Assembly (NCBI RefSeq): GCF_008806325.1 | Contig: NZ_WACR01000009.1 | Span: forward strand, 62,001-126,000 | DNA: 64,000 bases | Source: Salibacter halophilus | GTDB taxonomy: Bacteria; Bacteroidota; Bacteroidia; Flavobacteriales_G; Salibacteraceae | Reading direction: 5' to 3' | Part shown: in pieces, positions 1 to 64,000 of the stretch | Layout of the letters: each line of letters starts with the position of its first letter | Numbering within the stretch: the stretch's first letter is position 1 | The notes under the pieces: model-generated | Database searches by the model: none | Told to the model about the DNA's origin: nothing | What the model saw: only the letters and a program-made list of their open reading frames with translations | Made by a program: the position numbers and the translations under genes

Positions 1-1
1 A

Positions 2-154
2 CGCAAAGTGTACGAATGGACAGATCCTCAGGCCGGCTGGGATGGTGAAGGCCATAATGACGGAGTTTATTTCTACGTTGTAACAGCCAAGAGAGGAAAC
101 GGAGAAGATTATATTGAAAAAGGAAATGTTACACTTGTAGGTAACGGAAACTAG
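2..154 (+). CDS. C-terminus of a T9SS type B cargo protein (5'-truncated by the window)
   Basis: Only the last 50 codons are inside the window; the frame is open from base 2 to a TAG at 152-154. The peptide has the pattern WDG..HNDGVYFYVV followed by a final beta strand, which is the end of the gliding-motility-associated (type B, CHU_C-like) sorting domain that targets proteins through the type IX secretion system. It matches the tail of the next gene in layout (W.GT..G...GSYVWKI). The passenger part, and so the function, is not visible. A strong terminator follows. Confidence 0.75.
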   Translation, partial: RKVYEWTDPQAGWDGEGHNDGVYFYVVTAKRGNGEDYIEKGNVTLVGNGN

Positions 155-182
155 ACATACATCTTCAAATATTATATTGAGC

Positions 183-216
183 AAAACCCTCCGCAATAGC
201 GGGGGGTTTTGTTTTT
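183..216 (+). terminator. Rho-independent terminator
   Basis: GC-rich hairpin, arms AAAACCC.CCG and CGG.GGGTTTT around a short loop, followed by a T-rich run. It ends the T9SS cargo gene that enters from the left edge. Confidence 0.8.
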
Positions 217-312
217 GTTAAAGTTTTAATGCATTTTTGATTAGATATGACCCAACCAGTTTCAAGCAGTTGCGTCTATTAGGTGATTTTACCCTAATAA
301 TTAGTGTCAATT

Positions 313-3300
313 ATGAAAAAAATAATATTTCTATTTGTTTTAATGCTGTCAATGGCAGCTTTTAATAACAAAGCAAAAGCTTCTCACGCTGCTGGTGTTG
401 AGTTGAGTTTGTCTTGTCTAGGAAATAATCAATACCTGGTTACTTTAAGTTTTTTTAGGGACTGTAGTGGTATTTCTGCTCCTGCAGGTCCGGAACAAGT
501 CGATTTTACCAGCCCCTGCGGTAATACTACCGTGAATATACCGCTTGACACCATGTATGAAGTTTCTCAAATTTGTGATTTACAGATTGGTAATACGACC
601 TGTCAAAATGGTAGTTTGCCTGGTATTGAGAGATATATTTATGAGGGGGTTGTAACTTTATCTCCATGTCCGGCCGGTAACTGGGTTGGTTCATGGTCTT
701 TAAATGCCAGAAACCCAAACAACAATACAAATGGTGGTAATCTTTACATAGAAACTACAATCAATACTAATGTTACACCATGTAACAATTTGCCGGTATT
801 TACGGCAGATCCAATACCGTATTATTGTGCCGGCTCACCAGTTAACTTTAACCCGGGAGTAGTTGAACCGGATGGTGATTCATTAGATTTCTATTTTGGA
901 ATGCCGTTAACAAATGCAAATCAACCTATTGTCTATACGGGTGGATATAGTAACACAAACCCATTTCCTGTTCCTGTGACTATAAATAATCAAACAGGGC
1001 AAATATCTTTCAATCCTACAGCAGCAATGACATCTTTTCCAAATCCTTTTTGGGTGTTGAAATTCTGTGTGGATGAATACCGAAATGGAGTTTTAATTGG
1101 GACTACTTGTAGGGATATTCAATTTAGTATTTTACCGGCTGCTAACTGTGGTAACACACCTCCCTATATGTTAGACCCGGGGATTCAAAACTTTAGCGGT
1201 TCAGGAACTCAAATTGATTCGAATTCTATTCAGGCTTGTTATGGTCAGTCTTTCTCGTTTGATATTCAATTTGCTGATTCATTATTGCCGACTCAATTGT
1301 TTGGAGATTCTGTAGAGTTGACAACTAACGCGTTATCTGTTTTCCCTAACCTGACAATTACAACTAGTACTAATGCACCCGTTGGTGATACTGCTACAAT
1401 GCATTTTTCTGGTACAGTTCCGGTAGGAGCACCACCATTCAATGTATTTACAATCTTTGCCTCAGATAATGCCTGCCCGTTATCGGGTATTGCAAGTGTT
1501 CAGTTCGATATAACCGCCATACCATCAACGAATACAGGTCCTGATGATACTTTATGTGGTTTCCTAGATACTCTATTCCTCAATCCAATTGGAGGTGATA
1601 CTTTTACTTGGGAGGTTCTTTCAGGGGACTCGATGATCATGGGACAAAACTTTAGTGATACCACGGGCACTGATGGTGGTAATGTATGGGTAAAACCCAC
1701 AAATCAAACAACTTATAAAGTTACTTCCAACTTACCGGGCTCGTGTCAAAATACCGACACGATCACTGTTAGTGTTCGCCAAATTGACTTAGGTCCAGAT
1801 ACTATGCTTTGTAGAGGCGATACTTTAACACTCGGTGCAACAGGGACAGTCCCGTGTGGATCAGGAACACCAGTTTACAGTTGGTCTCCTACAACAGGGC
1901 TAGATAACCCATCATCGCCCAATCCGGTTCTGACCGTGGGGAGTTCACAACAAACCACAACTTATCAATTGATTTACGATGATGGTTGTGGATGTCAAAC
2001 TGTCGATAGTATGACTGTTGAAGTTAGTGATGTAGAAGTGCAGAGTTTAGCATGGAATAATCCTAACTGTTTAGATTCTACAGCTTCTATAACCTTGACA
2101 GAGCAAGGTGGGTTCCCACCTTATCAATACAGCCTTGACTCACTGACGGGTTATCAGGCGAGCAATCAGTTTAATAATTTACCTATTGGCTATTACAATG
2201 GTTATGTTCAGGATTCACTTGGATGTATTTCTCCAGCGGCCTACGATACAATTATCGATCCGGGAGTGGAGTTAGACAGTGCTAAATTGAGTGATGTTAC
2301 ATGCTTTGGAGCCCAAAATGGTGAAATTGAGGTTTTCGCTTCAAGTGGTGCTACACCATATACATACAGTATTGATAGTGGAATGACTTTTCAGGGTAGT
2401 CAAACTTTCCCTGGACTTAACCCCGATACATTTAATATTGTAATAGAAGATAATAATGGGTGTAGAACGCTTTCACAAGAAGCAATTATTGAAACTAACA
2501 GTGAACTATTTGTCGATTCTATTATCAGTGAAAACCTGAACTGTTTTGAAGATTACACAGGTTCTATTGATGTGTACGCTCATGGCGGAACACCCCCTCT
2601 TGAGTACAGTATTGATAATGGAAACACATGGTCTCAATTTGGGTCTTTTGACTCATTATTAGCCGACAATTATGTTGTAATTGTTCGTGACTCCTTCCAG
2701 TGTGAAACAGCACCACAGGTTATCAATCTAACGCAGCCTAGCAAAATTGATATCAACTTAACTGTTGAAAACGATACTTGCTTCCAGGCATGTGGCGGAC
2801 AGGCATCTGCCACTGTGAGTGGAGGTGTTATGCCTTATGCTTTTGATTGGAATGGCTATGGATCTAACAACTCAACTTCATGGAATTTATGTTCAGGTCC
2901 TGCTTATGTCCTGGAGATAACAGATGATAATAACTGCGTAGCAGATACAACATTCACAATCTCTGAACCTGACGAGTTGGTTATTGATTCAATAGCTGAA
3001 CGAGACCTTGAGTGTAATGGAAATAACAATGGTCAGATCCAAATCTTTGCTAGCGGAGGTAGAGTGCCATATTATTACAGTATTGACGGAGGTCAAAGCT
3101 TCCAGTCGAGCAATAACTTTACAGGATTAACAGCCGGCACTTACAATGTTGTGGTTCGTGACTCAGCTTACAGATGTCAGGTGCTCGGTGAAGCTAGCCT
3201 GATTGAACCATCACCGGTTGAAGTTAGCGTTCCATTTAACGAAAAAACAATTTGTGTAAGTAACTGTATAAACCTATCTGCTTTTGCGAGCGGAGGTACA

Positions 3301-4497
3301 GGAAGTCAGTACAACTTTGTTTGGACAGGAGCTAGCAGCAATGGTCAGGTTGTGACTGTTTGCCCGGGTCAGGATACAAGCTATGCTGTCTATGCTGAAG
3401 ATGAAAACGGTTGTGCTTCTAATGTTGAAGTGTTTGAAATCTCAATTCGTGATTCACTTGATGTAGAACTCGAAGATGAAGTAAATATTTGCCCTGGTGA
3501 AGAAGCATTCATCAGTGCTATAGGCAGTGGTGGATCAGGTAGTGGTTATCGTTACACATGGTCTCCAATTACCGGATTATCAGGAGGAGTTGGTCAAAGT
3601 GTAACAGCTTCACCACAAAGTTCAACAACTTATACAGTAGAACTTACTGATGATTGCGGTTCACCTTCAGTTACTGATACTATTAGAGTTAGCGTTAATC
3701 CACTTCCTCAAGTTGATTGGTCTGCAAGAGACACACTGGAAGGTTGTGCACCTTACACGAATCTGCTGACAAACCAAACACAAAATGCTCAATCAGTAAG
3801 CTGGAAAATTGGTGAAGAAATTACAGCATCAGGCTTTACTGCTGAGATTATCGACTTACCAGCAGGACAGTATGATGTAACAATGGAAGTAACAACAACT
3901 GATGGTTGTGTTGATTCTAAAACCATCAAGAATTACTTCAATGTTATTCAAAACCCGATTGCTGAATTTAGCATGACTCCAAACCCAACAACAATCTTTA
4001 ACACGATGATTCAATTCCAGGATCAATCGACTGACGATGTTGTTGAGTGGGACTGGGATTTTGCAAGCCTGGGTAGCTCTCAGGAACAAAGTCCTGTATT
4101 CCAAATGCCGGTTGAAGGTGACTCTGGTACCTATCCGATTACTCTAACTGTAGAAAATGCAGAAGGATGTACTGATGAAGTTACCAACACCTTGAGAGTA
4201 GGTGCTGAGTTTAACCTTTACGTTCCCAACTCATTTACACCAAATGGAGATGGTCTTAATGACATTTTCAAAGCCGAAGCTATTGGAGTAAATCCTGACC
4301 GCTTTAGCATGATCATCTTCAACAGATGGGGTGAGGTTGTATTCCAAAGCAATACACTCGATATTGGCTGGAGAGGAACTGTAAATGGTGGAAACCCGGC
4401 TCCGGCAGGAAGTTATGTATGGAAAATTACAGCCAACGACATAACCGATGAACGCGATTTTAAAGAACAAACCGGTTATATCAACTTGATTCGATAA
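313..4497 (+). CDS. SprB-repeat T9SS type B cargo protein, probable surface adhesin
   Basis: A 1394-residue secreted protein. The ATG at 313 is preferred over an in-frame GTG at 304 because it begins a clean signal peptide (MKKIIFLFVLMLSMAAF, cleavage near residue 23 after KAKA). An N-terminal Cys-rich domain (about 25-400) contains FFRDCSG and resembles the start of the giant protein at 44034. Ig-like segments follow, then five to six SprB modules of about 79 residues (about 572-1000; ..C....NG.I.V.ASGG..PY.YSID), a PKD-like domain (about 1214-1295, with WDWDF) and a type B sorting domain (about 1299-1394, starting VPNSFTPNGDGLND). SprB modules are known from the motile adhesin of Flavobacterium gliding. 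A cell-surface adhesin role is inferred; no enzyme domain is visible. The gene carries two copies of the interspersed GGTCAGADCC word (1926, 3031). Confidence 0.85.
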   Translation: MKKIIFLFVLMLSMAAFNNKAKASHAAGVELSLSCLGNNQYLVTLSFFRDCSGISAPAGPEQVDFTSPCGNTTVNIPLDTMYEVSQICDLQIGNTTCQNGSLPGIERYIYEGVVTLSPCPAGNWVGSWSLNARNPNNNTNGGNLYIETTINTNVTPCNNLPVFTADPIPYYCAGSPVNFNPGVVEPDGDSLDFYFGMPLTNANQPIVYTGGYSNTNPFPVPVTINNQTGQISFNPTAAMTSFPNPFWVLKFCVDEYRNGVLIGTTCRDIQFSILPAANCGNTPPYMLDPGIQNFSGSGTQIDSNSIQACYGQSFSFDIQFADSLLPTQLFGDSVELTTNALSVFPNLTITTSTNAPVGDTATMHFSGTVPVGAPPFNVFTIFASDNACPLSGIASVQFDITAIPSTNTGPDDTLCGFLDTLFLNPIGGDTFTWEVLSGDSMIMGQNFSDTTGTDGGNVWVKPTNQTTYKVTSNLPGSCQNTDTITVSVRQIDLGPDTMLCRGDTLTLGATGTVPCGSGTPVYSWSPTTGLDNPSSPNPVLTVGSSQQTTTYQLIYDDGCGCQTVDSMTVEVSDVEVQSLAWNNPNCLDSTASITLTEQGGFPPYQYSLDSLTGYQASNQFNNLPIGYYNGYVQDSLGCISPAAYDTIIDPGVELDSAKLSDVTCFGAQNGEIEVFASSGATPYTYSIDSGMTFQGSQTFPGLNPDTFNIVIEDNNGCRTLSQEAIIETNSELFVDSIISENLNCFEDYTGSIDVYAHGGTPPLEYSIDNGNTWSQFGSFDSLLADNYVVIVRDSFQCETAPQVINLTQPSKIDINLTVENDTCFQACGGQASATVSGGVMPYAFDWNGYGSNNSTSWNLCSGPAYVLEITDDNNCVADTTFTISEPDELVIDSIAERDLECNGNNNGQIQIFASGGRVPYYYSIDGGQSFQSSNNFTGLTAGTYNVVVRDSAYRCQVLGEASLIEPSPVEVSVPFNEKTICVSNCINLSAFASGGTGSQYNFVWTGASSNGQVVTVCPGQDTSYAVYAEDENGCASNVEVFEISIRDSLDVELEDEVNICPGEEAFISAIGSGGSGSGYRYTWSPITGLSGGVGQSVTASPQSSTTYTVELTDDCGSPSVTDTIRVSVNPLPQVDWSARDTLEGCAPYTNLLTNQTQNAQSVSWKIGEEITASGFTAEIIDLPAGQYDVTMEVTTTDGCVDSKTIKNYFNVIQNPIAEFSMTPNPTTIFNTMIQFQDQSTDDVVEWDWDFASLGSSQEQSPVFQMPVEGDSGTYPITLTVENAEGCTDEVTNTLRVGAEFNLYVPNSFTPNGDGLNDIFKAEAIGVNPDRFSMIIFNRWGEVVFQSNTLDIGWRGTVNGGNPAPAGSYVWKITANDITDERDFKEQTGYINLIR

Positions 4498-4520
4498 ATC
4501 GGCATAGTAATTGATAATTG

Positions 4521-4553
4521 AAAACCCTCTTCTTAATTGGAGAGGGTTTTTTT
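4521..4553 (+). terminator. Rho-independent terminator
   Basis: Hairpin AAAACCCTCT / AGAGGGTTTT with an eight-to-ten-base AT-rich loop and a run of seven T. It ends the SprB-repeat gene. Confidence 0.85.
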
Positions 4554-4573
4554 AATGCACTAAAACAATAATT

Positions 4574-5353
4574 ATGAAAAAGTTGAATTTACTTTTACTC
4601 TCTGGTGGGTTATTATTGAGCAGTTTAACCTTTGGTCAGAACGCACTCAAAATCAAAAAAACAGATTCAGACACTGCTGATGAAGGAACTGTAAGTTTCT
4701 TCTCAAAAGGAAGAAACAGAGTTTTTGAAGGAATAGAGTTCGGATTTACATGGGCAAGTTACACTGAGAACGAGCTCAATACAGATGTTCCAGATGCTAT
4801 CAAAGGATTTGAAATTGACCCTGCTACATCCATAAACTGGTCAATCAACCCGTTTGAAATGGATGTGAGAATTTTCAAGGAATATGTCAAATTTTCAACT
4901 GGACTGGGATATACAGTGAAAAACTTCACGCTCAAAAACAATTACTTCGTTACCAAGCAGAATGATTCTGTAATGGCCTTTGAGCAACAGAATCAGGATT
5001 ATGCTAAGAACAGGTTCAGAACCGGTTATTTGACAGTCCCGCTAATGTTGCACTTCAATACGAATGAAGATCCGGCAAAAGCCTTTAGATTAGGTGTTGG
5101 AGTGTTAGGCGGTATGCGTCTTTTCCAAACGTACCGGGTGAAGTATTTTGATGATGGTCAAAAAGTGAAAACCAATTACAACCGAAATTGGAACACCAAT
5201 CAATTCACTGCAGACTTGAGGGGTTTAATAGGATATGGCCCAGTTAATTTATTTGCCACTTATTCTGCGGTACCACTTTTTGAAAGTGGAAAAGGACCTG
5301 AAATGTACCCGATTACATTTGGAATTAGCTTCGTCAATTCGTTCAAAGATTAA
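4574..5353 (+). CDS. Outer-membrane beta-barrel protein (PorT/OMP_b-brl-like)
   Basis: 259 residues with a typical signal peptide (MKKLNLLLLSGGLLLSSLTFG, cleaved before QNALK). The mature part alternates polar and aromatic residues in strand-length blocks (GIEFGFTWASY, FSTGLGYTVKNFTL, FRLGVGVLGGMRLF, LRGLIGYGPVNLFATYS) and ends with a short F.ISFVNSF strand, as outer-membrane barrels do. It fits the broad small-barrel families common in Bacteroidota; no specific transport role can be assigned. It lies 20 bp after a terminator and so is probably transcribed on its own. A 9-of-10 copy of the GGTCAGA word overlaps the end of the signal peptide (4634). Confidence 0.65.
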   Translation: MKKLNLLLLSGGLLLSSLTFGQNALKIKKTDSDTADEGTVSFFSKGRNRVFEGIEFGFTWASYTENELNTDVPDAIKGFEIDPATSINWSINPFEMDVRIFKEYVKFSTGLGYTVKNFTLKNNYFVTKQNDSVMAFEQQNQDYAKNRFRTGYLTVPLMLHFNTNEDPAKAFRLGVGVLGGMRLFQTYRVKYFDDGQKVKTNYNRNWNTNQFTADLRGLIGYGPVNLFATYSAVPLFESGKGPEMYPITFGISFVNSFKD

Positions 5354-5388
5354 AGAGTGGCCATTTTTCCTTTAATTGACGGTTTTCT

Positions 5389-5396
5389 TATTTTTG
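5389..5396 (+). promoter_or_regulatory. Probable -7 element for yebC
   Basis: TATTTTTG matches the Bacteroidota -7 consensus TANNTTTG and lies 22 nt before the yebC ATG. A correctly spaced TTG element is not evident. Confidence 0.4.
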
Positions 5397-5418
5397 ACCT
5401 TCCAAAAATTAGATAGGC

Positions 5419-6180
5419 ATGGCAGGACACAGTAAGTGGGCAAACATTAAACATCGAAAAGGGGCGCAGGATAAAAAACGCGCTAAGATCTTTACTCGAT
5501 TAATCAAGGAGATTACAGTTGCAGTTAAAGAAAGTGGTCCTGAGGAAGAAAGCAATCCACGCCTGAGATTAGCGGTTCAAAATGCCAAGGGCCAAAACAT
5601 GCCCAAAGACACAATAGAAAGAGCAATCAAAAAAGCAAGTGGTGCTGATGGCGATAACTATACTGAAGTCCATTTTGAAGGCTATGCACCTAACGGAATT
5701 GCTGTTGTGGTAGAAACAACCACTGATAATAACAACAGGACTGTTTCAAATGTGCGCTCAATTTTCAATAAGTATGGAGGATCGTTAGGAACTAAAGGTT
5801 CTCTGGAGTTTATTTTCGATAGAAAGGGTGTTTTTGAAATCAACCGTGAGAAGCTTGAAGGTAAAGACCTGGAAGAGCTTGAAATGGAGTTGATTGATGC
5901 CGGACTCGAAGAGATGGATAAATCTGATGATGAAGTGATCACTTTATACACTTCTTTTGATGATTTTGGCAACATGAACAATAAACTCGAAGAGTTAGAC
6001 ATAGAGGTGAAAAGCGCAGAGGTCCAGCGGATTCCCAACAATACCGAAACGCTTGATGTAGAGAAAGCCAAAAAGGTTCTGAACGTTATTGAAAAATTTG
6101 AGGAAGATGATGACGTAAACACAGTTTACCACAACCTCGAACTTACTGATGAACTCCAGCAAGCTCTCGAAGAAGAGTAA
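5419..6180 (+). CDS. YebC/PmpR family regulator (TACO1 homologue)
   Basis: 253 residues, slightly longer than the usual 240-250. The N-terminal signature MAGHSKWANIKHRKGAQD followed by KRAKIFTRLIKEI is diagnostic of the YebC/TACO1 family. The middle part shows the family segments (NARLRLAV-like, NMPKDTIERAIKKASG, GYAPNGIAVVVE..TDNNNRT). Members are cytoplasmic; they were first described as DNA-binding regulators and have more recently been linked to translation of difficult peptide stretches. The protein ends in an acidic tail. The gene has its own -7 element and terminator, so it is probably monocistronic. Family assignment is very secure; the role in this organism is inferred. Confidence 0.93.
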   Translation: MAGHSKWANIKHRKGAQDKKRAKIFTRLIKEITVAVKESGPEEESNPRLRLAVQNAKGQNMPKDTIERAIKKASGADGDNYTEVHFEGYAPNGIAVVVETTTDNNNRTVSNVRSIFNKYGGSLGTKGSLEFIFDRKGVFEINREKLEGKDLEELEMELIDAGLEEMDKSDDEVITLYTSFDDFGNMNNKLEELDIEVKSAEVQRIPNNTETLDVEKAKKVLNVIEKFEEDDDVNTVYHNLELTDELQQALEEE

Positions 6181-6206
6181 GAGAGAATTTATAAAATAAC
6201 ATGAAT

Positions 6207-6238
6207 AAGGAGAAGCTGCTTGGTTTCTCCTTTTTTTT
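6207..6238 (+). terminator. Rho-independent terminator after yebC
   Basis: Stem AAGGAGAA / TTCTCCTT with a ten-base loop, then a run of eight T. Confidence 0.8.
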
Positions 6239-6331
6239 GTTTTTGAAGGCACAAATCCGGATAAATCCAATTCTAATCGGGCTAACTAATCTTACTTTTC
6301 TATTTTTACACCGCTATTATAGACATGACGT

Positions 6332-7873
6332 ATGGATAAAAAGATAGAAGAACTCAAGAATAAAATCGAAGAAGCCAAGAAGGGTGGAGGTGAAAAGCGC
6401 ATTGAGAAACAACACGAGAAAGGGAAACTAACTGCTCGCGAGAGAATTCATTTTTTATTAGATGAAGATTCTTTCGAAGAAATGGGGATGTTAGTAACTC
6501 ACCGTTCAACAAACTTTGGATTAGATAAACAAAAGTTTTTGGGAGATGGCGTTGTTACGGGTTACGGAACAATTAATGGTCGTCTTGTTTATGTCTTTTC
6601 ACAGGATTTCACTGTACTTGGTGGTTCACTTGCTGAGGCACACGCTGAAAAAATTGTGAAGATCATGGATCTTGCAATGAAAAATGGCGCGCCATTGATC
6701 GGGTTGAATGACTCCGGAGGAGCGAGAATCCAGGAAGGTGTTGTTTCACTAGGTGGTTACGCTGACATCTTCTATCGCAATACAAGAGCATCTGGCGTTA
6801 TTCCACAGTTGTCTGCAATTATGGGCCCTTGTGCAGGAGGAGCGGTTTACTCTCCGGCTCTGACCGATTTCATCTTCATGGTGGAAAATACTTCTTACAT
6901 GTTTGTGACCGGACCAAATGTTGTTAAAACGGTGACACACGAAGAAGTTACGGCAGAAGAACTAGGTGGTGCAAGTGCACACGGAACCAAGAGTGGTGTA
7001 ACACAATTTACAGCTGCTAACGAAATTGAAGCGATCAATCAAATAAAAGAGGTCTTTTCATTCATTCCGCAAAACTGCGAGGAAGAGCCGCCATCTTTAC
7101 CTTACGAACCGGCTGATGAAATTCGCAAAGAATTGAATGAGATTGTTCCTAATAGCCCAAACCAACCGTATGATATCCGCGAAGTGATCAACGGTACAGT
7201 TGACGCAGATTCATTCCTGGAAGTTCACAAAGACTTTGCTGAAAATATCGTAGTTGGTTTTGCCCGTTTGGCAGGGAAAACAATTGGAATTGTAGCAAAC
7301 CAGCCGGCAGTATTGGCAGGTGTGCTCGATATCAACTCATCTAGAAAAGGCGCGCGATTTGTGCGTTTTTGTGATTCATTCAACATTCCACTATTGACAT
7401 TTGAAGATGTACCGGGCTTTCTTCCGGGGACTGATCAGGAATGGAATGCGATTATCACGAATGGAGCCAAGTTACTTTATGCATTTAGTGAAGCCACAGT
7501 GCCACGTGTAACGGTGATTACGCGTAAGGCCTACGGTGGAGCTTATGACGTAATGAATTCCAAGCACATTGGTGCAGATATGAACTACGCGTGGCCATCG
7601 GCTGAGATTGCAGTTATGGGGTCAAAAGGAGCGGCAGAGATTATCTTTAGAAAAGAAATCCAAAATGCTGATGACCCTGAAGCTAAACTCAAAGAAAAAG
7701 ATGAGGAATACGCTGAAATGTTTGCAAATCCTTACAATGCAGCAGCACGTGGTTACATTGATGAAGTAATTGTTCCGGATAAAACACGTGAAAAACTCAT
7801 AAAAGCATTTAAAATGCTTGAAAACAAGGTGGATAACCTCCCCAAGAAAAAGCACGGGAATATCCCGCTATAA
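6332..7873 (+). CDS. Acyl-CoA carboxylase carboxyltransferase (beta) subunit, propionyl-CoA type
   Basis: 513 residues, the standard size for propionyl-/methylmalonyl-CoA carboxyltransferase subunits. Seen: the N-terminal [18 protein letters not shown] block, the oxyanion-hole/CoA region [27 protein letters not shown], the second half [28 protein letters not shown] and the C-terminal GYIDEVI segment. It would carry out the carboxyl transfer from biotin to an acyl-CoA (most likely propionyl-CoA) in the cytoplasm. No biotin carboxylase or biotin-carrier gene lies next to it, so the partner subunits are elsewhere or it belongs to a decarboxylase-type complex. It is flanked by unrelated genes. 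Family certain; exact substrate inferred. It carries a GGCTCTGACC copy at 6856. Confidence 0.92.
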
Positions 7874-7921
7874 AACAAGTGGTTCAATAACTCACACAAA
7901 TGCTTATCTTTCGCCTAAACT

Positions 7922-10159
7922 ATGCTGTTTAAGTACCAAAATATAGCAGTACTGTTTTGGGCGCTTGTACCCATTTTACTTTTCGGTCAGAACCGAAGCC
8001 AGCTTACAGAGCAACTCAAGCAGGCTAGCTCCGGCTCTGACCGAATTGCTATCCTCTCAAAAATTGGTCAACTCCATTACGAAAAGGGAAATACTGATAG
8101 CGTCTATCATTACGCTGAGTTGATCAGTAAGACTGATCAGGGGCTTGAAGCTTTTGTCAATTCTCAATACCTCAAAGCTTACGGAAAAACTTTAGAAAAA
8201 GACAGGGAGGAAGTTTTCTTCTTGTTGGATAAAGTTCAAAAAGCAACCAGAGATAAGAATGATAGCCTGTGGGCTCAAACGCTCTATAAAAGAGCCTACT
8301 TCAATTATCAATTCAACGACTTTATATCGGTTTCAAAAGACTTGAGGCTGAGCATGAAACTAGCCGATTCACTCGATCTGGTGAGTCAGCAAGTTGCTTC
8401 TCATATTTTAAAAGCAAGTATGCTCGTGAAAATTGGCGAGTTGAATGATGCACTTGAAACAGCCAAGGAGGCAGAGAAGATCAATGCCATTTTGAATGAT
8501 AAAGCGAATGAAGCTACCATAGATAAACTTCTCGGAAACTGCTATTATCATCTCGGTAAATACGAGCAGTCACTTCAGGCATATTTTCGATCTGCCCGGT
8601 ATTACGAGAATAAAAAATACATGCTGGAAGCGGCCAATATTTATTCAAACATCGGCACTATTTATCAGAGCCTGAAAAAACTCGACCAGGCAGAATCTTA
8701 CACGCTAAGGGCAAAAAAGATTTACGCTGAAAATGGCTACAACACAAAAGTGGCCAACAGTTATGTCAATTTGGGCGGTATGTTTACAAAGACAGAGCCC
8801 GAGAGAGCTCTTGATTATTTCAATAGCGCTAAAAAAGTATTTGAGAAAAATGCTGATTCTGCAGGTTTGGCTAAAGCATTCAACAACATAGCCAATGTCT
8901 ATTATTACGAGACAAAGTACAAAGAAGCTCTCGAGTTTTTCAAAAAGTCTCTCGCAATAAATAATTCACTCAACGATCAAAAAGAAGTTTCTCGCTTGCA
9001 AACAAACCTCGGCTACACTTACATGATGCTGAACAATAAAACAGAGGCTGAGAAATACTTTAAATCCGGGCTGTCGACAGCTCGCAAAATTGACGGCCTT
9101 GCAGAGATTACGGCTTCCATGGAGGGCTTTTCTGATATGCACGCTCATTTCAATGAATATGAGAAAGCTTTGGAATATAAAGATCGCTATATCGCATTTA
9201 AAGACTCAATGCTCAATGTCAGGATGAGCGAAAAAATAGCAGAGCTCAGGACCCGTTATGAAACAGAACAAAAAGAAAGTGAGATAAAATCACTCAACAG
9301 GGAAAGAGAAATAGATCAACTCAAATTATCTCAGCAAAAAATGGAACTGGAGCAGAGTAGAAACCAAATCATCTACCTGATTATTTTTATTTTACTGAGC
9401 TTTTTCGTGTTGTACGGAGCCTATAAAAGAATCTCGATGAAACGAGAAAGAGAGTTTCAAAAAGCAATCATCCATGAACAAAAAGAAGGACTTGAAGCAG
9501 TAATCAGTGCTCTCGAAAATGAAAGAAAACGCATTTCTCGGGATCTACACGATGGAGTAGCCCAAACGCTTACCGGACTCAAAATGTCTTTTGAGCGATT
9601 CTACGATACACTTCACTTTCAAAACCAAACGCAGCGAAAACGATTTTCTCAATCTATCGAGTATCTCAACGAAGCCTGTGATGAAGTGAGAACCATTTCA
9701 CACGAAATGATGCCAAAAGGCCTTCAACAATTTGGGTTGATTACTGCTTTGCAAGATATTCTCAGTAATATGTTCAACAACTCAAACATGAGTTTTACGT
9801 TCGATTTTTACGGTATGAAAAGCCAGGACAGACTGCCTGAAATGGTTGAACTCAGCGCTTACCGTATCGTTCAGGAATTACTCAACAACATCGTAAAACA
9901 TTCTGGAGCAAATAAAATCGACATCAACCTCTACCGGAATGAAAAAGACCTCGTCATAACTGTTGAAGACGATGGCAAAGGCTTTTTGCCCGATATCGAA
10001 AAAGACGCCAAAAAAGGAAAAGGACTGTTGAATATACGCAGCCGTGCCAATTCGCTCAATGGAGATGTTGGTTTTGAGCCTGGCGCAACAAAAGGTACAA
10101 TTGCCACTTTAACATTACCTTTGAAAGGTGATGCAAACGATCAGAACCATACTGGCTGA
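7922..10159 (+). CDS. TPR-containing sensor histidine kinase (HisKA_3 / NarX-like)
   Basis: 745 residues. A signal peptide (about 1-22, ending LLFG before QNRSQ) precedes a periplasmic array of tetratricopeptide repeats (about 60-440; for example ANIYSNIGTIYQSLKKLDQAE), a coiled coil, one membrane segment (about 482-502, IIYLIIFILLSFFVLYGAY), a HisKA_3 dimerisation domain with phosphoacceptor His543 in RISRDLHDGVAQ, and a HATPase_c domain (about 640-740, with ELLNNIVKHSG, DDGKGF and GKGLLNIRSRA). The ligand is unknown; TPR sensors of this layout are common in Bacteroidota. It overlaps the response regulator gene by 29 nt, so the two form one two-component system. A TATCTTTC -7-like box lies at 7903-7910. 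Two GGTCAGA words form a head-to-head pair at 7985/8033. Confidence 0.9.
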   Translation: MLFKYQNIAVLFWALVPILLFGQNRSQLTEQLKQASSGSDRIAILSKIGQLHYEKGNTDSVYHYAELISKTDQGLEAFVNSQYLKAYGKTLEKDREEVFFLLDKVQKATRDKNDSLWAQTLYKRAYFNYQFNDFISVSKDLRLSMKLADSLDLVSQQVASHILKASMLVKIGELNDALETAKEAEKINAILNDKANEATIDKLLGNCYYHLGKYEQSLQAYFRSARYYENKKYMLEAANIYSNIGTIYQSLKKLDQAESYTLRAKKIYAENGYNTKVANSYVNLGGMFTKTEPERALDYFNSAKKVFEKNADSAGLAKAFNNIANVYYYETKYKEALEFFKKSLAINNSLNDQKEVSRLQTNLGYTYMMLNNKTEAEKYFKSGLSTARKIDGLAEITASMEGFSDMHAHFNEYEKALEYKDRYIAFKDSMLNVRMSEKIAELRTRYETEQKESEIKSLNREREIDQLKLSQQKMELEQSRNQIIYLIIFILLSFFVLYGAYKRISMKREREFQKAIIHEQKEGLEAVISALENERKRISRDLHDGVAQTLTGLKMSFERFYDTLHFQNQTQRKRFSQSIEYLNEACDEVRTISHEMMPKGLQQFGLITALQDILSNMFNNSNMSFTFDFYGMKSQDRLPEMVELSAYRIVQELLNNIVKHSGANKIDINLYRNEKDLVITVEDDGKGFLPDIEKDAKKGKGLLNIRSRANSLNGDVGFEPGATKGTIATLTLPLKGDANDQNHTG
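7985..8042. repeat. Head-to-head pair of the GGTCAGADCC word
   Basis: GGTCAGAACC at 7985-7994 faces GGCTCTGACC at 8033-8042, with 38 bp between them, inside the start of the kinase gene. In RNA the arms could pair with one mismatch. Confidence 0.7.
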
Positions 10160-10751
10160 TGACCACGAACTCGTGGCTGAAGGTATTAAAAGCCTTCTTG
10201 AAGCAGTTCCGCATATTGAAGTTCTTGCTGAGACACGAAACGGAAAAGAACTACTACAATACGCAAAAGCACTCTCGCCTGATGTAGCGCTTGTGGATCT
10301 GAACATGCCGGTAATGGACGGTTTTGAAGCCATAAAAATTCTCAAGAGTGAACAACCATCAGTCAAAACGATAGCAATTACCATGTTTGCAGAGAAACCC
10401 GTAGCTGATCGAGTTATGGAATTGGGTGCCATGGGTTACGTTTTAAAAAATAGCCCGGTTGAGGAATTAGTTGAGGCAATTGAAAAAGTAAACAATGGAG
10501 ATACTTATTGTTCTGTAATTAAAACGAGTAAGCGATCTTCAGTAATAAACGAACAACTGACAAAAAGAGAAATCCAAATCATCGCTTTAATTGCAGATGG
10601 TAACACAAACCGCGAAATCGCTGAAAAACTCAATATCAGTCACCGCACTGTTGACACTCATCGCACGAATATTATGCGAAAACTCGATATTCACAATTCA
10701 GCAGCTTTGGTCAGAACCGCACTGAAAGAGGGTATTATAACACGCGATTAA
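10131..10751 (+). CDS. NarL/FixJ (LuxR-type) response regulator
   Basis: 206 residues from the ATG at 10131; a GTG directly before it at 10128 is possible but less likely. The receiver domain (about 1-120) shows the acidic pair in LADDHE, the phosphoacceptor Asp56 in VALVDLNMPVMDGF, the Thr of TMFA and the Lys of GYVLKNSP. The C-terminal HTH_LuxR domain (about 140-203) has LTKREIQIIALIADG, NREIAEKLNISHRTVDTH and IMRKLDI. It starts within the end of the upstream histidine kinase gene, making a cognate pair with coupled translation. It is probably a phosphorylation-activated DNA-binding regulator in the cytoplasm; its targets are not visible. Confidence 0.95.
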   Translation: MQTIRTILADDHELVAEGIKSLLEAVPHIEVLAETRNGKELLQYAKALSPDVALVDLNMPVMDGFEAIKILKSEQPSVKTIAITMFAEKPVADRVMELGAMGYVLKNSPVEELVEAIEKVNNGDTYCSVIKTSKRSSVINEQLTKREIQIIALIADGNTNREIAEKLNISHRTVDTHRTNIMRKLDIHNSAALVRTALKEGIITRD

Positions 10752-10861
10752 CATTTTTAAAGACTGAAAACGATCAGAATAACTTAAATTTGAAGGAGTG
10801 ATTAAGCATCCGCAAACAAACTAAAACGTTTATAAATCAAATTGACAAAGTCATAAATAAC

Positions 10862-11473
10862 ATGATTATGAAAAAGAAACTATTCATATTACCACTTTTA
10901 ATAGCTGCATTCTTTGCTTTTACACCAAAGCAGGGAATTGAGATTGGTGAAACAGCAGAAGGACTTCACCACAAAGTAACTGAGCTCGATGGTGATGAAA
11001 AAATGCTACGCGAATATCTAAAACCACAGGGATTGCTCGTTGTCTTTTCATGCAATACCTGTCCGTTTGTTGAAGCCTGGGAAGATCGCTACAACGAGAT
11101 TCACGAAATGGCTAAAAAAGAAGAAATCGGAATGGTATTGATCAACTCGAATGAAGCATTCAGAGGAGATGAAGATTCACCGGAGAACATGAAAGCTCAC
11201 GCACTGGAAGAAGGTTACACAATGCCTTATGTAATCGATAAAGATCACAAGATTGCTGATGCATTTGGAGCTAAAACAACTCCGCACGTTTTCTTACTCG
11301 ATAGAAACCTCAAACTCGTTTACAAAGGAGCGATTGATGATAACTACGAAAATAAAGATGAAGTGAAAAAGCAATACCTGAAAGATGCGATCACAGCGAT
11401 GGCTTCAGGAAAAGAAATTTCACCTCAAACATCAAAAGCGCTCGGCTGCAGTATAAAACGAGTAAAGAAATAA
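10862..11473 (+). CDS. Thioredoxin-fold redox protein (peroxiredoxin/AhpC-TSA-like)
   Basis: 203 residues; the ATG at 10868 (MKKKLFIL) is an almost equally good start. An N-terminal signal or anchor (LFILPLLIAAFFAFTP) sends it to the periplasm. The body has the thioredoxin fold with an active-site motif CNTC (about residues 65-68, VFSCNTCPFVEAW), a conserved cis-Pro region KTTPHVFLLD and the family segment NSNEAFRGDEDS seen in Bacteroidota thioredoxin-family proteins annotated as AhpC/TSA. It is likely a thiol-disulfide or peroxide-handling protein; the substrate is unknown. It stands alone, with its own terminator. Confidence 0.8.
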   Translation: MIMKKKLFILPLLIAAFFAFTPKQGIEIGETAEGLHHKVTELDGDEKMLREYLKPQGLLVVFSCNTCPFVEAWEDRYNEIHEMAKKEEIGMVLINSNEAFRGDEDSPENMKAHALEEGYTMPYVIDKDHKIADAFGAKTTPHVFLLDRNLKLVYKGAIDDNYENKDEVKKQYLKDAITAMASGKEISPQTSKALGCSIKRVKK

Positions 11474-11493
11474 ATAGAATTTAATAATTCGAG

Positions 11494-11523
11494 AACCCCG
11501 CAAATTTTTGCGGGGTTTTTTTA
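11494..11523 (+). terminator. Rho-independent terminator
   Basis: Stem AACCCCGCAAA / TTTGCGGGGTT followed by seven T; ends the thioredoxin-like gene. Confidence 0.88.
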
Positions 11524-11566
11524 ATCCCAAAAACACCGTTTCTTTGCCTTCTCATCAATTAAAAAT

Positions 11567-12838
11567 ATGAACGTACTTGTAATAGGATCTGGCGGAAGAG
11601 AGCATACGCTCGGTTGGGCAGTGAAGAAAAGCCCAAAAGTTGATAACGTAATATTTGCACCCGGTAATGCTGGTACAATGGAAATCGGGCAAAACCTCGA
11701 TGTTGCACCAACAGATTTTGAAGGTCTCAAAAAAGCTGTTTTAGACAACAATATTGAAATGGTTGTAGTTGGACCTGAGGCACCGTTGGTCGAAGGAGTT
11801 GTCGACTTTTTTAAGGCTGATGAAAAGCTGAAAAATGTCGCTATAATCGGACCTGGGAAAGAAGGAGCACAGCTCGAAGGATCAAAGGATTTTTCAAAGG
11901 AATTCATGCAGCGAAATCAAATTCCTACTGCTCGCTACAAAACGGTTGATAAGAGCACGATTGATGAAGGCAAAAACTTTTTAAGTTCGCTCAACCCACC
12001 ATTTGTACTCAAAGCTGACGGACTAGCAGCCGGCAAGGGGGTTCTGATCGTGAAAGAATTGGAAGAAGCTTGCGAGCAGTTAGAAAACATGCTTGATGGT
12101 AAGTTTGGTGAGGCCTCTGAAAAAGTTGTGATCGAAGAATTTTTAGACGGAATTGAACTTTCGGTATTTGTTCTCAGTGATGGAAAAGACTTTGTCCTGT
12201 TGCCTGAAGCGAAAGATTATAAGCGAATTGGCGAGGGCGATACAGGCCTCAACACTGGCGGAATGGGAGCAGTTTCGCCTGTTCCTTTTGCCGATGATCA
12301 GTTTCTCGAAAAAGTGAAAAACCGCATCATCATTCCAACGATTGACGGTTTGCGCATTGAAGGAATCGATTATAAGGGTTTCATCTTCGTTGGGTTAATG
12401 AATGTTGGCGGAGATCCATATGTTGTGGAGTACAATGCCAGGTTGGGCGATCCTGAGACTGAAGCGATTTTGCCTAGAGTAAAAACTGACCTGGTAGAGC
12501 TTTTTGAAGCAGTTAATGGTCAGAACCTGGGCGAAATGACTTGCGAGATTGATGATAAAGCAGCAGTCTCTGTGGTGCTCGTTTCAGGAGGTTATCCTGA
12601 GAAATACGAGAAGGGAAAAGTTATTAGCGGCTTAGAAGAAGATGGTGATGAGCTCATTTTCCATGCAGGAACGAAGCGCGATGGTGATGATGTTTTAACA
12701 GCCGGAGGTCGCGTAATCGCTGTAACAGCCCTCGAAAAATCAACTGAAAAGGCATTACAGAAGGCAATGGAAAGGGCTGAAAAAATCAACTTCGATAAAA
12801 AGTATTACCGAACTGATATCGGGAAAGATCTATTGTAA
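11567..12838 (+). CDS. purD: Phosphoribosylamine-glycine ligase (GAR synthetase)
   Basis: 423 residues, full length. It catalyses the ATP-dependent joining of glycine to 5-phosphoribosylamine, step two of de novo purine synthesis, in the cytoplasm. Seen: the N-terminal NVLVIGSGGREHTLGWA, VVVGPEAPLVEGVVD, the ATP-grasp region with PFVLKADGLAAGKGVLIV and IEEFLDGIELSVFVLSDG, the metal and substrate block GDTGLNTGGMGAVSPVP, and EYNARLGDPETEAILPR. A TTTCTTTG -7-like box lies at 11539-11546. purQ lies about 3 kb downstream but in a separate transcription unit. The gene has one GGTCAGAACC copy at 12518. Confidence 0.97.
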   Translation: MNVLVIGSGGREHTLGWAVKKSPKVDNVIFAPGNAGTMEIGQNLDVAPTDFEGLKKAVLDNNIEMVVVGPEAPLVEGVVDFFKADEKLKNVAIIGPGKEGAQLEGSKDFSKEFMQRNQIPTARYKTVDKSTIDEGKNFLSSLNPPFVLKADGLAAGKGVLIVKELEEACEQLENMLDGKFGEASEKVVIEEFLDGIELSVFVLSDGKDFVLLPEAKDYKRIGEGDTGLNTGGMGAVSPVPFADDQFLEKVKNRIIIPTIDGLRIEGIDYKGFIFVGLMNVGGDPYVVEYNARLGDPETEAILPRVKTDLVELFEAVNGQNLGEMTCEIDDKAAVSVVLVSGGYPEKYEKGKVISGLEEDGDELIFHAGTKRDGDDVLTAGGRVIAVTALEKSTEKALQKAMERAEKINFDKKYYRTDIGKDLL

Positions 12839-12844
12839 ATAAAA

Positions 12845-12870
12845 AAGGCTGATTTGGAAGAATCAGCCTT
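12845..12870. terminator. Bidirectional terminator between purD and DUF6341
   Basis: Perfect ten-base stem AAGGCTGATT / AATCAGCCTT with a six-base loop, A-rich on the left and T-poor on the right; placed between convergent genes, so it can serve both. Confidence 0.7.
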
Positions 12871-12896
12871 ATAATATTATCCTTGATGGAACGATC

Positions 12897-13082
12897 TTAC
12901 ATCAACGTTCCGTTTTGTTTAGCTTCTTTGTTGTACTTCTGTTGCATAACTACCCATCCGGTTAGCACAACTGCGATCAACACGATGAAAAACCAGTTGA
13001 CATAATTGTTTCCTGCTTTGAGGAGTTCAAAAGTAAGTGTGACTAAATCGCCAATTCCGTAAATCAATTCGTTCCAGGTCAT
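12897..13082 (-). CDS. Small membrane protein, DUF6341-like
   Basis: 61 residues with one clear transmembrane helix (about 29-48, WFFIVLIAVVLTGWVVMQQ) followed by a basic tail. Length, hydrophobicity and position between purD and a DUF6427-type gene match the small conserved DUF6341 proteins of Flavobacteriia, which are often misannotated as uracil phosphoribosyltransferase because of the neighbouring upp gene. Function unknown. A TATTTTTG -7 element on the minus strand lies at 13108-13115, about 25 nt upstream of the start. It is divergent from the DUF6427 gene. The family name is recalled from gene order and not confirmed by a search. Confidence 0.65.
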   Translation of the reverse strand: MTWNELIYGIGDLVTLTFELLKAGNNYVNWFFIVLIAVVLTGWVVMQQKYNKEAKQNGTLM

Positions 13083-13107
13083 AGCTTAAAATTTCGTGCT
13101 TTTGTGG

Positions 13108-13115
13108 CAAAAATA
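13108..13115 (-). promoter_or_regulatory. Probable -7 element for the DUF6341-like gene
   Basis: On the minus strand the sequence is TATTTTTG, a match to TANNTTTG, 26 nt from the start codon of the 61-residue gene. Confidence 0.4.
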
Positions 13116-13213
13116 GCCAAAAAAACGTCAAATCCATTTTTGAATGGAATAGTTTTTTGCGGTTCTGACCAATGAGCTGCTGTATTTCTAAAAGTCTGCT
13201 TTTCTTTGTGGTC

Positions 13214-14188
13214 ATGACAGCCAATTTTTTCAAGACGAGTCAGCCCGCAACATTTTTCCTGGCGCCACTTATTGTAGTGGTCACAAGACTTGCTTTTTTT
13301 GGCGATGTTGATTTTGATCACGATCACTGGTATTCAACTCCGCTCTATCAAAAAGTATTCAATTGGGTATTGTTTGCTCCCTGGTTTGAATGGTTACTTG
13401 CCACGGTAATGGTAATTGTACAGGGTTTTTTGTTCAACGCGATTATCAATGCTCGCGGACTACTAGAGCGAGTAAATAGTTTGCCGTTGATCGCTTACAT
13501 GATCATGGCTTCGTTTTTTGCTGAGCAACTGTATGTTTCTCCGGCATTAATCGCTAATTTCTTTTTGCTTTTTTCTATGAAGAAAGTGCTCGAGTTGCCT
13601 CAACAAGTCAACACGCGAGGAAAAGCTTTTGATGCTGCATTTTACGTGGGAATTGGTTCTCTGTTTTATGCTCCGGCACTTTGTGCTTTTGTTATGGTGA
13701 TTGCAGGACTCGCATATTTCAAGTCTTTTGTTTGGCGCGATTACTTTATAACATTGATTGGCGCTGTAACTCCCTGGTTGTTTTATTATGCGTTCATTTA
13801 TATTACGGACGCAAATTGGGAAACTCCTTTTCAGATAAATGACTCTGTAATTCATGAAATCAGTCTGTTCGAAGGAGCAACAGTTGTATTGGCGGTTGAA
13901 TTGTCCTTGATTCTAGTATTTATTCTTCCTTCTTTTTTCAAAAGTGTTCGATTGAATATCGTCAGAGTCAGAAAAAGTTATTTGCTCTTGTTTTGGTGGA
14001 TGATACTGGTTTTGTTGAGTTGGTATATTTTCAATGTACAAACACATCAACAGCTCAATTTGATGGTAGCTCCATTGGCAATCATGATTGCAAATTATTT
14101 CTATTACGCTAGAATTGTATGGATGCGTGAATTGTTGTTCTACCTTTTAATTGCTTTAGCTTTATTCAATACGTGGTTTGTGAATTGA
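13214..14188 (+). CDS. Polytopic membrane protein, DUF6427-like
   Basis: 324 residues from the ATG at 13214. Upstream in-frame codons from 13172 are open, but the family typically begins with a M.ANFF(N/K).S.P motif, and here MTANFFKTSQPATFF is exactly that. About nine hydrophobic helices are visible (for example TFFLAPLIVVVTRLAFF, GSLFYAPALCAFVMVIAGLAYF, YLLLFWWMILVLLSWYIF). In Flavobacteriia this family sits beside upp and the DUF6341 gene; upp is not present here. Function unknown. A GGTTCTGACC word lies in the divergent promoter region at 13161, one of the few intergenic copies. Confidence 0.7.
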   Translation: MTANFFKTSQPATFFLAPLIVVVTRLAFFGDVDFDHDHWYSTPLYQKVFNWVLFAPWFEWLLATVMVIVQGFLFNAIINARGLLERVNSLPLIAYMIMASFFAEQLYVSPALIANFFLLFSMKKVLELPQQVNTRGKAFDAAFYVGIGSLFYAPALCAFVMVIAGLAYFKSFVWRDYFITLIGAVTPWLFYYAFIYITDANWETPFQINDSVIHEISLFEGATVVLAVELSLILVFILPSFFKSVRLNIVRVRKSYLLLFWWMILVLLSWYIFNVQTHQQLNLMVAPLAIMIANYFYYARIVWMRELLFYLLIALALFNTWFVN

Positions 14189-14193
14189 ATTGG

Positions 14194-14201
14194 TATATTT
14201 G
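14194..14201 (+). promoter_or_regulatory. Probable -7 element of the T9SS pseudogene
   Basis: TATATTTG, a perfect TANNTTTG match, 25 nt before the ATG at 14227. The nearest upstream TTG is spaced by only 13 nt. Confidence 0.35.
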
Positions 14202-14226
14202 AGTTTTACCATTTCAATTGTTCACC

Positions 14227-15832
14227 ATGTACTTAACCAGATTAACATCATTCATAGTATTCTTATTTATATTCAATGTTGCTAATTCCCAGTCAATTCA
14301 ACAAGCTCGAGATCTCACCGTGGGGTCAAAATCAATTGAATTTGATGTGCATTGTGTTGAGGCAAGTGACGGATCAATGTACTGCCTCACTACTTCCGGT
14401 ACAAATACAGCGCAAGATAATGGGTTAAAGACTGATACTGCTTATGGCGGAGCAGATTATTGGCTCTATAAGTTAGATGAAAACGGCAACTTTTTGTGGG
14501 ATCGCACTTTTGGAGGTGGTGAATTTGATCGAGCAAAAGATATTGTAATTCATGACAATCATCTTTTTTTATTAGGAGATAGCGAATCAGCAGTTTCTGG
14601 TAATAAAACATCAATAAACAAAGGCGATGGCGATTATTGGATAGTAAAAACTGACTTACAGGGAAACAAGTTGTGGGACGTGTCTATTGGAGCTGATACT
14701 CTAGAGTATTTATTTAAAGGCTTAATTACAAACGACAACCAATTGCTACTTTGTGGTCACTCCTTCTCATCACTTTGAGGTGACAAAACGGAGCCGACTA
14801 TTGGAGGAATTGATATTTGGCTGGTGAAAGTGAATACTGAAGATGGAACGTTTGAATGGAATAAAACCTTAGGCGGCACCGGAGATGATGTGCCAAAATC
14901 TTTATCTCAGGATTCATTGGGGAATTACTTACTGGCTTGTACATCTAACTCTCCTCAAGGTTTAGGTAAAACAGCTCAAAGATACGGAGGGTCAGATTTT
15001 TGGTTGCTCAAACTCGACTCTAATGCGAATAAGGTTGAGGATTTTTCTTTTGGAGGAAGTGGGTTTGAGACTGAAATACGTATGACTAGAAATGGTAATA
15101 AAACCTACCTGATAGGTTATTCTTCTTCTACATTCTCAGGAAACAAAACTGTTTCTGTGGTTGGAAGTGGCGATTACTGGTTGCTCCAATTAGATGAAAA
15201 TTTTGAAATTGACTGGCAAATATCTCTTGGTGGTGACCAAAGTGGAGAAGACTTTAACAGTGAGATTATAGCTTCAGGGGATAATGATATTTACGTTATA
15301 GGTTCTTCTAATGCTTTACCTGGTACCGGCAATATTGGTAATAACCCAGAATACGGGGATATGGATTATGTAGTTTTCAACCTCGATACTCTAGGCAATA
15401 TTGACTGGACCTTTAGAACAGGAGGAAGTGGAAATGATTTTAATACAGAAGCTATACTGCTTGATAATAATCAGCTTTTCATTGCTGGTCGATCAACTTC
15501 AGGGGCTTCAGGGATGAAGTCAGAGCCGGCCTATGGTCAATTGGCTTGTTTGGCTTGATGTTCCTTTGTTCATCAATGAAAAGATTGGCTTATCTGAAAA
15601 CAAAGTGTCGATTTTTCCAAATCCTTCAAGTGACTTTCTGAAGTTTGAATTGAATAATGAAACCAATTTTACAAGTTGGGAAATTGTATCGCTTTCAGGA
15701 AGAATCATCATAACAGGAAAAATCAAAAGCGGCTACAATTCAATCAATCTAACTGATATTTCACGGGGGACATACCTTCTCAACTTGAAAACGGAAAATG
15801 GTGTTCTGAACAAAAAAATTGTAAGACAGTAG
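14227..15832 (+). pseudogene. Broken T9SS type A cargo gene (repeat protein)
   Basis: One coding sequence with two lesions. It begins with a signal peptide (MYLTRLTSFIVFLFIFNVANS, then QSIQQ), continues as a beta-propeller-like repeat (motifs GD.DYWIVKTD, GGSDFWLLKLD, GSGDYWLLQLDEN) and ends with a type A sorting domain (VSIFPNPSSDFLKFEL ... KKIVRQ). Lesion 1: an in-frame TGA at 14776-14778, where sister repeats have Ser (S.SGNKT), consistent with TCA to TGA. Lesion 2: a frameshift at about 15538, where YGG.(D/N)YWLVWLD would be expected; one extra base or two missing bases shift the frame. All the remaining sequence still reads as protein, so the damage is recent or is a sequencing error. 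It would have been secreted by T9SS; no catalytic motif is visible. Confidence 0.8.
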
Positions 15833-15860
15833 AGTCATTTTCATAAATACAAGTTCAGTG

Positions 15861-15889
15861 TTGAAGCTCTAAAAAAACATCTACCTTTG
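15861..15889 (+). promoter_or_regulatory. Promoter of purQ
   Basis: TTG at 15861-15863, 18 nt spacer, TACCTTTG at 15882-15889: a full match to the Bacteroidota housekeeping promoter, 25 nt before the purQ start. Confidence 0.7.
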
Positions 15890-15914
15890 CACCATTCTTT
15901 AAAAACTGGAAAAA

Positions 15915-16604
15915 ATGAAGTTTGGAGTAGTCACTTTCCCGGGATCTAACTGTGATCAGGACATGGTTTACACACTGCGCAACATCATGGAGCAGGAGGT
16001 TGTTGAACTTTGGCACAAGGATACCGATTTGCAAGGTGTTGATTTTGTCGTATTACCCGGTGGGTTCTCTTATGGTGACTACCTCAGATCAGGAGCCATT
16101 GCCCAGTTTTCTCCCATCATGGAAAAGGTGATCGAGTTTGCGAATAATGGCGGATATGTACTCGGTATTTGCAACGGCTTCCAGATCTTATGCGAAACAG
16201 GCATTTTGCCGGGAGCTTTGCTTCACAATGAAAACCAGCGCTTCATCTGCAAAAATGTTTACCTCAAAGCATCTACAAGTAAATCGCTTGTTACGGCTAA
16301 TGCCGATTTACACAAAGCTTATAAAATTCCAATCGCGCATGCTGAAGGTCGTTACTTCATCGACAATGAAGGACTTCAAAAACTGAAAGATAACGATCAG
16401 ATCCTTTATCAGTACTGCGATAAAGATGGTCACATCACGCCAGATGCCAATCCAAATGGATCGGTAGATAACATTGCCGGTGTAACCAATGAAAAACGTA
16501 ACGTATTTGGCATGATGCCTCACCCTGAGCGAGCTGCTGATGAAGCACTCGGAAATACAGAAGGCAAACTCATGTTCGACTCCATTTTAGAGCAGGTTCA
16601 GTAA
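15915..16604 (+). CDS. purQ: Phosphoribosylformylglycinamidine synthase, glutaminase subunit
   Basis: 229 residues, the usual PurQ size. It is a class I glutamine amidotransferase that supplies ammonia to PurL in step four of purine synthesis, in the cytoplasm. Seen: FPGSNCDQDMVYTL at the start, VVLPGGFSYGDYLRSGAIAQFSP, the nucleophile Cys in GICNGFQIL, and the His-Glu of MMPHPERA near the C-terminus. A separate PurQ means that this organism uses the small PurL + PurS + PurQ form rather than the single long PurL; purL and purS are not in the window. A canonical promoter lies just upstream. Confidence 0.96.
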   Translation: MKFGVVTFPGSNCDQDMVYTLRNIMEQEVVELWHKDTDLQGVDFVVLPGGFSYGDYLRSGAIAQFSPIMEKVIEFANNGGYVLGICNGFQILCETGILPGALLHNENQRFICKNVYLKASTSKSLVTANADLHKAYKIPIAHAEGRYFIDNEGLQKLKDNDQILYQYCDKDGHITPDANPNGSVDNIAGVTNEKRNVFGMMPHPERAADEALGNTEGKLMFDSILEQVQ

Positions 16605-16621
16605 AAATAGTGTTAGAAAAA

Positions 16622-16649
16622 CTTAGTAGCTGACCATTCAGCTGCTTAG
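16622..16649 (+). terminator. Stem-loop after purQ
   Basis: CTTAGTAGCTGA pairs with TCAGCTGCTTAG across a four-base loop with one mismatch and one G-U pair. There is no T-run after it, so it may be an RNA 3'-end stabiliser rather than a true terminator. The rest of the 16605-16866 gap holds only a weak TTGATC/GATCAA inverted repeat (16720-16746) and the tatD promoter. Confidence 0.4.
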
Positions 16650-16828
16650 TGACTCTTACATCCACGCACTTGCTGCGGGACGATCGACTGCTAGAAATTC
16701 GAGCAAGGTTGCCGTCAGCCTTGATCTTTCAGTTTTTTGGATCAAGCCAAAAAACAATAAAAATTCAGTGAAGCGAGCTTGATGAGTATTTCAATTACCA
16801 AAAAGATACACTGTATTTCAAAGATTAT

Positions 16829-16861
16829 TTGATTATTACTTCATGCGGATTGCTAATTTTG
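16829..16861 (+). promoter_or_regulatory. Promoter of the tatD-ansA operon
   Basis: TTG at 16829-16831, 22 nt spacer, TAATTTTG at 16854-16861. The -7 box ends five nt before the tatD ATG at 16867, so the message would have almost no leader. Confidence 0.5.
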
Positions 16862-16866
16862 GCTTC

Positions 16867-17643
16867 ATGCAATTCATTGATACGCATACACACATTTATT
16901 TGGAGGACTTCAAAGAGGATTTCTCTGAAATAATTTCGAAGGCAAAAGAGGAAAATGTCAAAAAGTTTTTTCTCCCTAACATCGATGCCAAAACCATCAA
17001 AGATGTAAGAGCACTCTACGAGTCAGATCCAAAAACTTATTATCCAATGGCCGGTTTGCATCCCTGTTCAGTAAAAGAAGACTGGCAGGAACAATTAGAT
17101 CAGCTTCGGTCAGAGCTCGACACGGGTGACTACATAGCCGTTGGTGAAATTGGGATGGATCTGTACTGGGAAAAGAAATTCAAACCCGAACAGGAAAAAG
17201 CATTTCTCGAACAGGCTTCATGGGCTAAAGAAAAAGGACTGCCTATCGTTATTCATGTGCGAAATGCCTTTGACGAACTCTTTGAGTTAGTCGATCAAAT
17301 CAATGACGATAAGCTTTACGGGATTTTCCACTGTTTTACAGGAACAAACGAGCAGGCGAAAAAAATCCTCAACTACGGAGGATTCAAGTTGGGAATTGGC
17401 GGAGTTGTTACGTTCAAAAACGCGAAGTTAGATAAGGCTCTGACCGATATTCCTTTGGAAAATATAGTTTTGGAAACCGATGCACCTTATCTGGCTCCTC
17501 ATCCAAATCGCGGAAAGCGTAACGAGCCATCATATATACCACTGATCGCTCAAAAAATGGCTGAGATTCACGATGTCAGCATCGAGGAAGTGGCACGCAT
17601 AACAACGCAAAACGCAAAAGAAGTTTTTGGAATTGACGAATAA
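16867..17643 (+). CDS. TatD family metal-dependent hydrolase (DNase)
   Basis: 258 residues from the ATG at 16867. An earlier ATG at 16843 is rejected because TatD proteins begin M.(F/L)IDTH.H and because a promoter -7 box lies between the two ATGs. Metal-binding motifs in order: DTHTH at the N-terminus, the Glu in VAVGEIGMDLYW, the His in LPIVIHVRNA, the His in GIFHCFTG and the Asp in LETDAPYLAPHPNRGKRNEP. TatD proteins are cytoplasmic TIM-barrel nucleases active on DNA 3' ends. It overlaps the following asparaginase gene, forming an operon. Confidence 0.93.
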   Translation: MQFIDTHTHIYLEDFKEDFSEIISKAKEENVKKFFLPNIDAKTIKDVRALYESDPKTYYPMAGLHPCSVKEDWQEQLDQLRSELDTGDYIAVGEIGMDLYWEKKFKPEQEKAFLEQASWAKEKGLPIVIHVRNAFDELFELVDQINDDKLYGIFHCFTGTNEQAKKILNYGGFKLGIGGVVTFKNAKLDKALTDIPLENIVLETDAPYLAPHPNRGKRNEPSYIPLIAQKMAEIHDVSIEEVARITTQNAKEVFGIDE

Positions 17644-18682
17644 AAAGCCGCACATATTAGTTATTTACACCGGTGGAACAATCGGGATGGTGGAGGAAAC
17701 GGGAAGTAGAGTTCTGCGTCCATTTGATTTCACGCACCTCACTCGTCAAATTCCCGAGCTCAACAAGCTCGATTATGTCATAAACACCATCGCACTCGAC
17801 AATCCGGTAGATAGCTCGAATATGAACCCGGTCATTTGGCTCGGACTGGCACGGATTATCGAAGAAAATTATGCAGATTACGATGGGTTTGTCGTTCTGC
17901 ACGGTAGTGATACCATGTCTTACACGGCATCAGCATTGAGTTTTATTCTCGAAAACCTGGATAAGCCCGTGATTTTAACCGGTTCGCAATTGCCAATTGG
18001 TGTGATCAGGACTGATGGCAAAGAGAATTTCCTTACCGCTGTAGAAATTGCCGGAGCTCGTGATGAAGAAGATAGGCCAATGGTACCGGAGGTTTGTATT
18101 TACTTCGAGTATAAATTGTACCGTGGAAACCGATCTCACAAATACAGCGCTGAAAACTTCCAGGCTTTCAACTCACCCAACTACCCGATTTTAGCTGAGG
18201 CGGGAGTTTCTATCAAATATTACAAAGAGAATATTGCCGGTTACAACGTTGAAGATTTGGTTGTCAATAATGTCTTCAACTCTGATGTAACGGTTTTACA
18301 TATTTTTCCGGGTCTCAATGAAGAAGTCGTTCGCTGCATTTTGCTCAACGAAGCTGTGCGCGGAGTAATTCTCCACACTTACGGAGCCGGTAATGCGCCC
18401 ACATTCCCGTGGTTCATCGATTTGTTAAAAGAAGCCGTTGATCAGGGTAAATTGCTTTACAATGTTTCACAGTGTCAAACAGGAAGTGTTGATCAAACGC
18501 GTTATGAAACGGGAAAAGCACTCAAAGATTTAGGAGTAGTAAGCGGGAAAGACATTACTTTAGAAGCCGCTATTACGAAAATGATGTACCTCCTTGGACA
18601 CAACTTAGATGACGAAGAAATAATCTATTATCTCAGTAACCCGTTGCGCGGTGAAATGATGTCAGGAGCCTATTACCTATGA
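17627..18682 (+). CDS. ansA: Type I (cytoplasmic) L-asparaginase
   Basis: 351 residues; converts L-asparagine to aspartate and ammonia. Seen: the first active-site motif ILVIYTGGTIGM and the second VVLHGSDTMSYTASALSF, plus ILTGSQLPIG and the C-terminal NVSQCQTGSVDQTRYETGKAL. No signal peptide, so cytoplasmic. No ATG is available before the catalytic motif: the start must be TTG at 17627 or 17633, inside the last codons of tatD (overlap of 17 or 11 nt), which implies translational coupling. Its stop overlaps the start of the next gene in an ATGA junction. Confidence 0.93.
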   Translation: MELTNKKPHILVIYTGGTIGMVEETGSRVLRPFDFTHLTRQIPELNKLDYVINTIALDNPVDSSNMNPVIWLGLARIIEENYADYDGFVVLHGSDTMSYTASALSFILENLDKPVILTGSQLPIGVIRTDGKENFLTAVEIAGARDEEDRPMVPEVCIYFEYKLYRGNRSHKYSAENFQAFNSPNYPILAEAGVSIKYYKENIAGYNVEDLVVNNVFNSDVTVLHIFPGLNEEVVRCILLNEAVRGVILHTYGAGNAPTFPWFIDLLKEAVDQGKLLYNVSQCQTGSVDQTRYETGKALKDLGVVSGKDITLEAAITKMMYLLGHNLDDEEIIYYLSNPLRGEMMSGAYYL

Positions 18683-20676
18683 GTCAAAAGAAGCTTATAC
18701 ATATTGTTCTGGTCGTTTTGGGCTTTATCATGTACGCTCAAACAACGAGCTATGAATACGCTCTCGATGACAAGATGGTCATCACGAACAATCAAATTAC
18801 CCGCCAGGGATTTGAAGGTATTTCAAAACATTTCCAGCACGATGCAATGGATGGCTTTTGGGCATCAGAATACGGTATTCCGGTTGAAGAGCTCAACGAC
18901 AAATCACGAGTGTCTGGTGGCAGGTATAGGCCTTTGACATTGACAACTCACAGCATTGAATGGGCACTTTTTGGTCAGAACCCGGGAGTGAGCCACACCG
19001 TAAATGCATTGCTTTACGGATTGTTAGGCCTCTTGATTTTCATGTGGCTGAGAGCACTTTTTAAGGAAGAAGAAACCGATCCGCTCAAAACCGTTTCCTT
19101 TTGGGCAACTGTCTTGTTTTTAGTTCACCCTTTACACACTGAGGTTGTAGCGAATATTAAAGGACGCGATGAAATACTCAGTATGCTCTTTGCCGTTTTC
19201 GCAGCATTCAAACTCATCAAAGGGTTTGATACAAAAAAGAGCAAAGAAATTTGGATCGGTGCCGGACTTATGTTTTTGAGTTTATTGTCAAAAGAAACGG
19301 CAGCTCCAATGGTTGGCGTTGTTCCTGTTAGTTTGTGGTTTTTCAGAAACTCAACTGTAAAAGAAATCATACAGGTTTCGTGGCAACCGCTCGCTCTAGC
19401 GTTGCTTTACATTCTTATTCGCAGTAGCGTTGTCAATCCATCACCTTCAGAACCTACAGAGTTGATGAACAATCCGTTCGTCAATGCCAGCGGGTCACAA
19501 AAATGGGCCACAATCTTTTTGACAGTAGCAGCTTATGTGAAATTGTTGTTTTGGCCCAATCCGCTCACGCATGATTACTACCCTTATCATTTACCATTCA
19601 TCGATGCGGAACAGCGATATGCTGAAATGTCGCATCCAGCAGCGCTGCTCGGTTTGGCTCTGACCGCAACTTTAGCGATTTGGAGTTTGTGGGGAATTGT
19701 AAAAAGAAAGAAAAGTGCATTTGGAGCCATATTTTTTGTGGCTACATTCATACTGGTAAGTAATCTGTTATTCCCCATTGGCGTATTCATGAACGAACGT
19801 TTTATGTTCATGCCTAGTCTCGGTTTCGCAATAGCAGTCGTTTGGTTTGGGAAAAAGCTAATTGAGGAAAAACAATCCGTGGCGATCGCAGCAAAAGGGT
19901 TGTTAGTAGTGGCGATTGCAGGCTTTGCCATTTTGACTTTCGGTCGGAACCCGGCCTGGCGGAATGACCAAACCCTGGCTCTGACCGATGTAGAAGTGAG
20001 TGACGGTAGTGCCAAAGCGCACATGGCTGCTGGCGATGCTTTGCTGAAAAGGATTAGAGAAGAAAAAAATCAGCAGAAGAAAAACGAGATGATCAATGAG
20101 GCTTTTCAACACCTTCAAACCTCATTGAATATTTATCCCGGCTATTTTCCACCGCTCGATTTAATGGCTCAGGTGTATTTTCATGCCGGTAATTATACCC
20201 AATCAGCAAAGCTCTACAAACAATGTGCTGATAGGAAGCCCGGGAAGTACCAGTTCGTAAAAAACATCATCGCCTGCGCATCCCGACTCAAACAAGATGA
20301 GCAATACCAAAAAGCTGTTGAGGTTTATGATATTGCCCTTTCGGTTGATCCATCAAATACTGATGCACTTCAGCAGGGAGCTGAGGTTTATGCGAGAAAC
20401 CTGGGGAATATTTCTGCGGCTAAAAACATGCTGGAAAGAGCGTTGAGTGTTGCCCCAAATGATCCACAATTATTACAAAAAATGGGAATTGTCTATGCTA
20501 TGAGTGGAAATCCGGGAGAAGCAATTGGTTATTTTGAAAAAGCAATGCAGCTCGCTCCTAATGATGCATCGATAGTCAAAAACACCGGTGTGACTTACAT
20601 GCAGCTTGGTAATCGCGAAAAAGGACAGGCTTTACTCAACAGAGCAAAACAATTAAAGTCCCCAACCGCACAATAG
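18679..20676 (+). CDS. TMTC-like membrane protein with TPR domain (putative GT-C fold)
   Basis: 665 residues. The N-terminal 440 residues have about ten membrane helices and the look of GT-C glycosyltransferases of the TMTC/PMT kind: DDKMVITNNQ in the first loop, RPLTLTTHSIEWALFG, HPLHTEVVANIKGRDEIL and LLSKETAAPM. The C-terminal 220 residues are tetratricopeptide repeats (for example AEVYARNLGNISAAKNMLER, GYFEKAMQLAPNDASIVKN). Eukaryotic TMTCs are O-mannosyltransferases; many bacterial relatives exist without a known acceptor. A surface glycosylation role is inferred. It is last in the tatD-ansA operon (4-nt overlap). Three GGTCAGA words lie in it (18973, 19656, 19977), with a degenerate fourth at 19942. 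Confidence 0.75.
   Translation: MSQKKLIHIVLVVLGFIMYAQTTSYEYALDDKMVITNNQITRQGFEGISKHFQHDAMDGFWASEYGIPVEELNDKSRVSGGRYRPLTLTTHSIEWALFGQNPGVSHTVNALLYGLLGLLIFMWLRALFKEEETDPLKTVSFWATVLFLVHPLHTEVVANIKGRDEILSMLFAVFAAFKLIKGFDTKKSKEIWIGAGLMFLSLLSKETAAPMVGVVPVSLWFFRNSTVKEIIQVSWQPLALALLYILIRSSVVNPSPSEPTELMNNPFVNASGSQKWATIFLTVAAYVKLLFWPNPLTHDYYPYHLPFIDAEQRYAEMSHPAALLGLALTATLAIWSLWGIVKRKKSAFGAIFFVATFILVSNLLFPIGVFMNERFMFMPSLGFAIAVVWFGKKLIEEKQSVAIAAKGLLVVAIAGFAILTFGRNPAWRNDQTLALTDVEVSDGSAKAHMAAGDALLKRIREEKNQQKKNEMINEAFQHLQTSLNIYPGYFPPLDLMAQVYFHAGNYTQSAKLYKQCADRKPGKYQFVKNIIACASRLKQDEQYQKAVEVYDIALSVDPSNTDALQQGAEVYARNLGNISAAKNMLERALSVAPNDPQLLQKMGIVYAMSGNPGEAIGYFEKAMQLAPNDASIVKNTGVTYMQLGNREKGQALLNRAKQLKSPTAQ
19942..19986. 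repeat. Head-to-head pair of the GGTCAGADCC word
   Basis: GGTCGGAACC (one mismatch) at 19942-19951 faces GGCTCTGACC at 19977-19986, with a 25-bp gap. Confidence 0.6.
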
Positions 20677-20796
20677 ATGTAACCGTAGTAGGTTAAAAGA
20701 TTTTCAGAATCGAAACCCGATACACTTTGTTGTTTTAAAAAATTTGTAGTTTAGTGGCGCTTTTTAGGCGTAGAAACCTATGTATTTAAATGTAAA

Positions 20797-20883
20797 GGAG
20801 AGGTGCCAGAGTGGTCGATCGGGCTCGCCTGGAAAGCGAGTGTACCTTCACGGGTACCGAGGGTTCGAATCCCTCTCTCTCCG
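20797..20883 (+). tRNA. tRNA-Ser(GGA)
   Basis: 87 nt. Acceptor GGAGAGG pairs with TCTCTCC (one G-U pair), discriminator G. The anticodon loop CTGGAAA gives GGA. A long variable arm (GTACC ... GGTACC region) and T-loop TTCGAAT are typical of class II tRNA-Ser. CCA is not encoded. An upstream TTG (20727) with 17-nt spacing to TAGTTTAG (20747) may be its promoter. Confidence 0.95.
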
Positions 20884-20965
20884 CTCAGTGTAATATTGAG
20901 CTTGAAAAAACGTAATTAATTTAAACCAGAAATAGAAAATAACTAAAAACCAAACAGCAACAATC

Positions 20966-21856
20966 ATGAAAAAGTTATTTGCTTTAATGGCGCTTGCAGG
21001 ATTCCTAACATTTGGAGCAACTGCATACGCGCAAGAAGGCGGAGATTCAGCGCAAACTGAAGCGACAATGAACTCCGGTGACTCAACGATGGCATCAGAT
21101 AATGATACGGCATCTTCTGATACAACAGCTATGGCTGATGAATCTGAAGCTACTGCATCAACAAATGAAAGTGAAGAAGCTGCAGCAGGAGACAAAGAGA
21201 AAAAGTCTGCTGAAGAACCTTCATTCCACCAGGTGGTTAAAGACAAGTTTATCGAAGGTGGACCTGGCTTTATGTCTTTCGTTGTGATTTGTTTGATTTT
21301 AGGTTTAGCGATTGCTATCGAAAGAATCCTTTACCTTTCATTGGCTACAACAAACACTAAAAAGCTTCTTGAAGAAACTGAAAGCGCTCTTAACAACAGT
21401 GGCGTTGATGCAGCTAAAGAAGTTTGCCGCAACACTCGCGGACCAGTAGCCAGCATCTTCTACCAGGGTCTCGATCGTTTTGACGAAGGAGTTGATATGG
21501 TAGAAAAATCAGTTGTTTCTTACGGAAGTGTTCAGGTTGGCCAAATGGAAAAAGGTGTATCCTGGATTTCACTCTTTATTGCACTTGCACCAATGCTCGG
21601 TTTCTTCGGTACAGTAATCGGTATGATTCAGGCATTTGATGCAATTGCTGAAGCTAACAACATTTCTCCGGGTATTGTAGCAGGTGGTATTGGAGTTGCC
21701 TTGATTACAACAGTATCTGGTCTTCTCGTAGCGATGATCCTTCAGGTATTTTACAACTACATCATTGCGAAAATTGATGCTATTACAAATGACATGGAAG
21801 ACGCATCAATCGCTTTAGTTGATCTTATCGTGAAGTACAACGCTAAAAACAAGTAA
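20966..21856 (+). CDS. MotA/TolQ/ExbB proton channel family protein
   Basis: 296 residues. Signal-like N-terminus (MKKLFALMALAGFLTFGATAYA), then an acidic Ser/Thr/Ala-rich linker (about 25-80), then the ExbB core with three membrane helices: FMSFVVICLILGLAIAIERILYL, WISLFIALAPMLGFFGTVIGMIQAFDAI and IGVALITTVSGLLVAMILQVFYNYI. It would form the proton channel that energises TonB-dependent outer-membrane transport, working with the two ExbD-like proteins encoded downstream. An extended periplasmic N-terminal region is common in Bacteroidota ExbB. First gene of a four-gene operon (4-18 nt gaps). Confidence 0.9.
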   Translation: MKKLFALMALAGFLTFGATAYAQEGGDSAQTEATMNSGDSTMASDNDTASSDTTAMADESEATASTNESEEAAAGDKEKKSAEEPSFHQVVKDKFIEGGPGFMSFVVICLILGLAIAIERILYLSLATTNTKKLLEETESALNNSGVDAAKEVCRNTRGPVASIFYQGLDRFDEGVDMVEKSVVSYGSVQVGQMEKGVSWISLFIALAPMLGFFGTVIGMIQAFDAIAEANNISPGIVAGGIGVALITTVSGLLVAMILQVFYNYIIAKIDAITNDMEDASIALVDLIVKYNAKNK

Positions 21857-21860
21857 GAAT

Positions 21861-22277
21861 ATGGATCGCATACCAAGAATATTAATGATAGCACTCATCG
21901 TCATTTCGGTAATTGTATTCGTTATGGCGATTGGAGTGAGCGAGGATGATCCCTCAAGCTATGGCAACGCTGATCCATTGCTCTATGTAGGCTATATTTA
22001 CTTTGGCTTGACCAGTTTAGTAGCTCTGCTAGGTGCGTTGGTTGGTGTTATCCAAAAACCTCAAAATGCTAAAGGTATTTTGATTGGAGTAGGTGGTTTG
22101 CTACTTGTAGTAATCATTGCTTACTCATTATCTACCGGATCAGACTACGCTCAATATGATGAAACCACTGAAGGGTGGTCGCACTTCTCAGGAACATTAC
22201 TTTATACCTTTTACTTGCTCGCAGTAGGAGCAATTGGGTCAATAATCTTCTCAGGAGTGTATCGTTTAATACGATAA
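21861..22277 (+). CDS. Hypothetical four-helix membrane protein in the ExbB/ExbD operon
   Basis: 138 residues with four predicted membrane helices (ILMIALIVISVIVFVMAIGV, YVGYIYFGLTSLVALLGAL, GVGGLLLVVIIAYSLSTG, TLLYTFYLLAVGAIGSIIF) and no recognised domain. It starts 4 nt after the exbB-like gene and ends 12 nt before the first exbD-like gene, so it is almost surely co-translated with the energiser complex. Proteins of this size at this position recur in Flavobacteriales. An accessory subunit role is inferred from position only. Confidence 0.65.
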   Translation: MDRIPRILMIALIVISVIVFVMAIGVSEDDPSSYGNADPLLYVGYIYFGLTSLVALLGALVGVIQKPQNAKGILIGVGGLLLVVIIAYSLSTGSDYAQYDETTEGWSHFSGTLLYTFYLLAVGAIGSIIFSGVYRLIR

Positions 22278-22289
22278 ATTAATACGAAT

Positions 22290-22877
22290 ATGGCAAAAAG
22301 AGACACACCTGAAATAAATGCAGGGTCGATGGCAGACATCGCCTTCCTGTTGTTGGTTTTCTTCCTGGTTACTACCACGATGGACTCTGATTACGGGTTG
22401 TTGCGTAAATTGCCACCGCCACTCCCGCCTGAAACGGTGGAGCCGCCACCAATTAAGGATCGTAACGTATTTGTCGTACTGGCAAACGCAAATGATCAAC
22501 TTTTGGTGGAGGGTGAAGTCATGGAAATTTCCCAGCTAAAAGAGTCTGCAAAGGAATTTATTGCGAACCCGCAAAGAAAAGAGGACCTGCCGGCTTTTAA
22601 AGTTGAAGAAATTCCTTACTTCGGTAAAACAGAAGTTTCTAAACAGGTTATTTCTCTTCAAAACGACCGCGGTACATCCTATGACTTGTACATTCAGGTT
22701 CAAAATGAACTGGCCAGAGCATATGACGAGCTACGTGATGAGTTAGCTCGTGAAAAGTTTGGCCAATCATTCCAGTACCTTGTTGATACAGGACAAAAGA
22801 AAAAAGTAAGCGCAATTAAAGACGTTTACCCGCAGCGTATATCTGAAGCGGAACCTAAAAACACGGGAGGAAATTAA
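22290..22877 (+). CDS. ExbD/TolR family biopolymer transport protein (first copy)
   Basis: 195 residues. Start MAKRDTPEINAGSMADIAFLLLVFFLV shows the ExbD N-terminal cytoplasmic segment and the single membrane helix with its conserved Asp (GSMADIAF), the proton-accepting residue. A Pro-rich stretch (LPPPLPPETVEPPP) follows, then the periplasmic domain. It works with the ExbB-like channel. It is longer than classical ExbD (about 140) because of an insert in the periplasmic domain. Adjacent to a second exbD-like gene (1-nt gap). Confidence 0.9.
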   Translation: MAKRDTPEINAGSMADIAFLLLVFFLVTTTMDSDYGLLRKLPPPLPPETVEPPPIKDRNVFVVLANANDQLLVEGEVMEISQLKESAKEFIANPQRKEDLPAFKVEEIPYFGKTEVSKQVISLQNDRGTSYDLYIQVQNELARAYDELRDELAREKFGQSFQYLVDTGQKKKVSAIKDVYPQRISEAEPKNTGGN

Positions 22878-22878
22878 T

Positions 22879-23352
22879 ATGTCAAAGTTTAAAAAAGACG
22901 GTGGGGACAAGGATCCCGCAATTTCAACTTCTTCCCTACCTGATATTGTATTTATGCTACTCTTCTTCTTCATGGTATCCACTGTGATGCGTGAAGTAGA
23001 ATTGAAGGTTTCCATTGATCAACCTGAAGCAACTGAAATTGAAAAGCTCGAAAATAAAGCACTTGTCAACTATGTGTACATTGGAGAGCCCCTAAATGCT
23101 GAGACTTATGGAACAGCATCTCGTATTCAATTAAACGATGCTTTTGCTTCAGTTAAAGAAGTTGGACCATACATTGAAACGAGAAGAGCAGAGGTTGACG
23201 AAGCTGAAGTTCCTCTACTCACCACTTCTTTAAAAGTTGATAAAGAAACTGAAATGGGTATTGTAACCGATGTAAAGCAAGAGCTTAGAAAAGTTCAGGC
23301 CCTTAAAATCAGTTATTCTACTCGCGAAAAAATGGATGCTGATAAATTTTAA
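22879..23352 (+). CDS. ExbD/TolR family biopolymer transport protein (second copy)
   Basis: 157 residues. DPAISTSSLPDIVFMLLFFFMVSTVMR contains the single membrane helix with the conserved Asp (LPDIVFMLL). Two non-identical ExbD proteins with one ExbB are usual in Bacteroidota, where they energise TonB and related machines. Last gene of the operon; a bidirectional terminator follows. Confidence 0.9.
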   Translation: MSKFKKDGGDKDPAISTSSLPDIVFMLLFFFMVSTVMREVELKVSIDQPEATEIEKLENKALVNYVYIGEPLNAETYGTASRIQLNDAFASVKEVGPYIETRRAEVDEAEVPLLTTSLKVDKETEMGIVTDVKQELRKVQALKISYSTREKMDADKF

Positions 23353-23373
23353 GTTTGGGTTTTTAGTTTATAT

Positions 23374-23403
23374 AAAGGGAAGTCATTTGGCTTCCCTTTT
23401 TTT
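23374..23403. terminator. Terminator shared by the exbD operon and the CPBP gene
   Basis: Perfect nine-base stem AAAGGGAAG / CTTCCCTTT, T-run on the right and A/T-rich on the left. It overlaps the last codons of the convergent CPBP gene. Confidence 0.75.
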
Positions 23404-24267
23404 GTATATAGAAAGTAACCCAACGGTCAGAGCCAGTGAGAGCGTAACACCTCCCAAAAAGAAAAAACTGATCTCGGGCTCAAAGTCTCCTTCAACCATT
23501 TCTGGTCCGTACATGTAAGAGATAACAACTGCTGTTCCGTTATTGATAGCATGAGCTACAATAGCCGGCCAAACAGAACCACTCCAAAAAACTAAATATC
23601 CGAATAAAGCTCCGAGTAACATTCTGGGTACAAAACCCAGGAACTGGAGGTGAATAGCGCTAAATATAGTGGCAGCAAGCCAAATGGAAACGTGAGCACT
23701 GTATCTCGACTGAAAAACGCGTTGTAGAAAACCTCTGAAAAAAAGTTCTTCTCCAATTGCCGGAATGATCGCAATCATGACGAGGTTAATGACCAGGTCA
23801 ATCGGTTCTGACTGTTGGAGAAATTGAAGAATCAAACCCTGGCTAACTTCTTCTCGCGCTTCAATCCAATCCTGTAATCCGCTGAGGAAATCGGGTAACA
23901 CGAGCTGACTGTTCAAATACCCGGTGAAGCTCACAAGCGGAAGGGCGGTAAGAGCCACAAATCCCGCTATTAGCAATGAGGGTAGAGGCCCTGTTTTTTT
24001 CAATGTTTCAAGAGGTTGTAAATGTGCAAATTTCATGGCTAAGAGTCCGGCAAAGCCAAAACCGCCAAGTCCGTAAGCCATTTGAATGATTTTCATCCCG
24101 GCAAGTCCTTTTGGATCATCAGGGTTTGTCATACCTGCCAGGCCGTCCATTCCATAAAAGATGATCGTTATTGCCACTCCCACCAGGCTTGAAATGATAA
24201 TCAAACCGATTAATAATGCGAAACCCAGGAATAAATTTCGCGTTAGTGACCCGCGGACTTCTGACAT
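23383..24267 (-). CDS. CPBP family intramembrane metalloprotease
   Basis: 294 residues with about eight membrane helices. The CAAX-protease/bacteriocin-processing (Abi) signature is present: EELFFRGFLQRVF (Glu-Glu-x3-Arg), FSAIHLQFLGF with its His, and a third motif HAINNGTAV. Such proteins are inner-membrane endopeptidases; bacterial substrates are mostly unknown, with some roles in bacteriocin immunity. Divergent from dusB (32 bp apart). It carries one GGTCAGAGCC copy at 23425 and one near copy at 23804. Confidence 0.88.
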   Translation of the reverse strand: MSEVRGSLTRNLFLGFALLIGLIIISSLVGVAITIIFYGMDGLAGMTNPDDPKGLAGMKIIQMAYGLGGFGFAGLLAMKFAHLQPLETLKKTGPLPSLLIAGFVALTALPLVSFTGYLNSQLVLPDFLSGLQDWIEAREEVSQGLILQFLQQSEPIDLVINLVMIAIIPAIGEELFFRGFLQRVFQSRYSAHVSIWLAATIFSAIHLQFLGFVPRMLLGALFGYLVFWSGSVWPAIVAHAINNGTAVVISYMYGPEMVEGDFEPEISFFFLGGVTLSLALTVGLLSIYKKREAK

Positions 24268-24281
24268 GATATTCTGTTTTG

Positions 24282-24289
24282 TAATTTTG
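24282..24289 (+). promoter_or_regulatory. Probable -7 element of dusB
   Basis: TAATTTTG, matching TANNTTTG, ten nt before the dusB ATG, in the 32-bp divergent gap. Confidence 0.4.
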
Positions 24290-24299
24290 CAATCGAATT

Positions 24300-25301
24300 A
24301 TGGGCGTAAAAATAGCAAATATTGATGTGGGGGACTTCCCTCTATTACTAGCTCCAATGGAAGATGTAAGTGATCCTCCATTCAGAGCCCTGTGCAATGA
24401 ACAGGGAGCAGACTTGTTGTACACGGAGTTCATCAGCTCAGAAGGGTTGATTCGCGATGCAGCTAAAAGTGTGCAAAAGCTCGATATTTACGAATATGAA
24501 CGCCCGGTAGGAATACAGATATTTGGTAGTGAAATCGATTCGATGCGCCAGGCTGCGCGTGTTGTTGAAAAGACAAACCCAGATATTCTTGATATCAATT
24601 ACGGATGCCCGGTAAAAAAAGTAGCTTGTAAGGGAGCTGGAGCAGGTATTTTGAAGGACATCCCCAAAATGGTGGATCTGACCAAAAAGATAGTTGATGA
24701 AGTCAATCTACCGGTTACAGTAAAAACCAGGTTGGGATGGGATGAAAACTCCAAATACATTGTAGAAGTTGCTGAGCGGCTACAGGATGTAGGAATCAAG
24801 GCAATTTCTATCCACGGTAGAACCCGCAGGCAGATGTACAAAGGTGAAGCTGATTGGTCGTTAATCGCTGATGTAAAAAATAATCCAAGGATGAATATTC
24901 CGGTTTTTGGAAATGGCGATATCGACTCACCTCAAAAAGCTGTTGAATACAAAAACCGGTACGGTGTTGACGGAATCATGATCGGTAGGGCGAGCATTGG
25001 TTACCCCTGGATTTTTAGAGAAATCAAACACTATATTGCTACCGGTGAAATATTGCCACCACCAACGATTGAAGAGCGCGTAAAAGTGGCTCGTGAGCAT
25101 CTTGATATGAGCGTGAAATGGAAAGGAACTCACACTGGAATAGTTGAAATGCGCAGGCATTACGGCAATTATTTCAAAGGTTATTCTCACTTTAAGCCAT
25201 TCCGCACGAAACTGGTAACCTCTGATGATCTCGATGAATTGCAACAAACTTTCGACCAAATTCTCGAGAGTTACTCTTCAGACGAACCTGCTTTTGCGTA
25301 A
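24300..25301 (+). CDS. dusB: tRNA-dihydrouridine synthase (DusB type)
   Basis: 333 residues. An FMN enzyme that reduces specific uridines in the tRNA D-loop, in the cytoplasm. Seen: LLAPMEDVSDPPFRALC, LLYTEFISSEGL, VGIQIFGSE, the catalytic-Cys motif NYGCPVKK, GAGAGIL, LPVTVKTRLGWDE, the His of ISIHGRTRRQMYKG and the FMN phosphate site VFGNGDI ... DGIMIGRASIGYPWIF. Length and motif spelling fit DusB rather than DusA/C. The last 31 bp overlap the convergent permease gene. Confidence 0.94.
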   Translation: MGVKIANIDVGDFPLLLAPMEDVSDPPFRALCNEQGADLLYTEFISSEGLIRDAAKSVQKLDIYEYERPVGIQIFGSEIDSMRQAARVVEKTNPDILDINYGCPVKKVACKGAGAGILKDIPKMVDLTKKIVDEVNLPVTVKTRLGWDENSKYIVEVAERLQDVGIKAISIHGRTRRQMYKGEADWSLIADVKNNPRMNIPVFGNGDIDSPQKAVEYKNRYGVDGIMIGRASIGYPWIFREIKHYIATGEILPPPTIEERVKVAREHLDMSVKWKGTHTGIVEMRRHYGNYFKGYSHFKPFRTKLVTSDDLDELQQTFDQILESYSSDEPAFA

Positions 25302-26503
25302 CGATTGATCAAAATACGTGTTGGAATGTATGCAGATATAGCTCCAATAATGCCAACAATTCCCATTATCGCTAAAACATCGAGTAGTTCAATTTTAATT
25401 GGGTAAGCATCAACGAGCATTCCCTGAACTTTCAATAATCCAAATTGCATTTGGAGGAACGAAACAATAAGCCCCAGTAGAATTCCTGCTCCTCCGCCAA
25501 TCACAGAAATGAGAAAACCTTCAGTGAAAAAGATTTTTTGCATCAACGAGGTATCAGCACCCATACTTTTTAAAATAAGGATATCGTCTTCCTTATCGAT
25601 GATGAGCATTGTGAGTGAACCAATTATATTGAAAGTCGCGATAACCAAAATGAAAGAGAGAATCATAAATGTGACCCACTTTTCTGTGTTGTTGGTTTTG
25701 TACAAAATATCATTGAGTTGAAAGCGTGTTTCAACTTCATAGTCAGATCCCACTAATTGCTCAATTTCACTCTTAAGTTGATTCAGATTTTCTCCTTCAT
25801 CTGCTCGTAATTCAATAGCTGAAACCCTGTTTTCATAGTTGAGCAGGTTTTGAGCAAATGGGAGCGGAGCAAGAGCGTACTCACTGTCAAAATCGGCATT
25901 GATCGAAAAAACACCAGTGGGCGAAATTTGCTTGATCTTAAAAGCATTGGTATTCCCAATTCCCACAGATTTTGCTTTTCTATTGGCTGCATAAACGTTT
26001 AATGGCCTTGGAAAACCTTCAACCTGAACGTGTAGGTTTTGCATGAGAATATAGCCCATAACCATGTTTGGCGTACCTTTTTTTGAGTACAGTAGGTCAG
26101 ATCCGTAAACGATAGCATCGTTCAAATTTGACATGCTCACAAAACTCGTGTCAACTCCTTTTAGCTTTGCAAAAGCCTGGAAGTCGGCATTTTTGAGGAG
26201 AGCGGTTTCCTCCAAAACGCGTGAGCCATTTTGAACACCATTGATGTTGAGGATCTGACCGTAATTGATCGAATCCTGATGAAAGGTTTTGCCTTTTTTG
26301 GCGGTGATCTTTATATCGGGATCAAAAGTGCTGTAGAGCGATTCAACTAAATCTTCGAGACCATTAAAAGCTGATAGCACAATGACTAAAGCCATTGCAC
26401 CTATTCCCACACCCAGCATGGAAATGCCGGAAATGAGATTGATGACATTGTGCTTTTTCTTCCCGAAAAGATACCTGCGCGCTATGTGGAGAGGAAGTTT
26501 CAA
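25271..26503 (-). CDS. LolC/LolE-type ABC transporter permease (FtsX domain)
   Basis: 410 residues. N-terminal IARRYLFGKKKHNVINLISGISMLGVGIGAMALVIVLSAFNGLE is the hallmark of lipoprotein-releasing permeases; a MacB-like periplasmic domain (about 45-260) is followed by three helices of the FtsX domain (FMILSFILVIATFNIIGSL ... EGFLISVIGGGAGILLGLIV ... LLDVLAIMGIVGIIGAISAY). It would extract lipoproteins from the inner membrane for transfer to the outer membrane; the ATPase LolD is not adjacent. It sits 10 bp after rbfA in the same minus-strand operon. Two GGTCAGATCC words are at 26095 and 26251. Confidence 0.9.
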   Translation of the reverse strand: MKLPLHIARRYLFGKKKHNVINLISGISMLGVGIGAMALVIVLSAFNGLEDLVESLYSTFDPDIKITAKKGKTFHQDSINYGQILNINGVQNGSRVLEETALLKNADFQAFAKLKGVDTSFVSMSNLNDAIVYGSDLLYSKKGTPNMVMGYILMQNLHVQVEGFPRPLNVYAANRKAKSVGIGNTNAFKIKQISPTGVFSINADFDSEYALAPLPFAQNLLNYENRVSAIELRADEGENLNQLKSEIEQLVGSDYEVETRFQLNDILYKTNNTEKWVTFMILSFILVIATFNIIGSLTMLIIDKEDDILILKSMGADTSLMQKIFFTEGFLISVIGGGAGILLGLIVSFLQMQFGLLKVQGMLVDAYPIKIELLDVLAIMGIVGIIGAISAYIPTRILINRYAKAGSSEE

Positions 26504-26512
26504 ATATGTTGA

Positions 26513-26851
26513 TTAGTCGTTTAGCAAATCGTCAATACGTTCAGCGTAATCGAGAGAGTCATCGAGGTAAAAACCAAGTTCCGGAACTATGCGGAGTTGG
26601 TTCTTAACCCTTTTACCCAACAATCCTCTTATCTCAGATCCGTTAGATTTCAACTTTTCGAGATCCTGTTTTGGGTCATCAGTTGGGAAAATACTCACAT
26701 ATATTTTAGCAAAACTCAAGTCCGGACTCATTCTTACGATGGTAACCGTAATCATTTTGCCGGGCAAGTATTGCGTGCCGTTCTGTTGCATAATTTCGCC
26801 AACGTCTCGTTTTATGAGGCTAGCTACTTTTTCTTGTCTAATCGATGCCAT
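26513..26851 (-). CDS. rbfA: Ribosome-binding factor A
   Basis: 112 residues, standard length. RQEKVASLIKRDVGEIMQQ at the start, MITVTIVRMSPDLSFAKIYVS in the KH-like core and LRIVPELGFYLDDSLDYAERID at the end are the RbfA family blocks. It binds the 30S subunit near the 16S 5' helix during late maturation and cold adaptation. First gene of a minus-strand pair with the LolC/E-type permease. Confidence 0.95.
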   Translation of the reverse strand: MASIRQEKVASLIKRDVGEIMQQNGTQYLPGKMITVTIVRMSPDLSFAKIYVSIFPTDDPKQDLEKLKSNGSEIRGLLGKRVKNQLRIVPELGFYLDDSLDYAERIDDLLND

Positions 26852-27265
26852 GAAAATGAATTTTCAATTGGGCCAAAGATAATTAGTTGAGCCTTTTGAT
26901 GGTCTATAAACCTGAGTTCGATTATTATTTATAGATTCAAATATTCAAAGAAGCCATTAATACTGCGTTTCTTTTGCTCAATTAGCCCGCTATACTTCCC
27001 TTGCTTTTAGTCGAAACTCACTATTTATATGTGGTTTGAATCCTAAACTATAAATCGAACTCAGGTTATAATTACAGAAATGCGATGATTTTACTACGAC
27101 TCAAAATTTTTAAATTGTTGAAAGAGGTATATCTTCTCACAACTTAGCTGAAAAAAATACGTCTAATAAGTTGAAAGAAGCCCCTTTTGGGTGCTAATTT
27201 TCAATAAATACTTGCATAAAAGAAACTTAATAAGAAACTTTACAAACTTCAATCAATACTAGCTT
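26852..27265. other. 414-bp intergenic region with a long interrupted inverted repeat
   Basis: AT-rich gap between rbfA (minus) and a T9SS cargo gene (plus). The arms AACCTGAGTTCGAT (26909-26922) and ATCGAACTCAGGTT (27054-27067) are perfect inverted copies 131 bp apart, with further imperfect pairing inside them (TATAGATTCAAA against TTTGAATCCTAAACTATA). No open reading frame is visible between the arms. It could be a decayed miniature transposable element or a structured RNA. I see no confident promoter for either flanking gene. Confidence 0.5.
26909..27067. repeat. Interrupted inverted repeat, possible MITE-like remnant
   Basis: Perfect 14-bp inverted arms with extended imperfect pairing (see the gap entry). 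Total span 159 bp. No obvious target-site duplication. Confidence 0.5.
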
Positions 27266-28744
27266 ATGAAACACAAAGTACTTTATTCTGCTCTAGCACT
27301 TTTAACCGCATTTGCTGCGAAAGCACAAATCACGATCGATTCATCTGATATTGGGAATGTAGGAGATAAAATCTATATGCTCAATGATACAGCGGTAAGC
27401 GGTCTTGTAGTAGGAGCCGGTAGCTCATCAGCTCAAACCTGGGACTTTACTGCTTTGTCCTATGATATTGTGGATAGTGTAGAGTTTGAAGACAAATCGA
27501 ATTATTTGGTAGGGAGTCAGTTCCCAAACAGTTCATTTGCTTTAAGTCTTGAAAACGGAATTACAGCATTTGCCAGCAAGACAAACACAGAGTTTGTAAT
27601 TGACGGTTTGTTTGGTGATATAACCGGGCAGGGAGTGCCAGTGGTTATTCGACCTGATGGTGGTTTAAAGCAAATTAACTTTCCATCAACTTATAATGAT
27701 AGCTTTTACGACACAATTGTGATTGATTCCACTTTAGAGGTGAATCAGCAGGGAGTTGATTCTGCGAGAATCAAGAGAACTTATCAAATCCAGAGTTTAA
27801 TCGATGCTTTTGGTTCACTCGAAGTTCCGGGAGAAACTCACAGCGATGTCGTTCGTCAGTACTACATGCAAACAACTACTGATTCAGTTTGGGCTTACAA
27901 TTCATTCCTCGGCTGGCAATTCATTCAGGATTCTGTACAGGTTACGCACACCTATAATTATTACGCAAAAAGTCGTGACTTTCCGGTTCTCACTGTAGAT
28001 GCTACCGGAGGAAGTGGCACAATTATCTCAGCTATGTTCCAGGCTGGCGGAGAACCAACACCTGTTTACACAGTAAACAATTTAACTTGCTATGAAGATA
28101 GCACCGGGTCTGTGACTGTTGACAATGTTATTGGCGGTGCTGGACCGTATTCATACAACTGGAGTAATGGTGCTACGGGAAGTTCAGCAACGAACTTAGC
28201 TGCCGGGAATTACACCGTTACGGTATATGGAGCTGTTGATTCATCAGTTACAAACGTGACTGTTACGCAACCAGATTCTATTCAAATTTCTGAAACTGTT
28301 ACTCAGCAAACGAATGGTGGAGATGGAGGTGTCAATATTTCTGTTTCTGGCGGAACGGCACCATATTCATTTATGTGGAGTACAGGAGCGTCAACACAAA
28401 ATCTCCAAAACCTAAATGCCGGGACTTATACGGTAACAGTTAATGATGACAACTTTTGCTCTAAATCTAAATCGTTTACGATTGATCCAATGACATCTGT
28501 TTGGGAGAAAATGAATGGTGAAGAATTGCGAGTTTATCCTAATCCTGTTGGTCAGAACCTGAGGATTGACGCTGGGAATGCGGTGAGCCTCGTAGAAGTG
28601 ATGGACATCACAGGCAAAGTGGTTCTGACTGTGAGGCCGGATTCGAAATTTGTGACAATTGAAACGGCAGATTGGAACAGTGGCCTTTATCTGGTTAAGG
28701 TTTCAATGGATAATCATGAAGTAATAAGGAAAGTCGTCAGGTAA
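27266..28744 (+). CDS. T9SS type A cargo protein with SprB-like modules
   Basis: 492 residues. Signal peptide MKHKVLYSALALLTAFAAKA (then QITID). The first 255 residues form a domain without a recognised family (ITIDSSDIGNVGDKIYML, later YYMQTTTDSVWAYNSFLGWQ). Two SprB-like modules follow (about 267-415; LTCYEDSTGSVTVD.VIGGAGPYSYNWSNG and GVNISVSGGTAPYSFMWSTG). The C-terminus (about 425-492, LRVYPNPVGQNLRID ... GLYLVKVSM ... IRKVVR) is a type A sorting signal for export and attachment through the type IX system. A surface or released protein of unknown activity. A head-to-head pair of GGTCAGA words sits inside the sorting domain coding region (28550/28621). Confidence 0.85.
   Translation: MKHKVLYSALALLTAFAAKAQITIDSSDIGNVGDKIYMLNDTAVSGLVVGAGSSSAQTWDFTALSYDIVDSVEFEDKSNYLVGSQFPNSSFALSLENGITAFASKTNTEFVIDGLFGDITGQGVPVVIRPDGGLKQINFPSTYNDSFYDTIVIDSTLEVNQQGVDSARIKRTYQIQSLIDAFGSLEVPGETHSDVVRQYYMQTTTDSVWAYNSFLGWQFIQDSVQVTHTYNYYAKSRDFPVLTVDATGGSGTIISAMFQAGGEPTPVYTVNNLTCYEDSTGSVTVDNVIGGAGPYSYNWSNGATGSSATNLAAGNYTVTVYGAVDSSVTNVTVTQPDSIQISETVTQQTNGGDGGVNISVSGGTAPYSFMWSTGASTQNLQNLNAGTYTVTVNDDNFCSKSKSFTIDPMTSVWEKMNGEELRVYPNPVGQNLRIDAGNAVSLVEVMDITGKVVLTVRPDSKFVTIETADWNSGLYLVKVSMDNHEVIRKVVR
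28550..28630. repeat. Head-to-head pair of the GGTCAGADCC word
   Basis: GGTCAGAACC at 28550-28559 faces GGTTCTGACT (one mismatch) at 28621-28630, with a 61-bp gap. Confidence 0.55.
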
Positions 28745-28765
28745 ATTAACTACATAATTCATTTG

Positions 28766-28797
28766 AAAAAGCCATTCAGGAATTGAATGGCTTTTTT
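28766..28797 (+). terminator. Rho-independent terminator
   Basis: Stem AAAAAGCCATTCA / TGAATGGCTTTTT with a short loop and T-run; ends the T9SS cargo gene. Confidence 0.85.
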
Positions 28798-28851
28798 GTT
28801 ATCTGTTTTCGTAAAATAATTTATTATTGACGCCTGAGAAAGTAGTGTAGG

Positions 28852-29916
28852 ATGGCAGCAATTATTTCGGGAATTCAACAAATTGGTATAGGGGTAGAAA
28901 ACATCCACACTTCATGGAAGTGGTACAGGAAAGTGTTTGGGATGAATACTCCTGTGTTTGATGACGATTCCACTGCAGAATTAATGCTGCCTTATACCGG
29001 AGGTAAACCCCGCGATAGAAGAGCTGTTCTCGCGATGAACATGCAGGGTGGAGGCGGATTTGAAATATGGCAATACAAATGCCGCAAACCGCAACCGGCT
29101 AAGTTTGATGTAAAATGGGGCGATGCTGGAATTTTGGCCACAAAGATTAAAACGGATAACTCTAAAGCCAGTTTTAATTACCACAAGAATCTTATTCCTG
29201 ATTACATGATGAGCGACCTTCACAGTCGCGGAAAAAAATCTCAGCACTACTACGTAAAAGACCTTGACGGAAACATCTTTGAACTTACTGAAACAGATAG
29301 TTGGTTCAAAAACAAACTCAAGACAAATACAGGAGGAGTTCACGGTGTTGTAATCGGCTGTTCTGATATTGAAAAGTCTCTTGAACTCTATAAGAATATT
29401 CTAGACTACGATAAAGTTGTTTTTGATGAATCGGGAGTATTTGAAGATTGGGAACAACTAAATGCCGGAAAAGAACGCTACCGTAGAGTTGTGCTGCAAC
29501 ACAGTAAGCCACGTAAAGGTAGTTTCTCAAGACTTTTAGGACCTTCAGAGGTTGAGCTTGTACAGCCTCTTGATCGCGAACCACAAAAGATCTATGAAGA
29601 CAGAATGTGGGGCGATTTGGGGTTCATTCATATTTGTTTTGATGTGAAGAATATGGAAAGCTTAAAAGAACGCTGTGCTCAAAGTGGGTTTGATTTCACT
29701 GTTGACAGTGCCAATAGCTTTGATATGGGGAAAGCTGCAGGAAGGTTTGCTTACATTGAAGACCCTGATGGTACACTCATCGAGTTTGTGGAGACTCACA
29801 AGTTGCCCATTATTGAAAAGCTAGGCTGGTATATGGATATCAGTACCCGACCTGCTGAAAAGCCTCTTCCTAACTGGATGTTGCGTATGCTGGAACTCAA
29901 TCGGGTGAAGGACTAA
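28852..29916 (+). CDS. Two-domain VOC (glyoxalase/dioxygenase-fold) protein
   Basis: 354 residues. Two vicinal-oxygen-chelate modules in tandem: the first (about 5-150) runs IQQIGIGVENIHTSWKWYRKVFG to QHYYVKDLDGNIFELTE, the second (about 160-315) runs GVHGVVIGCSDIEKSLELYKNIL to AAGRFAYIEDPDGTLIEFVE. Metal ligands are suggested by His/Glu pairs at the starts and ends (GVHG, FIHICFD, FIEFVE-type Glu). No signal peptide, so cytoplasmic. Candidate roles are dioxygenase, glyoxalase-like isomerase or lyase; the substrate cannot be told. Its 3' end overlaps the convergent small gene by 20 nt. Confidence 0.8.
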   Translation: MAAIISGIQQIGIGVENIHTSWKWYRKVFGMNTPVFDDDSTAELMLPYTGGKPRDRRAVLAMNMQGGGGFEIWQYKCRKPQPAKFDVKWGDAGILATKIKTDNSKASFNYHKNLIPDYMMSDLHSRGKKSQHYYVKDLDGNIFELTETDSWFKNKLKTNTGGVHGVVIGCSDIEKSLELYKNILDYDKVVFDESGVFEDWEQLNAGKERYRRVVLQHSKPRKGSFSRLLGPSEVELVQPLDREPQKIYEDRMWGDLGFIHICFDVKNMESLKERCAQSGFDFTVDSANSFDMGKAAGRFAYIEDPDGTLIEFVETHKLPIIEKLGWYMDISTRPAEKPLPNWMLRMLELNRVKD

Positions 29917-30181
29917 AAACAGCATCGAATAGTGGCCCAAAAAAGTGATTGAGGACGAAGGGTAATATGATCAAAACAAAAAACACGTAAGCCTTAACAA
30001 TCCAGTCACCTTTTGTATTGAATAAGCGGAAAAAGAAATTTTTAAGTCCCATTGATTTCTCCTTACTCTTACTGGGGAGTAACTTTAAATCACTCAGGAG
30101 CTCTTTCAGGAATGAGCCGGGTAGCTCAACTACTTCCTTCCAAATAGGTTTGTGATCTCGTTTGTTGTGCAAATCGTGCAT
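29897..30181 (-). CDS. Small hypothetical membrane protein
   Basis: 94 residues. A basic, soluble N-terminal half (about 1-55) is followed by one or two membrane helices (about 58-84, IVKAYVFFVLIILPFVLNHFFG). No family recognised. It lies downstream of hflX on the same strand but has its own promoter-like box (30186-30193) and a perfect palindrome just beyond, so it may be separately regulated. Its end overlaps the convergent VOC gene. Confidence 0.6.
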   Translation of the reverse strand: MHDLHNKRDHKPIWKEVVELPGSFLKELLSDLKLLPSKSKEKSMGLKNFFFRLFNTKGDWIVKAYVFFVLIILPFVLNHFFGPLFDAVFSPSPD

Positions 30182-30185
30182 GTTT

Positions 30186-30223
30186 CAAATATAATAGTAT
30201 TCTTTTACACTATTAAAGAATAC
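30186..30223 (-). promoter_or_regulatory. Promoter -7 box and palindromic operator candidate
   Basis: On the minus strand, TATATTTG (30186-30193) matches TANNTTTG just before the 94-residue gene. Directly upstream is a perfect palindrome GTATTCTTT-N9-AAAGAATAC (30197-30223) covering the region where the -33 element should be. This is the layout of a repressor site; a transcription-terminating hairpin for hflX is the alternative, but no T-run follows. Confidence 0.45.
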
Positions 30224-30260
30224 CGTAAGCTAACATGGCTTTCGTTCTAACTAATAATAA

Positions 30261-31457
30261 TCAATAAAGAAAATTGTCATACGGGAATCGCTCAGCATGA
30301 ATCGACTTGATCTGATGGTAAATCTTATCGCGCAGCTCTTTGATGTTGATGCGTTCAGCAGCTGAGATGAAAATACACGGGTGCTCGCTCTTTGCCATCC
30401 AGCTCTTTTTCAGATCCGTAAGTGATACGTTGTGTTTCGTATTAGCCGTGTGATCAAATTCACCGTCTTCCATGTGCGTGTACTGATCGATTTTGTTGAA
30501 CACCATGAGCATTGGTTTTTTGTCGCCAATGATATCTGCCAGTGTTTCGTTTACTGTATCGATTTGCTCTTCGAAGTTTGGGTGAGAAATATCCACAACA
30601 TGAATGAGGTAATCTGCTTCGCGGACTTCATCCAGGGTTGACTTGAATGACTCAACCAGCGAGTGAGGCAACTTGCGAATGAAGCCTACTGTATCGGTGA
30701 GTAGGAACGGTAAATTGTGAACAACGACCTTCCTAACCGTAGTGTCGAGAGTTGCGAAAAGTTTGTTCTCGGCAAACACTTTTGATTTTGAAAGGATGTT
30801 CATCAACGTGGATTTTCCAACGTTGGTGTATCCTACGAGAGCTACACGAACCAGGCTTCCGCGGTTTTTGCGCTGAGTAGCCATCTGCTTGTCAATGGTC
30901 TCGAGTTTTTTCGTGAGCCTCGTGATTTTGTTGCGGATGATACGCCTGTCTGTCTCGATTTCCTTTTCACCAGCTCCACCACGTGTTCCGGTACCACCGC
31001 GTTGACGTTCAAGGTGGGTCCACATTCTTGTGAGTCTGGGTAGAAGGTACTGAGAGCGGGCCAGCTCGACCTGTGTTTTTGCTTGTGCGGTTTTGGCACG
31101 AAGCTGAAAAATGTCGAGGATCAAAAGGCTCCGATCGTAAATCTTCACTTTCAGAGCGCGCTCAACGTTCCGTAACTGCGATGGTGACAGATCATCATCA
31201 AATATTACCGTGTCGATCTTGTTTTCTTTGATGAATTCCTTTACCTCTTCCAGTTTCCCTTTGCCTACAAAAAACTTGACATCGGGTTTTTGAAGCTGTT
31301 GGGTAAAGCGTTTATGCGTTTTAATACCTGCTGTTTGCGCCAAAAAACGCAATTCATCGAGATATTCTTCAACCTGTTCCTCGCTTTGTTGCGGAGTGAT
31401 TACACCAACGAGAACTGCGTTCTCCTGCTCTCCGGCTGTGTTGATTAGTTTATCCAT
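30261..31457 (-). CDS. hflX: GTPase HflX
   Basis: 398 residues. An N-terminal HflX domain with VFDDDLSPSQLRNVERAL and KIYDRSLLILDIFQLRAKTAQAK, the glycine-rich linker with the signature GGTGTRGGAGEKEIE and a coiled coil, then the G domain: G1 GYTNVGKST, G3 DTVGF (LLTDTVGFIRKLPH), G4 NKID and G5 SAAE. HflX binds 50S/70S ribosomes and splits stalled or heat-damaged ones. It overlaps the upstream membrane-protein gene by 8 nt. Confidence 0.96.
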   Translation of the reverse strand: MDKLINTAGEQENAVLVGVITPQQSEEQVEEYLDELRFLAQTAGIKTHKRFTQQLQKPDVKFFVGKGKLEEVKEFIKENKIDTVIFDDDLSPSQLRNVERALKVKIYDRSLLILDIFQLRAKTAQAKTQVELARSQYLLPRLTRMWTHLERQRGGTGTRGGAGEKEIETDRRIIRNKITRLTKKLETIDKQMATQRKNRGSLVRVALVGYTNVGKSTLMNILSKSKVFAENKLFATLDTTVRKVVVHNLPFLLTDTVGFIRKLPHSLVESFKSTLDEVREADYLIHVVDISHPNFEEQIDTVNETLADIIGDKKPMLMVFNKIDQYTHMEDGEFDHTANTKHNVSLTDLKKSWMAKSEHPCIFISAAERINIKELRDKIYHQIKSIHAERFPYDNFLY

Positions 31458-31884
31458 TAATGTACTGCCATGGAATGCGCAAAACGATTAATATCAATGC
31501 GATTCCGTAGAAGATAATTACTTGTTTGTATTTGCCACCTGAGGTGGTTTGTTTTTTTGCTCTTGATCGCCCAATCGTGATTAAAATAATGGCGATAATC
31601 ATCGTGAGCGGATGTTCAATAACGTGTAATCGTTGAAAACTGTTCTTCATTACTTCGCCCATTTCACTCAGTTTCTCAGCCCATGGCCCAAGGAAAAAGA
31701 TGATGAAGCCCAGTAGTAGTTGGATGTGAGAGAAAATAAGAGTTATGAGACTCAGTTTATCTTCAAAATTACCAAATGGTGTATTCTGTTGTTTTTGGAT
31801 GATGAATCGGCCAATTGTAAACAGCAATAGCACCAATAATGCTATCATCAGGAAGTAGTGAGTTGTAACGAGCGAATTGTACAT
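31450..31884 (-). CDS. Conserved four-helix membrane protein (cytochrome b-like annotation in relatives)
   Basis: 144 residues with four hydrophobic helices (HYFLMIALLVLLLFTIGRFI, LITLIFSHIQLLLGFIIFFLG, PLTMIIAIILITIGRS, VIIFYGIALILIVLRIPW). Two His residues face similar positions in helices 2 and 3 (FSHIQ and VIEHP), which is why homologues are often labelled cytochrome b; haem binding here is unproven. The protein recurs in Flavobacteriales. It is the first gene of an overlapping pair with hflX. Confidence 0.65.
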   Translation of the reverse strand: MYNSLVTTHYFLMIALLVLLLFTIGRFIIQKQQNTPFGNFEDKLSLITLIFSHIQLLLGFIIFFLGPWAEKLSEMGEVMKNSFQRLHVIEHPLTMIIAIILITIGRSRAKKQTTSGGKYKQVIIFYGIALILIVLRIPWQYING

Positions 31885-31957
31885 AATCGTGAATTTTGAT
31901 GCGAAAATAAGGAATACAGAGGAATAATTTCCCCTCTGGAATTTCCCCTAATTCATT

Positions 31958-31965
31958 TAGATTTG
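31958..31965 (+). promoter_or_regulatory. Probable -7 element of the first amidohydrolase gene
   Basis: TAGATTTG, matching TANNTTTG, seven nt before the ATG at 31973. Confidence 0.4.
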
Positions 31966-31972
31966 TTGAGCT

Positions 31973-34900
31973 ATGAAAAATATCTTCTTTTTCCTGTTTG
32001 CTCTGCTCATGAGTGGTGCTGCTATTGGTCAATCGACACGGCCCGAGCTCCCCGTAAGTAATCCCAAAGCCGGTGTTTATGCGCTACAAAACGCTACCGT
32101 TTACACACCTTCAGGATATGTTCAAACCGCTACACTTTTAATTGAAAAGAATAAAATTATTTCGGTCGGAGCCGGAATTAGCATACCCGAAAACGCAATC
32201 AAAATCAATTGTGAAGGGCTTTACATTTATCCTTCATTCGTGGAGTTGAACAGTAATTTTGGCCTGCCTAAGCCGGAAAAGAAAAAAGTAAAAAGACCAC
32301 AATACAACCGAACTGAAAAAGGGACTTTTGGTTGGAATGAAGCGATCAAAACAACTCAAATTGCAGTTGAAGATTTTAAAATTGATAAGAAACAAGCTAA
32401 AAAGTTGCAAAAACTGGGAGTCGGATCGGCACTCACACACTACCACGATGGCATTGCGAGAGGAACGGGAGCTGCGGTTGCGGTTCTGACCGATAACGAA
32501 AACAAAGCCGTTTTTAGTCCACAGCCATCAGCTCACTTTTCGTTTCAAAAAGGTACTTCATCTCAGGAATATCCAAACTCCTTGATGGGTGCGATGGCAT
32601 TACTCCGCCAAACAGCCTATGATGCAGAGTGGAGGATGAAACAGGATTCGATCTACGAGGCAAATCTCAGTCTCGATATGTGGAACAAACAGTTTGATAG
32701 CCCTATGAATTCGCTTTTTTTTCATGTTCAGCAATATCGGGATGCACTCAGAGCACTAGATCTTGCACGAGAATGGAATAAAGAATTCATCATTGCGGGA
32801 ACGGGCGATGAGTACAAGCGCATTTTAGAGTTTAAAGAGCGCAATGCTTCCCGGTTTGTGATTCCGCTCAAGCTGCCCAAAGCTCCTGATGTGAGCGATC
32901 CTTACGATGCAATGTACGCTTCACTTGAGGAAATGAAACACTGGGAAATGGCTCCGTCCAATGCTGCTTCACTCAGGCAGGCCGGATTTGAAGTGGCACT
33001 TTCCACTCACGAAATTGAAAAATGGTCAGATCTCACTTTTATGGCTCGTCAGCTTCAAAAAAACGGTTTTTCAGAAAGTGACCTGATTGAAAGTCTCACG
33101 ATGACTCCTGCAAAGTTCATCAATGCTGAGGAGGAAGTCGGGGCGATTGAAAAGAACAAGTTTGCCAATTTCATTATCACGAGCGACAAAATATTTTCCA
33201 AAAAGAGCGAACTGCTCGAAAACTGGGTCATGGGTGAACGCCACGAACTCAAACCGATTGGCGAAATCGACATACGGGGAGATTACGATATCAACATCGA
33301 AAATGAAATTATCAAAATTGAAGTTGGCGGGAAAAAGGAAAAAGTAGAAGCCAAAATTAAAGACGATAAAATTAAATTCAACCGCGAAAAACGACTCGTA
33401 ACCCTTGTATTGGAAAAGGATGTTGCCGGGATGAAAGCTCCTATACGTCTTTCAGGTAAGATCAATTTTGGGAGTAAGATCTGGGATGGTCGCGGAAAAG
33501 ATGCTGATGGTAATTGGTTTACCTGGAGCGCGATACGGCAGAAAGAATTTGATGAAGATGAAGCAGACAAGAAGGAAGAATACCTGATTAAGGCAGATGG
33601 ACAAACATGGTATCCAAACATGGCTTTTGGTTTTGATTCACTTCCAAAGTCTGGTACGTTCTTCATTCGGGGAGCTACTATTTGGTCGAATGACACACTA
33701 GGAGTTTTTGAAGGTGATGTACTCGTGAAAGATGGGAAAATCGAGCAAGTTGGTAAATTCCTGCTGCACGATCCAAGCATTCCGCTCATCGGTGGAAACG
33801 GAAAACATCTCACACCCGGAATTGTCGATGAACACTCGCACATCGCCATTGAGAAAGGAGTCAATGAAGGCACACAGGCTAGCTCGGCTGAGGTCCGCAT
33901 AGGAGATGTGGTCAAAGCAAATGACATTAATATTTACCGCCAGCTCGCGGGAGGTGTAACAACTTCTCAATTGCTTCACGGCTCGGCCAATCCTATTGGA
34001 GGGCAATCAGCACTCATAAAACTCAAATGGGGTGAATCGACCGATGAAATGTTGATCGATGATGCGCCCGGCTTTATCAAATTTGCGCTCGGTGAAAATG
34101 TGAAACAGTCTAATTGGGGGCCAAACTTTACAAAGCGTTTCCCACAAACCAGGATGGGTGTTGAGCAGGTTTTTTACGATTATTTCAAGCGAGCAAAAGA
34201 CTATGCAAATGAATGGGCAAAGTATGACAGTCAGAACCAAAAGTTTTCGTTGCGAAAAGTGCCATTGCTGCGCCATCTTGCAGGTGAAGGCCCCGCAGCT
34301 CCACGGGTTGATCTGGAGCTTGAAGCACTGAGCCAAATTCTGGATACAAATCGTTTCATCTCCTGTCACTCTTACGTTCAGAGTGAGATCAACATGCTCA
34401 TGCACGTTGCCGACAGTATGGATTTTAGAGTCAACACATTTACGCACATTCTCGAAGGCTACAAAATTGCCGACAAACTGGCTGAGCACGGGGCAGCCGG
34501 CTCAACATTCAGTGACTGGTGGGCTTACAAGTTTGAGGTGAACGATGCAATTCCCTACAATGCAGTACTTATGCACGAACAGGGCGTTCTGACCGGAATC
34601 AACTCCGATGATGCTGAAATGGGTCGCAGACTCAACCAGGAAGCAGCCAAAACAGTCAAGTACGGAGGAGTTTCTGAAGAGGAAGCACTCAAAATGGTGA
34701 CACTCAATCCGGCAAAAATGCTCCACCTCGATCATCGCATTGGGAGTGTGACTGAAGGGAAAGATGCTGATTTGGTGTTGTGGGATAGCCATCCATTGAG
34801 CATTTATTCAAAACCGCTTTACACCTGGATTGAAGGTGTTCCGTATTACACTCACTATCAGAACCAGCTTGCCGTTGAAGACAACAAACAGGAAAGGTCC

Positions 34901-35014
34901 AGGCTGGTGAAAAAACTATTGAATGCAGCCGATAAAGGCTACCCAACCAAAACACCTGATAAGAAAACGAATAAACTCTATCATTGTGATACGTTGGTTG
35001 ATGAGGTTGATTAA
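31973..35014 (+). CDS. Secreted double-domain amidohydrolase
   Basis: 1013 residues with a signal peptide (MKNIFFFLFALLMSGAAIG, then QSTRP). Two amidohydrolase-type halves: the first (about 30-430) keeps the beta-sandwich start YALQNATVYTPSGYVQTATLLIE and the end ALSTHEIEKWSDLTFMARQL ... AKFINAEEEVGAIEKNKFANFIIT but lacks an obvious H.H metal motif; the second (about 570-1000) has GIVDEHSHIAIEKG, RFISCHSYVQSEI, NTFTHILEGYKIAD and LTGINSDDAEMGRRL, a complete imidazolonepropionase-like metal site. It is therefore a periplasmic or exported hydrolase with one probably inactive half. Similar genes are usually next to a second amidohydrolase, as here, but the pair is now split by a transposase. Confidence 0.85.
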   Translation: MKNIFFFLFALLMSGAAIGQSTRPELPVSNPKAGVYALQNATVYTPSGYVQTATLLIEKNKIISVGAGISIPENAIKINCEGLYIYPSFVELNSNFGLPKPEKKKVKRPQYNRTEKGTFGWNEAIKTTQIAVEDFKIDKKQAKKLQKLGVGSALTHYHDGIARGTGAAVAVLTDNENKAVFSPQPSAHFSFQKGTSSQEYPNSLMGAMALLRQTAYDAEWRMKQDSIYEANLSLDMWNKQFDSPMNSLFFHVQQYRDALRALDLAREWNKEFIIAGTGDEYKRILEFKERNASRFVIPLKLPKAPDVSDPYDAMYASLEEMKHWEMAPSNAASLRQAGFEVALSTHEIEKWSDLTFMARQLQKNGFSESDLIESLTMTPAKFINAEEEVGAIEKNKFANFIITSDKIFSKKSELLENWVMGERHELKPIGEIDIRGDYDINIENEIIKIEVGGKKEKVEAKIKDDKIKFNREKRLVTLVLEKDVAGMKAPIRLSGKINFGSKIWDGRGKDADGNWFTWSAIRQKEFDEDEADKKEEYLIKADGQTWYPNMAFGFDSLPKSGTFFIRGATIWSNDTLGVFEGDVLVKDGKIEQVGKFLLHDPSIPLIGGNGKHLTPGIVDEHSHIAIEKGVNEGTQASSAEVRIGDVVKANDINIYRQLAGGVTTSQLLHGSANPIGGQSALIKLKWGESTDEMLIDDAPGFIKFALGENVKQSNWGPNFTKRFPQTRMGVEQVFYDYFKRAKDYANEWAKYDSQNQKFSLRKVPLLRHLAGEGPAAPRVDLELEALSQILDTNRFISCHSYVQSEINMLMHVADSMDFRVNTFTHILEGYKIADKLAEHGAAGSTFSDWWAYKFEVNDAIPYNAVLMHEQGVLTGINSDDAEMGRRLNQEAAKTVKYGGVSEEEALKMVTLNPAKMLHLDHRIGSVTEGKDADLVLWDSHPLSIYSKPLYTWIEGVPYYTHYQNQLAVEDNKQERSRLVKKLLNAADKGYPTKTPDKKTNKLYHCDTLVDEVD

Positions 35015-35019
35015 TAACG

Positions 35020-35061
35020 GCCCCTCATAGCCCGCGGTTTAAACCGCGGGCTATGAGGGGC
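35020..35061. repeat. 42-bp perfect palindrome (REP-like, left of the RAYT)
   Basis: A perfect 21+21 bp palindrome centred on GGTTT/AAACC (core CCGCGGTTTAAACCGCGG), six bp after the first amidohydrolase stop and 39 bp before the transposase start. It shares the GGTTT-AA core with the palindromes on the other side of the transposase and could also act as a terminator. Confidence 0.8.
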
Positions 35062-35099
35062 TGTTAAAATGGTTTTTGGATTTATTTAATTTGTATGAA

Positions 35100-35528
35100 A
35101 TGCCACAATCATTCAATAAAATATGGATACACGTTATTTGGGCGACAAAATACAGAGAGCCTATTATTGAATTGGACATTGAACAAAAGGTGCATCAATT
35201 CATGTCAGATCAATTACGTGAGCATGGATGTCCGGTTAGAATAATTAACGGAATGCCAGATCATGTTCATTGTTTGTTTTTACAGAACCCAAAAAAATCT
35301 ATAAGTGAAATTATTAAGCAAGTCAAAGGAAGTACATCTTTTTACGTCAATCAAAACGAATTGATAACAGGTAAATTTTCATGGCAAAAAGGCTATGGAG
35401 CATTTTCTGTTTCAGAATCTGATGTAGAAAGGGTTTTCCAGTACATTAAAAACCAAAAACGTCATCATCAAAGAAAATCATTTCAAGAAGAATTTGAAGG
35501 ATTTTCTAAACTTCATGGAATAACATAA
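35100..35528 (+). mobile_element. REP-associated tyrosine transposase (RAYT / IS200-like Y1)
   Basis: 142 residues from the ATG at 35100 (an upstream ATG at 35076 adds eight residues). The Y1 transposase core is visible: WIHVIWATKYREPII at the start, the HUH metal motif in GMPDHVHCLFL, GYGAFSVS, and the catalytic Tyr in VERVFQYIKNQKRHH. Proteins of this type cut single-stranded DNA at palindromes; RAYTs are typically single-copy and flanked by REP sequences, as seen here (35020-35061 and 35552-35607). It separates two amidohydrolase genes that are usually adjacent. No motif is damaged, so it is potentially active. Confidence 0.85.
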
Positions 35529-35532
35529 CCAT

Positions 35533-36897
35533 ATGATAGTAACAACCATAACCATCGGTTTTAACCGATGGACAGAGCCAGCATCAACCATCGGTTTAAA
35601 ACGATGGCTGATATCCATCCTTCTGATCTTTTTTGGATTTGAGGTTTACAGTCAGATCCCAACGCCAGCCGGAAAAGTCAAAAAGTCGATGCTCATTCTG
35701 GGTGGAACCGCTCATGTTGGTGACGGCCGAATCGTAAAGAATGCAGCGATCGGGGTGAAAAACGGGCACTTCACTTTTGTGGAAAACCAGATGTTTCAGC
35801 GAGTTGACACAAAAGAATTCGATACGATCATCAGACTAACTGATGAGCACATTTATCCAGGGTTTATCGCGCCCAATACAACACTTGGACTGAGAGAAGT
35901 GGATGCGGTTAGAGCTACGAGAGACTTTGACGATGTTGGACTTTTCAATCCAAACGTGCGCTCACTGGTCGCTTACAACACTGATTCGCGAATCATTCCC
36001 ACGATCAGATCCAACGGTGTCTTGTTGGCTCAGGCAACTCCCCGTGGCGGACTCATAAGCGGTTCTTCCTCCATCATGCAGCTCGATGGCTGGAACTGGG
36101 AAGATGCGGTTTTGAAGAGTGATGACGGGATTCATCTCAACTGGCCTGAGCGGTTCGTTCAGCACGGCTGGTGGGCCAATCCGGGTGGATCTGACCGAAA
36201 TAAAAAGGAAGAAAAGCAGATTGTGAAAATTGAAAAGTTCTTCACTGAGGCGAGCGCTTATTACGAGGGCGGATCTGAAAAAGAAAACCTCCGTTTTGAG
36301 GCGATGAAAGGTGTTTTTGACGGATCCAAAAGGCTGTATATTCACTGCAATCAGGCACGGGCAATTGTGCTTGCCATGGAGTTGAAGCGCGACTTTGATA
36401 TTCCAAACGTTGTGCTCGTTGGCGGTTACGATGCGTATCTTGTACCTGAAGCGCTTACCGATAATGATGTGCCGGTCATTTACCAACGCCCGCACTCGTT
36501 GCCTCACCGCGATGATGATCCCATTCATTTACCGTATCAAATCCCAAAAAAACTGCAGGATGCCGGCATTTTGTATTGTTTGGATATGAGCGGGAGTATG
36601 GAAGCTATGAATCAGCGCAATTTGCCGTTTGTAGCGGGAACAGCGCATGCTTACGGGTTGGATAAAGAACAGGCCATTGCAGCTATTTCGGGGAATGCTG
36701 CCAAAATTTTGGGAATTGACGAAACGGTGGGAACGCTTGATGCGGGCAAGCAGGCCACGTTCTTCATTTCCAAAGGCGATGCCCTCGATATGCGAACAAA
36801 TAAGGTGCGTCACGCCTTTATCCAGGGGGCAGAGATCGATTTGGACAATCCGCAAAAAGCGCTCTACCGCAAGTTTAAAAGCAAATACGAAAACTGA
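35533..36897 (+). CDS. Amidohydrolase family protein with a REP-derived N-terminus
   Basis: 454 residues as read from the ATG at 35533. The enzyme body begins near residue 42 (IPTPAGKVKKSMLILGGTAHVGDG) and shows an amidohydrolase beta-sandwich and barrel with YPGFIAPNTTLGLREV, ATPRGGLISGSSSIMQLDG, VLVGGYDAYLVPEAL and a C-terminal VAGTAHAYGLDKEQAIAAISGNAAKILG..ETVGTLDAGKQATFFI. The canonical H.H pair is missing (IAPNT in its place), so catalysis may be altered. A signal-peptide core (WLISILLIFFGFEVYSQ) is kept, but the codons before it come from two REP palindromes, and no other ATG or GTG start is available in frame. It follows the RAYT directly and probably once followed the first amidohydrolase gene. 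Confidence 0.8.
   Translation: MIVTTITIGFNRWTEPASTIGLKRWLISILLIFFGFEVYSQIPTPAGKVKKSMLILGGTAHVGDGRIVKNAAIGVKNGHFTFVENQMFQRVDTKEFDTIIRLTDEHIYPGFIAPNTTLGLREVDAVRATRDFDDVGLFNPNVRSLVAYNTDSRIIPTIRSNGVLLAQATPRGGLISGSSSIMQLDGWNWEDAVLKSDDGIHLNWPERFVQHGWWANPGGSDRNKKEEKQIVKIEKFFTEASAYYEGGSEKENLRFEAMKGVFDGSKRLYIHCNQARAIVLAMELKRDFDIPNVVLVGGYDAYLVPEALTDNDVPVIYQRPHSLPHRDDDPIHLPYQIPKKLQDAGILYCLDMSGSMEAMNQRNLPFVAGTAHAYGLDKEQAIAAISGNAAKILGIDETVGTLDAGKQATFFISKGDALDMRTNKVRHAFIQGAEIDLDNPQKALYRKFKSKYEN
35552..35571. repeat. REP-like palindrome, copy 2
   Basis: CCATCGGTT-TT-AACCGATGG, perfect arms of nine bp. It lies inside the reading frame of the second amidohydrolase and encodes TIGFNRW. Confidence 0.75.
35588..35607. 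repeat. REP-like palindrome, copy 3
   Basis: CCATCG-GTTTAAAA-CGATGG, the same outer arms as copy 2, 36 bp further on. It encodes TIGLKRW in the amidohydrolase frame. Confidence 0.75.
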
Positions 36898-36902
36898 GCA
36901 AC

Positions 36903-37511
36903 ATGCGAACGCTAAAAGTTATCCTCTTTTTTGTAGTACTCACAGTCATCGGTTGGGGAGCCTGGTATTATGTGGAAAAGCAGGATCGGGAACAACAATT
37001 TCAGGAAAATGAATTGTTACGGTCAGAGCTCAGCAAACTCCACGACAAGGCTCAACGGGTTGAAGACAGCTTGCGCGACAACAATCCAGATCCGGCTCTG
37101 ACCAAGTTTTCCATTGCTGACAAAGCGGATAAACTCACGAGCCATGTTCAGTACACCAAGAAAATGTTGGCTGAGCGTGCTCACATCGATCTCGTTCATT
37201 CTCCCGATTCACTTTTACTGGAAGAGCCCGAGAATGAAGATGTAGAAGCGATTTTCTTCAACGAAAACGATCGATTCAGCGATTACCACCGCGAGGAACT
37301 CATCGAAAGGCTGTCGAAATTTATCCGGTACGCTGAGGAATATTCAAACCGTGATGTAGCTGGGCTTATCCAATCCCGCGAAATATTATCGGCCAATCAT
37401 GTATGTGGCGAAATGCAGGGGTCTGACTGTTACGCGCATCTCGTGAAATCACTCAACCGATTGTCTATTGAGCTGGAAAAATTCAAACTTGATTTATTGC
37501 GCAATGGCTAA
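36903..37511 (+). CDS. Hypothetical membrane-anchored coiled-coil protein
   Basis: 202 residues. One N-terminal membrane helix (about 5-24, KVILFFVVLTVIGWGAWYYV) then a charged coiled coil (about 25-65, KQDREQQFQENELLRSELSK) and a helical C-terminal domain with two Cys (NHVCGEMQGSDCYAHLV). No family recognised. It lies 5 bp after the amidohydrolase gene and overlaps the next lipoprotein gene by 8 nt, so the three are co-transcribed. A head-to-head pair of GGTCAGA words spans 37021-37103. Confidence 0.6.
   Translation: MRTLKVILFFVVLTVIGWGAWYYVEKQDREQQFQENELLRSELSKLHDKAQRVEDSLRDNNPDPALTKFSIADKADKLTSHVQYTKKMLAERAHIDLVHSPDSLLLEEPENEDVEAIFFNENDRFSDYHREELIERLSKFIRYAEEYSNRDVAGLIQSREILSANHVCGEMQGSDCYAHLVKSLNRLSIELEKFKLDLLRNG
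37021..37103. repeat. Head-to-head pair of the GGTCAGADCC word
   Basis: GGTCAGAGCT (one mismatch) at 37021-37030 faces GGCTCTGACC at 37094-37103, with a 63-bp gap. Confidence 0.6.
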
Positions 37512-37857
37512 GTGGCTGCTCGCTATATCATTATTCGTACTTTTTTCTTGTGACCGCGAAGAGAGAACCTGGCGGGTACAGTACGAGATCAATTTGCTCG
37601 AAAACGATCAGGCATCAGTTAGAGCCATCTACCGAAACTCAGACAATGCTGATGTGAGCGAATCACCAATTGACAAGAACATTTGGCGGTCTCCGGTCTA
37701 TGACGATTTCAAAGAAGGCGATGAAGCCTACATCCGCGTGGAGCGACTCACAGGCGATGCCGATTACGAAATCTCAATCCTCCGCGATGGAGCCGTTCAC
37801 GAAAGCGACCAACTCAAAGCAGGCCAAACAGAGATTGAAGTGAGGAGGGGGATTTAG
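37504..37857 (+). CDS. Small lipoprotein of unknown function
   Basis: 117 residues from the ATG at 37504, chosen because it gives a clean lipoprotein signal (MAKWLLAISLFVLFSC, lipobox LFSC, modified Cys16). An open frame extends upstream to 37468. The mature part (WRVQYEINLLENDQASVRAIYR ... DADYEISILRDG) looks like an all-beta domain of the kind used in periplasmic binding or export partner proteins. Unknown family. It overlaps the previous gene by 8 nt. Confidence 0.6.
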   Translation: MAKWLLAISLFVLFSCDREERTWRVQYEINLLENDQASVRAIYRNSDNADVSESPIDKNIWRSPVYDDFKEGDEAYIRVERLTGDADYEISILRDGAVHESDQLKAGQTEIEVRRGI

Positions 37858-37915
37858 GTTGAGGTCGAGGCCAAGACCAGGGCTGAGGTTGAGAAAGGAA
37901 TATTGGTTTTATTCT

Positions 37916-38140
37916 TCATGATGCTCTCAGTAATTTAGCATCTTTATCAGCAGCATAAGCTAAACATGCAAAAATGTCTTCATCTTTGAGTTCTGGGAAA
38001 TCTTCGAGTATTTCTGAGTGAGTCATCCCTTCTGCTAACCAATTCAAAACATCATAAACCGCGATTCTGGTGTTTTTAATACAAGGACGGCCAAACCGGA
38101 TTTCAGAATTAATTGATATGCGTTTTTTGTAATCTACCAT
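37916..38140 (-). CDS. DUF433 protein (antitoxin-like)
   Basis: 74 residues, full length for the family. INSEIRFGRPCIKNTRIAVYDVLNWLAEGMTHSEILEDFPEL is the DUF433 winged-helix signature (GRPCI.GTRI.V.D.L..L..G.S..EI...FP.L). DUF433 genes are usually paired with a PIN-like DUF5615 toxin gene that starts within a few bases of the antitoxin's end; here the downstream 58 bp contain no such gene, so this looks like an orphan antitoxin or transcription factor. It stands alone between unrelated genes. Confidence 0.85.
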   Translation of the reverse strand: MVDYKKRISINSEIRFGRPCIKNTRIAVYDVLNWLAEGMTHSEILEDFPELKDEDIFACLAYAADKDAKLLRAS

Positions 38141-38214
38141 TAATTGATGTTTACTATCACAAAGTAACGTGATTTTATATAAGATGATTTCGGGAATAAA
38201 ATTTTTAGTGTTAT

Positions 38215-38242
38215 CAAAAAAAAGGAGGCCTCGAGCCTCCTT
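38215..38242 (-). terminator. Rho-independent terminator of the beta-helix T9SS gene
   Basis: Stem AAAGGAGGC / GCCTCCTTT with a five-base loop; on the minus strand it is followed by a T-run. Confidence 0.85.
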
Positions 38243-38267
38243 TAAATTCCAACAACGTAAAAGTTTT

Positions 38268-41200
38268 TTACTGGATAACCAGGTTGTGTTCAGATGTTAT
38301 GTTCTTTCCTGTTGTTACTTTAACATGATAAACACCAGGAGACAGGTCAAGTGATAGGTTCACAAAGGAAGAATTCGGCTTCGATCTGTAAACGCTATTG
38401 CCAACTAAACTGTAAACTTCTATTTCCCTGATGTTTTCCGAGCCCGCAGAAACTTTAATATTTCCATTTGAAGGGTTGGGATAAACTTTAATCTCTGAAC
38501 TGTACAGTTGGTTTTGAGTAGGCCCGCCATTGTTTTTTTCATCAGCAGAGTTTTCAGCATTGTTTGTTTCATTGCTGAATGAACCATTTCCTTTTTTGTT
38601 TGCAGAGTATCCCAAATTGAAATATTCAGCATCATCAGAACCGTTGTTTTGACAATCACCTGAAATATCACTGCCTATCTCTAATGTGTATATACCTGCA
38701 TCTGAATTTTGGAAATTGTGAATATAGTATTCAAGGGTTCTGTCATTGTGATTGGGGTTGTTGTAAACTAGATTGTTGTTAGGGTCGTAAACTTTTGCAT
38801 GAACAGGGAGTTTGCCCATGATAGTACTCGAAATATGAGCAGACATTCCCTCACGAACAGTAACGTTATAAGGAGTGTTATGAACTAACCATGGCTCCAC
38901 GCAAAAAGTACCGTCAAAAAAGTGAATGTCTTTAAACCAGGTTGATCCTGCAAGTGTGTTGCTGTCGACAGGCTGGTATTGAGGACAACCTGCTTGTATG
39001 TTGAAGCCACAATCGTCATCATCACCTCTGCTATATGCCTCGTAAAAATCATCAGGGTTCATGCCAGACCTTAACCAGATACCACTCAGGTCTTCATCTC
39101 CGTGGAATATTGGCATTACGTTTTCACCATTAGGGTGATCTGTCAGGATTTTCATATAGCGATCAGCTGCTCCGTATGTAGATCCATAGTACGGATAATT
39201 TGAGCTAGCTCCGTAAGATGTGGGCTTCCTGAATATGCCTTCTACATCAAATGGATGTGAAGGAGAGTAGTGAGCTAAGAGTAATCGATCAGCATAGTTG
39301 CTGATTAAGCCAATTTCTTCATCCGGCACAGTGGAGTTGTTTGGTCGAATGTGATCGTCATAAGCCTCAATTTCTGTTCTGCTGGCATAAAACTCGAGAA
39401 GTAAATCATTCGAGTCTGCCAGTGACTCAGTTTCTTTTAATTCGTAGATCATATACGAGAAATGATCGACAAAGTCTGGATGACCTGAGCTTCCGGGGTT
39501 TGACCCGGGCAGCGTATTGGTTACCATCTGTTGAGTTCTCAAATCGTAATACGTCTTTGGTGAGCTGCCCTGGTAATTACTCCAGTTATTAGTATTCCAG
39601 TACTCGTATTCAAAATGGAGCACATCAATTCGCGTATCCCAGTTGCGACCGTTGTTGTAGCTTACGATCTTATTAAAGCTCTCTGATTGTTCCCCGGTAG
39701 CAGCCACATCGATAAAACCGTATTCTGTTTTGGCCATTTTAATAAATTGAGCCACTACGGTATCAACAGCCACACCCTGTCCAAAATCATAATCGCTTTT
39801 AAGGCCGTTTAGCCCGTAACATATGAGGTAATTAAAACCTAAGCCGCTCAGTTTTTCAAGGTACGGTCTCGCAAACGGCTCGTAGAGTTGAGCACTGTTA
39901 TTTTCCATTGACCAGGTAATGATGTCCCTGAACATCAAATTTGAATCAGGTAATGGAGCCCCGTCATAAACTTCATCGATGTAACGGTTTTCAGTACTGT
40001 TCCATAGAGCAGGATTTTTATTCACATAAATACCTCTCAGTTTAGTAGACTCATAGTTGGGTTGTGTTGAATCAGGAAACCATTCAAAAGCTCCGGCATC
40101 TACTTTTTTACCGAGTTTTCGTGGGTTGAAGTCAAAGTCCTCAGTTAAATTTACGTCTACACCGTAATCTACAAATGGAGAGCCGCTTGTTGGACGGTAA
40201 TTGACATTTGAAGGATCTTTGAAGTGTAACCCATTAACACTTTGAGTGTAATAGTTTCCTTTTTCTTTGAAGTCTATGTCTTTGTAAAAATCATCTTGAT
40301 CACCAATAATAGAAAAGTATGGTGTGTATTTTTGTGGAGAAACTTCTTGACCTGAATTTACAAAGAGATTATTTTGTAATGCAAAGTAGTTGATTTTATA
40401 ATTGTTTATTATGCTTTCTTGATAGATAATATTTTCAAAAGTGCTTTCAATAAATGTGTTATTGGTCACATGGGTTTCAAGTGTATCTAACGTATAAAGC
40501 CTTAAGTCTAAGGATGATTCTGAAAATATGTTATTATGTATTTCATAATAGAAATGCCTAAAATACCATGTTGAATCAGTTAAATCACCGTAAGGAAAAC
40601 TTCCTGAATAAATTATGGAGCTATCAGAGGCGAAATTTCTTTCAATAAGAGCTGTTTCTCCAGAATAAGATATAACTGAATTATTAAAATCATTTTCCGT
40701 TATTTTAACATTATCAAACTGGCTGTCAGAAAGAAGTGTTGCATTTAACATGTGGTTTTTATGAAGTGTTAAATTAGATGTGTAATTATAATATCCGTCT
40801 ATCTGAATTGAGTGATTAGAAATAGTGTTGAATGGAGGTAAAGAAGCCGCAAAGTTACAATTAGAAATAGTTGTTTCAGCAATCCTCATCGATCCAGAGC
40901 AGTCATAAAAGTCAACACTATCTATTAACGATGCTGATTTGAAGCCTGCAAAAACATCAGTTGAGTCAAAATCTATTTTTGAAATGACAATGGTATCTGA
41001 TAATGTTGGTGAAGATGAATTATATGGGTAATAGTTATCATCAAACAAAGTAAAACCTGAGTTGTTCATTGTAATTTGCCCCATTTTTCGAGCTTCAAAA
41101 TGTATATTTTTTACTTTTTTTAAAAATAATGGAGAAGACTCGGGGTTATTAATAAATTGAACTGGTGTTGAACTACAATCATCAGTAATTATAATTGGGT

Positions 41201-41408
41201 TGTTACTTGACCCAATAGCATTTTCAATTCTCAAAGAATCTCTAGTGCCACCTTCAATACATATTACACTACCGGGTGGCATCCCACTCGCATCATAAGA
41301 ATACGTGGTAAGAGGAATCGTGACATCACAATTACACTGTGCATCTGCTTTCTGAATTGAAAACAAGAAAAGAACAACTGTGATAAAATAGAAAGTTAGC
41401 CTTTTCAT
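38268..41408 (-). CDS. Large T9SS type A cargo protein with an N-terminal beta-helix
   Basis: 1046 residues. Signal peptide MKRLTFYFITVVLFLFSIQKADA then QCNCDV. Residues about 30-470 are Asn/Ser/Thr-rich short repeats typical of a right-handed parallel beta-helix (NNPIIITDD, KNIHFEARKMGQITMNNSGF, IHNNIFSESSLDLRLY, THVTNNTFIESTF) closing with FVDYGVDVNLTEDFDFNPRK..DAGAFEW, as in polysaccharide-lyase-like helices. Residues about 480-900 form a second domain (GIYVNKNPALWNSTENRYID ... LLLAHYSPSHPFDVEGIF) of unknown family. The type A sorting domain is at about 970-1046 (VYPNPSNGNIKVSAGS). A carbohydrate-related surface role is inferred. No exact copy of the GGTCAGADCC word occurs in its 3.1 kb. 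Confidence 0.8.
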   Translation of the reverse strand: MKRLTFYFITVVLFLFSIQKADAQCNCDVTIPLTTYSYDASGMPPGSVICIEGGTRDSLRIENAIGSSNNPIIITDDCSSTPVQFINNPESSPLFLKKVKNIHFEARKMGQITMNNSGFTLFDDNYYPYNSSSPTLSDTIVISKIDFDSTDVFAGFKSASLIDSVDFYDCSGSMRIAETTISNCNFAASLPPFNTISNHSIQIDGYYNYTSNLTLHKNHMLNATLLSDSQFDNVKITENDFNNSVISYSGETALIERNFASDSSIIYSGSFPYGDLTDSTWYFRHFYYEIHNNIFSESSLDLRLYTLDTLETHVTNNTFIESTFENIIYQESIINNYKINYFALQNNLFVNSGQEVSPQKYTPYFSIIGDQDDFYKDIDFKEKGNYYTQSVNGLHFKDPSNVNYRPTSGSPFVDYGVDVNLTEDFDFNPRKLGKKVDAGAFEWFPDSTQPNYESTKLRGIYVNKNPALWNSTENRYIDEVYDGAPLPDSNLMFRDIITWSMENNSAQLYEPFARPYLEKLSGLGFNYLICYGLNGLKSDYDFGQGVAVDTVVAQFIKMAKTEYGFIDVAATGEQSESFNKIVSYNNGRNWDTRIDVLHFEYEYWNTNNWSNYQGSSPKTYYDLRTQQMVTNTLPGSNPGSSGHPDFVDHFSYMIYELKETESLADSNDLLLEFYASRTEIEAYDDHIRPNNSTVPDEEIGLISNYADRLLLAHYSPSHPFDVEGIFRKPTSYGASSNYPYYGSTYGAADRYMKILTDHPNGENVMPIFHGDEDLSGIWLRSGMNPDDFYEAYSRGDDDDCGFNIQAGCPQYQPVDSNTLAGSTWFKDIHFFDGTFCVEPWLVHNTPYNVTVREGMSAHISSTIMGKLPVHAKVYDPNNNLVYNNPNHNDRTLEYYIHNFQNSDAGIYTLEIGSDISGDCQNNGSDDAEYFNLGYSANKKGNGSFSNETNNAENSADEKNNGGPTQNQLYSSEIKVYPNPSNGNIKVSAGSENIREIEVYSLVGNSVYRSKPNSSFVNLSLDLSPGVYHVKVTTGKNITSEHNLVIQ

Positions 41409-41713
41409 AAGTGTTTATTTTAGGTTTCGCAACCAAATCTATTGTTATTTTTGTAATTAACAAAAAGTCAAAACTATATTCGTCATTATTACTTATTTGG
41501 GTTAACTTGCGTCATCGGAGTGTGGGCTATACAAAGAAACAAGTTGAATTTTACTCAATTTCATTTGACTCACTTTAAAGTGGTCAACCTATATCAGAGA
41601 CGTACACAAATTCATAACTCAAAATCCATCATCCATAATTCCTAATTATATTTTCCCGCCTTCTCGCTGTGGTTATCTTTGTCGGTTCAATTTCAACTTA
41701 AAATACGAAAGTC
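41409..41713. other. 305-bp divergent intergenic region before metG
   Basis: AT-rich. Holds the likely minus-strand -7 box for the beta-helix gene (CAAAACTA at 41469-41476, read as TAGTTTTG) and the metG -7 box (41674). A low-complexity stretch (ATCCATCATCCATAATTCCT region, about 41625-41650) resembles decayed tandem sequence. No open reading frame or RNA gene seen. Confidence 0.5.
41674..41681 (+). promoter_or_regulatory. Probable -7 element of metG
   Basis: TATCTTTG, a perfect TANNTTTG match, 33 nt before the metG start. Confidence 0.45.
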
Positions 41714-43786
41714 GTGAAGCAGCCGAAAAGACATTTAGTGACAGCAGCATTACCTTATGCGAACGGACCGTTACACATCGGTCACATTGCGGGAGCTTAC
41801 TTGCCCTCAGATATTTACGTGCGTTATCTCAAAGCGCGCAGGCAGGATGTTGTGTTTGTGTGCGGTAGTGATGAACACGGGGCTGCTATCACAATGCGGG
41901 CGCTCAAAGAAGATATTACTCCGCAGGAAATTGTCGATAAATACCACAAGATCAATAAAAAGGCGTTTGCGGATTTCGGGATCGACTTCGATATTTACGA
42001 CCGCACCTCAACCGAGCTTCACACCGAAACAGCCCAGCAGTTTTTCCTCGACCTCGAGAAAAAAGGTTCGTTTGAAGTTGAAACGCGGGAACAGTTTTAC
42101 GATGAGGAACACAAACAGTTTTTAGCCGATCGTTACATAACAGGTGAATGTCCGAAATGCGGGCACAGCGGGGCTTATGGTGACCAGTGCGAAAAATGCG
42201 GCTCCAGCTTAAATGCCAATGACCTCATCAACCCAAAATCGGTTTTGTCCGGGAAAACTCCGGTTCTGAAAGAGACCAAACACTGGTACCTGCCCATGCA
42301 GCGCCACGAAAACTGGCTCAAAGACTGGATCACGGAAGGTACGCTCGAAGGCAAAGAACACCACGACCCCAAAAAATGGCGCAAGCAGGTAATCGGGCAG
42401 TGTATGAGCTGGATCGATGGCGGACTCGCACCGCGCGCTATGACACGTGATCTTACGTGGGGAGTCCCTGTTCCGGTCGAGGGCGAGGAAGGAAAAGTGC
42501 TTTACGTGTGGCTCGATGCACCCATCGGGTACATCACGGCAACGAAACAATGGGCTGCTGAAAACGGCTCTGACTGGGAAAAATACTGGAAAGATGATGA
42601 GTCGGCCATCACGCATTTCATCGCGAAGGACAACATCGTTTTTCACTGCATCATTTTCCCGATTTTGCTCAAAGAGCACGGGAAGTACAACTTGCCCGTC
42701 AATGTACCGGCCAACGAGTTCTTGAATCTCGAAGGTGACAAGATCAGTACCTCGCGTGAGTGGGCCGTTTGGCTGCACGAATACCTGGAAGATTTCCCGG
42801 GTAAAAACGATGAATTGCGTTACGTGCTCACCAGCATCTCGCCCGAGGCGAAGGACAGCGAATTCACTTGGAAGGATTACCAAAACCGCGTGAACAACGA
42901 GCTCGTAGCTATTTTGGGGAATTTTGTGAACCGCGCCCTGGTGCTCACGCATAAATATTTTGACGGTCAGATCCCTGAGGCGGGCGAACTCCACGACATC
43001 GACCGGGAGTTGCACGATTCCGTTAGTCAAATCCCGACAATCGTAGCAGGGAAAATCGAGAACCATCGTTACAGGGAAGCGCTGCAGGAAGCGATGAAGC
43101 TCGCTCGCTACGGGAACAAATACCTGGCCGATACAGAGCCGTGGAAAGTATTCAAAACCGATGAAGATCGCGTAAAGACAATTCTGTTCAATGCCTTGCA
43201 GGTTGTAGCGAAGTTGGGAATCGTCCTCGATCCGTTTATGCCGCAAACAGCAGAGAAGTTACGTCAATATACCAACCTGGCTAAAAAAGACTGGGAACTG
43301 ACTGAGAATCCCGAATTGCTCGTTTCGGGTCAGCCCATTGAAAAGCCCGAGTTGCTCTTCCAAAAAGTAGAGGATGAGGTTATCGAAAAACAGGTAGAAA
43401 AGTTAAAAGCCAAAAAAGCAGAAAAAGAAAAACAGGAAGCAATGGAGCAGTCAGAACCGATCGAGTTTGAGGATTTCCAAAAAATGGATTTGCGAATCGT
43501 GGAAATTATCGATGCCGAACCGATACCAAAAGCTGATAAGTTGTTGAAAATCCAAATATCACTCGGTTCTGAAGAGCGCACCGTAGTGAGCGGGATAGCA
43601 AAGCATTACAGGTCTGAGGAGATAATTGGCCAACGAGTGCTCTATTTGGCAAATTTGAAGCCGCGCAAAATTTTTGGGGTAAAATCACAGGGTATGTTAC
43701 TGATGGCTCAAAACGATGAAACGGGCGTTTTATCTACGATTCAGCCCTCAAGGGATGAAGTAAAAGGCGGAGACAAAGTCAGTTAA
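41714..43786 (+). CDS. metG: Methionine-tRNA ligase
   Basis: 690 residues; starts at GTG 41714, the only start before the HIGH-type motif. Charges tRNA-Met in the cytoplasm. Seen: TAALPYANGPLHIGHIAGAYLPSDIYVRY (class I HIGH motif as HIGH), the zinc knuckle CPKCGHSGAYGDQCEKCG, WLDAPIGYI, the KMSKS-region variant GDKISTSREWAVW, an anticodon-binding helical domain and a C-terminal EMAPII-like tRNA-binding domain (about 575-690, FEDFQKMDLRIVEII ... FGVKSQGMLLMA). Higher GC and strong codon bias are consistent with a well-expressed gene. Confidence 0.97.
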   Translation: MKQPKRHLVTAALPYANGPLHIGHIAGAYLPSDIYVRYLKARRQDVVFVCGSDEHGAAITMRALKEDITPQEIVDKYHKINKKAFADFGIDFDIYDRTSTELHTETAQQFFLDLEKKGSFEVETREQFYDEEHKQFLADRYITGECPKCGHSGAYGDQCEKCGSSLNANDLINPKSVLSGKTPVLKETKHWYLPMQRHENWLKDWITEGTLEGKEHHDPKKWRKQVIGQCMSWIDGGLAPRAMTRDLTWGVPVPVEGEEGKVLYVWLDAPIGYITATKQWAAENGSDWEKYWKDDESAITHFIAKDNIVFHCIIFPILLKEHGKYNLPVNVPANEFLNLEGDKISTSREWAVWLHEYLEDFPGKNDELRYVLTSISPEAKDSEFTWKDYQNRVNNELVAILGNFVNRALVLTHKYFDGQIPEAGELHDIDRELHDSVSQIPTIVAGKIENHRYREALQEAMKLARYGNKYLADTEPWKVFKTDEDRVKTILFNALQVVAKLGIVLDPFMPQTAEKLRQYTNLAKKDWELTENPELLVSGQPIEKPELLFQKVEDEVIEKQVEKLKAKKAEKEKQEAMEQSEPIEFEDFQKMDLRIVEIIDAEPIPKADKLLKIQISLGSEERTVVSGIAKHYRSEEIIGQRVLYLANLKPRKIFGVKSQGMLLMAQNDETGVLSTIQPSRDEVKGGDKVS

Positions 43787-43810
43787 TAGCAAATGAAAAG
43801 GCTATCAGCT

Positions 43811-43841
43811 TTGAAGTGAGCGGCTTAATTTTGTACTTTAG
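43811..43841 (+). promoter_or_regulatory. Promoter of the giant SprB-like gene
   Basis: TTG at 43811-43813, 20 nt, TACTTTAG at 43834-43841 (one mismatch to TANNTTTG). A second box TAATTTTG overlaps at 43826-43833. Transcription would start near 43848, leaving a leader of about 185 nt. Confidence 0.5.
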
Positions 43842-43847
43842 GGACGA

Positions 43848-44033
43848 ATTTATACCGGTGGCAGTTTTTAAAGTCACATGAAAATGCGGCTTCCAAACGA
43901 AAACCGGCATTGCAACTTAAAGGAAATGCCCTGGCGGCATGGAATAGTTAAAATGTTTTACTAGCAACGAACCGTAGGCAAAATCCGTCTAAAAGGGGTG
44001 ACGGATTTACACCTAACTCTTAAAAATCAACCA
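43848..44033 (+). promoter_or_regulatory. Long structured 5' leader of the giant adhesin gene
   Basis: About 185 nt between the probable start site and the ATG at 44034, unusually long for this genome. It holds at least two stem-loops: GGCATT / AATGCC (43906-43930) and a perfect nine-bp hairpin AAATCCGTC / GACGGATTT (43981-44008) just ahead of the start codon. I cannot match it to a known riboswitch class; it is a candidate cis-regulatory RNA. Confidence 0.4.
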
Positions 44034-47000
44034 ATGAGAAGAATACTACTTCTAATAACGATACTGTTTTCTACACTATTTTTCAGCGAAAAGGCTTTTG
44101 GGACGCATATTGCCGGAGGCGATATTAATGTTCAGCATTTAAGCGGCAATCAGTTTGAAGTTAATATTAATCTCTATGGGGATTGTAGTGGTAACTTTGG
44201 ATTACTAAATAGCGATGTTAATTTAGGGGTGTTGGGTTCGTGTTTTACTGATTTTCGTCAATTCATTCCCCTCTTAAATCCTGGGGGAACAGAAGTGAGT
44301 CAGGTATGTCCTAGTGCTATTAGTAATACCACTTGTAATAGTGGGTCTCTTCCTGGATTGTTGAGGTTTAGTTATTCGGGGACAGTTACTTTACCTTCTA
44401 CAAACTGTGTTGCTACTTTTAGACTTGCAGACTTTGCAAGAAACTCAACACAAAACATAGTCAATTCTAATGGTGAGTCTTTTTATATAGAGACTAAATT
44501 GGATCTCTCAACATCTAGCACAAACTCTTCACCTCAATTTGCATTTGATCCAATAGCTTATGCGATTCAAAATCAACCTATAACGTTTAACTTTGGTGCG
44601 ACAGATGCGGATGGGGATAGTTTGAAGTATTCTTTAGTTGGGGCTAGAGGTTTTAGCACTAATTCTCCAAATGCCCCATTAACTAATATTATTACTAATT
44701 CACCAACTACTTTATCATACCAAACAGGCTACAGTGCAACATCACCGATTCAAGGTATTACTCTTAATCAGAACACAGGTTCAGCATCAGCCCTTCCGAC
44801 AGTGCAAGGAAATTTTATTGTTGTTGCCAAAGTTGAAGAGTTTGATAATGGAGTCTTGATCGGAGAAATGATTCGCGATATTCAAATTGTTGTGGTTTCA
44901 GATCCCAACAATATTCCTACAGCTCCTTCAACATTTACAAACTTTTCAGGTTGGGCTGATTCTGTTGATCAATCAACGATCAGCGCATATCCCGGAATGG
45001 ATTTTTGTATCGATATTACCTTCTCTGATAATGATGCAGCAGATTCACTTTCTTTGGTGACTAATTTAAGTTCAGTTTTACCCGGAGCCAGTTTGAGTTT
45101 GACAGGATCTAACCCACTTACGGCAAATGTTTGTTGGACAGCTACAGCAGGGATGCCTGTGAGCAATACGGTAGTTTTTAATGTATCAGATAGTGCTTGT
45201 CCTGTCTCAGGAGTTAATTCTTATTCATTAAATGTTTTAGTCCCACCTTGTAATGGGCTTGTGGGTAGAGTGCGAACGCAAGATGCATCCTGTGCAGGGG
45301 CTTGTGACGGCTGGGCAAAAGTGAAAATGTTCTGCGGGTCAGGTAATTACACTTATAATTGGGTCAATACAAATGTAGGGCCCATACCACCAAATGATAG
45401 TGTGACCTTGTGTGCTAGTTCAACGCAGTATAACCTTGTTGTTACAGATAATTCAACCAGTGAAGTTTACAGTAAGGCGGTTTCGATTCAAGAGCCTCCC
45501 ACAATTAACATTTCAAGCTCTACTAATGCAGCGAGTTGTGGGGGAGCTTGTGATGGAAGTATTTCCACGATAGTGACAGGTGGTACCCCACCTTTTAATT
45601 ACAATTGGGGCGATATCTCTGCAAATACAGCATTTCGTGCAGGTTTGTGTGCAGGGACTTACGACTTAACAGTTACAGACCAAAAAGGATGTGAAAAAAT
45701 TGAAAGTTATACAATTGTTTCACCACCGTCAATTAATTCATCCGTGGTTTCAGTGACTGACCCATTATGCGCTGGCGGTAGCACTGGAGAGGTAGTTGTA
45801 GAGTCTACTGTTGGTTGCGGTAATGTGCCCTCAGCAACTTGTCCTGGATTGGATACTGCTCAGGTAGGCACAGGGAATATCGTTTTAAGTGGAAATAACT
45901 ACCCTGCAATTTACGGAGCTTCTAATAAAGCGGCAAAACATCAAATGGTTTTTACAGCTTCTGAGTTACAGGCTCAGGGAGTTCAAGCAGGACCTATTGA
46001 AGAGATTGCTTTTTTTGTTGGTAGTGGAAATTTAAAAGGTTTTGCATCATCGTTTGATAATTTTGAAATTAAAATGGGATGTTCAAGTGCTTCAGATTTA
46101 TCTGGAGGATTTGAGGCAGGTTTAGGTCCCGTGTTTAGCGTTCAGAGTACGATGGCTATGGTAGGATGGAATAACTACCAATTTCCTTCACCTTTTTACT
46201 GGGATGGACAATCAAATGTAGTTGTTGAGGTATGCTTTACTAATAGTGGATCAGGAGTTTCAGGGGGTAACTCTCATGAAAATCTTTCGAATACCGGTCA
46301 GCCAATGACGCGTTATTACGCTGCTAATAATGATTCGGTTTGCGTTTCACCGGGTGCTGGTGCTACTTCAACACTTCGACCAAACGTGCGTTTCAAGCAT
46401 TGTGCAGATCAATTAGACTACTCATGGTCACCGGCTCCTGCAGCTGGTCAAAATAACGATACGGTAACAGGACTACCTGCTGGAACTTACACGGTAACCG
46501 TGACGAACAGTGCTAACTGTTCAGATACTTTAACGGTAAATGTTACTGATCCACCTCCATTTACGACTTCAATCAGCCTCGATCAGGCGGTTTCCTGTCC
46601 CGGTGTTTGTGATGCACAGGTAACGGCTACCTCAACGGGAGGAGCTGCTCCAATAACGTATTCGTGGGATAACGGATTGCCAAACGGAGCTAATCAAACA
46701 GGGCTCTGCGGGGCAACAACATATAACGTAACAGCAACTGATGATAACAACTGTACTTCAACTGCTCAAATCACGATTACTGAACCAACAGCGATTAACC
46801 TCACAGCATCAGTAGATGTACCGGTTTCCTGTAATGGTGTTTGTGATGCGGAGATTTCAGCATCTGCCTCTGGAGGTGGAGGCGGTTTTACTTACGCCTG
46901 GAGTGGCGGTTTAGGCAGTGGTCAAACCCAAACGGGCGTTTGTGGTAACCAAACCTACACCGTAACCGTAACCGATGCGAACGGTTGTACCGAAACAGCA

Positions 47001-50000
47001 CAGGTGACGGTCAACGAACCGGCTGTTCTAACAGCATCGATTACAACTGACAGTCCTGTTTCCTGTAACGGAGTGTGTGATGGGGAAGTAACAGCATCCG
47101 GCTCAGGCGGAACATCGCCTTACACATTTGCATGGGATGGCGGCCTCGGAAACGGAGCTTCTCAAACGACACTTTGCGGTGGACAAACATATAATGTAAC
47201 CGTCACTGACTCGAGAGGATGTACAGCAACTGACCAGGTGACACTTGCTGATCCACTGGCAATCACAACGAGCTCAACAGTAAACAGTGATGCGAGCTGT
47301 AATGGAGCTTGCGATGGTGATGCACAGGTTTCAGCATCAGGCGGAGCAGGCGGTTTCACTTATGACTGGAACGGAACAATCACCGGTCAAAACCCAACGA
47401 ATTTATGCGCGGGCACTTACGATGTAACTGTAACAGATGCCAACGGATGTACGGCAATCGAGCAGGTTGTAATTGCTGAGCCGGCACCGGTAAACGTGAC
47501 GATCAACCTCGATCAGGCGGTATCCTGTAACGGAGTTTGTGATGGGGAAGTAACGGCATCCGCAACAGGCGGTAATGGCGGCTTCACTTACACTTGGGAC
47601 AATAGCTTGCCTAACGGAGCAAACCAAACAGGGCTTTGCGGAGCAACTACATATAATGTAACCGCAACTGATGCCAACGGTTGTACGGGCACGGCACAGA
47701 TTACAATTTCAGAACCATCATCGATCAACCTTACAGCAACAGTAGATGTGCAGGTTTCGTGTAACGGAGTTTGCGATGGAGAAATCTCAGCATCGGCAAC
47801 AGGTGGAGCTGGTGGCTTCTCTTATGCGTGGAGTGGTGGTCTCGGTAATGGTCAAACCCAAACAGGCGTTTGCGGTAACCAAACCTACACCGTAACTGCA
47901 ACCGATGCGAACGGTTGTACGGAGACTGCTCAGGTAACAGTGAGTGAGCCATCGGCAGTTTCAGTGTCGATCACAACAGATAGTCCTGTTTCATGTAACG
48001 GAGTTTGTGACGGGGCTGTGACAGCATCCGGCTCAGGCGGAACATCGCCTTACACATTTGCATGGGATGGCGGCCTCGGAAACGGAGCTTCTCAAACGAC
48101 ACTTTGCGGTGGCCAAACATATAATGTAACCATCACCGATGCGAGCGGATGTACAGCAACTGACCAGGTGACGTTGACAGAGCCGTCTGCAATCACAACG
48201 AGCTCAACAGTAAATAGCGATGCGAGCTGTAACGGAGCTTGCGATGGTGATGCACAGGTTTCAGCATCAGGCGGAGCAGGCGGTTTCACTTATGACTGGA
48301 ACGGAACAATAACCGGTCAAAACCCAACGAATTTATGCGCGGGCACTTACGATGTAACTGTAACAGATGCCAACGGATGTACAACAACTGAGCAGGTGAT
48401 TATCGGAGAGCCAAATCCGGTTGTGGCAAGCATCACGATTGATCAGCCGGTTACTTGCGGTGGAATTTGTGATGGTCAAATCACGGCTTCAGCAACTGGT
48501 GGAGATGGCGGACCATTCACATTTACGTGGTTAAATGGATTACCGGCCGGAGCTACTCAGTCTAATCTTTGCGGTGACAGTACTTATACAGTGATCGCTA
48601 CAGACGGGAACGGATGTGCCGATACTACAAGTATTACACTCACCGATCCATCAACAATCAGCGTAACGGCAACAGTAGATGTGCAGGTTTCGTGTAACGG
48701 AGTTTGCGATGGAGAAATCTCAGCATCGGCAACAGGTGGAGCAGGCGGCTTTACTTACACATGGAGTGGTGGTCTCGGTAATGGTCAGACCCAAACAGGC
48801 GTTTGTGGAAATCAAACATACACCGTAACTGCAACCGATGCGAATGGCTGTAGTGAAACTGCCCAGGTAACAGTTAACGAACCGGCTGCTTTAACAGCAT
48901 CCATTACAACTGATAGTCCTGTTTCGTGTAATGGAGTATGTGACGGAGCAGTAACAGCATCCGGTTCAGGCGGAACTGCACCTTACACATTTACATGGGA
49001 TGGCGGTCTTGGAAACGGAGCTTCTCAAACTGCACTTTGCGGAGGTCAAACATACACCGTAACCATCACCGATGATAACGGTTGTACAGCAACTGATCAG
49101 GTAACGCTCGCTGATCCTGCGGTTCTGACCGCAACGTCAACTGTAAACAGTGACGCTTCATGTAACGGAGTTTGTGACGGTGATGCTGAAGTAACACCAT
49201 CAGGCGGAACTGCACCTTATACTTATGACTGGAATGGAACAATTACTGGTCAAAATCCAACAAATTTATGTGCGGGCACTTATGATGTTACCGTAACAGA
49301 CGACAACGGTTGTACAGTAATTGAACAGGTGATAATCGGAGAACCAAGTGCGGTTGTAGCGAGTATCACGATCGATCAACCGGTTTCTTGTAGCGGTGTT
49401 TGTGATGCTCAAATTACAGCATCAGCAACAGGTGGTGATGGCGGACCGTTCACATTTACATGGTTAAATGGATTACCGGCCGGAGCAACTCAATCGAATC
49501 TTTGCGGAGATAGCACTTACACGGTTATTGCGACAGATGGTAGCGGCTGTACAGATACGGCTGACATAACATTAACTGATCCGGCAACGATTTCACTTAC
49601 AACTACAGTAATTAATGATGCAAGTTGTAACAGTAGCTGCGATGGAAGTGGTTTTGTAACTGCTTCTGGTGGTACAGCACCTTATACTTACAACTGGTCA
49701 AACTCAACTTCAAACGATACAATAGATAGTATTTGCGCTGGGACATATTTAGTAACTGTAACAGATGCAGGAGGATGCTCTGAAGTAGACTCGGTGATCA
49801 TTTCAGAACCGACACCACTCAACTTTAGCGTCTCTATTCAAACTCCGGTTACCTGTGCTCCATTCTGTAATGGTGAAGCAGCAGCTACTGCGCCATCAGG
49901 TGGTACACCACCTTATTCATTGACATGGTCAAATGGAGATAGTGGTTTAGTAGCCGATTCAGTTTGCCCGGGATTATTGCAGGCATTCCTTGTTGATGCT

Positions 50001-53000
50001 AACGGATGTTCTGATACGTTAGATCTCAACCTTGCCAGTCCGGCTGCATTCTCAGTTTCGATTACATCATCTACAGATGTAACTTGCCCGGGCGGAAATA
50101 CAGGTAGTGCATCAGCATCAGTTAATAACCCTACTCCAGATATGATCTACAACTGGGCTCCGGCTCCGGGTGCTGGTCAGGGTACGTTAAATGCTTCACA
50201 ACTTTCAGCCGGAACTTACAGCATCACCGTTACTGATACAGTGACGAACTGTACTGATGTGGCTCAGGTGACAATCAACGAACCTGCACCGATCAATATC
50301 AACTTTACAACTACAATTCCTATTTCATGTAATGGAGTTTGTGATGGTGAACTCGATGTTTCTGCAACTGGCGGAAATGGCGGATTTACTTTCAGCTGGA
50401 GTACATCGGGAACGGGAACAACTCAAAGTAACCTTTGTGCGGGGATGTATTATGTGACTGCTACAGATGATTCTGGTTGTGTGGCAGTCGATTCATTCGA
50501 TCTTTCAGAACCGGCACCGCTTGCTCTTGCCACTTCATCAAATGATGAATCATGCGCAGGTGCTTGTGATGCTACTGCAACGGTTACTCCGAGTGGAGGT
50601 ACAGCTCCTTACACTTACCAATGGCCAAGTGGTGGAACAGACTCAACTGATACGGCATTGTGCGTTGGTCCGGTAACAGTAACAGTTACTGATGACAATG
50701 GATGTACAAACACAGCAACGATAAACGTAAACGGTCCGCAACCATTGGTTCTGACCGATCAAATAATTTCACAGCCGAGCTGTAATGGTGGTTGTGATGG
50801 ACAGGCAAGTGTATCTGTAACGGGCGGTACTTCACCTTACTCATTCAGTTGGTCTGGTGGTGGATCCGGTACGAGTCAGTCTAACTTATGTGCCGGAACA
50901 ACAACTGTAACTGTAACTGATAACAACGGCTGTACAGACACTGTGAATATTCAGCTTCAGGCTCCAAATGGAATCAACGCTACAATTGTTGAAAACCAAA
51001 GTATATCGTGTAACGGATCATGTGATGGTGAATTGGAAGTGAATATTACTCAAGGTTTAGCCCCATTTGTATTCACATGGTCTAACAGTGGTTCAACGCA
51101 GGTTCAATCAGGATTGTGTGCAGGTACTTATTCTGTGACGATTGAAGATGCTAACAATTGTATTTCGACATTGAGCTATAACCTAACTGAGCCGGCTGCA
51201 ATTGTAATGAATCCATCAACTACAGATCCTAACTGCGGTGCTTGTGATGGTGTTATTGACGCGAGTGTAATAACAAATGGTGTTGCGCCATTTACTTATT
51301 CATGGTCAGGAATTACACCAAACCCGGGTAACGTTTCAATTGTAAACAACCTTTGTCCGGGAGCTTATAATGTAACAGTTACTGACGCTGGCGGATGTGC
51401 TGATACAGCTCTTATCACGCTCAGCAGTGTTGGCGCACCTGGCGGAACAATAACAGGAATTGATCCAACTTGCTTTGACTCTTGTAACGGTTCAGTAGAA
51501 GTAACACCGGTAGGTGGTACGCTACCTTACGATTACCAGTGGTCAACTTCAAATCCTAATGATACGACTGAAATAATCACAGGTGTTTGTGATGGTATTT
51601 ACACGGTAACTGTAACGGATGCAACGGGTTGTCAGCTTGTGCTTGCTGATACACTCGATAATCCGGCTCCACTTTCAGCGTCATCATCAACGACTGATGT
51701 GACTTGTAACGGAGCTTGTGATGGTGAAATAGTAGTTACGCCAACAAGCGGAAGCGGACCTTATACATTTAATTGGAGTGATAGTGGCACTGATTCGGTC
51801 AGAACCGGACTTTGTGCTGATACATACTTCTTAACTATGACAGATGGTTCAGGTTGTGTTCTGATCGATACATTTACGATTACTGAACCGACAGCCATTA
51901 CAAGTTCTTTTGTCGATACAACAGATGCTACTTGTTTCAATAGCTGTGATGGAATGGCTGAAGTATCAGCATCAGGCGGTAACGGATCGTTTACTTACAA
52001 CTGGTCATCAGGTGCTTCAGGTAGCATTGCAAACAACTTGTGTGTTGGAGAAAACTACGTGACTATCACTGATGGTAATGGTTGTTCAATAATCGACACG
52101 ATTGACATCGGTGCACCACCGGCAATTGTTATCGATACTGCAATTATTGAAGATGCTTCATGTTCTGCTGATACAGGAAGTATTGAAGTTGTAGCATCAG
52201 GCGGACAGGGAAGCTTGACTTACTCCTGGAACGGAGGCGCCTTAAGTGGTAATCCGATCACAGGTTTGTCGGGTGGAGTTTACAATCTTACTATTACTGA
52301 TACTACCGGATGTAGCGTTACAGCTTCTTACACTGTAGGCAACATAGGAGCTCCTGATGTAACAATGTTGTCTCAGGATATCAGCTGTCACGGAGCATGT
52401 GACGGAACAGTTACAGCTGCAGTTGTGAATGGTTCCGGCTATTCTTACAACTGGAGTAATGGATCGAGCGGAGCTACGCAATCTGGTCTTTGTCCGGGGA
52501 CTTATACGGTAACAGTTGATGATGGATCAGGATGCTTAGCGATTGAATCTGTGACATTGACTGAACCTGCTGAAATTTTCATCGACAGTATCGTGACAAC
52601 ACCAACAGCTTGCGGTGACTCAAACGGAGTTATTGAAGTATTTGCTCACGGTGGTGAAGGAACTCTTACTTACCTTATTAATGGAGTAGATACTGTAAAC
52701 CCAATAATCAATGTAGCGGGTGGAACTTATACAGTAGAGGTAGCCGACACAACTGGATGCTCTGTATCACAAATTGTTCCGGTTCCAAACACCGGAAGCT
52801 TTGGAATTACAGTTTCAAAAGTTGATGTGACTTGCTTTGATGATTGTAATGGTCAGGCGTTTGTGAACATCGGTCCACCACCGGGAACAGGGCCTTACAG
52901 TATTCAGTGGACAACTGGAGTAAATGATACACTCAATACTTTGACTGATCTGTGTCCCGGAACTTACGGTGTTCAGGTGACTGATGAAACAGGTGGTTGT

Positions 53001-54716
53001 GTTGCTGTGGATAGCGTAACAATTGAAGCTCCTGCTGAGATTGAACTCGACAATGTTATTACGGCTACACCTGATTGTGGTCAGAACAACGGCTCTATTG
53101 AAGTAATTGCAAGTGGCGGTATTGGATCGTTGAATTACCAGTGGAATGGTGGTCCGGCTGATAGTGTTTACAACAATATTTCGGCTGGCTTATACGAGGT
53201 CACTGTTTCAGATGCAAATGGATGTACGCTCACGGAGATCATTCCATTGAGCAACCCAACTTCACCTTCAATCAGTGTAACTACTCAGGATGCTTCATGT
53301 AATGGAGATTGTAACGGTAGTGCTGAGGTTGCTGTTGCCGGATCTGACTATGAAGTGATGTGGAGCAACAATGAAACAACCGAGATGATTGCGGGACTTT
53401 GCCCGGGCAATTACGGGGTTGTAGTTACTGATACGACTAACGGATGTATCGCTGCTGATACAGGTTCTGTAGGTACAAAAGGAAATCTCGATATCGAGCT
53501 CGATATTCTCAACAATAGCAACTGTAATGCACTTACGGTATGTGAAGGTGAGATTGAAGCAATCGTGACAGGAGGTGATATGCCAATATCTTACAACTGG
53601 TCCTCTGCCGGAGCAGGTGATACAAATGTATTAGCATCACTTTGCGCAGGAACTTATACAGTTACAGCGACCGGAAACAACGGTTGTGAAGCAATTGCTG
53701 TTGGGCAGGTTGTGGATGTGCCGGGCCTCGATGTAACAGTTGACACTGTAATTGACGCTCAGTGCTGGAACAGTAATAATGGTTCGGTTGATATTTCGAT
53801 ATCAGGAGGAAATCCTGATTATACAATTAACTGGAATGGTCCTGGTTATTCTGGAGATTCAGCCGATATTGACAACTTGCTTCCTGGTGAGTATACATTA
53901 AGAGTTGCTGATGAAGGCGACTGCGTTGTATTCGATACAATTCAGGTTGGAACGCAAACGAGACTTTCGGTTTCTGCACTTGACACAACTCTTTGTGGAT
54001 TGGGAGACACAGTTGAAGTTTACGCTGATGCATCCAGTGATTATCCGATTACTTACGAATGGCAAAACAATGCCGGTCAAACAATTGATACTGGCAGATC
54101 AACAACTGTTATTCACGAAGAACGAGTTGAGAGAAGACTAGTCTTTGTTTCAAGTAATGGTTGCGTTAGAGTTGATACTGCTATAGTCAGATCACGAGGC
54201 GTACCTGTTGCCGATGCCGGAAATGATACGACTATTGTTGCCGGAGCGAGAATCAGACTGGGAGGTAATCCAACTTCAAACGAAGCAGGAAGTACCTACG
54301 AATGGGGTCCTGATCAGGCAGACTTGAGTGGTTTCGATATTGCGAATCCATATGTTCGTCCTGAGCAAACATCGACTTACAGCTTAAAAGTGACGAATAT
54401 TTACGGCTGTGAAACATGGGACTTCATTAGAGTGACAGTAACAAACGCATTTGATTTCCCTGATGGCTTCTCGCCAAACGGAGATGGTAAAAATGATGTT
54501 TGGGAACTCGACTTCTTAAGTGAATACAGAGATTGCAACGTGAAAATATTCAACCGCTGGGGTCAGGTGGTGTTTGAAAGTGAAGGATATGATGAACCGT
54601 GGGATGGAACTTACAACGGTAATGATTTACCAGTAGGGTCTTATTACTACGTGATCGATCTTGGAACTGAGGACTTCACTGAACCAATTACCGGACCTGT
54701 AACCATAATGAGATAA
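44034..54716 (+). CDS. Giant SprB-like surface adhesin, T9SS type B cargo (3560 residues)
   Basis: Start at ATG 44034 (the frame opens at a GTG at 43998, but the signal peptide MRRILLLITILFSTLFFSEKAFG begins here). An N-terminal Cys-rich domain (about 25-400; NLYGDCSGNFG) is homologous to that of the protein at 313. Then roughly 35 SprB modules of about 75-80 residues (C.G.CDG...V.ASGG..PY.Y.W..G......LCAGTY.VTVTD..GC), interrupted once by a domain of about 200 residues (594-793). The C-terminus has the type B sorting domain (about 3471-3560, FDFPDGFSPNGDGKND). SprB of Flavobacterium johnsoniae is the motile gliding adhesin, and its gene is likewise followed by sprF; the same order here suggests a gliding or attachment adhesin. 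Residues 842-1860 form a 930-bp higher-order repeat. Confidence 0.9.
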   Translation: MRRILLLITILFSTLFFSEKAFGTHIAGGDINVQHLSGNQFEVNINLYGDCSGNFGLLNSDVNLGVLGSCFTDFRQFIPLLNPGGTEVSQVCPSAISNTTCNSGSLPGLLRFSYSGTVTLPSTNCVATFRLADFARNSTQNIVNSNGESFYIETKLDLSTSSTNSSPQFAFDPIAYAIQNQPITFNFGATDADGDSLKYSLVGARGFSTNSPNAPLTNIITNSPTTLSYQTGYSATSPIQGITLNQNTGSASALPTVQGNFIVVAKVEEFDNGVLIGEMIRDIQIVVVSDPNNIPTAPSTFTNFSGWADSVDQSTISAYPGMDFCIDITFSDNDAADSLSLVTNLSSVLPGASLSLTGSNPLTANVCWTATAGMPVSNTVVFNVSDSACPVSGVNSYSLNVLVPPCNGLVGRVRTQDASCAGACDGWAKVKMFCGSGNYTYNWVNTNVGPIPPNDSVTLCASSTQYNLVVTDNSTSEVYSKAVSIQEPPTINISSSTNAASCGGACDGSISTIVTGGTPPFNYNWGDISANTAFRAGLCAGTYDLTVTDQKGCEKIESYTIVSPPSINSSVVSVTDPLCAGGSTGEVVVESTVGCGNVPSATCPGLDTAQVGTGNIVLSGNNYPAIYGASNKAAKHQMVFTASELQAQGVQAGPIEEIAFFVGSGNLKGFASSFDNFEIKMGCSSASDLSGGFEAGLGPVFSVQSTMAMVGWNNYQFPSPFYWDGQSNVVVEVCFTNSGSGVSGGNSHENLSNTGQPMTRYYAANNDSVCVSPGAGATSTLRPNVRFKHCADQLDYSWSPAPAAGQNNDTVTGLPAGTYTVTVTNSANCSDTLTVNVTDPPPFTTSISLDQAVSCPGVCDAQVTATSTGGAAPITYSWDNGLPNGANQTGLCGATTYNVTATDDNNCTSTAQITITEPTAINLTASVDVPVSCNGVCDAEISASASGGGGGFTYAWSGGLGSGQTQTGVCGNQTYTVTVTDANGCTETAQVTVNEPAVLTASITTDSPVSCNGVCDGEVTASGSGGTSPYTFAWDGGLGNGASQTTLCGGQTYNVTVTDSRGCTATDQVTLADPLAITTSSTVNSDASCNGACDGDAQVSASGGAGGFTYDWNGTITGQNPTNLCAGTYDVTVTDANGCTAIEQVVIAEPAPVNVTINLDQAVSCNGVCDGEVTASATGGNGGFTYTWDNSLPNGANQTGLCGATTYNVTATDANGCTGTAQITISEPSSINLTATVDVQVSCNGVCDGEISASATGGAGGFSYAWSGGLGNGQTQTGVCGNQTYTVTATDANGCTETAQVTVSEPSAVSVSITTDSPVSCNGVCDGAVTASGSGGTSPYTFAWDGGLGNGASQTTLCGGQTYNVTITDASGCTATDQVTLTEPSAITTSSTVNSDASCNGACDGDAQVSASGGAGGFTYDWNGTITGQNPTNLCAGTYDVTVTDANGCTTTEQVIIGEPNPVVASITIDQPVTCGGICDGQITASATGGDGGPFTFTWLNGLPAGATQSNLCGDSTYTVIATDGNGCADTTSITLTDPSTISVTATVDVQVSCNGVCDGEISASATGGAGGFTYTWSGGLGNGQTQTGVCGNQTYTVTATDANGCSETAQVTVNEPAALTASITTDSPVSCNGVCDGAVTASGSGGTAPYTFTWDGGLGNGASQTALCGGQTYTVTITDDNGCTATDQVTLADPAVLTATSTVNSDASCNGVCDGDAEVTPSGGTAPYTYDWNGTITGQNPTNLCAGTYDVTVTDDNGCTVIEQVIIGEPSAVVASITIDQPVSCSGVCDAQITASATGGDGGPFTFTWLNGLPAGATQSNLCGDSTYTVIATDGSGCTDTADITLTDPATISLTTTVINDASCNSSCDGSGFVTASGGTAPYTYNWSNSTSNDTIDSICAGTYLVTVTDAGGCSEVDSVIISEPTPLNFSVSIQTPVTCAPFCNGEAAATAPSGGTPPYSLTWSNGDSGLVADSVCPGLLQAFLVDANGCSDTLDLNLASPAAFSVSITSSTDVTCPGGNTGSASASVNNPTPDMIYNWAPAPGAGQGTLNASQLSAGTYSITVTDTVTNCTDVAQVTINEPAPININFTTTIPISCNGVCDGELDVSATGGNGGFTFSWSTSGTGTTQSNLCAGMYYVTATDDSGCVAVDSFDLSEPAPLALATSSNDESCAGACDATATVTPSGGTAPYTYQWPSGGTDSTDTALCVGPVTVTVTDDNGCTNTATINVNGPQPLVLTDQIISQPSCNGGCDGQASVSVTGGTSPYSFSWSGGGSGTSQSNLCAGTTTVTVTDNNGCTDTVNIQLQAPNGINATIVENQSISCNGSCDGELEVNITQGLAPFVFTWSNSGSTQVQSGLCAGTYSVTIEDANNCISTLSYNLTEPAAIVMNPSTTDPNCGACDGVIDASVITNGVAPFTYSWSGITPNPGNVSIVNNLCPGAYNVTVTDAGGCADTALITLSSVGAPGGTITGIDPTCFDSCNGSVEVTPVGGTLPYDYQWSTSNPNDTTEIITGVCDGIYTVTVTDATGCQLVLADTLDNPAPLSASSSTTDVTCNGACDGEIVVTPTSGSGPYTFNWSDSGTDSVRTGLCADTYFLTMTDGSGCVLIDTFTITEPTAITSSFVDTTDATCFNSCDGMAEVSASGGNGSFTYNWSSGASGSIANNLCVGENYVTITDGNGCSIIDTIDIGAPPAIVIDTAIIEDASCSADTGSIEVVASGGQGSLTYSWNGGALSGNPITGLSGGVYNLTITDTTGCSVTASYTVGNIGAPDVTMLSQDISCHGACDGTVTAAVVNGSGYSYNWSNGSSGATQSGLCPGTYTVTVDDGSGCLAIESVTLTEPAEIFIDSIVTTPTACGDSNGVIEVFAHGGEGTLTYLINGVDTVNPIINVAGGTYTVEVADTTGCSVSQIVPVPNTGSFGITVSKVDVTCFDDCNGQAFVNIGPPPGTGPYSIQWTTGVNDTLNTLTDLCPGTYGVQVTDETGGCVAVDSVTIEAPAEIELDNVITATPDCGQNNGSIEVIASGGIGSLNYQWNGGPADSVYNNISAGLYEVTVSDANGCTLTEIIPLSNPTSPSISVTTQDASCNGDCNGSAEVAVAGSDYEVMWSNNETTEMIAGLCPGNYGVVVTDTTNGCIAADTGSVGTKGNLDIELDILNNSNCNALTVCEGEIEAIVTGGDMPISYNWSSAGAGDTNVLASLCAGTYTVTATGNNGCEAIAVGQVVDVPGLDVTVDTVIDAQCWNSNNGSVDISISGGNPDYTINWNGPGYSGDSADIDNLLPGEYTLRVADEGDCVVFDTIQVGTQTRLSVSALDTTLCGLGDTVEVYADASSDYPITYEWQNNAGQTIDTGRSTTVIHEERVERRLVFVSSNGCVRVDTAIVRSRGVPVADAGNDTTIVAGARIRLGGNPTSNEAGSTYEWGPDQADLSGFDIANPYVRPEQTSTYSLKVTNIYGCETWDFIRVTVTNAFDFPDGFSPNGDGKNDVWELDFLSEYRDCNVKIFNRWGQVVFESEGYDEPWDGTYNGNDLPVGSYYYVIDLGTEDFTEPITGPVTIMR
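46561..49610 (+). repeat. Higher-order tandem repeat, period about 930 bp, 3.3 copies
   Basis: Four different SprB modules form a 310-residue block that recurs: blocks begin near 46565 (SLDQAVSC), 47495 (NLDQAVSC), 48430 (TIDQPVTC) and 49360 (TIDQPVSC). The fourth module of each block (NSDASCNGACDGDAQVSASG) recurs at about 47280, 48210 and 49140. Long stretches are identical or nearly so at the DNA level between blocks one and two. Confidence 0.85.
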
Positions 54717-54721
54717 TCGCT

Positions 54722-55615
54722 ATGAAAAGATATATATTGACATTAGGTGTGATTTTTGGGGCTCTGACCGTAACGGCTCAGCAGCTCCCTCAATTCACCC
54801 AGTATTTCCTGAATGATTTCATAATCAACCCGGGAGTAACTGGTACAAAAGATGCCTGGATAGGGCAGTCTAATAATCGCTATCAATGGGTAGGGATACA
54901 GGATGCTCCACGCACTTACATTTTGAGTGCAAACGGTCCTTTTAGTGATTACAATATGGGATTGGGAGGTTATTTTTTCTCTGATATTGCTGGTCACACA
55001 CGAAGGACTGGTTTTGCCGGTTCTTATGCTTATCACCTCAAAGTTGCTGATGATATTAAGCTTGGAATGGGGCTGAATTTTGGAGCTACTAGATGGCTTA
55101 TCGATGGATCGGCAATTCAAACCAAGGACACTGAAGACCCGGCATTCTCGAGAGGTACTCAATCAACATGGGTTCCCGATGCAGGTGTAGGTTTTCACCT
55201 TTACGCCAAAGAATTTTGGGTAGGCATTAGTGCTCCGCAAATAATAGGTAATAAATTGAAGTTCTTTGATGATTACACTCAAACACAGGCACGCCTTGCA
55301 AGACACTACTTTTTCAATGCTGGTTACAATTACCAAATGCTCGATGAGTTAGTGCTGCAACCAAGTGTTTTCGTCAAGTATATCGATCCACTTCCTGTTC
55401 AATTCGATGCAACTTTAAGGGTAATCTACGATGATTTCATCTGGGCCGGTTTTTCTTACAGGATGGATGACGCTGTGGGTGTAATGTTAGGAGTAGATTT
55501 TCAAAACAATCTGCGATTTGGGTATTCTTATGATATTCCAACATCAGACATCAACCCATACACAACCGGCTCTCATGAGCTAATGCTGGGAATAAGATTT
55601 AAGGAGAGAGATTGA
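54722..55615 (+). CDS. PorP/SprF family type IX secretion system membrane protein
   Basis: 297 residues. Signal peptide MKRYILTLGVIFGALTVTA then QQLPQFTQYFLNDFIINPGVTGTKDAW, the PorP/SprF start signature. The rest is an outer-membrane barrel with FGYSYDIPTSDINPYTTGSHELMLGIRF at the C-terminus, also family-typical. SprF-like proteins serve a particular type B cargo, helping its export or anchoring; the gene begins 5 bp after the giant adhesin gene, so the two form a cargo-partner pair. A GGCTCTGACC word overlaps the signal peptide codons (54760). Confidence 0.93.
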   Translation: MKRYILTLGVIFGALTVTAQQLPQFTQYFLNDFIINPGVTGTKDAWIGQSNNRYQWVGIQDAPRTYILSANGPFSDYNMGLGGYFFSDIAGHTRRTGFAGSYAYHLKVADDIKLGMGLNFGATRWLIDGSAIQTKDTEDPAFSRGTQSTWVPDAGVGFHLYAKEFWVGISAPQIIGNKLKFFDDYTQTQARLARHYFFNAGYNYQMLDELVLQPSVFVKYIDPLPVQFDATLRVIYDDFIWAGFSYRMDDAVGVMLGVDFQNNLRFGYSYDIPTSDINPYTTGSHELMLGIRFKERD

Positions 55616-55624
55616 TAAACTTAT

Positions 55625-55643
55625 TATACGCGATTAACGTATA
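55625..55643. promoter_or_regulatory. Candidate ArsR operator
   Basis: Inverted repeat TATACG-N7-CGTATA in the 54-bp gap just upstream of the arsR-type gene; autoregulation by such an operator is usual for the family. Confidence 0.4.
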
Positions 55644-55669
55644 GTGATTAGATTATATGAAGTGTTGTT

Positions 55670-55975
55670 ATGGAAGTTGTTGATGTTGAATCCAAAACTG
55701 AAAAAATTGATAAAGCCGTTTACATGCTAAAGGCAATAGCTCACCCTTTGCGTTTGCAAATTGTTGAATTATTGACCGGAAATGAAGAATTGTGTGTTAG
55801 CGATATCCATCAGCAAATGGGAGTAGAACAGGCCGTAGCTTCACAACAACTAAAAATCTTAAAACAAAATGGAGTGCTAACTTGCAAACGAAAAGGAAAG
55901 CATTCTTTCTATCAATTAGCACACCCTCAAATTAAAGATCTAATTTCATGTATAGAATCATGTCACTCATGTTAA
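55670..55975 (+). CDS. ArsR-family repressor with a Cys-rich C-terminus
   Basis: 101 residues. A winged helix with AIAHPLRLQIVELL, the recognition region GVEQAVASQQLKILKQNGVL and the wing KRKGKHSFYQL. Cysteines: Cys42 (ELCVSDIHQQMG), Cys72, Cys94, Cys98 and Cys101 (CIESCHSC at the end). Cys42 plus the C-terminal cysteines recall persulfide sensors of the SqrR/BigR type (two Cys, helix 2 or 3 plus the last helix), or a metal sensor. It leads an overlapping operon of redox proteins; an inverted repeat lies upstream. Sensor class is inferred. Confidence 0.85.
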   Translation: MEVVDVESKTEKIDKAVYMLKAIAHPLRLQIVELLTGNEELCVSDIHQQMGVEQAVASQQLKILKQNGVLTCKRKGKHSFYQLAHPQIKDLISCIESCHSC

Positions 55976-56436
55976 AAAGCACGTTCATTACCGGAATTTT
56001 CACAGCTGCATTATCTCTCGCTTTTACAGGTTGCTCAGGCCAAAATAATGCTGATGAAAGCGGGGCAGAGAATCAAAAAGAAACAGTGAAGAGTGAAAAG
56101 TCAACTGAAAAAGCAATCGTTGATATTGGTCCAAAAGAATTTCAGGAAAAAATCAAAAAAGACAAAGTCCAATTAGTCGATGTTCGAACTAAAATGGAAA
56201 CGGATAAAGGTGTCATAGCAAATCCGGTTTTGAATGATTTCTACAGTGATGATTTCAAAGAAAACTTGAAATCATTGAATAAAGATGAGCCCGTTTATGT
56301 CTATTGTCATTCGGGAGGTAGAAGTTTAAAAGCTGCCAATATGATGAAAGAAATGGGCTTCAAAAAAGTCTACAACCTTGAAAATGGTTTTTCAAGCTGG
56401 AAAAAGCAGGATTTACCAATTTCAGAACCATCATAA
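55969..56436 (+). CDS. Rhodanese-domain lipoprotein
   Basis: 155 residues from ATG 55969, overlapping the arsR stop by 7 nt (earlier ATGs at 55948 and 55960 are possible). Lipoprotein signal MLKSTFITGIFTAALSLAFTGC, Cys22 in lipobox. The rhodanese domain (about 50-150) has VQLVDVRTKMETDKGVI, the active-site loop VYCHSGGRS with catalytic Cys, and NLENGFSSWKKQDLPI. It would carry sulfur as a persulfide at the periplasmic side of a membrane. The position behind a possible thiol-sensing ArsR and before a haem and a thioredoxin gene supports a sulfur or redox role. Confidence 0.88.
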   Translation: MLKSTFITGIFTAALSLAFTGCSGQNNADESGAENQKETVKSEKSTEKAIVDIGPKEFQEKIKKDKVQLVDVRTKMETDKGVIANPVLNDFYSDDFKENLKSLNKDEPVYVYCHSGGRSLKAANMMKEMGFKKVYNLENGFSSWKKQDLPISEPS

Positions 56437-56445
56437 TTTTTCTCC

Positions 56446-57057
56446 ATGAAGTACATTTCTATTCTTTCGGCACTTGTGCTCTTGTTCTCCTGTAATGGTC
56501 AGAACCAAAACCAGCAAGAACAATCACAAACAACTAAAGAAACACAGCAACAAACCTCTTCAATTGATACTGCAGAAATTATCCAGCAAGGAGATTCCAT
56601 TGCGATGGTGACAGGCAAAACGCTCATGGGGCAATTGCAATCTGCAATGGGTAGAGGCGGAATTGAAGAAGCAGTTAAATATTGCAATGTTAATGCCTAT
56701 CCCTTAACAGATTCAATCTCAAATAAACTCAACGTATCCATTACTCGTGTGGCCGAGAAAAACCGAAATCCTGAGAACAGGGTAAAAAAGCATGATGTTT
56801 CTGTCTTTGAACGATACAAGAATAACAAAGACCTCGGTTCACTGGTGAAAACACATGGAGATGACATCTATTTTTACAAGCCTATCAACCTAAAAGGTTT
56901 TTGCGTAAGCTGTCACGGTAGCGTAGAAAACAACATCGGTAAAGAAAACTACGCGTTGATCAAAAAGCTGTATCCAAACGATAAAGCGATTAACTTTTCA
57001 CCTGGCGATTTAAGAGGTATGTGGAAAATTAAATTTGAAAAAGGTGGCGAGCTTTAA
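56446..57057 (+). CDS. DUF3365 (Tll0287-like) haem-binding lipoprotein
   Basis: 203 residues. Lipoprotein signal [16 protein letters not shown] with Cys16, then a Gln/Asn-rich linker and the Tll0287-like domain (about 50-200): [39 protein letters not shown] and the CxxCH haem c motif in [12 protein letters not shown] near the end. Such domains are sensor or electron-transfer modules; here a single haem c on an otherwise soluble lipoprotein. A GGTCAGAACC word overlaps the codons just after the lipobox (56497). It overlaps the thioredoxin gene. Confidence 0.8.
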
Positions 57058-57349
57058 AGAAATTATCAATCAGGAAAAGCCTGTTCTCATCGACTTCTAT
57101 GCAGACTGGTGCGGACCTTGCAAAATGATGCCGCCAATTCTGAAAGAACTCAAAAACAGTCTTGGAGATCAATTGCGAATCATTAAGATCAACGTTGATA
57201 CAAACGAGTCACTTGCTCAAAAGTATCAGGTGAGAGGAGTTCCCACAATGATGCTATTCAAAAATGGAGAACTGCTTTGGAGACAATCCGGAGTACTTCA
57301 GGCTTCACAACTCAAAGGCATTATCAAGAGTAAAGCTCAACTCAATTGA
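57044..57349 (+). CDS. Thioredoxin
   Basis: 101 residues from GTG 57044 (TTG 57035 is an alternative); there is no ATG start. [20 protein letters not shown] holds the WCGPC active site; the cis-Pro is in [10 protein letters not shown]. No signal peptide, so cytoplasmic. The start lies inside the end of the DUF3365 gene (14-nt overlap), so it is translationally coupled. Fourth and last gene of the ArsR operon; its 3' end overlaps the convergent deacetylase gene by 8 nt. Confidence 0.92.
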
Positions 57350-57983
57350 TCCACTTTTCAGTAAGAGCCTCAAATTTATAGCCTTTATCGCTAAAGTGCT
57401 CAAGCGTCTTACTCAAAGCGTAAATCATATTCTTTTCAGCTTTTAAGCTATCGTGAAAAACAATTATAGAGCCAGGCCTTGCATTTTCAGTGACATTTTG
57501 CGCACATTGCTCAGGAGTAGAATTCCTGTCAAAATCTCCGCTTAGAACATCCCACATTACAATTTTTGATCTCTTGTGAATCGACTTTATCTGGCGAGGC
57601 GTTATCCTGCCATATGGAGGTCTAAAGAGATTTGAAGAAAAAACCTGTTCTGCTTTGAGGTAATTTTTCAAGTAGCCGAACTGATTCGTTTTCCATCCAC
57701 TTAAGTGGTTATATGTGTGAGTGCCAAAAACGTGTTCTTCGGTCAGAGCCCTTTCAATCAACCTCGTGTTTCTCATCATATTTTCGCCAACACCAAAAAA
57801 CGTGGCTTTTGCATTGTATTCTTTGAGGATATCCAAAACTTTTGGAGTAACCTCAGGGATCGGACCATCATCAAAAGTTAAAAAGAGGACCTTTTGAGAG
57901 GTATTGATTCGCCAAATAAGTCTTTTACTTATGGCAGAAACGAAGCCGGGGATCTTTACTGAGTACACAATCCAAAAATACAA
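57342..57983 (-). CDS. Polysaccharide deacetylase (NodB domain)
   Basis: 213 residues. Motifs of carbohydrate esterase family 4 in order: [15 protein letters not shown] (catalytic Asp pair), [12 protein letters not shown] (zinc His), [21 protein letters not shown] and IIVFHDS (His of motif 5). The N-terminus has a short hydrophobic stretch ([16 protein letters not shown]) that may anchor it. It removes acetyl groups from a glycan such as peptidoglycan or an exopolysaccharide. One GGTCAGAGCC copy at 57741. Confidence 0.9.
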
Positions 57984-58017
57984 ACCCTGATGGAAAGATA
58001 GGAATCAAAAATAATTT

Positions 58018-58047
58018 TTGGCGGAATTGAGAGAATTTATACTTTTG
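58018..58047 (+). promoter_or_regulatory. Promoter of tRNA-Gln
   Basis: TTG at 58018-58020, 19 nt, TACTTTTG at 58040-58047: a full match, 20 nt before the tRNA. Confidence 0.65.
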
Positions 58048-58066
58048 CGTCCACTCAAAACAAAGC

Positions 58067-58139
58067 TGTCCCGTGGTGTAACTGGCAACACGTCTGATTT
58101 TGGTTCAGAAGAGTCCAGGTTCGAGCCCTGGCGGGACAA
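58067..58139 (+). tRNA. tRNA-Gln(TTG)
   Basis: 73 nt. Acceptor TGTCCCG pairs perfectly with CGGGACA, discriminator A; anticodon stem TCTGA/TCAGA with loop TTTTGGT gives TTG; T-arm CCAGG-TTCGAGC-CCTGG. CCA is not encoded. Confidence 0.95.
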
Positions 58140-58150
58140 CAAAAATTTCA

Positions 58151-58179
58151 AGCCCTGAGGTTTCCCTCGGGGCTTTTTT
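58151..58179 (+). terminator. Terminator after tRNA-Gln
   Basis: Stem AGCCC.GAGG / CCTC.GGGCT with a four-base loop, then a run of six T. Confidence 0.85.
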
Positions 58180-58325
58180 CGTTTAAATAAATCAGTTTTT
58201 TTTCAAGCTATTCAAGGGGTTTGGTTGCTCTAGTGTTTTTTGTTTAACCTTTTTGTGTAAAGTCTAAACAAAAAGAAATCCTTTTGCGTTTACAATAGTG
58301 ATTAACACATAAAAACCAATTCGTT

Positions 58326-60758
58326 ATGAAAAAGTTATTACAAATTTCAAGCTTAGTCTTTACTTTGCTTGTGGGCATAAATTCAATTGCTCAAACAGCC
58401 AGAGTTCAGGTCATTCACAACAGTCCTGATGTTAATGCGCAAACAGTGGATGTTTGGGTGAATAATATGTTGGCACTGGATGATTTTGAATTTAGAACAG
58501 CCACTCCTTTCCTCGATCTTCCTGCAGGTGTACCTGTAGAAATTCGCGTCAAAGGATCTAATAGTCAGGATACGACTAATCCGTTGTTTTTTACCACTCA
58601 AACATTACAGGCAAATGAAACCTATGTTGCCGTAGCTAATGGTTTGGTGTCTCAAATGGGATACTCAAACTTTGAACCATTTACAATCTCTATTTTTCCT
58701 ACGGGTAGAGAGCAAGCTGCTAACCAGGGAGCTAGTGAAACAGATGTATTAGCGTTTCACGGAGCTACTGATGCACCAACTGTCGATATTGCAGAAGTTG
58801 GTGTAGGTGCAGGAACTATTATTGATGATCTCAACTATGGAAGTTTCAGCGCATCCTATTTATCACTGAATACAGCTGACTACACAATTCAGGTTCAGGA
58901 TCAAACAGGCGCTGTAACTGTTAGAGAATACGCAGCTCCTCTTCAAACTTTAGGTTTGCAGGATTCTGCATTAGTTGTTTTAGCAAGTGGATTTTTAGAT
59001 CCATCAGCTAATAATAATAGTGAAGGATTTGGGTTGTATGTTGCATTGCCATCTGGCGGACAACTGATCGAATTACCAATGTCAACTGCTACAGCTCAAT
59101 TTGCTCACAACTCAGCAGATATGGCAGCAGAAGTAGTTGATATTTATATGGTAGACCCTGTAGGCGTTACATTGGCAAAACTGGATGATGTAACATATCA
59201 GTCAGCTACAGGCTTTTTGCCTGCTCCTGCAAGTATTGATAATTCACTTGAGGTACAGGCAGTAATTGCGCCAGATACAAGTACAAGTCCGGCAAGTGGT
59301 ATTTACACACAAAACATAGCACTATCAACTGATTCCAGTTATGTAGCAATTGCAAGTGGTATTGTAAGTGGTAGTGGTTACAATCCTTCTCAGCCATTTA
59401 ATATCGATGTTTTTGAAGGAGCAAGAAGCTCATCTCAAAATGCAGGTCAGGTTGATGTATTAGTTTACCATGGTGCTACTGATGCTCCAACTGTTGATGT
59501 ATTTGAAAATACATTGGGAGCAACTATTGTAGATGATTTAGATTACGGATCATTCCAGGGATATATCAATGCACCATTAGCTGATTTGGATCTGACCGTA
59601 AGAGATGGAAGTGGTTCAATTGACGTGAGAAACTTCAATGCTCCTCTCGCAACACTAGGGTTAGGCGATACAGCTCTAACAGTAGTAGCATCAGGGTTTT
59701 TAGATCCATCACAAAATTCTGATGGACAAGAATTCGGTCTGTATGCTATTTTGCCACAAGGTGGTCCATTTGTAGAGTTACCTATGCAAACAGCACAAAT
59801 GCAGATTATACACAACAGTGCTGATATGGCTGCAGAAACAGTAGATCTTTACGCTGAAGGTCCGGCAGGCGAACAACTTGGTAAAATTGATGATGTTTCA
59901 TTCAGGACCGCAACTCCATTCATGGAAGTTCCATCGGGAATAGATCTCACATTCCACGTTGCCGATGAGTCAAGTATGGATTTCTCAAACAGTATTTTCG
60001 ATAAAACTGTGATTTTGAATGAAAACAGCTCAAATATTGTTATTGCAAACGGTATCGTTAGTCAGTCTGGTTATACACCTGATGCGTCTCAGGTAGGATT
60101 TGATCTTTACCTCAATACTAACGCAAGAACTGAAGCAGCAAATTCAGGCGAAACAGATGTGCTTGTATTCCACGGTGCAACAGATGCTCCAACCGTAGAT
60201 GTTGTGGAAGTTGATGCTGGTGCAGGTACATTAGTAGATGATATAGATTACGGTAATTTCAGTTCTTATTTAGAATTGGCAACTGCAGATTATCAATTGA
60301 ATGTAACTTCCTCTGACGGTCAAACCACAGTTGCAGGTTTCAGCGCACCACTCGCAACATTGAATCTGCAGGATTCTGCAATTACAGTATTGGCATCAGG
60401 ATTTTTAGATCCTAGCCAAAACAGTAATGGTGAAGCATTTGGATTGTGGGCTGCTCTTCCTGAAGGTGGAAACCTTGTAGAGCTCCCATCAGTACCAACA
60501 TCTGTTGATGAAGTAGTGAACAAAGAAAATGTATCAATCTATCCAAACCCTGCAGTTGATCAGTTGACAATTGAATTGCCAAATGACGTACAGGGTGAAG
60601 TAGAAATTTACGATATGTTAGGATCAATGGTCAGAACCGATAGATTGAATTCTGCGAGAAATGTAATCGATATGAGCGAACTATCAGCAGGTCAATATAT
60701 TTATCGAATTAAGACTGACAATACAACGCTGAATGGAAAGGTGATGAAGATTAAGTAG
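58326..60758 (+). CDS. T9SS type A cargo protein made of DUF4397 repeats
   Basis: 810 residues. Signal peptide MKKLLQISSLVFTLLVGINSIA then QTARVQVIHNSPDV. The mature part is a chain of six DUF4397-type Ig-like modules in two alternating forms: form A (VIHNSPDVNAQTVDVWVN; AHNSADMAAEVVDIY; IIHNSADMAAETVDLY) and form B (AFHGATDAPTVDIAEV; VYHGATDAPTVDVFEN; VFHGATDAPTVDVVEV), giving a period of about 245 residues. The C-terminus (about 738-810, VSIYPNPAVDQLTIELP ... LNGKVMKIK) is a type A sorting domain. Surface or secreted, with a structural or adhesive role inferred. Confidence 0.88.
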   Translation: MKKLLQISSLVFTLLVGINSIAQTARVQVIHNSPDVNAQTVDVWVNNMLALDDFEFRTATPFLDLPAGVPVEIRVKGSNSQDTTNPLFFTTQTLQANETYVAVANGLVSQMGYSNFEPFTISIFPTGREQAANQGASETDVLAFHGATDAPTVDIAEVGVGAGTIIDDLNYGSFSASYLSLNTADYTIQVQDQTGAVTVREYAAPLQTLGLQDSALVVLASGFLDPSANNNSEGFGLYVALPSGGQLIELPMSTATAQFAHNSADMAAEVVDIYMVDPVGVTLAKLDDVTYQSATGFLPAPASIDNSLEVQAVIAPDTSTSPASGIYTQNIALSTDSSYVAIASGIVSGSGYNPSQPFNIDVFEGARSSSQNAGQVDVLVYHGATDAPTVDVFENTLGATIVDDLDYGSFQGYINAPLADLDLTVRDGSGSIDVRNFNAPLATLGLGDTALTVVASGFLDPSQNSDGQEFGLYAILPQGGPFVELPMQTAQMQIIHNSADMAAETVDLYAEGPAGEQLGKIDDVSFRTATPFMEVPSGIDLTFHVADESSMDFSNSIFDKTVILNENSSNIVIANGIVSQSGYTPDASQVGFDLYLNTNARTEAANSGETDVLVFHGATDAPTVDVVEVDAGAGTLVDDIDYGNFSSYLELATADYQLNVTSSDGQTTVAGFSAPLATLNLQDSAITVLASGFLDPSQNSNGEAFGLWAALPEGGNLVELPSVPTSVDEVVNKENVSIYPNPAVDQLTIELPNDVQGEVEIYDMLGSMVRTDRLNSARNVIDMSELSAGQYIYRIKTDNTTLNGKVMKIK

Positions 60759-60790
60759 GGTTGGTTTATTTCATTTAGTGTTTTGGTTGG

Positions 60791-60818
60791 GCCCCGGCAT
60801 TTTGCCGGGGCTTTTTTA
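60791..60818 (+). terminator. Rho-independent terminator
   Basis: Stem GCCCCGGCA / TGCCGGGGC, three-base loop, then a run of six T. Confidence 0.92.
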
Positions 60819-60859
60819 TTTTGACATTTTCATGTTCATGATATAATCAATTCACTGTT

Positions 60860-60887
60860 TTGCGTTTCAATTAAGAACGTAAGTTTG
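60860..60887 (+). promoter_or_regulatory. Promoter of the MORN-repeat gene
   Basis: TTG at 60860-60862, 17 nt, TAAGTTTG at 60880-60887: a full match, 22 nt before the ATG at 60910. Confidence 0.6.
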
Positions 60888-60909
60888 AAACCAATATATT
60901 TTGACACTT

Positions 60910-62478
60910 ATGAAAAAGGCAGTCCTTTTCTGTACATTGATTTTGATTTCAAGCCTGTCAATTGCTCAACGTATTCAGGAATATGTCGATTATTACGACA
61001 AAGCTGAAGAGCACAAACGAAGCGAAGGCGAATACATCAAAGGAAGAGAAAACGGCACCTGGAAATTCTGGTATGAATCGGGGCAGCTGCAGGAAGAAGC
61101 AAATTTTGAGAACGGTTATCGCCACGGAAAAAACGTAACCTATTACCCAGATGGTCAACAGGAGTTCCTCGGCTTTTTCGAATGGGGAGAAAGAGACAGT
61201 ATCTTCAAAGCCTGGTATCCAAATGGTCAACTCAAAGAAGAAGGTTATTATGCTAATGACCTGAGAGATGGAACATGGAATTACTATTTCAAAGACGGTT
61301 CAGTTAGAAAAATCGAAGAAAACGATACCGGAATCATCACCATACAAAAACTCGTGAGTGATGAAGGTGAGGTTCTGATCGAAAATGGGAAGGGGACTTT
61401 AAAATACTACCATGATAATGGCGAGCTAAGAGAGAAAGCTAAAGTTAAAGAAGGAGTGAGGAACGGAGAAGCCTCTTATTATTATGAAAGTGGAGAAGTG
61501 AAATCTAAAGGTAGTTTCCTCGATGGCAGACTTCACGGTGAATGGGATTACTGGTACCCAAATGGCGAAAAGTGGAAGCGCGAAACATATGAAAATGGTT
61601 TATTGACAGGTCCGTTCAAAGCCTGGTATCCAAATGGTCAACTCAAGATGGAGGGAGCTTTTTTGCGCGATAAGCAAAGCGGTTTTTGGCAATGGTATTA
61701 CGAAGATGGATCGCTCAAACAAAAAGGCTACCTCAAAAACAACAAGCAGGATAGTATATGGCATTTTTATTTCAAAAACGGCCAATTAGATGCCACAGGC
61801 AAGTTTAAAAACGATATGAGAACCGGCACCTGGGAATCGTTTTATGCCACCGGTGAAAAATTTGCTGTTGGCGATTACCTCAAAGATAAAAAAGACAGCA
61901 CCTGGACAAGATGGTGGAAAAACGGGAATGTTTGGACAACCGGAGAATTTGAAAAAGGAAAAGAACAGGGCGAGTGGTTTGCTTACTATGAGGATGGTCA
62001 AAAAGAGAGTCAGGGTTTTTATAAAAACGGCAAAATGCACGGCAAGTGGGAAAGCTGGTTCCCTAATGGCCAAATCAAGTACCGCGGAGAAATGAATGAA
62101 GGTCTCAAACACGGGGAATGGACTTACTGGTACAAAACCGGCCGAATAAGAGAAAAAGGTGAATACGAAAACGGAAAAGAAGCAGGCTGTTGGGAATATT
62201 ATTTTCCAAAAGGCAATATGAGTTCTGAGGGCTGTTTTGAAAACGGTCAAAAAACCGGAACATGGAAATTCTATTTCCCCTTTGGCCAGTTGAAAAGAGA
62301 GCAGGATTTTAAATTTGGACGTCCACACGGAAAAAGCAAACAATGGTACCAGGGAGAACAATTGCTCAGCGAGACAGAATACAGGCGTGGATTACCACAT
62401 GGAACCTGGAAATTTTACAGTAAAGAAGGCAAACTCATCCGTGAAGTAAAATATAAAGATGGAGAGAAGGTAAAATAA
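60910..62478 (+). CDS. Exported MORN_2 / YwqK-type repeat protein
   Basis: 522 residues from ATG 60910 (a TTG at 60901 is in frame but less likely). Signal peptide MKKAVLFCTLILISSLSIA, then QRIQEY. Nearly the whole protein is a chain of about 20 repeats of 22-24 residues with the pattern G.W..(Y/F)Y.NGQLK.EG.Y..G (for example NGTWKFWYESGQLQEEANFENG). This is the MORN_2 family, which includes proteins annotated as YwqK antitoxins; that toxin-antitoxin label is not supported here, since there is no adjacent toxin gene. No T9SS sorting domain. Periplasmic or outer-membrane location; function unknown. Confidence 0.85.
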   Translation: MKKAVLFCTLILISSLSIAQRIQEYVDYYDKAEEHKRSEGEYIKGRENGTWKFWYESGQLQEEANFENGYRHGKNVTYYPDGQQEFLGFFEWGERDSIFKAWYPNGQLKEEGYYANDLRDGTWNYYFKDGSVRKIEENDTGIITIQKLVSDEGEVLIENGKGTLKYYHDNGELREKAKVKEGVRNGEASYYYESGEVKSKGSFLDGRLHGEWDYWYPNGEKWKRETYENGLLTGPFKAWYPNGQLKMEGAFLRDKQSGFWQWYYEDGSLKQKGYLKNNKQDSIWHFYFKNGQLDATGKFKNDMRTGTWESFYATGEKFAVGDYLKDKKDSTWTRWWKNGNVWTTGEFEKGKEQGEWFAYYEDGQKESQGFYKNGKMHGKWESWFPNGQIKYRGEMNEGLKHGEWTYWYKTGRIREKGEYENGKEAGCWEYYFPKGNMSSEGCFENGQKTGTWKFYFPFGQLKREQDFKFGRPHGKSKQWYQGEQLLSETEYRRGLPHGTWKFYSKEGKLIREVKYKDGEKVK

Positions 62479-62521
62479 TGTTTTTTAGAAATTTATCATT
62501 ACATTTGCAGCGAATACAGGG

Positions 62522-62548
62522 AAGAGGGGCAGGACCCCTCTTTTTTAT
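62522..62548 (+). terminator. Terminator between the MORN gene and rimP
   Basis: Stem AAGAGGGG / CCCCTCTT with a five-base loop and six T. Confidence 0.85.
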
Positions 62549-62561
62549 TATGTGAAATTTT

Positions 62562-63032
62562 GTGATTACAAAAGATAAAATAGAAGACATAGTAAATGAC
62601 AAAATCGCTGATAGCGATGTTTTTGTTGTTAGTATTTCGGTCGGATCCGGGAATAACATCAAAATAAACCTTGATTCAGATAGCGGGCTGGGTATTGATG
62701 AATGCGTGCAAATCAGCAGGCATGTTGAACACACACTCGATCGCGATGAAGAAGACTTCAAGCTCGATGTGTCATCACCCGGAGTTGACGAAGGTTTAAC
62801 CATGCCTCGCCAATACAATAAACATGTTGGTAGAACACTCAGAGTTTTGAGAGAAGGAGAAATCAAGAAAATTGAAGGAGAGCTCGCTGAGGTTGGATCT
62901 GACCAAATAAAACTGGTTCAAAAAGAGAAAAAGAGAGTAGAAGGCCGCAAGAAAAAAGAGTGGGTCACTACAGAATACGATATACCTTTTAACGAAATAG
63001 AAGAAGCAAAAGTCATCGTGTCATTTAAATAA
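62562..63032 (+). CDS. rimP: Ribosome maturation factor RimP
   Basis: 156 residues from a GTG start (62562). VVSISVGSGNNIKINLDSDSGLGIDECVQISRHVEHTLDRD and KLDVSSPGVDEGLTMPRQYNKHVGRTLRV cover the RimP alpha/beta domain with the diagnostic SSPG motif; the C-terminal SH3-like domain ends PFNEIEEAKVIVSF. It assists 30S subunit maturation. It begins the conserved rimP-nusA(-infB) operon, 7 nt before nusA. Confidence 0.95.
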   Translation: MITKDKIEDIVNDKIADSDVFVVSISVGSGNNIKINLDSDSGLGIDECVQISRHVEHTLDRDEEDFKLDVSSPGVDEGLTMPRQYNKHVGRTLRVLREGEIKKIEGELAEVGSDQIKLVQKEKKRVEGRKKKEWVTTEYDIPFNEIEEAKVIVSFK

Positions 63033-63039
63033 TTGAACA

Positions 63040-64000
63040 ATGAACACACAGGAAATAGTTGAATCGTTTTCGAACTTTAAAGAGTTCAAGAATATTGACC
63101 GCGTTACCATGATGAATATCCTCGAAGAGGTATTCAAAAACATGATCGCGAAGAAATACGGAGACGATGAAAATTTTGACGTTATCGTAAACCCTGATAA
63201 GGGCGATATCGAGATTTGGAGAAACCGCGTTGTTGTTGAAGACGGAGCGGTTGAAGATGATAATGCTGAAATCGAATACTCAAAAGCAATCCAAATCGAG
63301 CCCGACTTTGAAATAGGTGAAGAAGTTGCTGAGGAACTCAAACTCGATTCATTTGGTAGAAGAAATATTTTGGCCATGCGTCAAAACCTTATTTCTAAAA
63401 TCCACGAACTCGAGAAAGACAGCCTTTACAAACTCTATAAAGATCGTGTTGGAGAAATCGTAACCGGAGAGGTTTACCAAATTTGGAAACGCGAGATTCT
63501 CGTTTTAGATGACGAAGGAAATGAATTGATCCTTCCAAAATCTGAACAAATCCCATCTGATTTTTTCAAAAAAGGCGATGCCGTTAGAGCTGTTGTTTTG
63601 AAAGTGGATATGAAAAACAACAACCCGATCATCGTTCTTTCGAGAACTTCACCAGTCTTCCTTGAAAGACTCTTTGAACTCGAAGTTCCTGAGATCTTTG
63701 ACGGATTGATCACGATTAAAAACATCGTGCGCGAACCGGGCGAGAGAGCAAAAGTAGCTGTTGAGTCTTATGACGATCGCGTTGATCCGGTAGGAGCATG
63801 TGTGGGTATGAAAGGTTCCAGAATCCACGGAATAGTTCGTGAGCTGCGCAATGAAAACATCGATGTAATCAACTTTACAACGAACCCTTCATTGTACATA
63901 ACACGTTCTTTGAGTCCGGCTAAAATTTCATCAATCAACATTAAAGAAGATGAAATGAGAGCCGATGTTTTCCTCAACCCAGATCAGGTTAGCCTGGCAA
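63040..64000 (+). CDS. nusA: Transcription termination/antitermination factor NusA (3'-truncated by the window)
   Basis: The frame is open from ATG 63040 to the window edge (320 codons). The N-terminal RNA-polymerase-binding domain (FKNIDRVTMMNILEEVFKNMIAKKYG), an S1 domain (about 130-200, VGEIVTGEVYQIWKREILVL ... LPKSEQIP) and the first KH domain (DDRVDPVGACVGMKGSRIHGIVRELRNENIDVI) are visible. NusA binds RNA polymerase and nascent RNA to control pausing and termination. Position right after rimP is the standard arrangement. Confidence 0.97.
   Translation, partial: MNTQEIVESFSNFKEFKNIDRVTMMNILEEVFKNMIAKKYGDDENFDVIVNPDKGDIEIWRNRVVVEDGAVEDDNAEIEYSKAIQIEPDFEIGEEVAEELKLDSFGRRNILAMRQNLISKIHELEKDSLYKLYKDRVGEIVTGEVYQIWKREILVLDDEGNELILPKSEQIPSDFFKKGDAVRAVVLKVDMKNNNPIIVLSRTSPVFLERLFELEVPEIFDGLITIKNIVREPGERAKVAVESYDDRVDPVGACVGMKGSRIHGIVRELRNENIDVINFTTNPSLYITRSLSPAKISSINIKEDEMRADVFLNPDQVSLA

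Follow-up and report, generated by a model that had tools for sequence, protein, structure and literature searches.

Palindromic mobile DNA lying in frame within protein genes is already established, and several described systems can be compared with the locus presented here, which is a clear single case of a known kind of event. Intragenic GTAG/CGTC REPs occur in frame in protein genes, sometimes at the N-terminus; for the latter, Di Nocera et al. (2013; PMC3733652) caution that the start may have been wrongly annotated. In the closest precedent, YPO1552, a signal peptide predicted to span 41 aa is formed in part by an ERIC-type repeat (PMC2759123). Rickettsia palindromic elements (RPEs) are translated in frame within host proteins; they are ~150 bp long, multicopy, found in many different genes and have no transposase gene attached (PMC10969869). 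RAYT/REPtron and TIRYT/TIRtron units carry a Y1 transposase gene between palindromic repeats (PMC2817692, PMC3733652). Finally, TnpA_Y1 transposases of subclass 1.2 are known from Bacteroidetes and Cyanobacteria, where they are low-copy and generally without IS200 end structures (PMC6006769).

We analysed a 64,000-nt stretch of DNA from Salibacter halophilus (GCF_008806325.1, contig NZ_WACR01000009.1; 'the window') in which a Y1 transposase gene lies between two amidohydrolase genes, AH1 and AH2 (Table 1). The reading frame of AH2 opens at 35524, and its ATG lies 4 nt past the transposase stop (35526-35528). Codons 1–25 run across two 20-nt palindromes which, being 36 nt apart, are read in the same frame, and this leader is in frame with the conserved part of AH2. 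The position of the start just behind the transposase, the location of the palindromes and their two similar peptides are all as given in a preliminary description of the locus. An in-frame scan likewise agrees with its statement that no ATG or GTG intervenes before the native core: from 35533 to ATG 35689 there is no further ATG, GTG or TTG, and the leader holds the sole canonical in-frame start upstream of 35689. The resulting n-region has 25 residues, which is long for a standard Sec signal, and a net charge of +2, with a KR pair in a favourable position directly ahead of the hydrophobic core. The lysine of this pair depends on a C-to-A departure from perfect symmetry in the second palindrome, by which LNRW is turned into LKRW; suggestive as this is, it amounts to one substitution seen in one genome.

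Table 1. Features around the AH1-AH2 junction, numbered from the first nucleotide of the window.
Feature	Coordinates	Strand	Description
AH1	31973..35014	+	Exported amidohydrolase of 1013 aa, encoded upstream of its partner AH2; Pfam Amidohydro_1/Amidohydro_3
Probable native AH2 start, ATG 35001	35001..35027	+	Overlaps AH1 end; 9-codon frame MRLINNGPS, then TAG 35028-35030
Left flanking palindrome	35015..35066		52 nt, 26-nt arms, core CATAGCCCGCGGTTTAAACCGCGGGCTATG; just behind AH1
TnpA_Y1 transposase	35100..35528	+	Subclass 1.2 type, 142 aa, intact, HVH and YIKNQKRHH; single genomic copy
AH2	35533..36897	+	454-aa amidohydrolase-family protein, ATG start, rewritten N-terminus
Insertion-derived leader MIVTTITIGFNRWTEPASTIGLKRW	35533..35607	+	25 codons; absent from orthologues
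Right palindrome 1, CCATCGGTTTTAACCGATGG	35552..35571		20 nt, encodes TIGFNRW
Right palindrome 2, CCATCGGTTTAAAACGATGG	35588..35607		20 nt, encodes TIGLKRW; one arm mismatch
LISILLIFFGFEVYSQ, native hydrophobic core of the signal peptide with cleavage motif	35608..35655	+	VYS before Q

The origin of the leader was addressed by comparing ~90 loci encoding AH2 relatives. Orthologues are found in many Bacteroidota, with identities of up to 66%, and in most of these loci AH1 adjoins AH2, often overlapping it: the end of AH1 is usually within ~50 nt of the AH2 start, and in most loci the AH2 start codon falls between about -40 and +50 nt relative to the AH1 stop. Orthologue signal peptides are 16–26 aa long and come without palindromes and without a transposase; those of three relatives read MNYIKQLYITLIFGGLFLGIQAQ (L007), MKMKGISLIWMLIIGTSHMWAQ (L006) and MNKPIQIILIFLVTFFSWDANGQ (L005). 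The 25-codon leader is found in none of the AH2 orthologues examined, and the present start as a shared ancestral feature is thereby ruled out. The core, on the other hand, matches orthologue signal peptides in position and chemistry, with VYS before Q as in the relatives. Since the orthologues lack the leader residues, we conclude that the leader came with the insertion and that the core is native. The earlier proposal that AH2 lost its native start and n-region to an insertion is thus supported by the same comparison, in which the transposase-free orthologues never share the leader residues.

The preliminary description was right that the start had been replaced but missed a probable surviving native start, ATG 35001. 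The frame from this codon overlaps the end of AH1 and terminates inside the left palindrome; its offset of -13 nt from the AH1 stop is the same as in L007 and L088, and all three of the closest relatives with an AH1-AH2 pair (L005, L006 and L007) have, ahead of the AH1 stop, an ATG that is in frame with AH2. When the flanks are joined (after 35018 to 35608) the frame reads MRLINN-LISILLIFFGFEVYSQIPTPAG / MRLINN-LISILLIFFGFEVYSQ, giving a 21-aa signal peptide whose length and 6-aa n-region (charge +1) match those of the relatives. The implied insert is ~589 nt; several joins keep the frame, and for the KRW ahead of the core either a native or a palindromic origin is possible. ATG 35001 was thus probably the native AH2 start, now separated from its gene, an assignment that rests on synteny because the start context of this codon scores poorly.

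The transposase itself had been described as a RAYT. It matches Pfam Y1_Tnp at 1.7e-30 and scores 84.9 bits against the NCBIfam IS200/IS605 model transpos_IS200, above its cut-off of 55, but only 34.6 bits against the REP_Tyr_transpos model NF047646, for which the cut-off is 80. The class 2 tyrosine motif Y---NP of RAYT (TnpA_REP) proteins is absent; the sequence reads YIKNQKRHH, and palindromes on both sides of the gene are the one RAYT feature that is present. The RAYT assignment is therefore not supported. What the protein does show are the features of TnpA_Y1 subclass 1.2: the Y---Q--HH motif with HuH (here HVH), a length close to ~150 aa, low copy number (one match in its own genome) and a Bacteroidetes host (PMC6006769). 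Unlike the members of this subclass in the published survey, which are generally without terminal hairpins, the gene has palindromes on both sides, as do 16 of 28 relatives; the survey's 'generally' refers to typical IS200 end hairpins, and the palindromes neither exclude nor confirm membership of subclass 1.2 (PMC6006769).

These palindromes belong to a wider pattern. Related transposase genes have a palindrome upstream in 22 and downstream in 20 of the 28 cases, compared with 29 of 280 control windows, and the palindromes of related modules often share a CGGTTTAAACCG core. A family relative, L103, has a 70% identical transposase between CATAGCCAGCGGTTTAAACCGCTGGCTATG palindromes of the same design as the left palindrome of the window. 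Relatives of the subclass 1.2 transposase are thus commonly palindrome-flanked, which is not reported in the survey (PMC6006769). Across L103 and L118-L144, Bacteroidota TnpA_Y1 subclass 1.2 genes commonly lie between GC-rich perfect palindromes, often CATAGCCCACGGTTTAAACCGTGGGCTATG, and a second, shorter palindrome is often found ~20-50 nt from the first.

In the window, the two right-hand palindromes had been recognised previously, and the third, on the left, had not been included; it belongs to the same insertion, whose left side it marks. The left palindrome folds at -50.9 kcal/mol (z = -12.3), and the right pair, as RNA, folds far better than shuffled sequences (z = -5.7), which shows that the right palindromes are not due to chance. 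Both sides are single copy: the right palindromes have no other copy within 2 mismatches in the 3.12-Mb genome, where 3 mismatches separate them from the nearest other sites, and the left palindrome likewise has a core without a second copy in the genome. A search of Rfam with 34900-35800 returned only matches far below gathering scores, mostly to the hairpin, which we judge to be chance. The earlier view of the palindromes as REPs is not upheld by these searches, and without further genomic copies 'REP' is a misnomer here. An explanation in which dispersed REPs landed by chance in the coding start, with a RAYT merely nearby, would account for the palindromic shape and for the closeness to a Y1 transposase. 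It is contradicted by the genome copy-number search, and among the relatives the transposase gene and similar flanking palindromes form a unit; we consider it extremely improbable and have rejected it. Most likely the palindromes are the ends of the transposase module and not REPs in this genome, as judged from copy number and from the related modules. Each right palindrome also ends in CGATGG, providing an outward ATG (35568-35570, 35604-35606) in a frame unused by AH2, and the start context of these outward ATGs scores better than that of ATG 35533.

Set against the described systems, the locus resembles the GTAG/CGTC REPs in that palindromic DNA tied to a tyrosine transposase lies in frame in a protein gene; unlike them, the palindromes are single copy and sit in a complete transposase module. 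Start misannotation does not remove the problem here, because displacement of the native start is evident from the orthologues. The ERIC-type case involves a MITE-like repeat without a transposase of its own (PMC2759123), whereas here a transposase module contributes its right end as the leader, immediately after the transposase stop. RPEs differ from the module in size, in being multicopy and spread over many genes, and in having no transposase gene attached (PMC10969869). RAYT/REPtron and TIRYT/TIRtron units share the arrangement of a Y1 transposase gene between palindromic repeats, but here there is no dispersed REP family, no Y---NP motif and a score below the RAYT cut-off. In the light of these precedents (PMC3733652, PMC2759123, PMC10969869), in-frame recruitment of such DNA into a signal peptide is not as unusual as was first thought. 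The locus departs from them in having a complete transposase module and a still recognisable probable displaced start, and in that translation may now be handed on from the transposase stop to a new start codon.

Insertion into the n-region of the AH2 signal peptide appears well supported by the comparison with orthologues, and we lean modestly towards a reading in which translation of AH2 now begins at ATG 35533, giving it a palindrome-encoded leader. A ~0.59 kb palindrome-flanked, single-copy TnpA_Y1 (subclass 1.2) module would have entered in the sense direction at codons 5-7 of the AH2 n-region, cutting off the native start ATG 35001, which overlaps AH1, from its gene. Translation, which formerly would have run from AH1 to AH2 directly, would then pass from AH1 to TnpA to AH2, with 25 codons from the module, the two right-end palindromes among them, serving as a long n-region before an unchanged core and VYS site. 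The whole leader would be cleaved off on export, leaving the mature enzyme unchanged. On this account the gene survives because an n-region can be almost any short basic sequence and is cleaved from the mature protein. The likeliest reading, though unproven, is that ATG 35533 is in use and that AH2 is exported by way of the palindrome-encoded leader; if AH2 is so translated, the locus is a clean example of a mobile element entering a coding start without destroying the gene.

The open frame by itself is weak evidence for this, because two of the three frames leaving the right end of the module carry an ATG without a stop before the junction. Among related modules an ATG is present in 16/60 outgoing frames, and an ATG, GTG or TTG in 33/60. 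An in-frame start out of a module end is therefore not very surprising. As regards recurrence, in none of the 28 related modules does the right palindrome clearly fall within a conserved gene downstream; in L125, L130 and L132 the downstream genes begin shortly past the transposase with ordinary starts of their own.

The same frequencies favour the main rival, a recent silencing insertion, in which AH2, cut from its start, is little expressed or silent, the open frame is a coincidence and decay is not yet visible. This account gains from the context upstream of ATG 35533, which is weaker than that of 93% of the 29 gene starts compared within the window (and better than that of 79% of all ATGs), and from the 52-nt hairpin (-50.9 kcal/mol) that now stands between AH1 and the genes downstream. 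Stable hairpins also begin 19 nt into the AH2 frame and, together with the weak start context and the 25-aa n-region, argue against easy expression of AH2. A scan of 34000-35700 for the Bacteroidota promoter consensus gave no match. Against silencing, AH2 is fully intact and unaccelerated, with 0/33 departures from near-invariant columns, a frame open to its natural end and an end branch shorter than that of its sister (0.26 versus 0.48); moreover, the leader happens to be basic just ahead of the hydrophobic core. The intactness of AH2 is compatible with continued function and also with a recent insertion, judged as it is from one genome. A search for strains of the same species with which to date the insertion found none. 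Overall, we give the knock-out an appreciable minority chance. In two genomes of the same genus (L032 and L033) AH2 is found without an upstream AH1, behind a 343-346 aa open frame ending in EYRREVEAVINSI; their retention of AH2 without AH1 suggests that AH2 is worth keeping. In the window, AH1 has 8 departures in 144 near-invariant columns, most of them in the first half of the protein; this is at the high end of 53 sequences but is equalled by two others; nothing was concluded from AH1 as a relaxed-selection control.

It is also conceivable that AH2 starts elsewhere, either at CTG 35608, ATA 35611 or ATC 35617, with a near-native signal peptide, or at ATG 35689, as a cytoplasmic protein with no signal. 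All four codons are in frame, and CTG 35608 would give MISILLIFFGFEVYSQ-like export, but with no basic n-region left. Located at the margin of the conserved domain, ATG 35689 has a context that scores lower than that of any gene start scored across the window, and neither it nor CTG 35608 is apparently used by any orthologue. We regard a start at any of these codons as quite improbable.

A broader interpretation would be that the right ends of single-copy TnpA_Y1 modules act as portable starts. With ATGs in more than one outgoing frame behind the transposase stop, an operon gene hit at its 5' end could stay alive, translation being handed from the transposase to the palindrome-encoded leader. 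Here that leader would be a working n-region, to which the C-to-A change (N to K) would have added positive charge. We offer this as a speculation and think it unlikely.

The AH1-AH2 junction has also been entered by a second kind of small gene. In two Parafilimonas genomes, one Ilyomonas and one Bacteroidetes MAG (L065, L067, L071 and L091), an unrelated gene encoding a 23S rRNA intervening-sequence-type protein (PF05635) lies at the junction, with AH2 starting ~470-520 nt past the AH1 stop; the frame of this small gene looks shifted in L091.

Follow-up and report, generated by a model that had tools for sequence, protein, structure and literature searches.

A putative ECF-type promoter upstream of a giant SprB-repeat adhesin gene in Salibacter halophilus

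Within the 64,000 nt of Salibacter halophilus DNA analysed here (the window), the region upstream of a giant adhesin gene most likely harbours a promoter of the switch type, read by an alternative (ECF) sigma factor, as judged from its sequence, and the adhesin RNA probably starts just upstream of the gene, at positions 43995-44000. The proposed promoter is a dyad, GCAAC-N17-CGTCT, spanning 43964-43990, and the start zone was placed using the spacing that usually separates the -10 element of ECF promoters from the transcription start. A previous sequence-only reading had interpreted the region as a long structured RNA leader, in which a conserved-looking island between two hairpins was taken as part of an RNA element controlling expression of the adhesin. 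This island, GCAACGAACCGTAGGC, is located at 43964-43979, 11 nt further downstream than the 43953-43968 given for it, and corresponds to the -35 half of the dyad; its conservation and its link to expression control hold, as DNA forming half of an ECF-type promoter and not as RNA. Judged on the sequences, assignment of the site to the ECF promoter class appears well supported, and its link to the clade A sigma factor described below appears less so.

The gene itself had been read correctly, as it encodes 3560 residues from the ATG at 44034. The protein contains 27 SprB-repeat stretches and carries a CHU_C / T9SS type B sorting domain at its C-terminus. With a PorP/SprF-family gene immediately 3', the locus brings together the repeats, the sorting domain and the neighbouring PorP/SprF partner that characterize an SprB-type T9SS adhesin operon (Table 1). 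Residues 1-420 had matches in 59 of the 60 genomes searched, own genome counted, and homologs of this segment, defined without an SprB-repeat criterion, represent the adhesin genes of the relatives; upstream distances in these relatives are approximate, since gene starts were chosen by script. An adhesin homolog was present immediately 3' of metG in 6/30 metG loci (own genome, G003, G006, G009, G013 and G016). This order of metG and adhesin homolog (41714-55615 in the window, L032-L036 elsewhere) is a conserved, if odd, arrangement, seen in six genomes from five genera.

Table 1. Coordinates of annotated and predicted features (window positions unless a contig is named)
Feature	Position	Strand	Remark
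Second site of the same kind, CCAAC-N16-CGTCT	252..277	+	Best matrix match in the window, before second SprB adhesin
Second SprB-repeat T9SS adhesin, 3' of site 252-277	304..4497	+	Likely ATG at 313
metG, neighbour 5' of the adhesin	41714..43786	+	ORF end 43786
Housekeeping-like promoter, TTG-N20-TACTTTAG	43811..43841	+	One mismatch to TAnnTTTG; possible second promoter
Hairpin, stem 6 bp, loop 13 nt (first of the sequence-only reading)	43906..43930	+	Outside the part alignable with relatives
Proposed -35 element, GCAAC	43964..43968	+	Next base G rather than the usual C
Perfect nine-bp inverted repeat, loop 10 nt	43981..44008	.	Arms 43981-43989/44000-44008; left arm overlaps proposed -10 element
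Proposed -10 element, CGTCT	43986..43990	+	17 nt after -35 element; matrix rank 2/127,936 positions
Predicted transcription start zone	43995..44000	+	From usual ECF -10 spacing
Predicted short leader of ECF-driven mRNA	43998..44033	+	34-39 nt depending on start
Giant adhesin gene	44034..54716	+	3560 aa, ATG at 44034
PorP/SprF-family outer-membrane partner	54722..55615	+	Immediately 3' of adhesin
Candidate ECF sigma factor, 187 aa	G000:C1:266693-267253	minus	Sigma70_r2 and Sigma70_r4_2

The dyad was first spotted by eye in side-by-side upstream stretches and was tested afterwards. The pattern GCARC-N15..17-CGTYW was present within 200 nt upstream of 15/78 adhesin-homolog loci on the sense strand and of 0/78 on the antisense strand, with a mean of 0.06 and a maximum of 1 in 50 rounds of dinucleotide shuffling; eight of the 15 positive loci had themselves suggested the pattern, and the remaining 70 loci gave seven. 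As a plain pattern, GCAACN{15,17}CGTYT had 20 matches in the own genome, mostly inside genes, and was dropped as uninformative genome-wide, since the backward control gave 41.

A position-specific matrix was trained on 27 sigma-gene promoters from other genomes, with no adhesins and with the own genome left out; its GCAAC and CGT letters were fixed by construction, because the training sites had been selected with GCAAC-N14..18-CGT, and spacers of 15-17 were set from the adhesin sites ahead of the scan. On both strands of the window (127,936 positions), the highest score was at 252 on the plus strand (12.9 bits), upstream of the second SprB adhesin at a distance of 61 nt from its likely ATG, and the next highest was the proposed promoter at 43964 on the plus strand (12.1 bits). 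The rank of the latter depended on the spacers allowed, being 2 with 15-17, 125 with 15-16 only and 3 with 14-19. The shared -35 and -10 elements stand at near-fixed spacing before several target genes, with the window site deviating at one -35 base and in its spacer: it reads GCAACG with a spacer of 17, and all 27 training sites read GCAACC with a spacer of 15 or 16. Three of the four own-genome adhesin upstream regions examined scored >12 bits (the window site, L272, and L263, which is the site at 252), and no good site was seen at the own-genome paralog L270 or at the metG-linked relative L035 in G009 (the same place as L075).

With a cut of 9 bits, chosen once the window had been scanned (14/40 at a cut of 8 bits, 13/40 at 10), the matrix matched the sense strand in 13/40 further adhesin upstream regions, the antisense strand in 0/40, and 3/630 background blocks. 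Twelve more adhesin upstream regions gave 6/12 on the sense strand, and the 78 adhesin-homolog loci gave 19/78, with no antisense match in either set. The regions below 9 bits numbered 27/40, 6/12 and 59/78, respectively, and the three sets partly overlap (L107=L244, L119=L257 and L086=L061 are the same places). The motif and its sense-strand enrichment before adhesin homologs are visible in the sequences, as is its conservation before the sigma gene described next, which suggests that ECF-type promoters are common to a fair share of the related adhesins and to the gene of one sigma factor.

Ten Sigma70_r2 matches were present in the own genome, and the best candidate among these proteins is a 187-aa ECF sigma factor (Table 1), which has regions 2 and 4 only and matches TIGR02937 above its cut-off, with no named ECF family above its own cut-off among the 25 matches listed. 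Its gene has the motif before its own start, as GCAACC-N15-CGTCA at a distance of 39 nt, the arrangement expected for autoregulation. When 94 ECF proteins (the best match from each of 30 genomes, 60 chosen paralogs and four own-genome genes) were arranged in a tree, the candidate fell in a clade of 37 rows that included the own genome (clade A, support 99/95, from a bootstrap that had not settled; row L203 is on a very long branch). The pattern GCAAC-N15/16-CGT was found in the 350 nt preceding the ECF gene on the sense strand of 37/37 clade A rows and the antisense strand of 0/37; outside clade A it was found in 2/57 rows (antisense 0), L284 and L288, both of the window's genus and on long branches. 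Each of the ECF clades (L284-L343; L204, L206) has its own version of the dyad in front of its sigma genes (GCAACC/CGTC, GCAACTTTT/CATCT and CCAACC/CGT), and these versions, different but related, may represent a radiation of self-promoter codes. The gene next to the candidate sigma gene has a product with a likely membrane segment (by eye), and our designation of this product as an anti-sigma factor is a guess, since one survey counted Class I anti-sigma domains next to just 6% of the ECF genes of Bacteroidetes (PMC7406223).

A sequence profile, R1, was run against 12 other genomes and matched 19 places at E<=0.05. Eleven of these precede the sigma gene, most of them being training sites, two precede adhesin homologs, four precede genes for secreted-looking proteins (by eye), and two (L359 and L360) have no nearby forward gene; G015 had no match. 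In the own genome at E<=10 the profile matched three places, the best of them 53 nt ahead of a gene whose product looks secreted and the next best ahead of the sigma gene; it missed the site at 43964 and had no match within the window. The strong profile matches before genes of secreted-looking proteins, at L349, L356, L357, L361 and L281, are located at distances of 45-82 nt, and the same two-gene arrangement is common to L356 and L357, which are from two genomes.

The sequence-only reading had attributed control of this costly protein to RNA, and a structured leader (riboswitch-like or protein-bound) that governs adhesin translation now appears highly improbable. Both hairpins exist exactly where they had been noted, and the perfect nine-bp stem, ending 25 nt 5' of the ATG, would fit such an element: a perfect stem of at least 9 bp occurred in 1.1% of 1000 shuffles, yet also in 23/687 overlapping 186-nt tiles of the same window. 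The fold of the leader is ordinary and shows little beyond chance as RNA structure, with a minimum free energy of -42.3 compared with a shuffle mean of -37.96 (z -1.04; 33/200 shuffles equally good). In Rfam scans of the region at gathering and E-value thresholds no family reached its threshold, and the two weak matches by E-value (3.4 and 6.4) are to eukaryotic families. Conservation of structure in homologous leaders, proposed as a check, was not seen: RNAalifold predicted 0 pairs on an alignment of the window with six relatives (five metG-linked and G015), which is weak at 35% mean identity, and the nine-bp repeat had no counterpart in the consensus fold of the seven leaders. Searching 60 genomes with the leader as DNA recovered, besides itself, short pieces only (best E 0.0016), and no relatives were found in viral contigs. 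The distance from promoter-like box to ATG varies among relatives, and the left arm of the stem overlaps the proposed -10 element; an ECF-driven mRNA would lack this arm, so that the hairpin could not form in it. A start within the leader had been named as evidence against an RNA element, and the predicted start does lie inside it. The nine-bp repeat straddles the proposed start, where operators are commonly placed, and could be DNA bound by a repressor over the -10 region and start; in the relative L037 a short palindrome was noticed by eye at the -10, but no consensus pair was detected in the seven leaders and such stems are not rare in the window, which makes an operator very unlikely. A 28-codon reading frame in the leader (43878-43964), whose last base is also the first of the -35 element, was set aside because it would lie upstream of the predicted start. 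The sequence ACCTA, seen by eye near the ATG in relatives, occurred in 3/78 loci at -35..-8 and in 1/78 in a shifted stretch, and was dropped.

Two further readings concern which polymerase forms read the region. A constitutive housekeeping-type promoter may give a transcript with the leader of about 185 nt while the ECF promoter adds an inducible, short-leader mRNA, an arrangement that would add to the ECF explanation, confine any RNA control to the long form, and is in our view quite possible, if a little short of probable. The -7-like box TACTTTAG (43834-43841, with TTG at 43811-43813) is 200 nt before the ATG, and a TAnnTTAG box was found in 5/6 relatives compared, namely the five metG-linked ones, at 62-120 nt from the ATG, and was absent in G015; the differing distance and the mismatch to TAnnTTTG count against the box, and its presence in the relatives counts for it. 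In the last 130 nt before the 78 adhesin homologs, TAnnTTTG, TAnnTTAG and TAnnTTCG occurred 23, 19 and 15 times (shuffle means 7.8, 5.1 and 2.6), and TAnnTTGG (2/78, mean 3.4) and TAnnTTAC (8/78, mean 5.6) were not enriched. The F. psychrophilum sprB gene is likewise described as read from two promoters (PMC9723704). Alternatively, one of the own genome's paralogous ECF sigma factors (for example L204 or L206), rather than the clade A sigma, may read the site. The paralog clades have diverged dyads of their own, that of clade D (GGCAACTTTT with mostly CATCT, 14/17 rows) always has a spacer of 17 like the window site, and several adhesin sites read (G/A)CAACT with a spacer of 17 (by eye). Against this, a matrix of 12 clade D promoters (mostly CATCT) ranked the window site 673rd, compared with 2nd for the clade A matrix, and clade B sites read CCAACC-N15..17-CGT (13/17 rows); a clade D sigma as reader of the site was set aside on this ranking, and use by a paralog is rather unlikely overall. 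As a separate observation, TAnnTTAG and TAnnTTCG are enriched at the 78 adhesin loci (L073-L150) about as strongly as TAnnTTTG, which suggests that the housekeeping -7 box is looser in these lineages.

We consider it likely that an ECF-sigma-type promoter starts transcription of the adhesin and porP/sprF genes at approximately 43995-44000; it may be switched via a sigma/anti-sigma pair. An envelope or surface signal would release the sigma factor from its anti-sigma factor, and RNA polymerase bearing this sigma factor would then transcribe the adhesin genes together with those of further secreted surface proteins and that of the sigma factor. At the window locus this would yield an adhesin-porP/sprF mRNA with a leader of 34-39 nt. 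The candidate sigma described above, with its own promoter of the same motif kind, is the best candidate for this role; its recognition of the site is our inference, and so are the position of the start, the function of the adjoining gene as an anti-sigma factor and the signal. A leader of 34-39 nt fits F. psychrophilum better than one of 185 nt, since the 5' UTRs given for that species have a median of 24 nt and a mean of 65 nt (PMC9723704).

The switch of a 3560-residue surface adhesin is worth knowing, as such a protein is costly to make. We tentatively propose that an ECF sigma factor found throughout the Flavobacteriales lineage may be dedicated to switching giant SprB-repeat adhesins along with further secreted proteins of the surface, with paralogs whose diverged self-dyads (GCAACC-CGTC, GCAACTTTT-CATC and CCAACC-CGT) might divide a cell's large adhesin repertoire into sets that can be switched independently. 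If the ECF explanation is right, a single autoregulated sigma factor would link several giant adhesins per cell, and the motif would permit regulons to be predicted in uncultured Flavobacteriales by sequence alone. The locus also calls for caution, as a long gap between a promoter-like box and the start codon in raw sequence can conceal an alternative promoter and not an RNA switch.

Autoregulated ECF regulons have AAC at the -35 and CGTC at the -10 element, the sigma gene under the same motif and an adjoining gene for a membrane-like protein. The proposed system resembles them in its AAC and CGTC elements, the self-motif on the sigma gene and the membrane-protein-like gene beside it, and differs from ECF regulons in general in that its targets include giant SprB-repeat adhesins and other secreted-looking proteins. 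Among the matches listed for the open-licence PMC literature, titles and starts of abstracts contained no description of the motif or of an ECF switch for SprB-like adhesins, nor of an ECF dyad that giant SprB-repeat adhesin genes have in common with the self-promoter of a single sigma clade. ECF promoter motifs are described as group-specific (PMC7406223). In P. gingivalis, the PorXY-SigP system is similar in that an ECF sigma factor controls type IX secretion, whereas the targets reported as tested there are genes of the secretion machine, and the motif proposed in that paper, compared by appearance, is short and A/T-rich, without GCAAC or CGTC (PMC4800418). The F. psychrophilum remFG-sprCDBF operon is also preceded by alternative promoters and includes sprF with the SprB adhesin, but the promoters presented for it are of the sigma-54 type and the TAnnTTGY box type (SM4 and SM5), without an ECF dyad (PMC9723704). 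The ECF-type motif SM6 of the same species is like the dyad described here in having a -10 box with CGT and in lying upstream of type IX secretion genes and of a sigma/anti-sigma pair of the ECF kind, a likeness judged from the -10 box and the target selection in Table 2 of that paper; it is unlike it in that this selection comprises parts of the T9SS machine and others, with sprB under SM4 and SM5 (PMC9723704). An ECF sigma factor is thus far known to control type IX secretion in P. gingivalis (SigP; PMC4800418), and for F. psychrophilum such control has been inferred with motif SM6 (PMC9723704).
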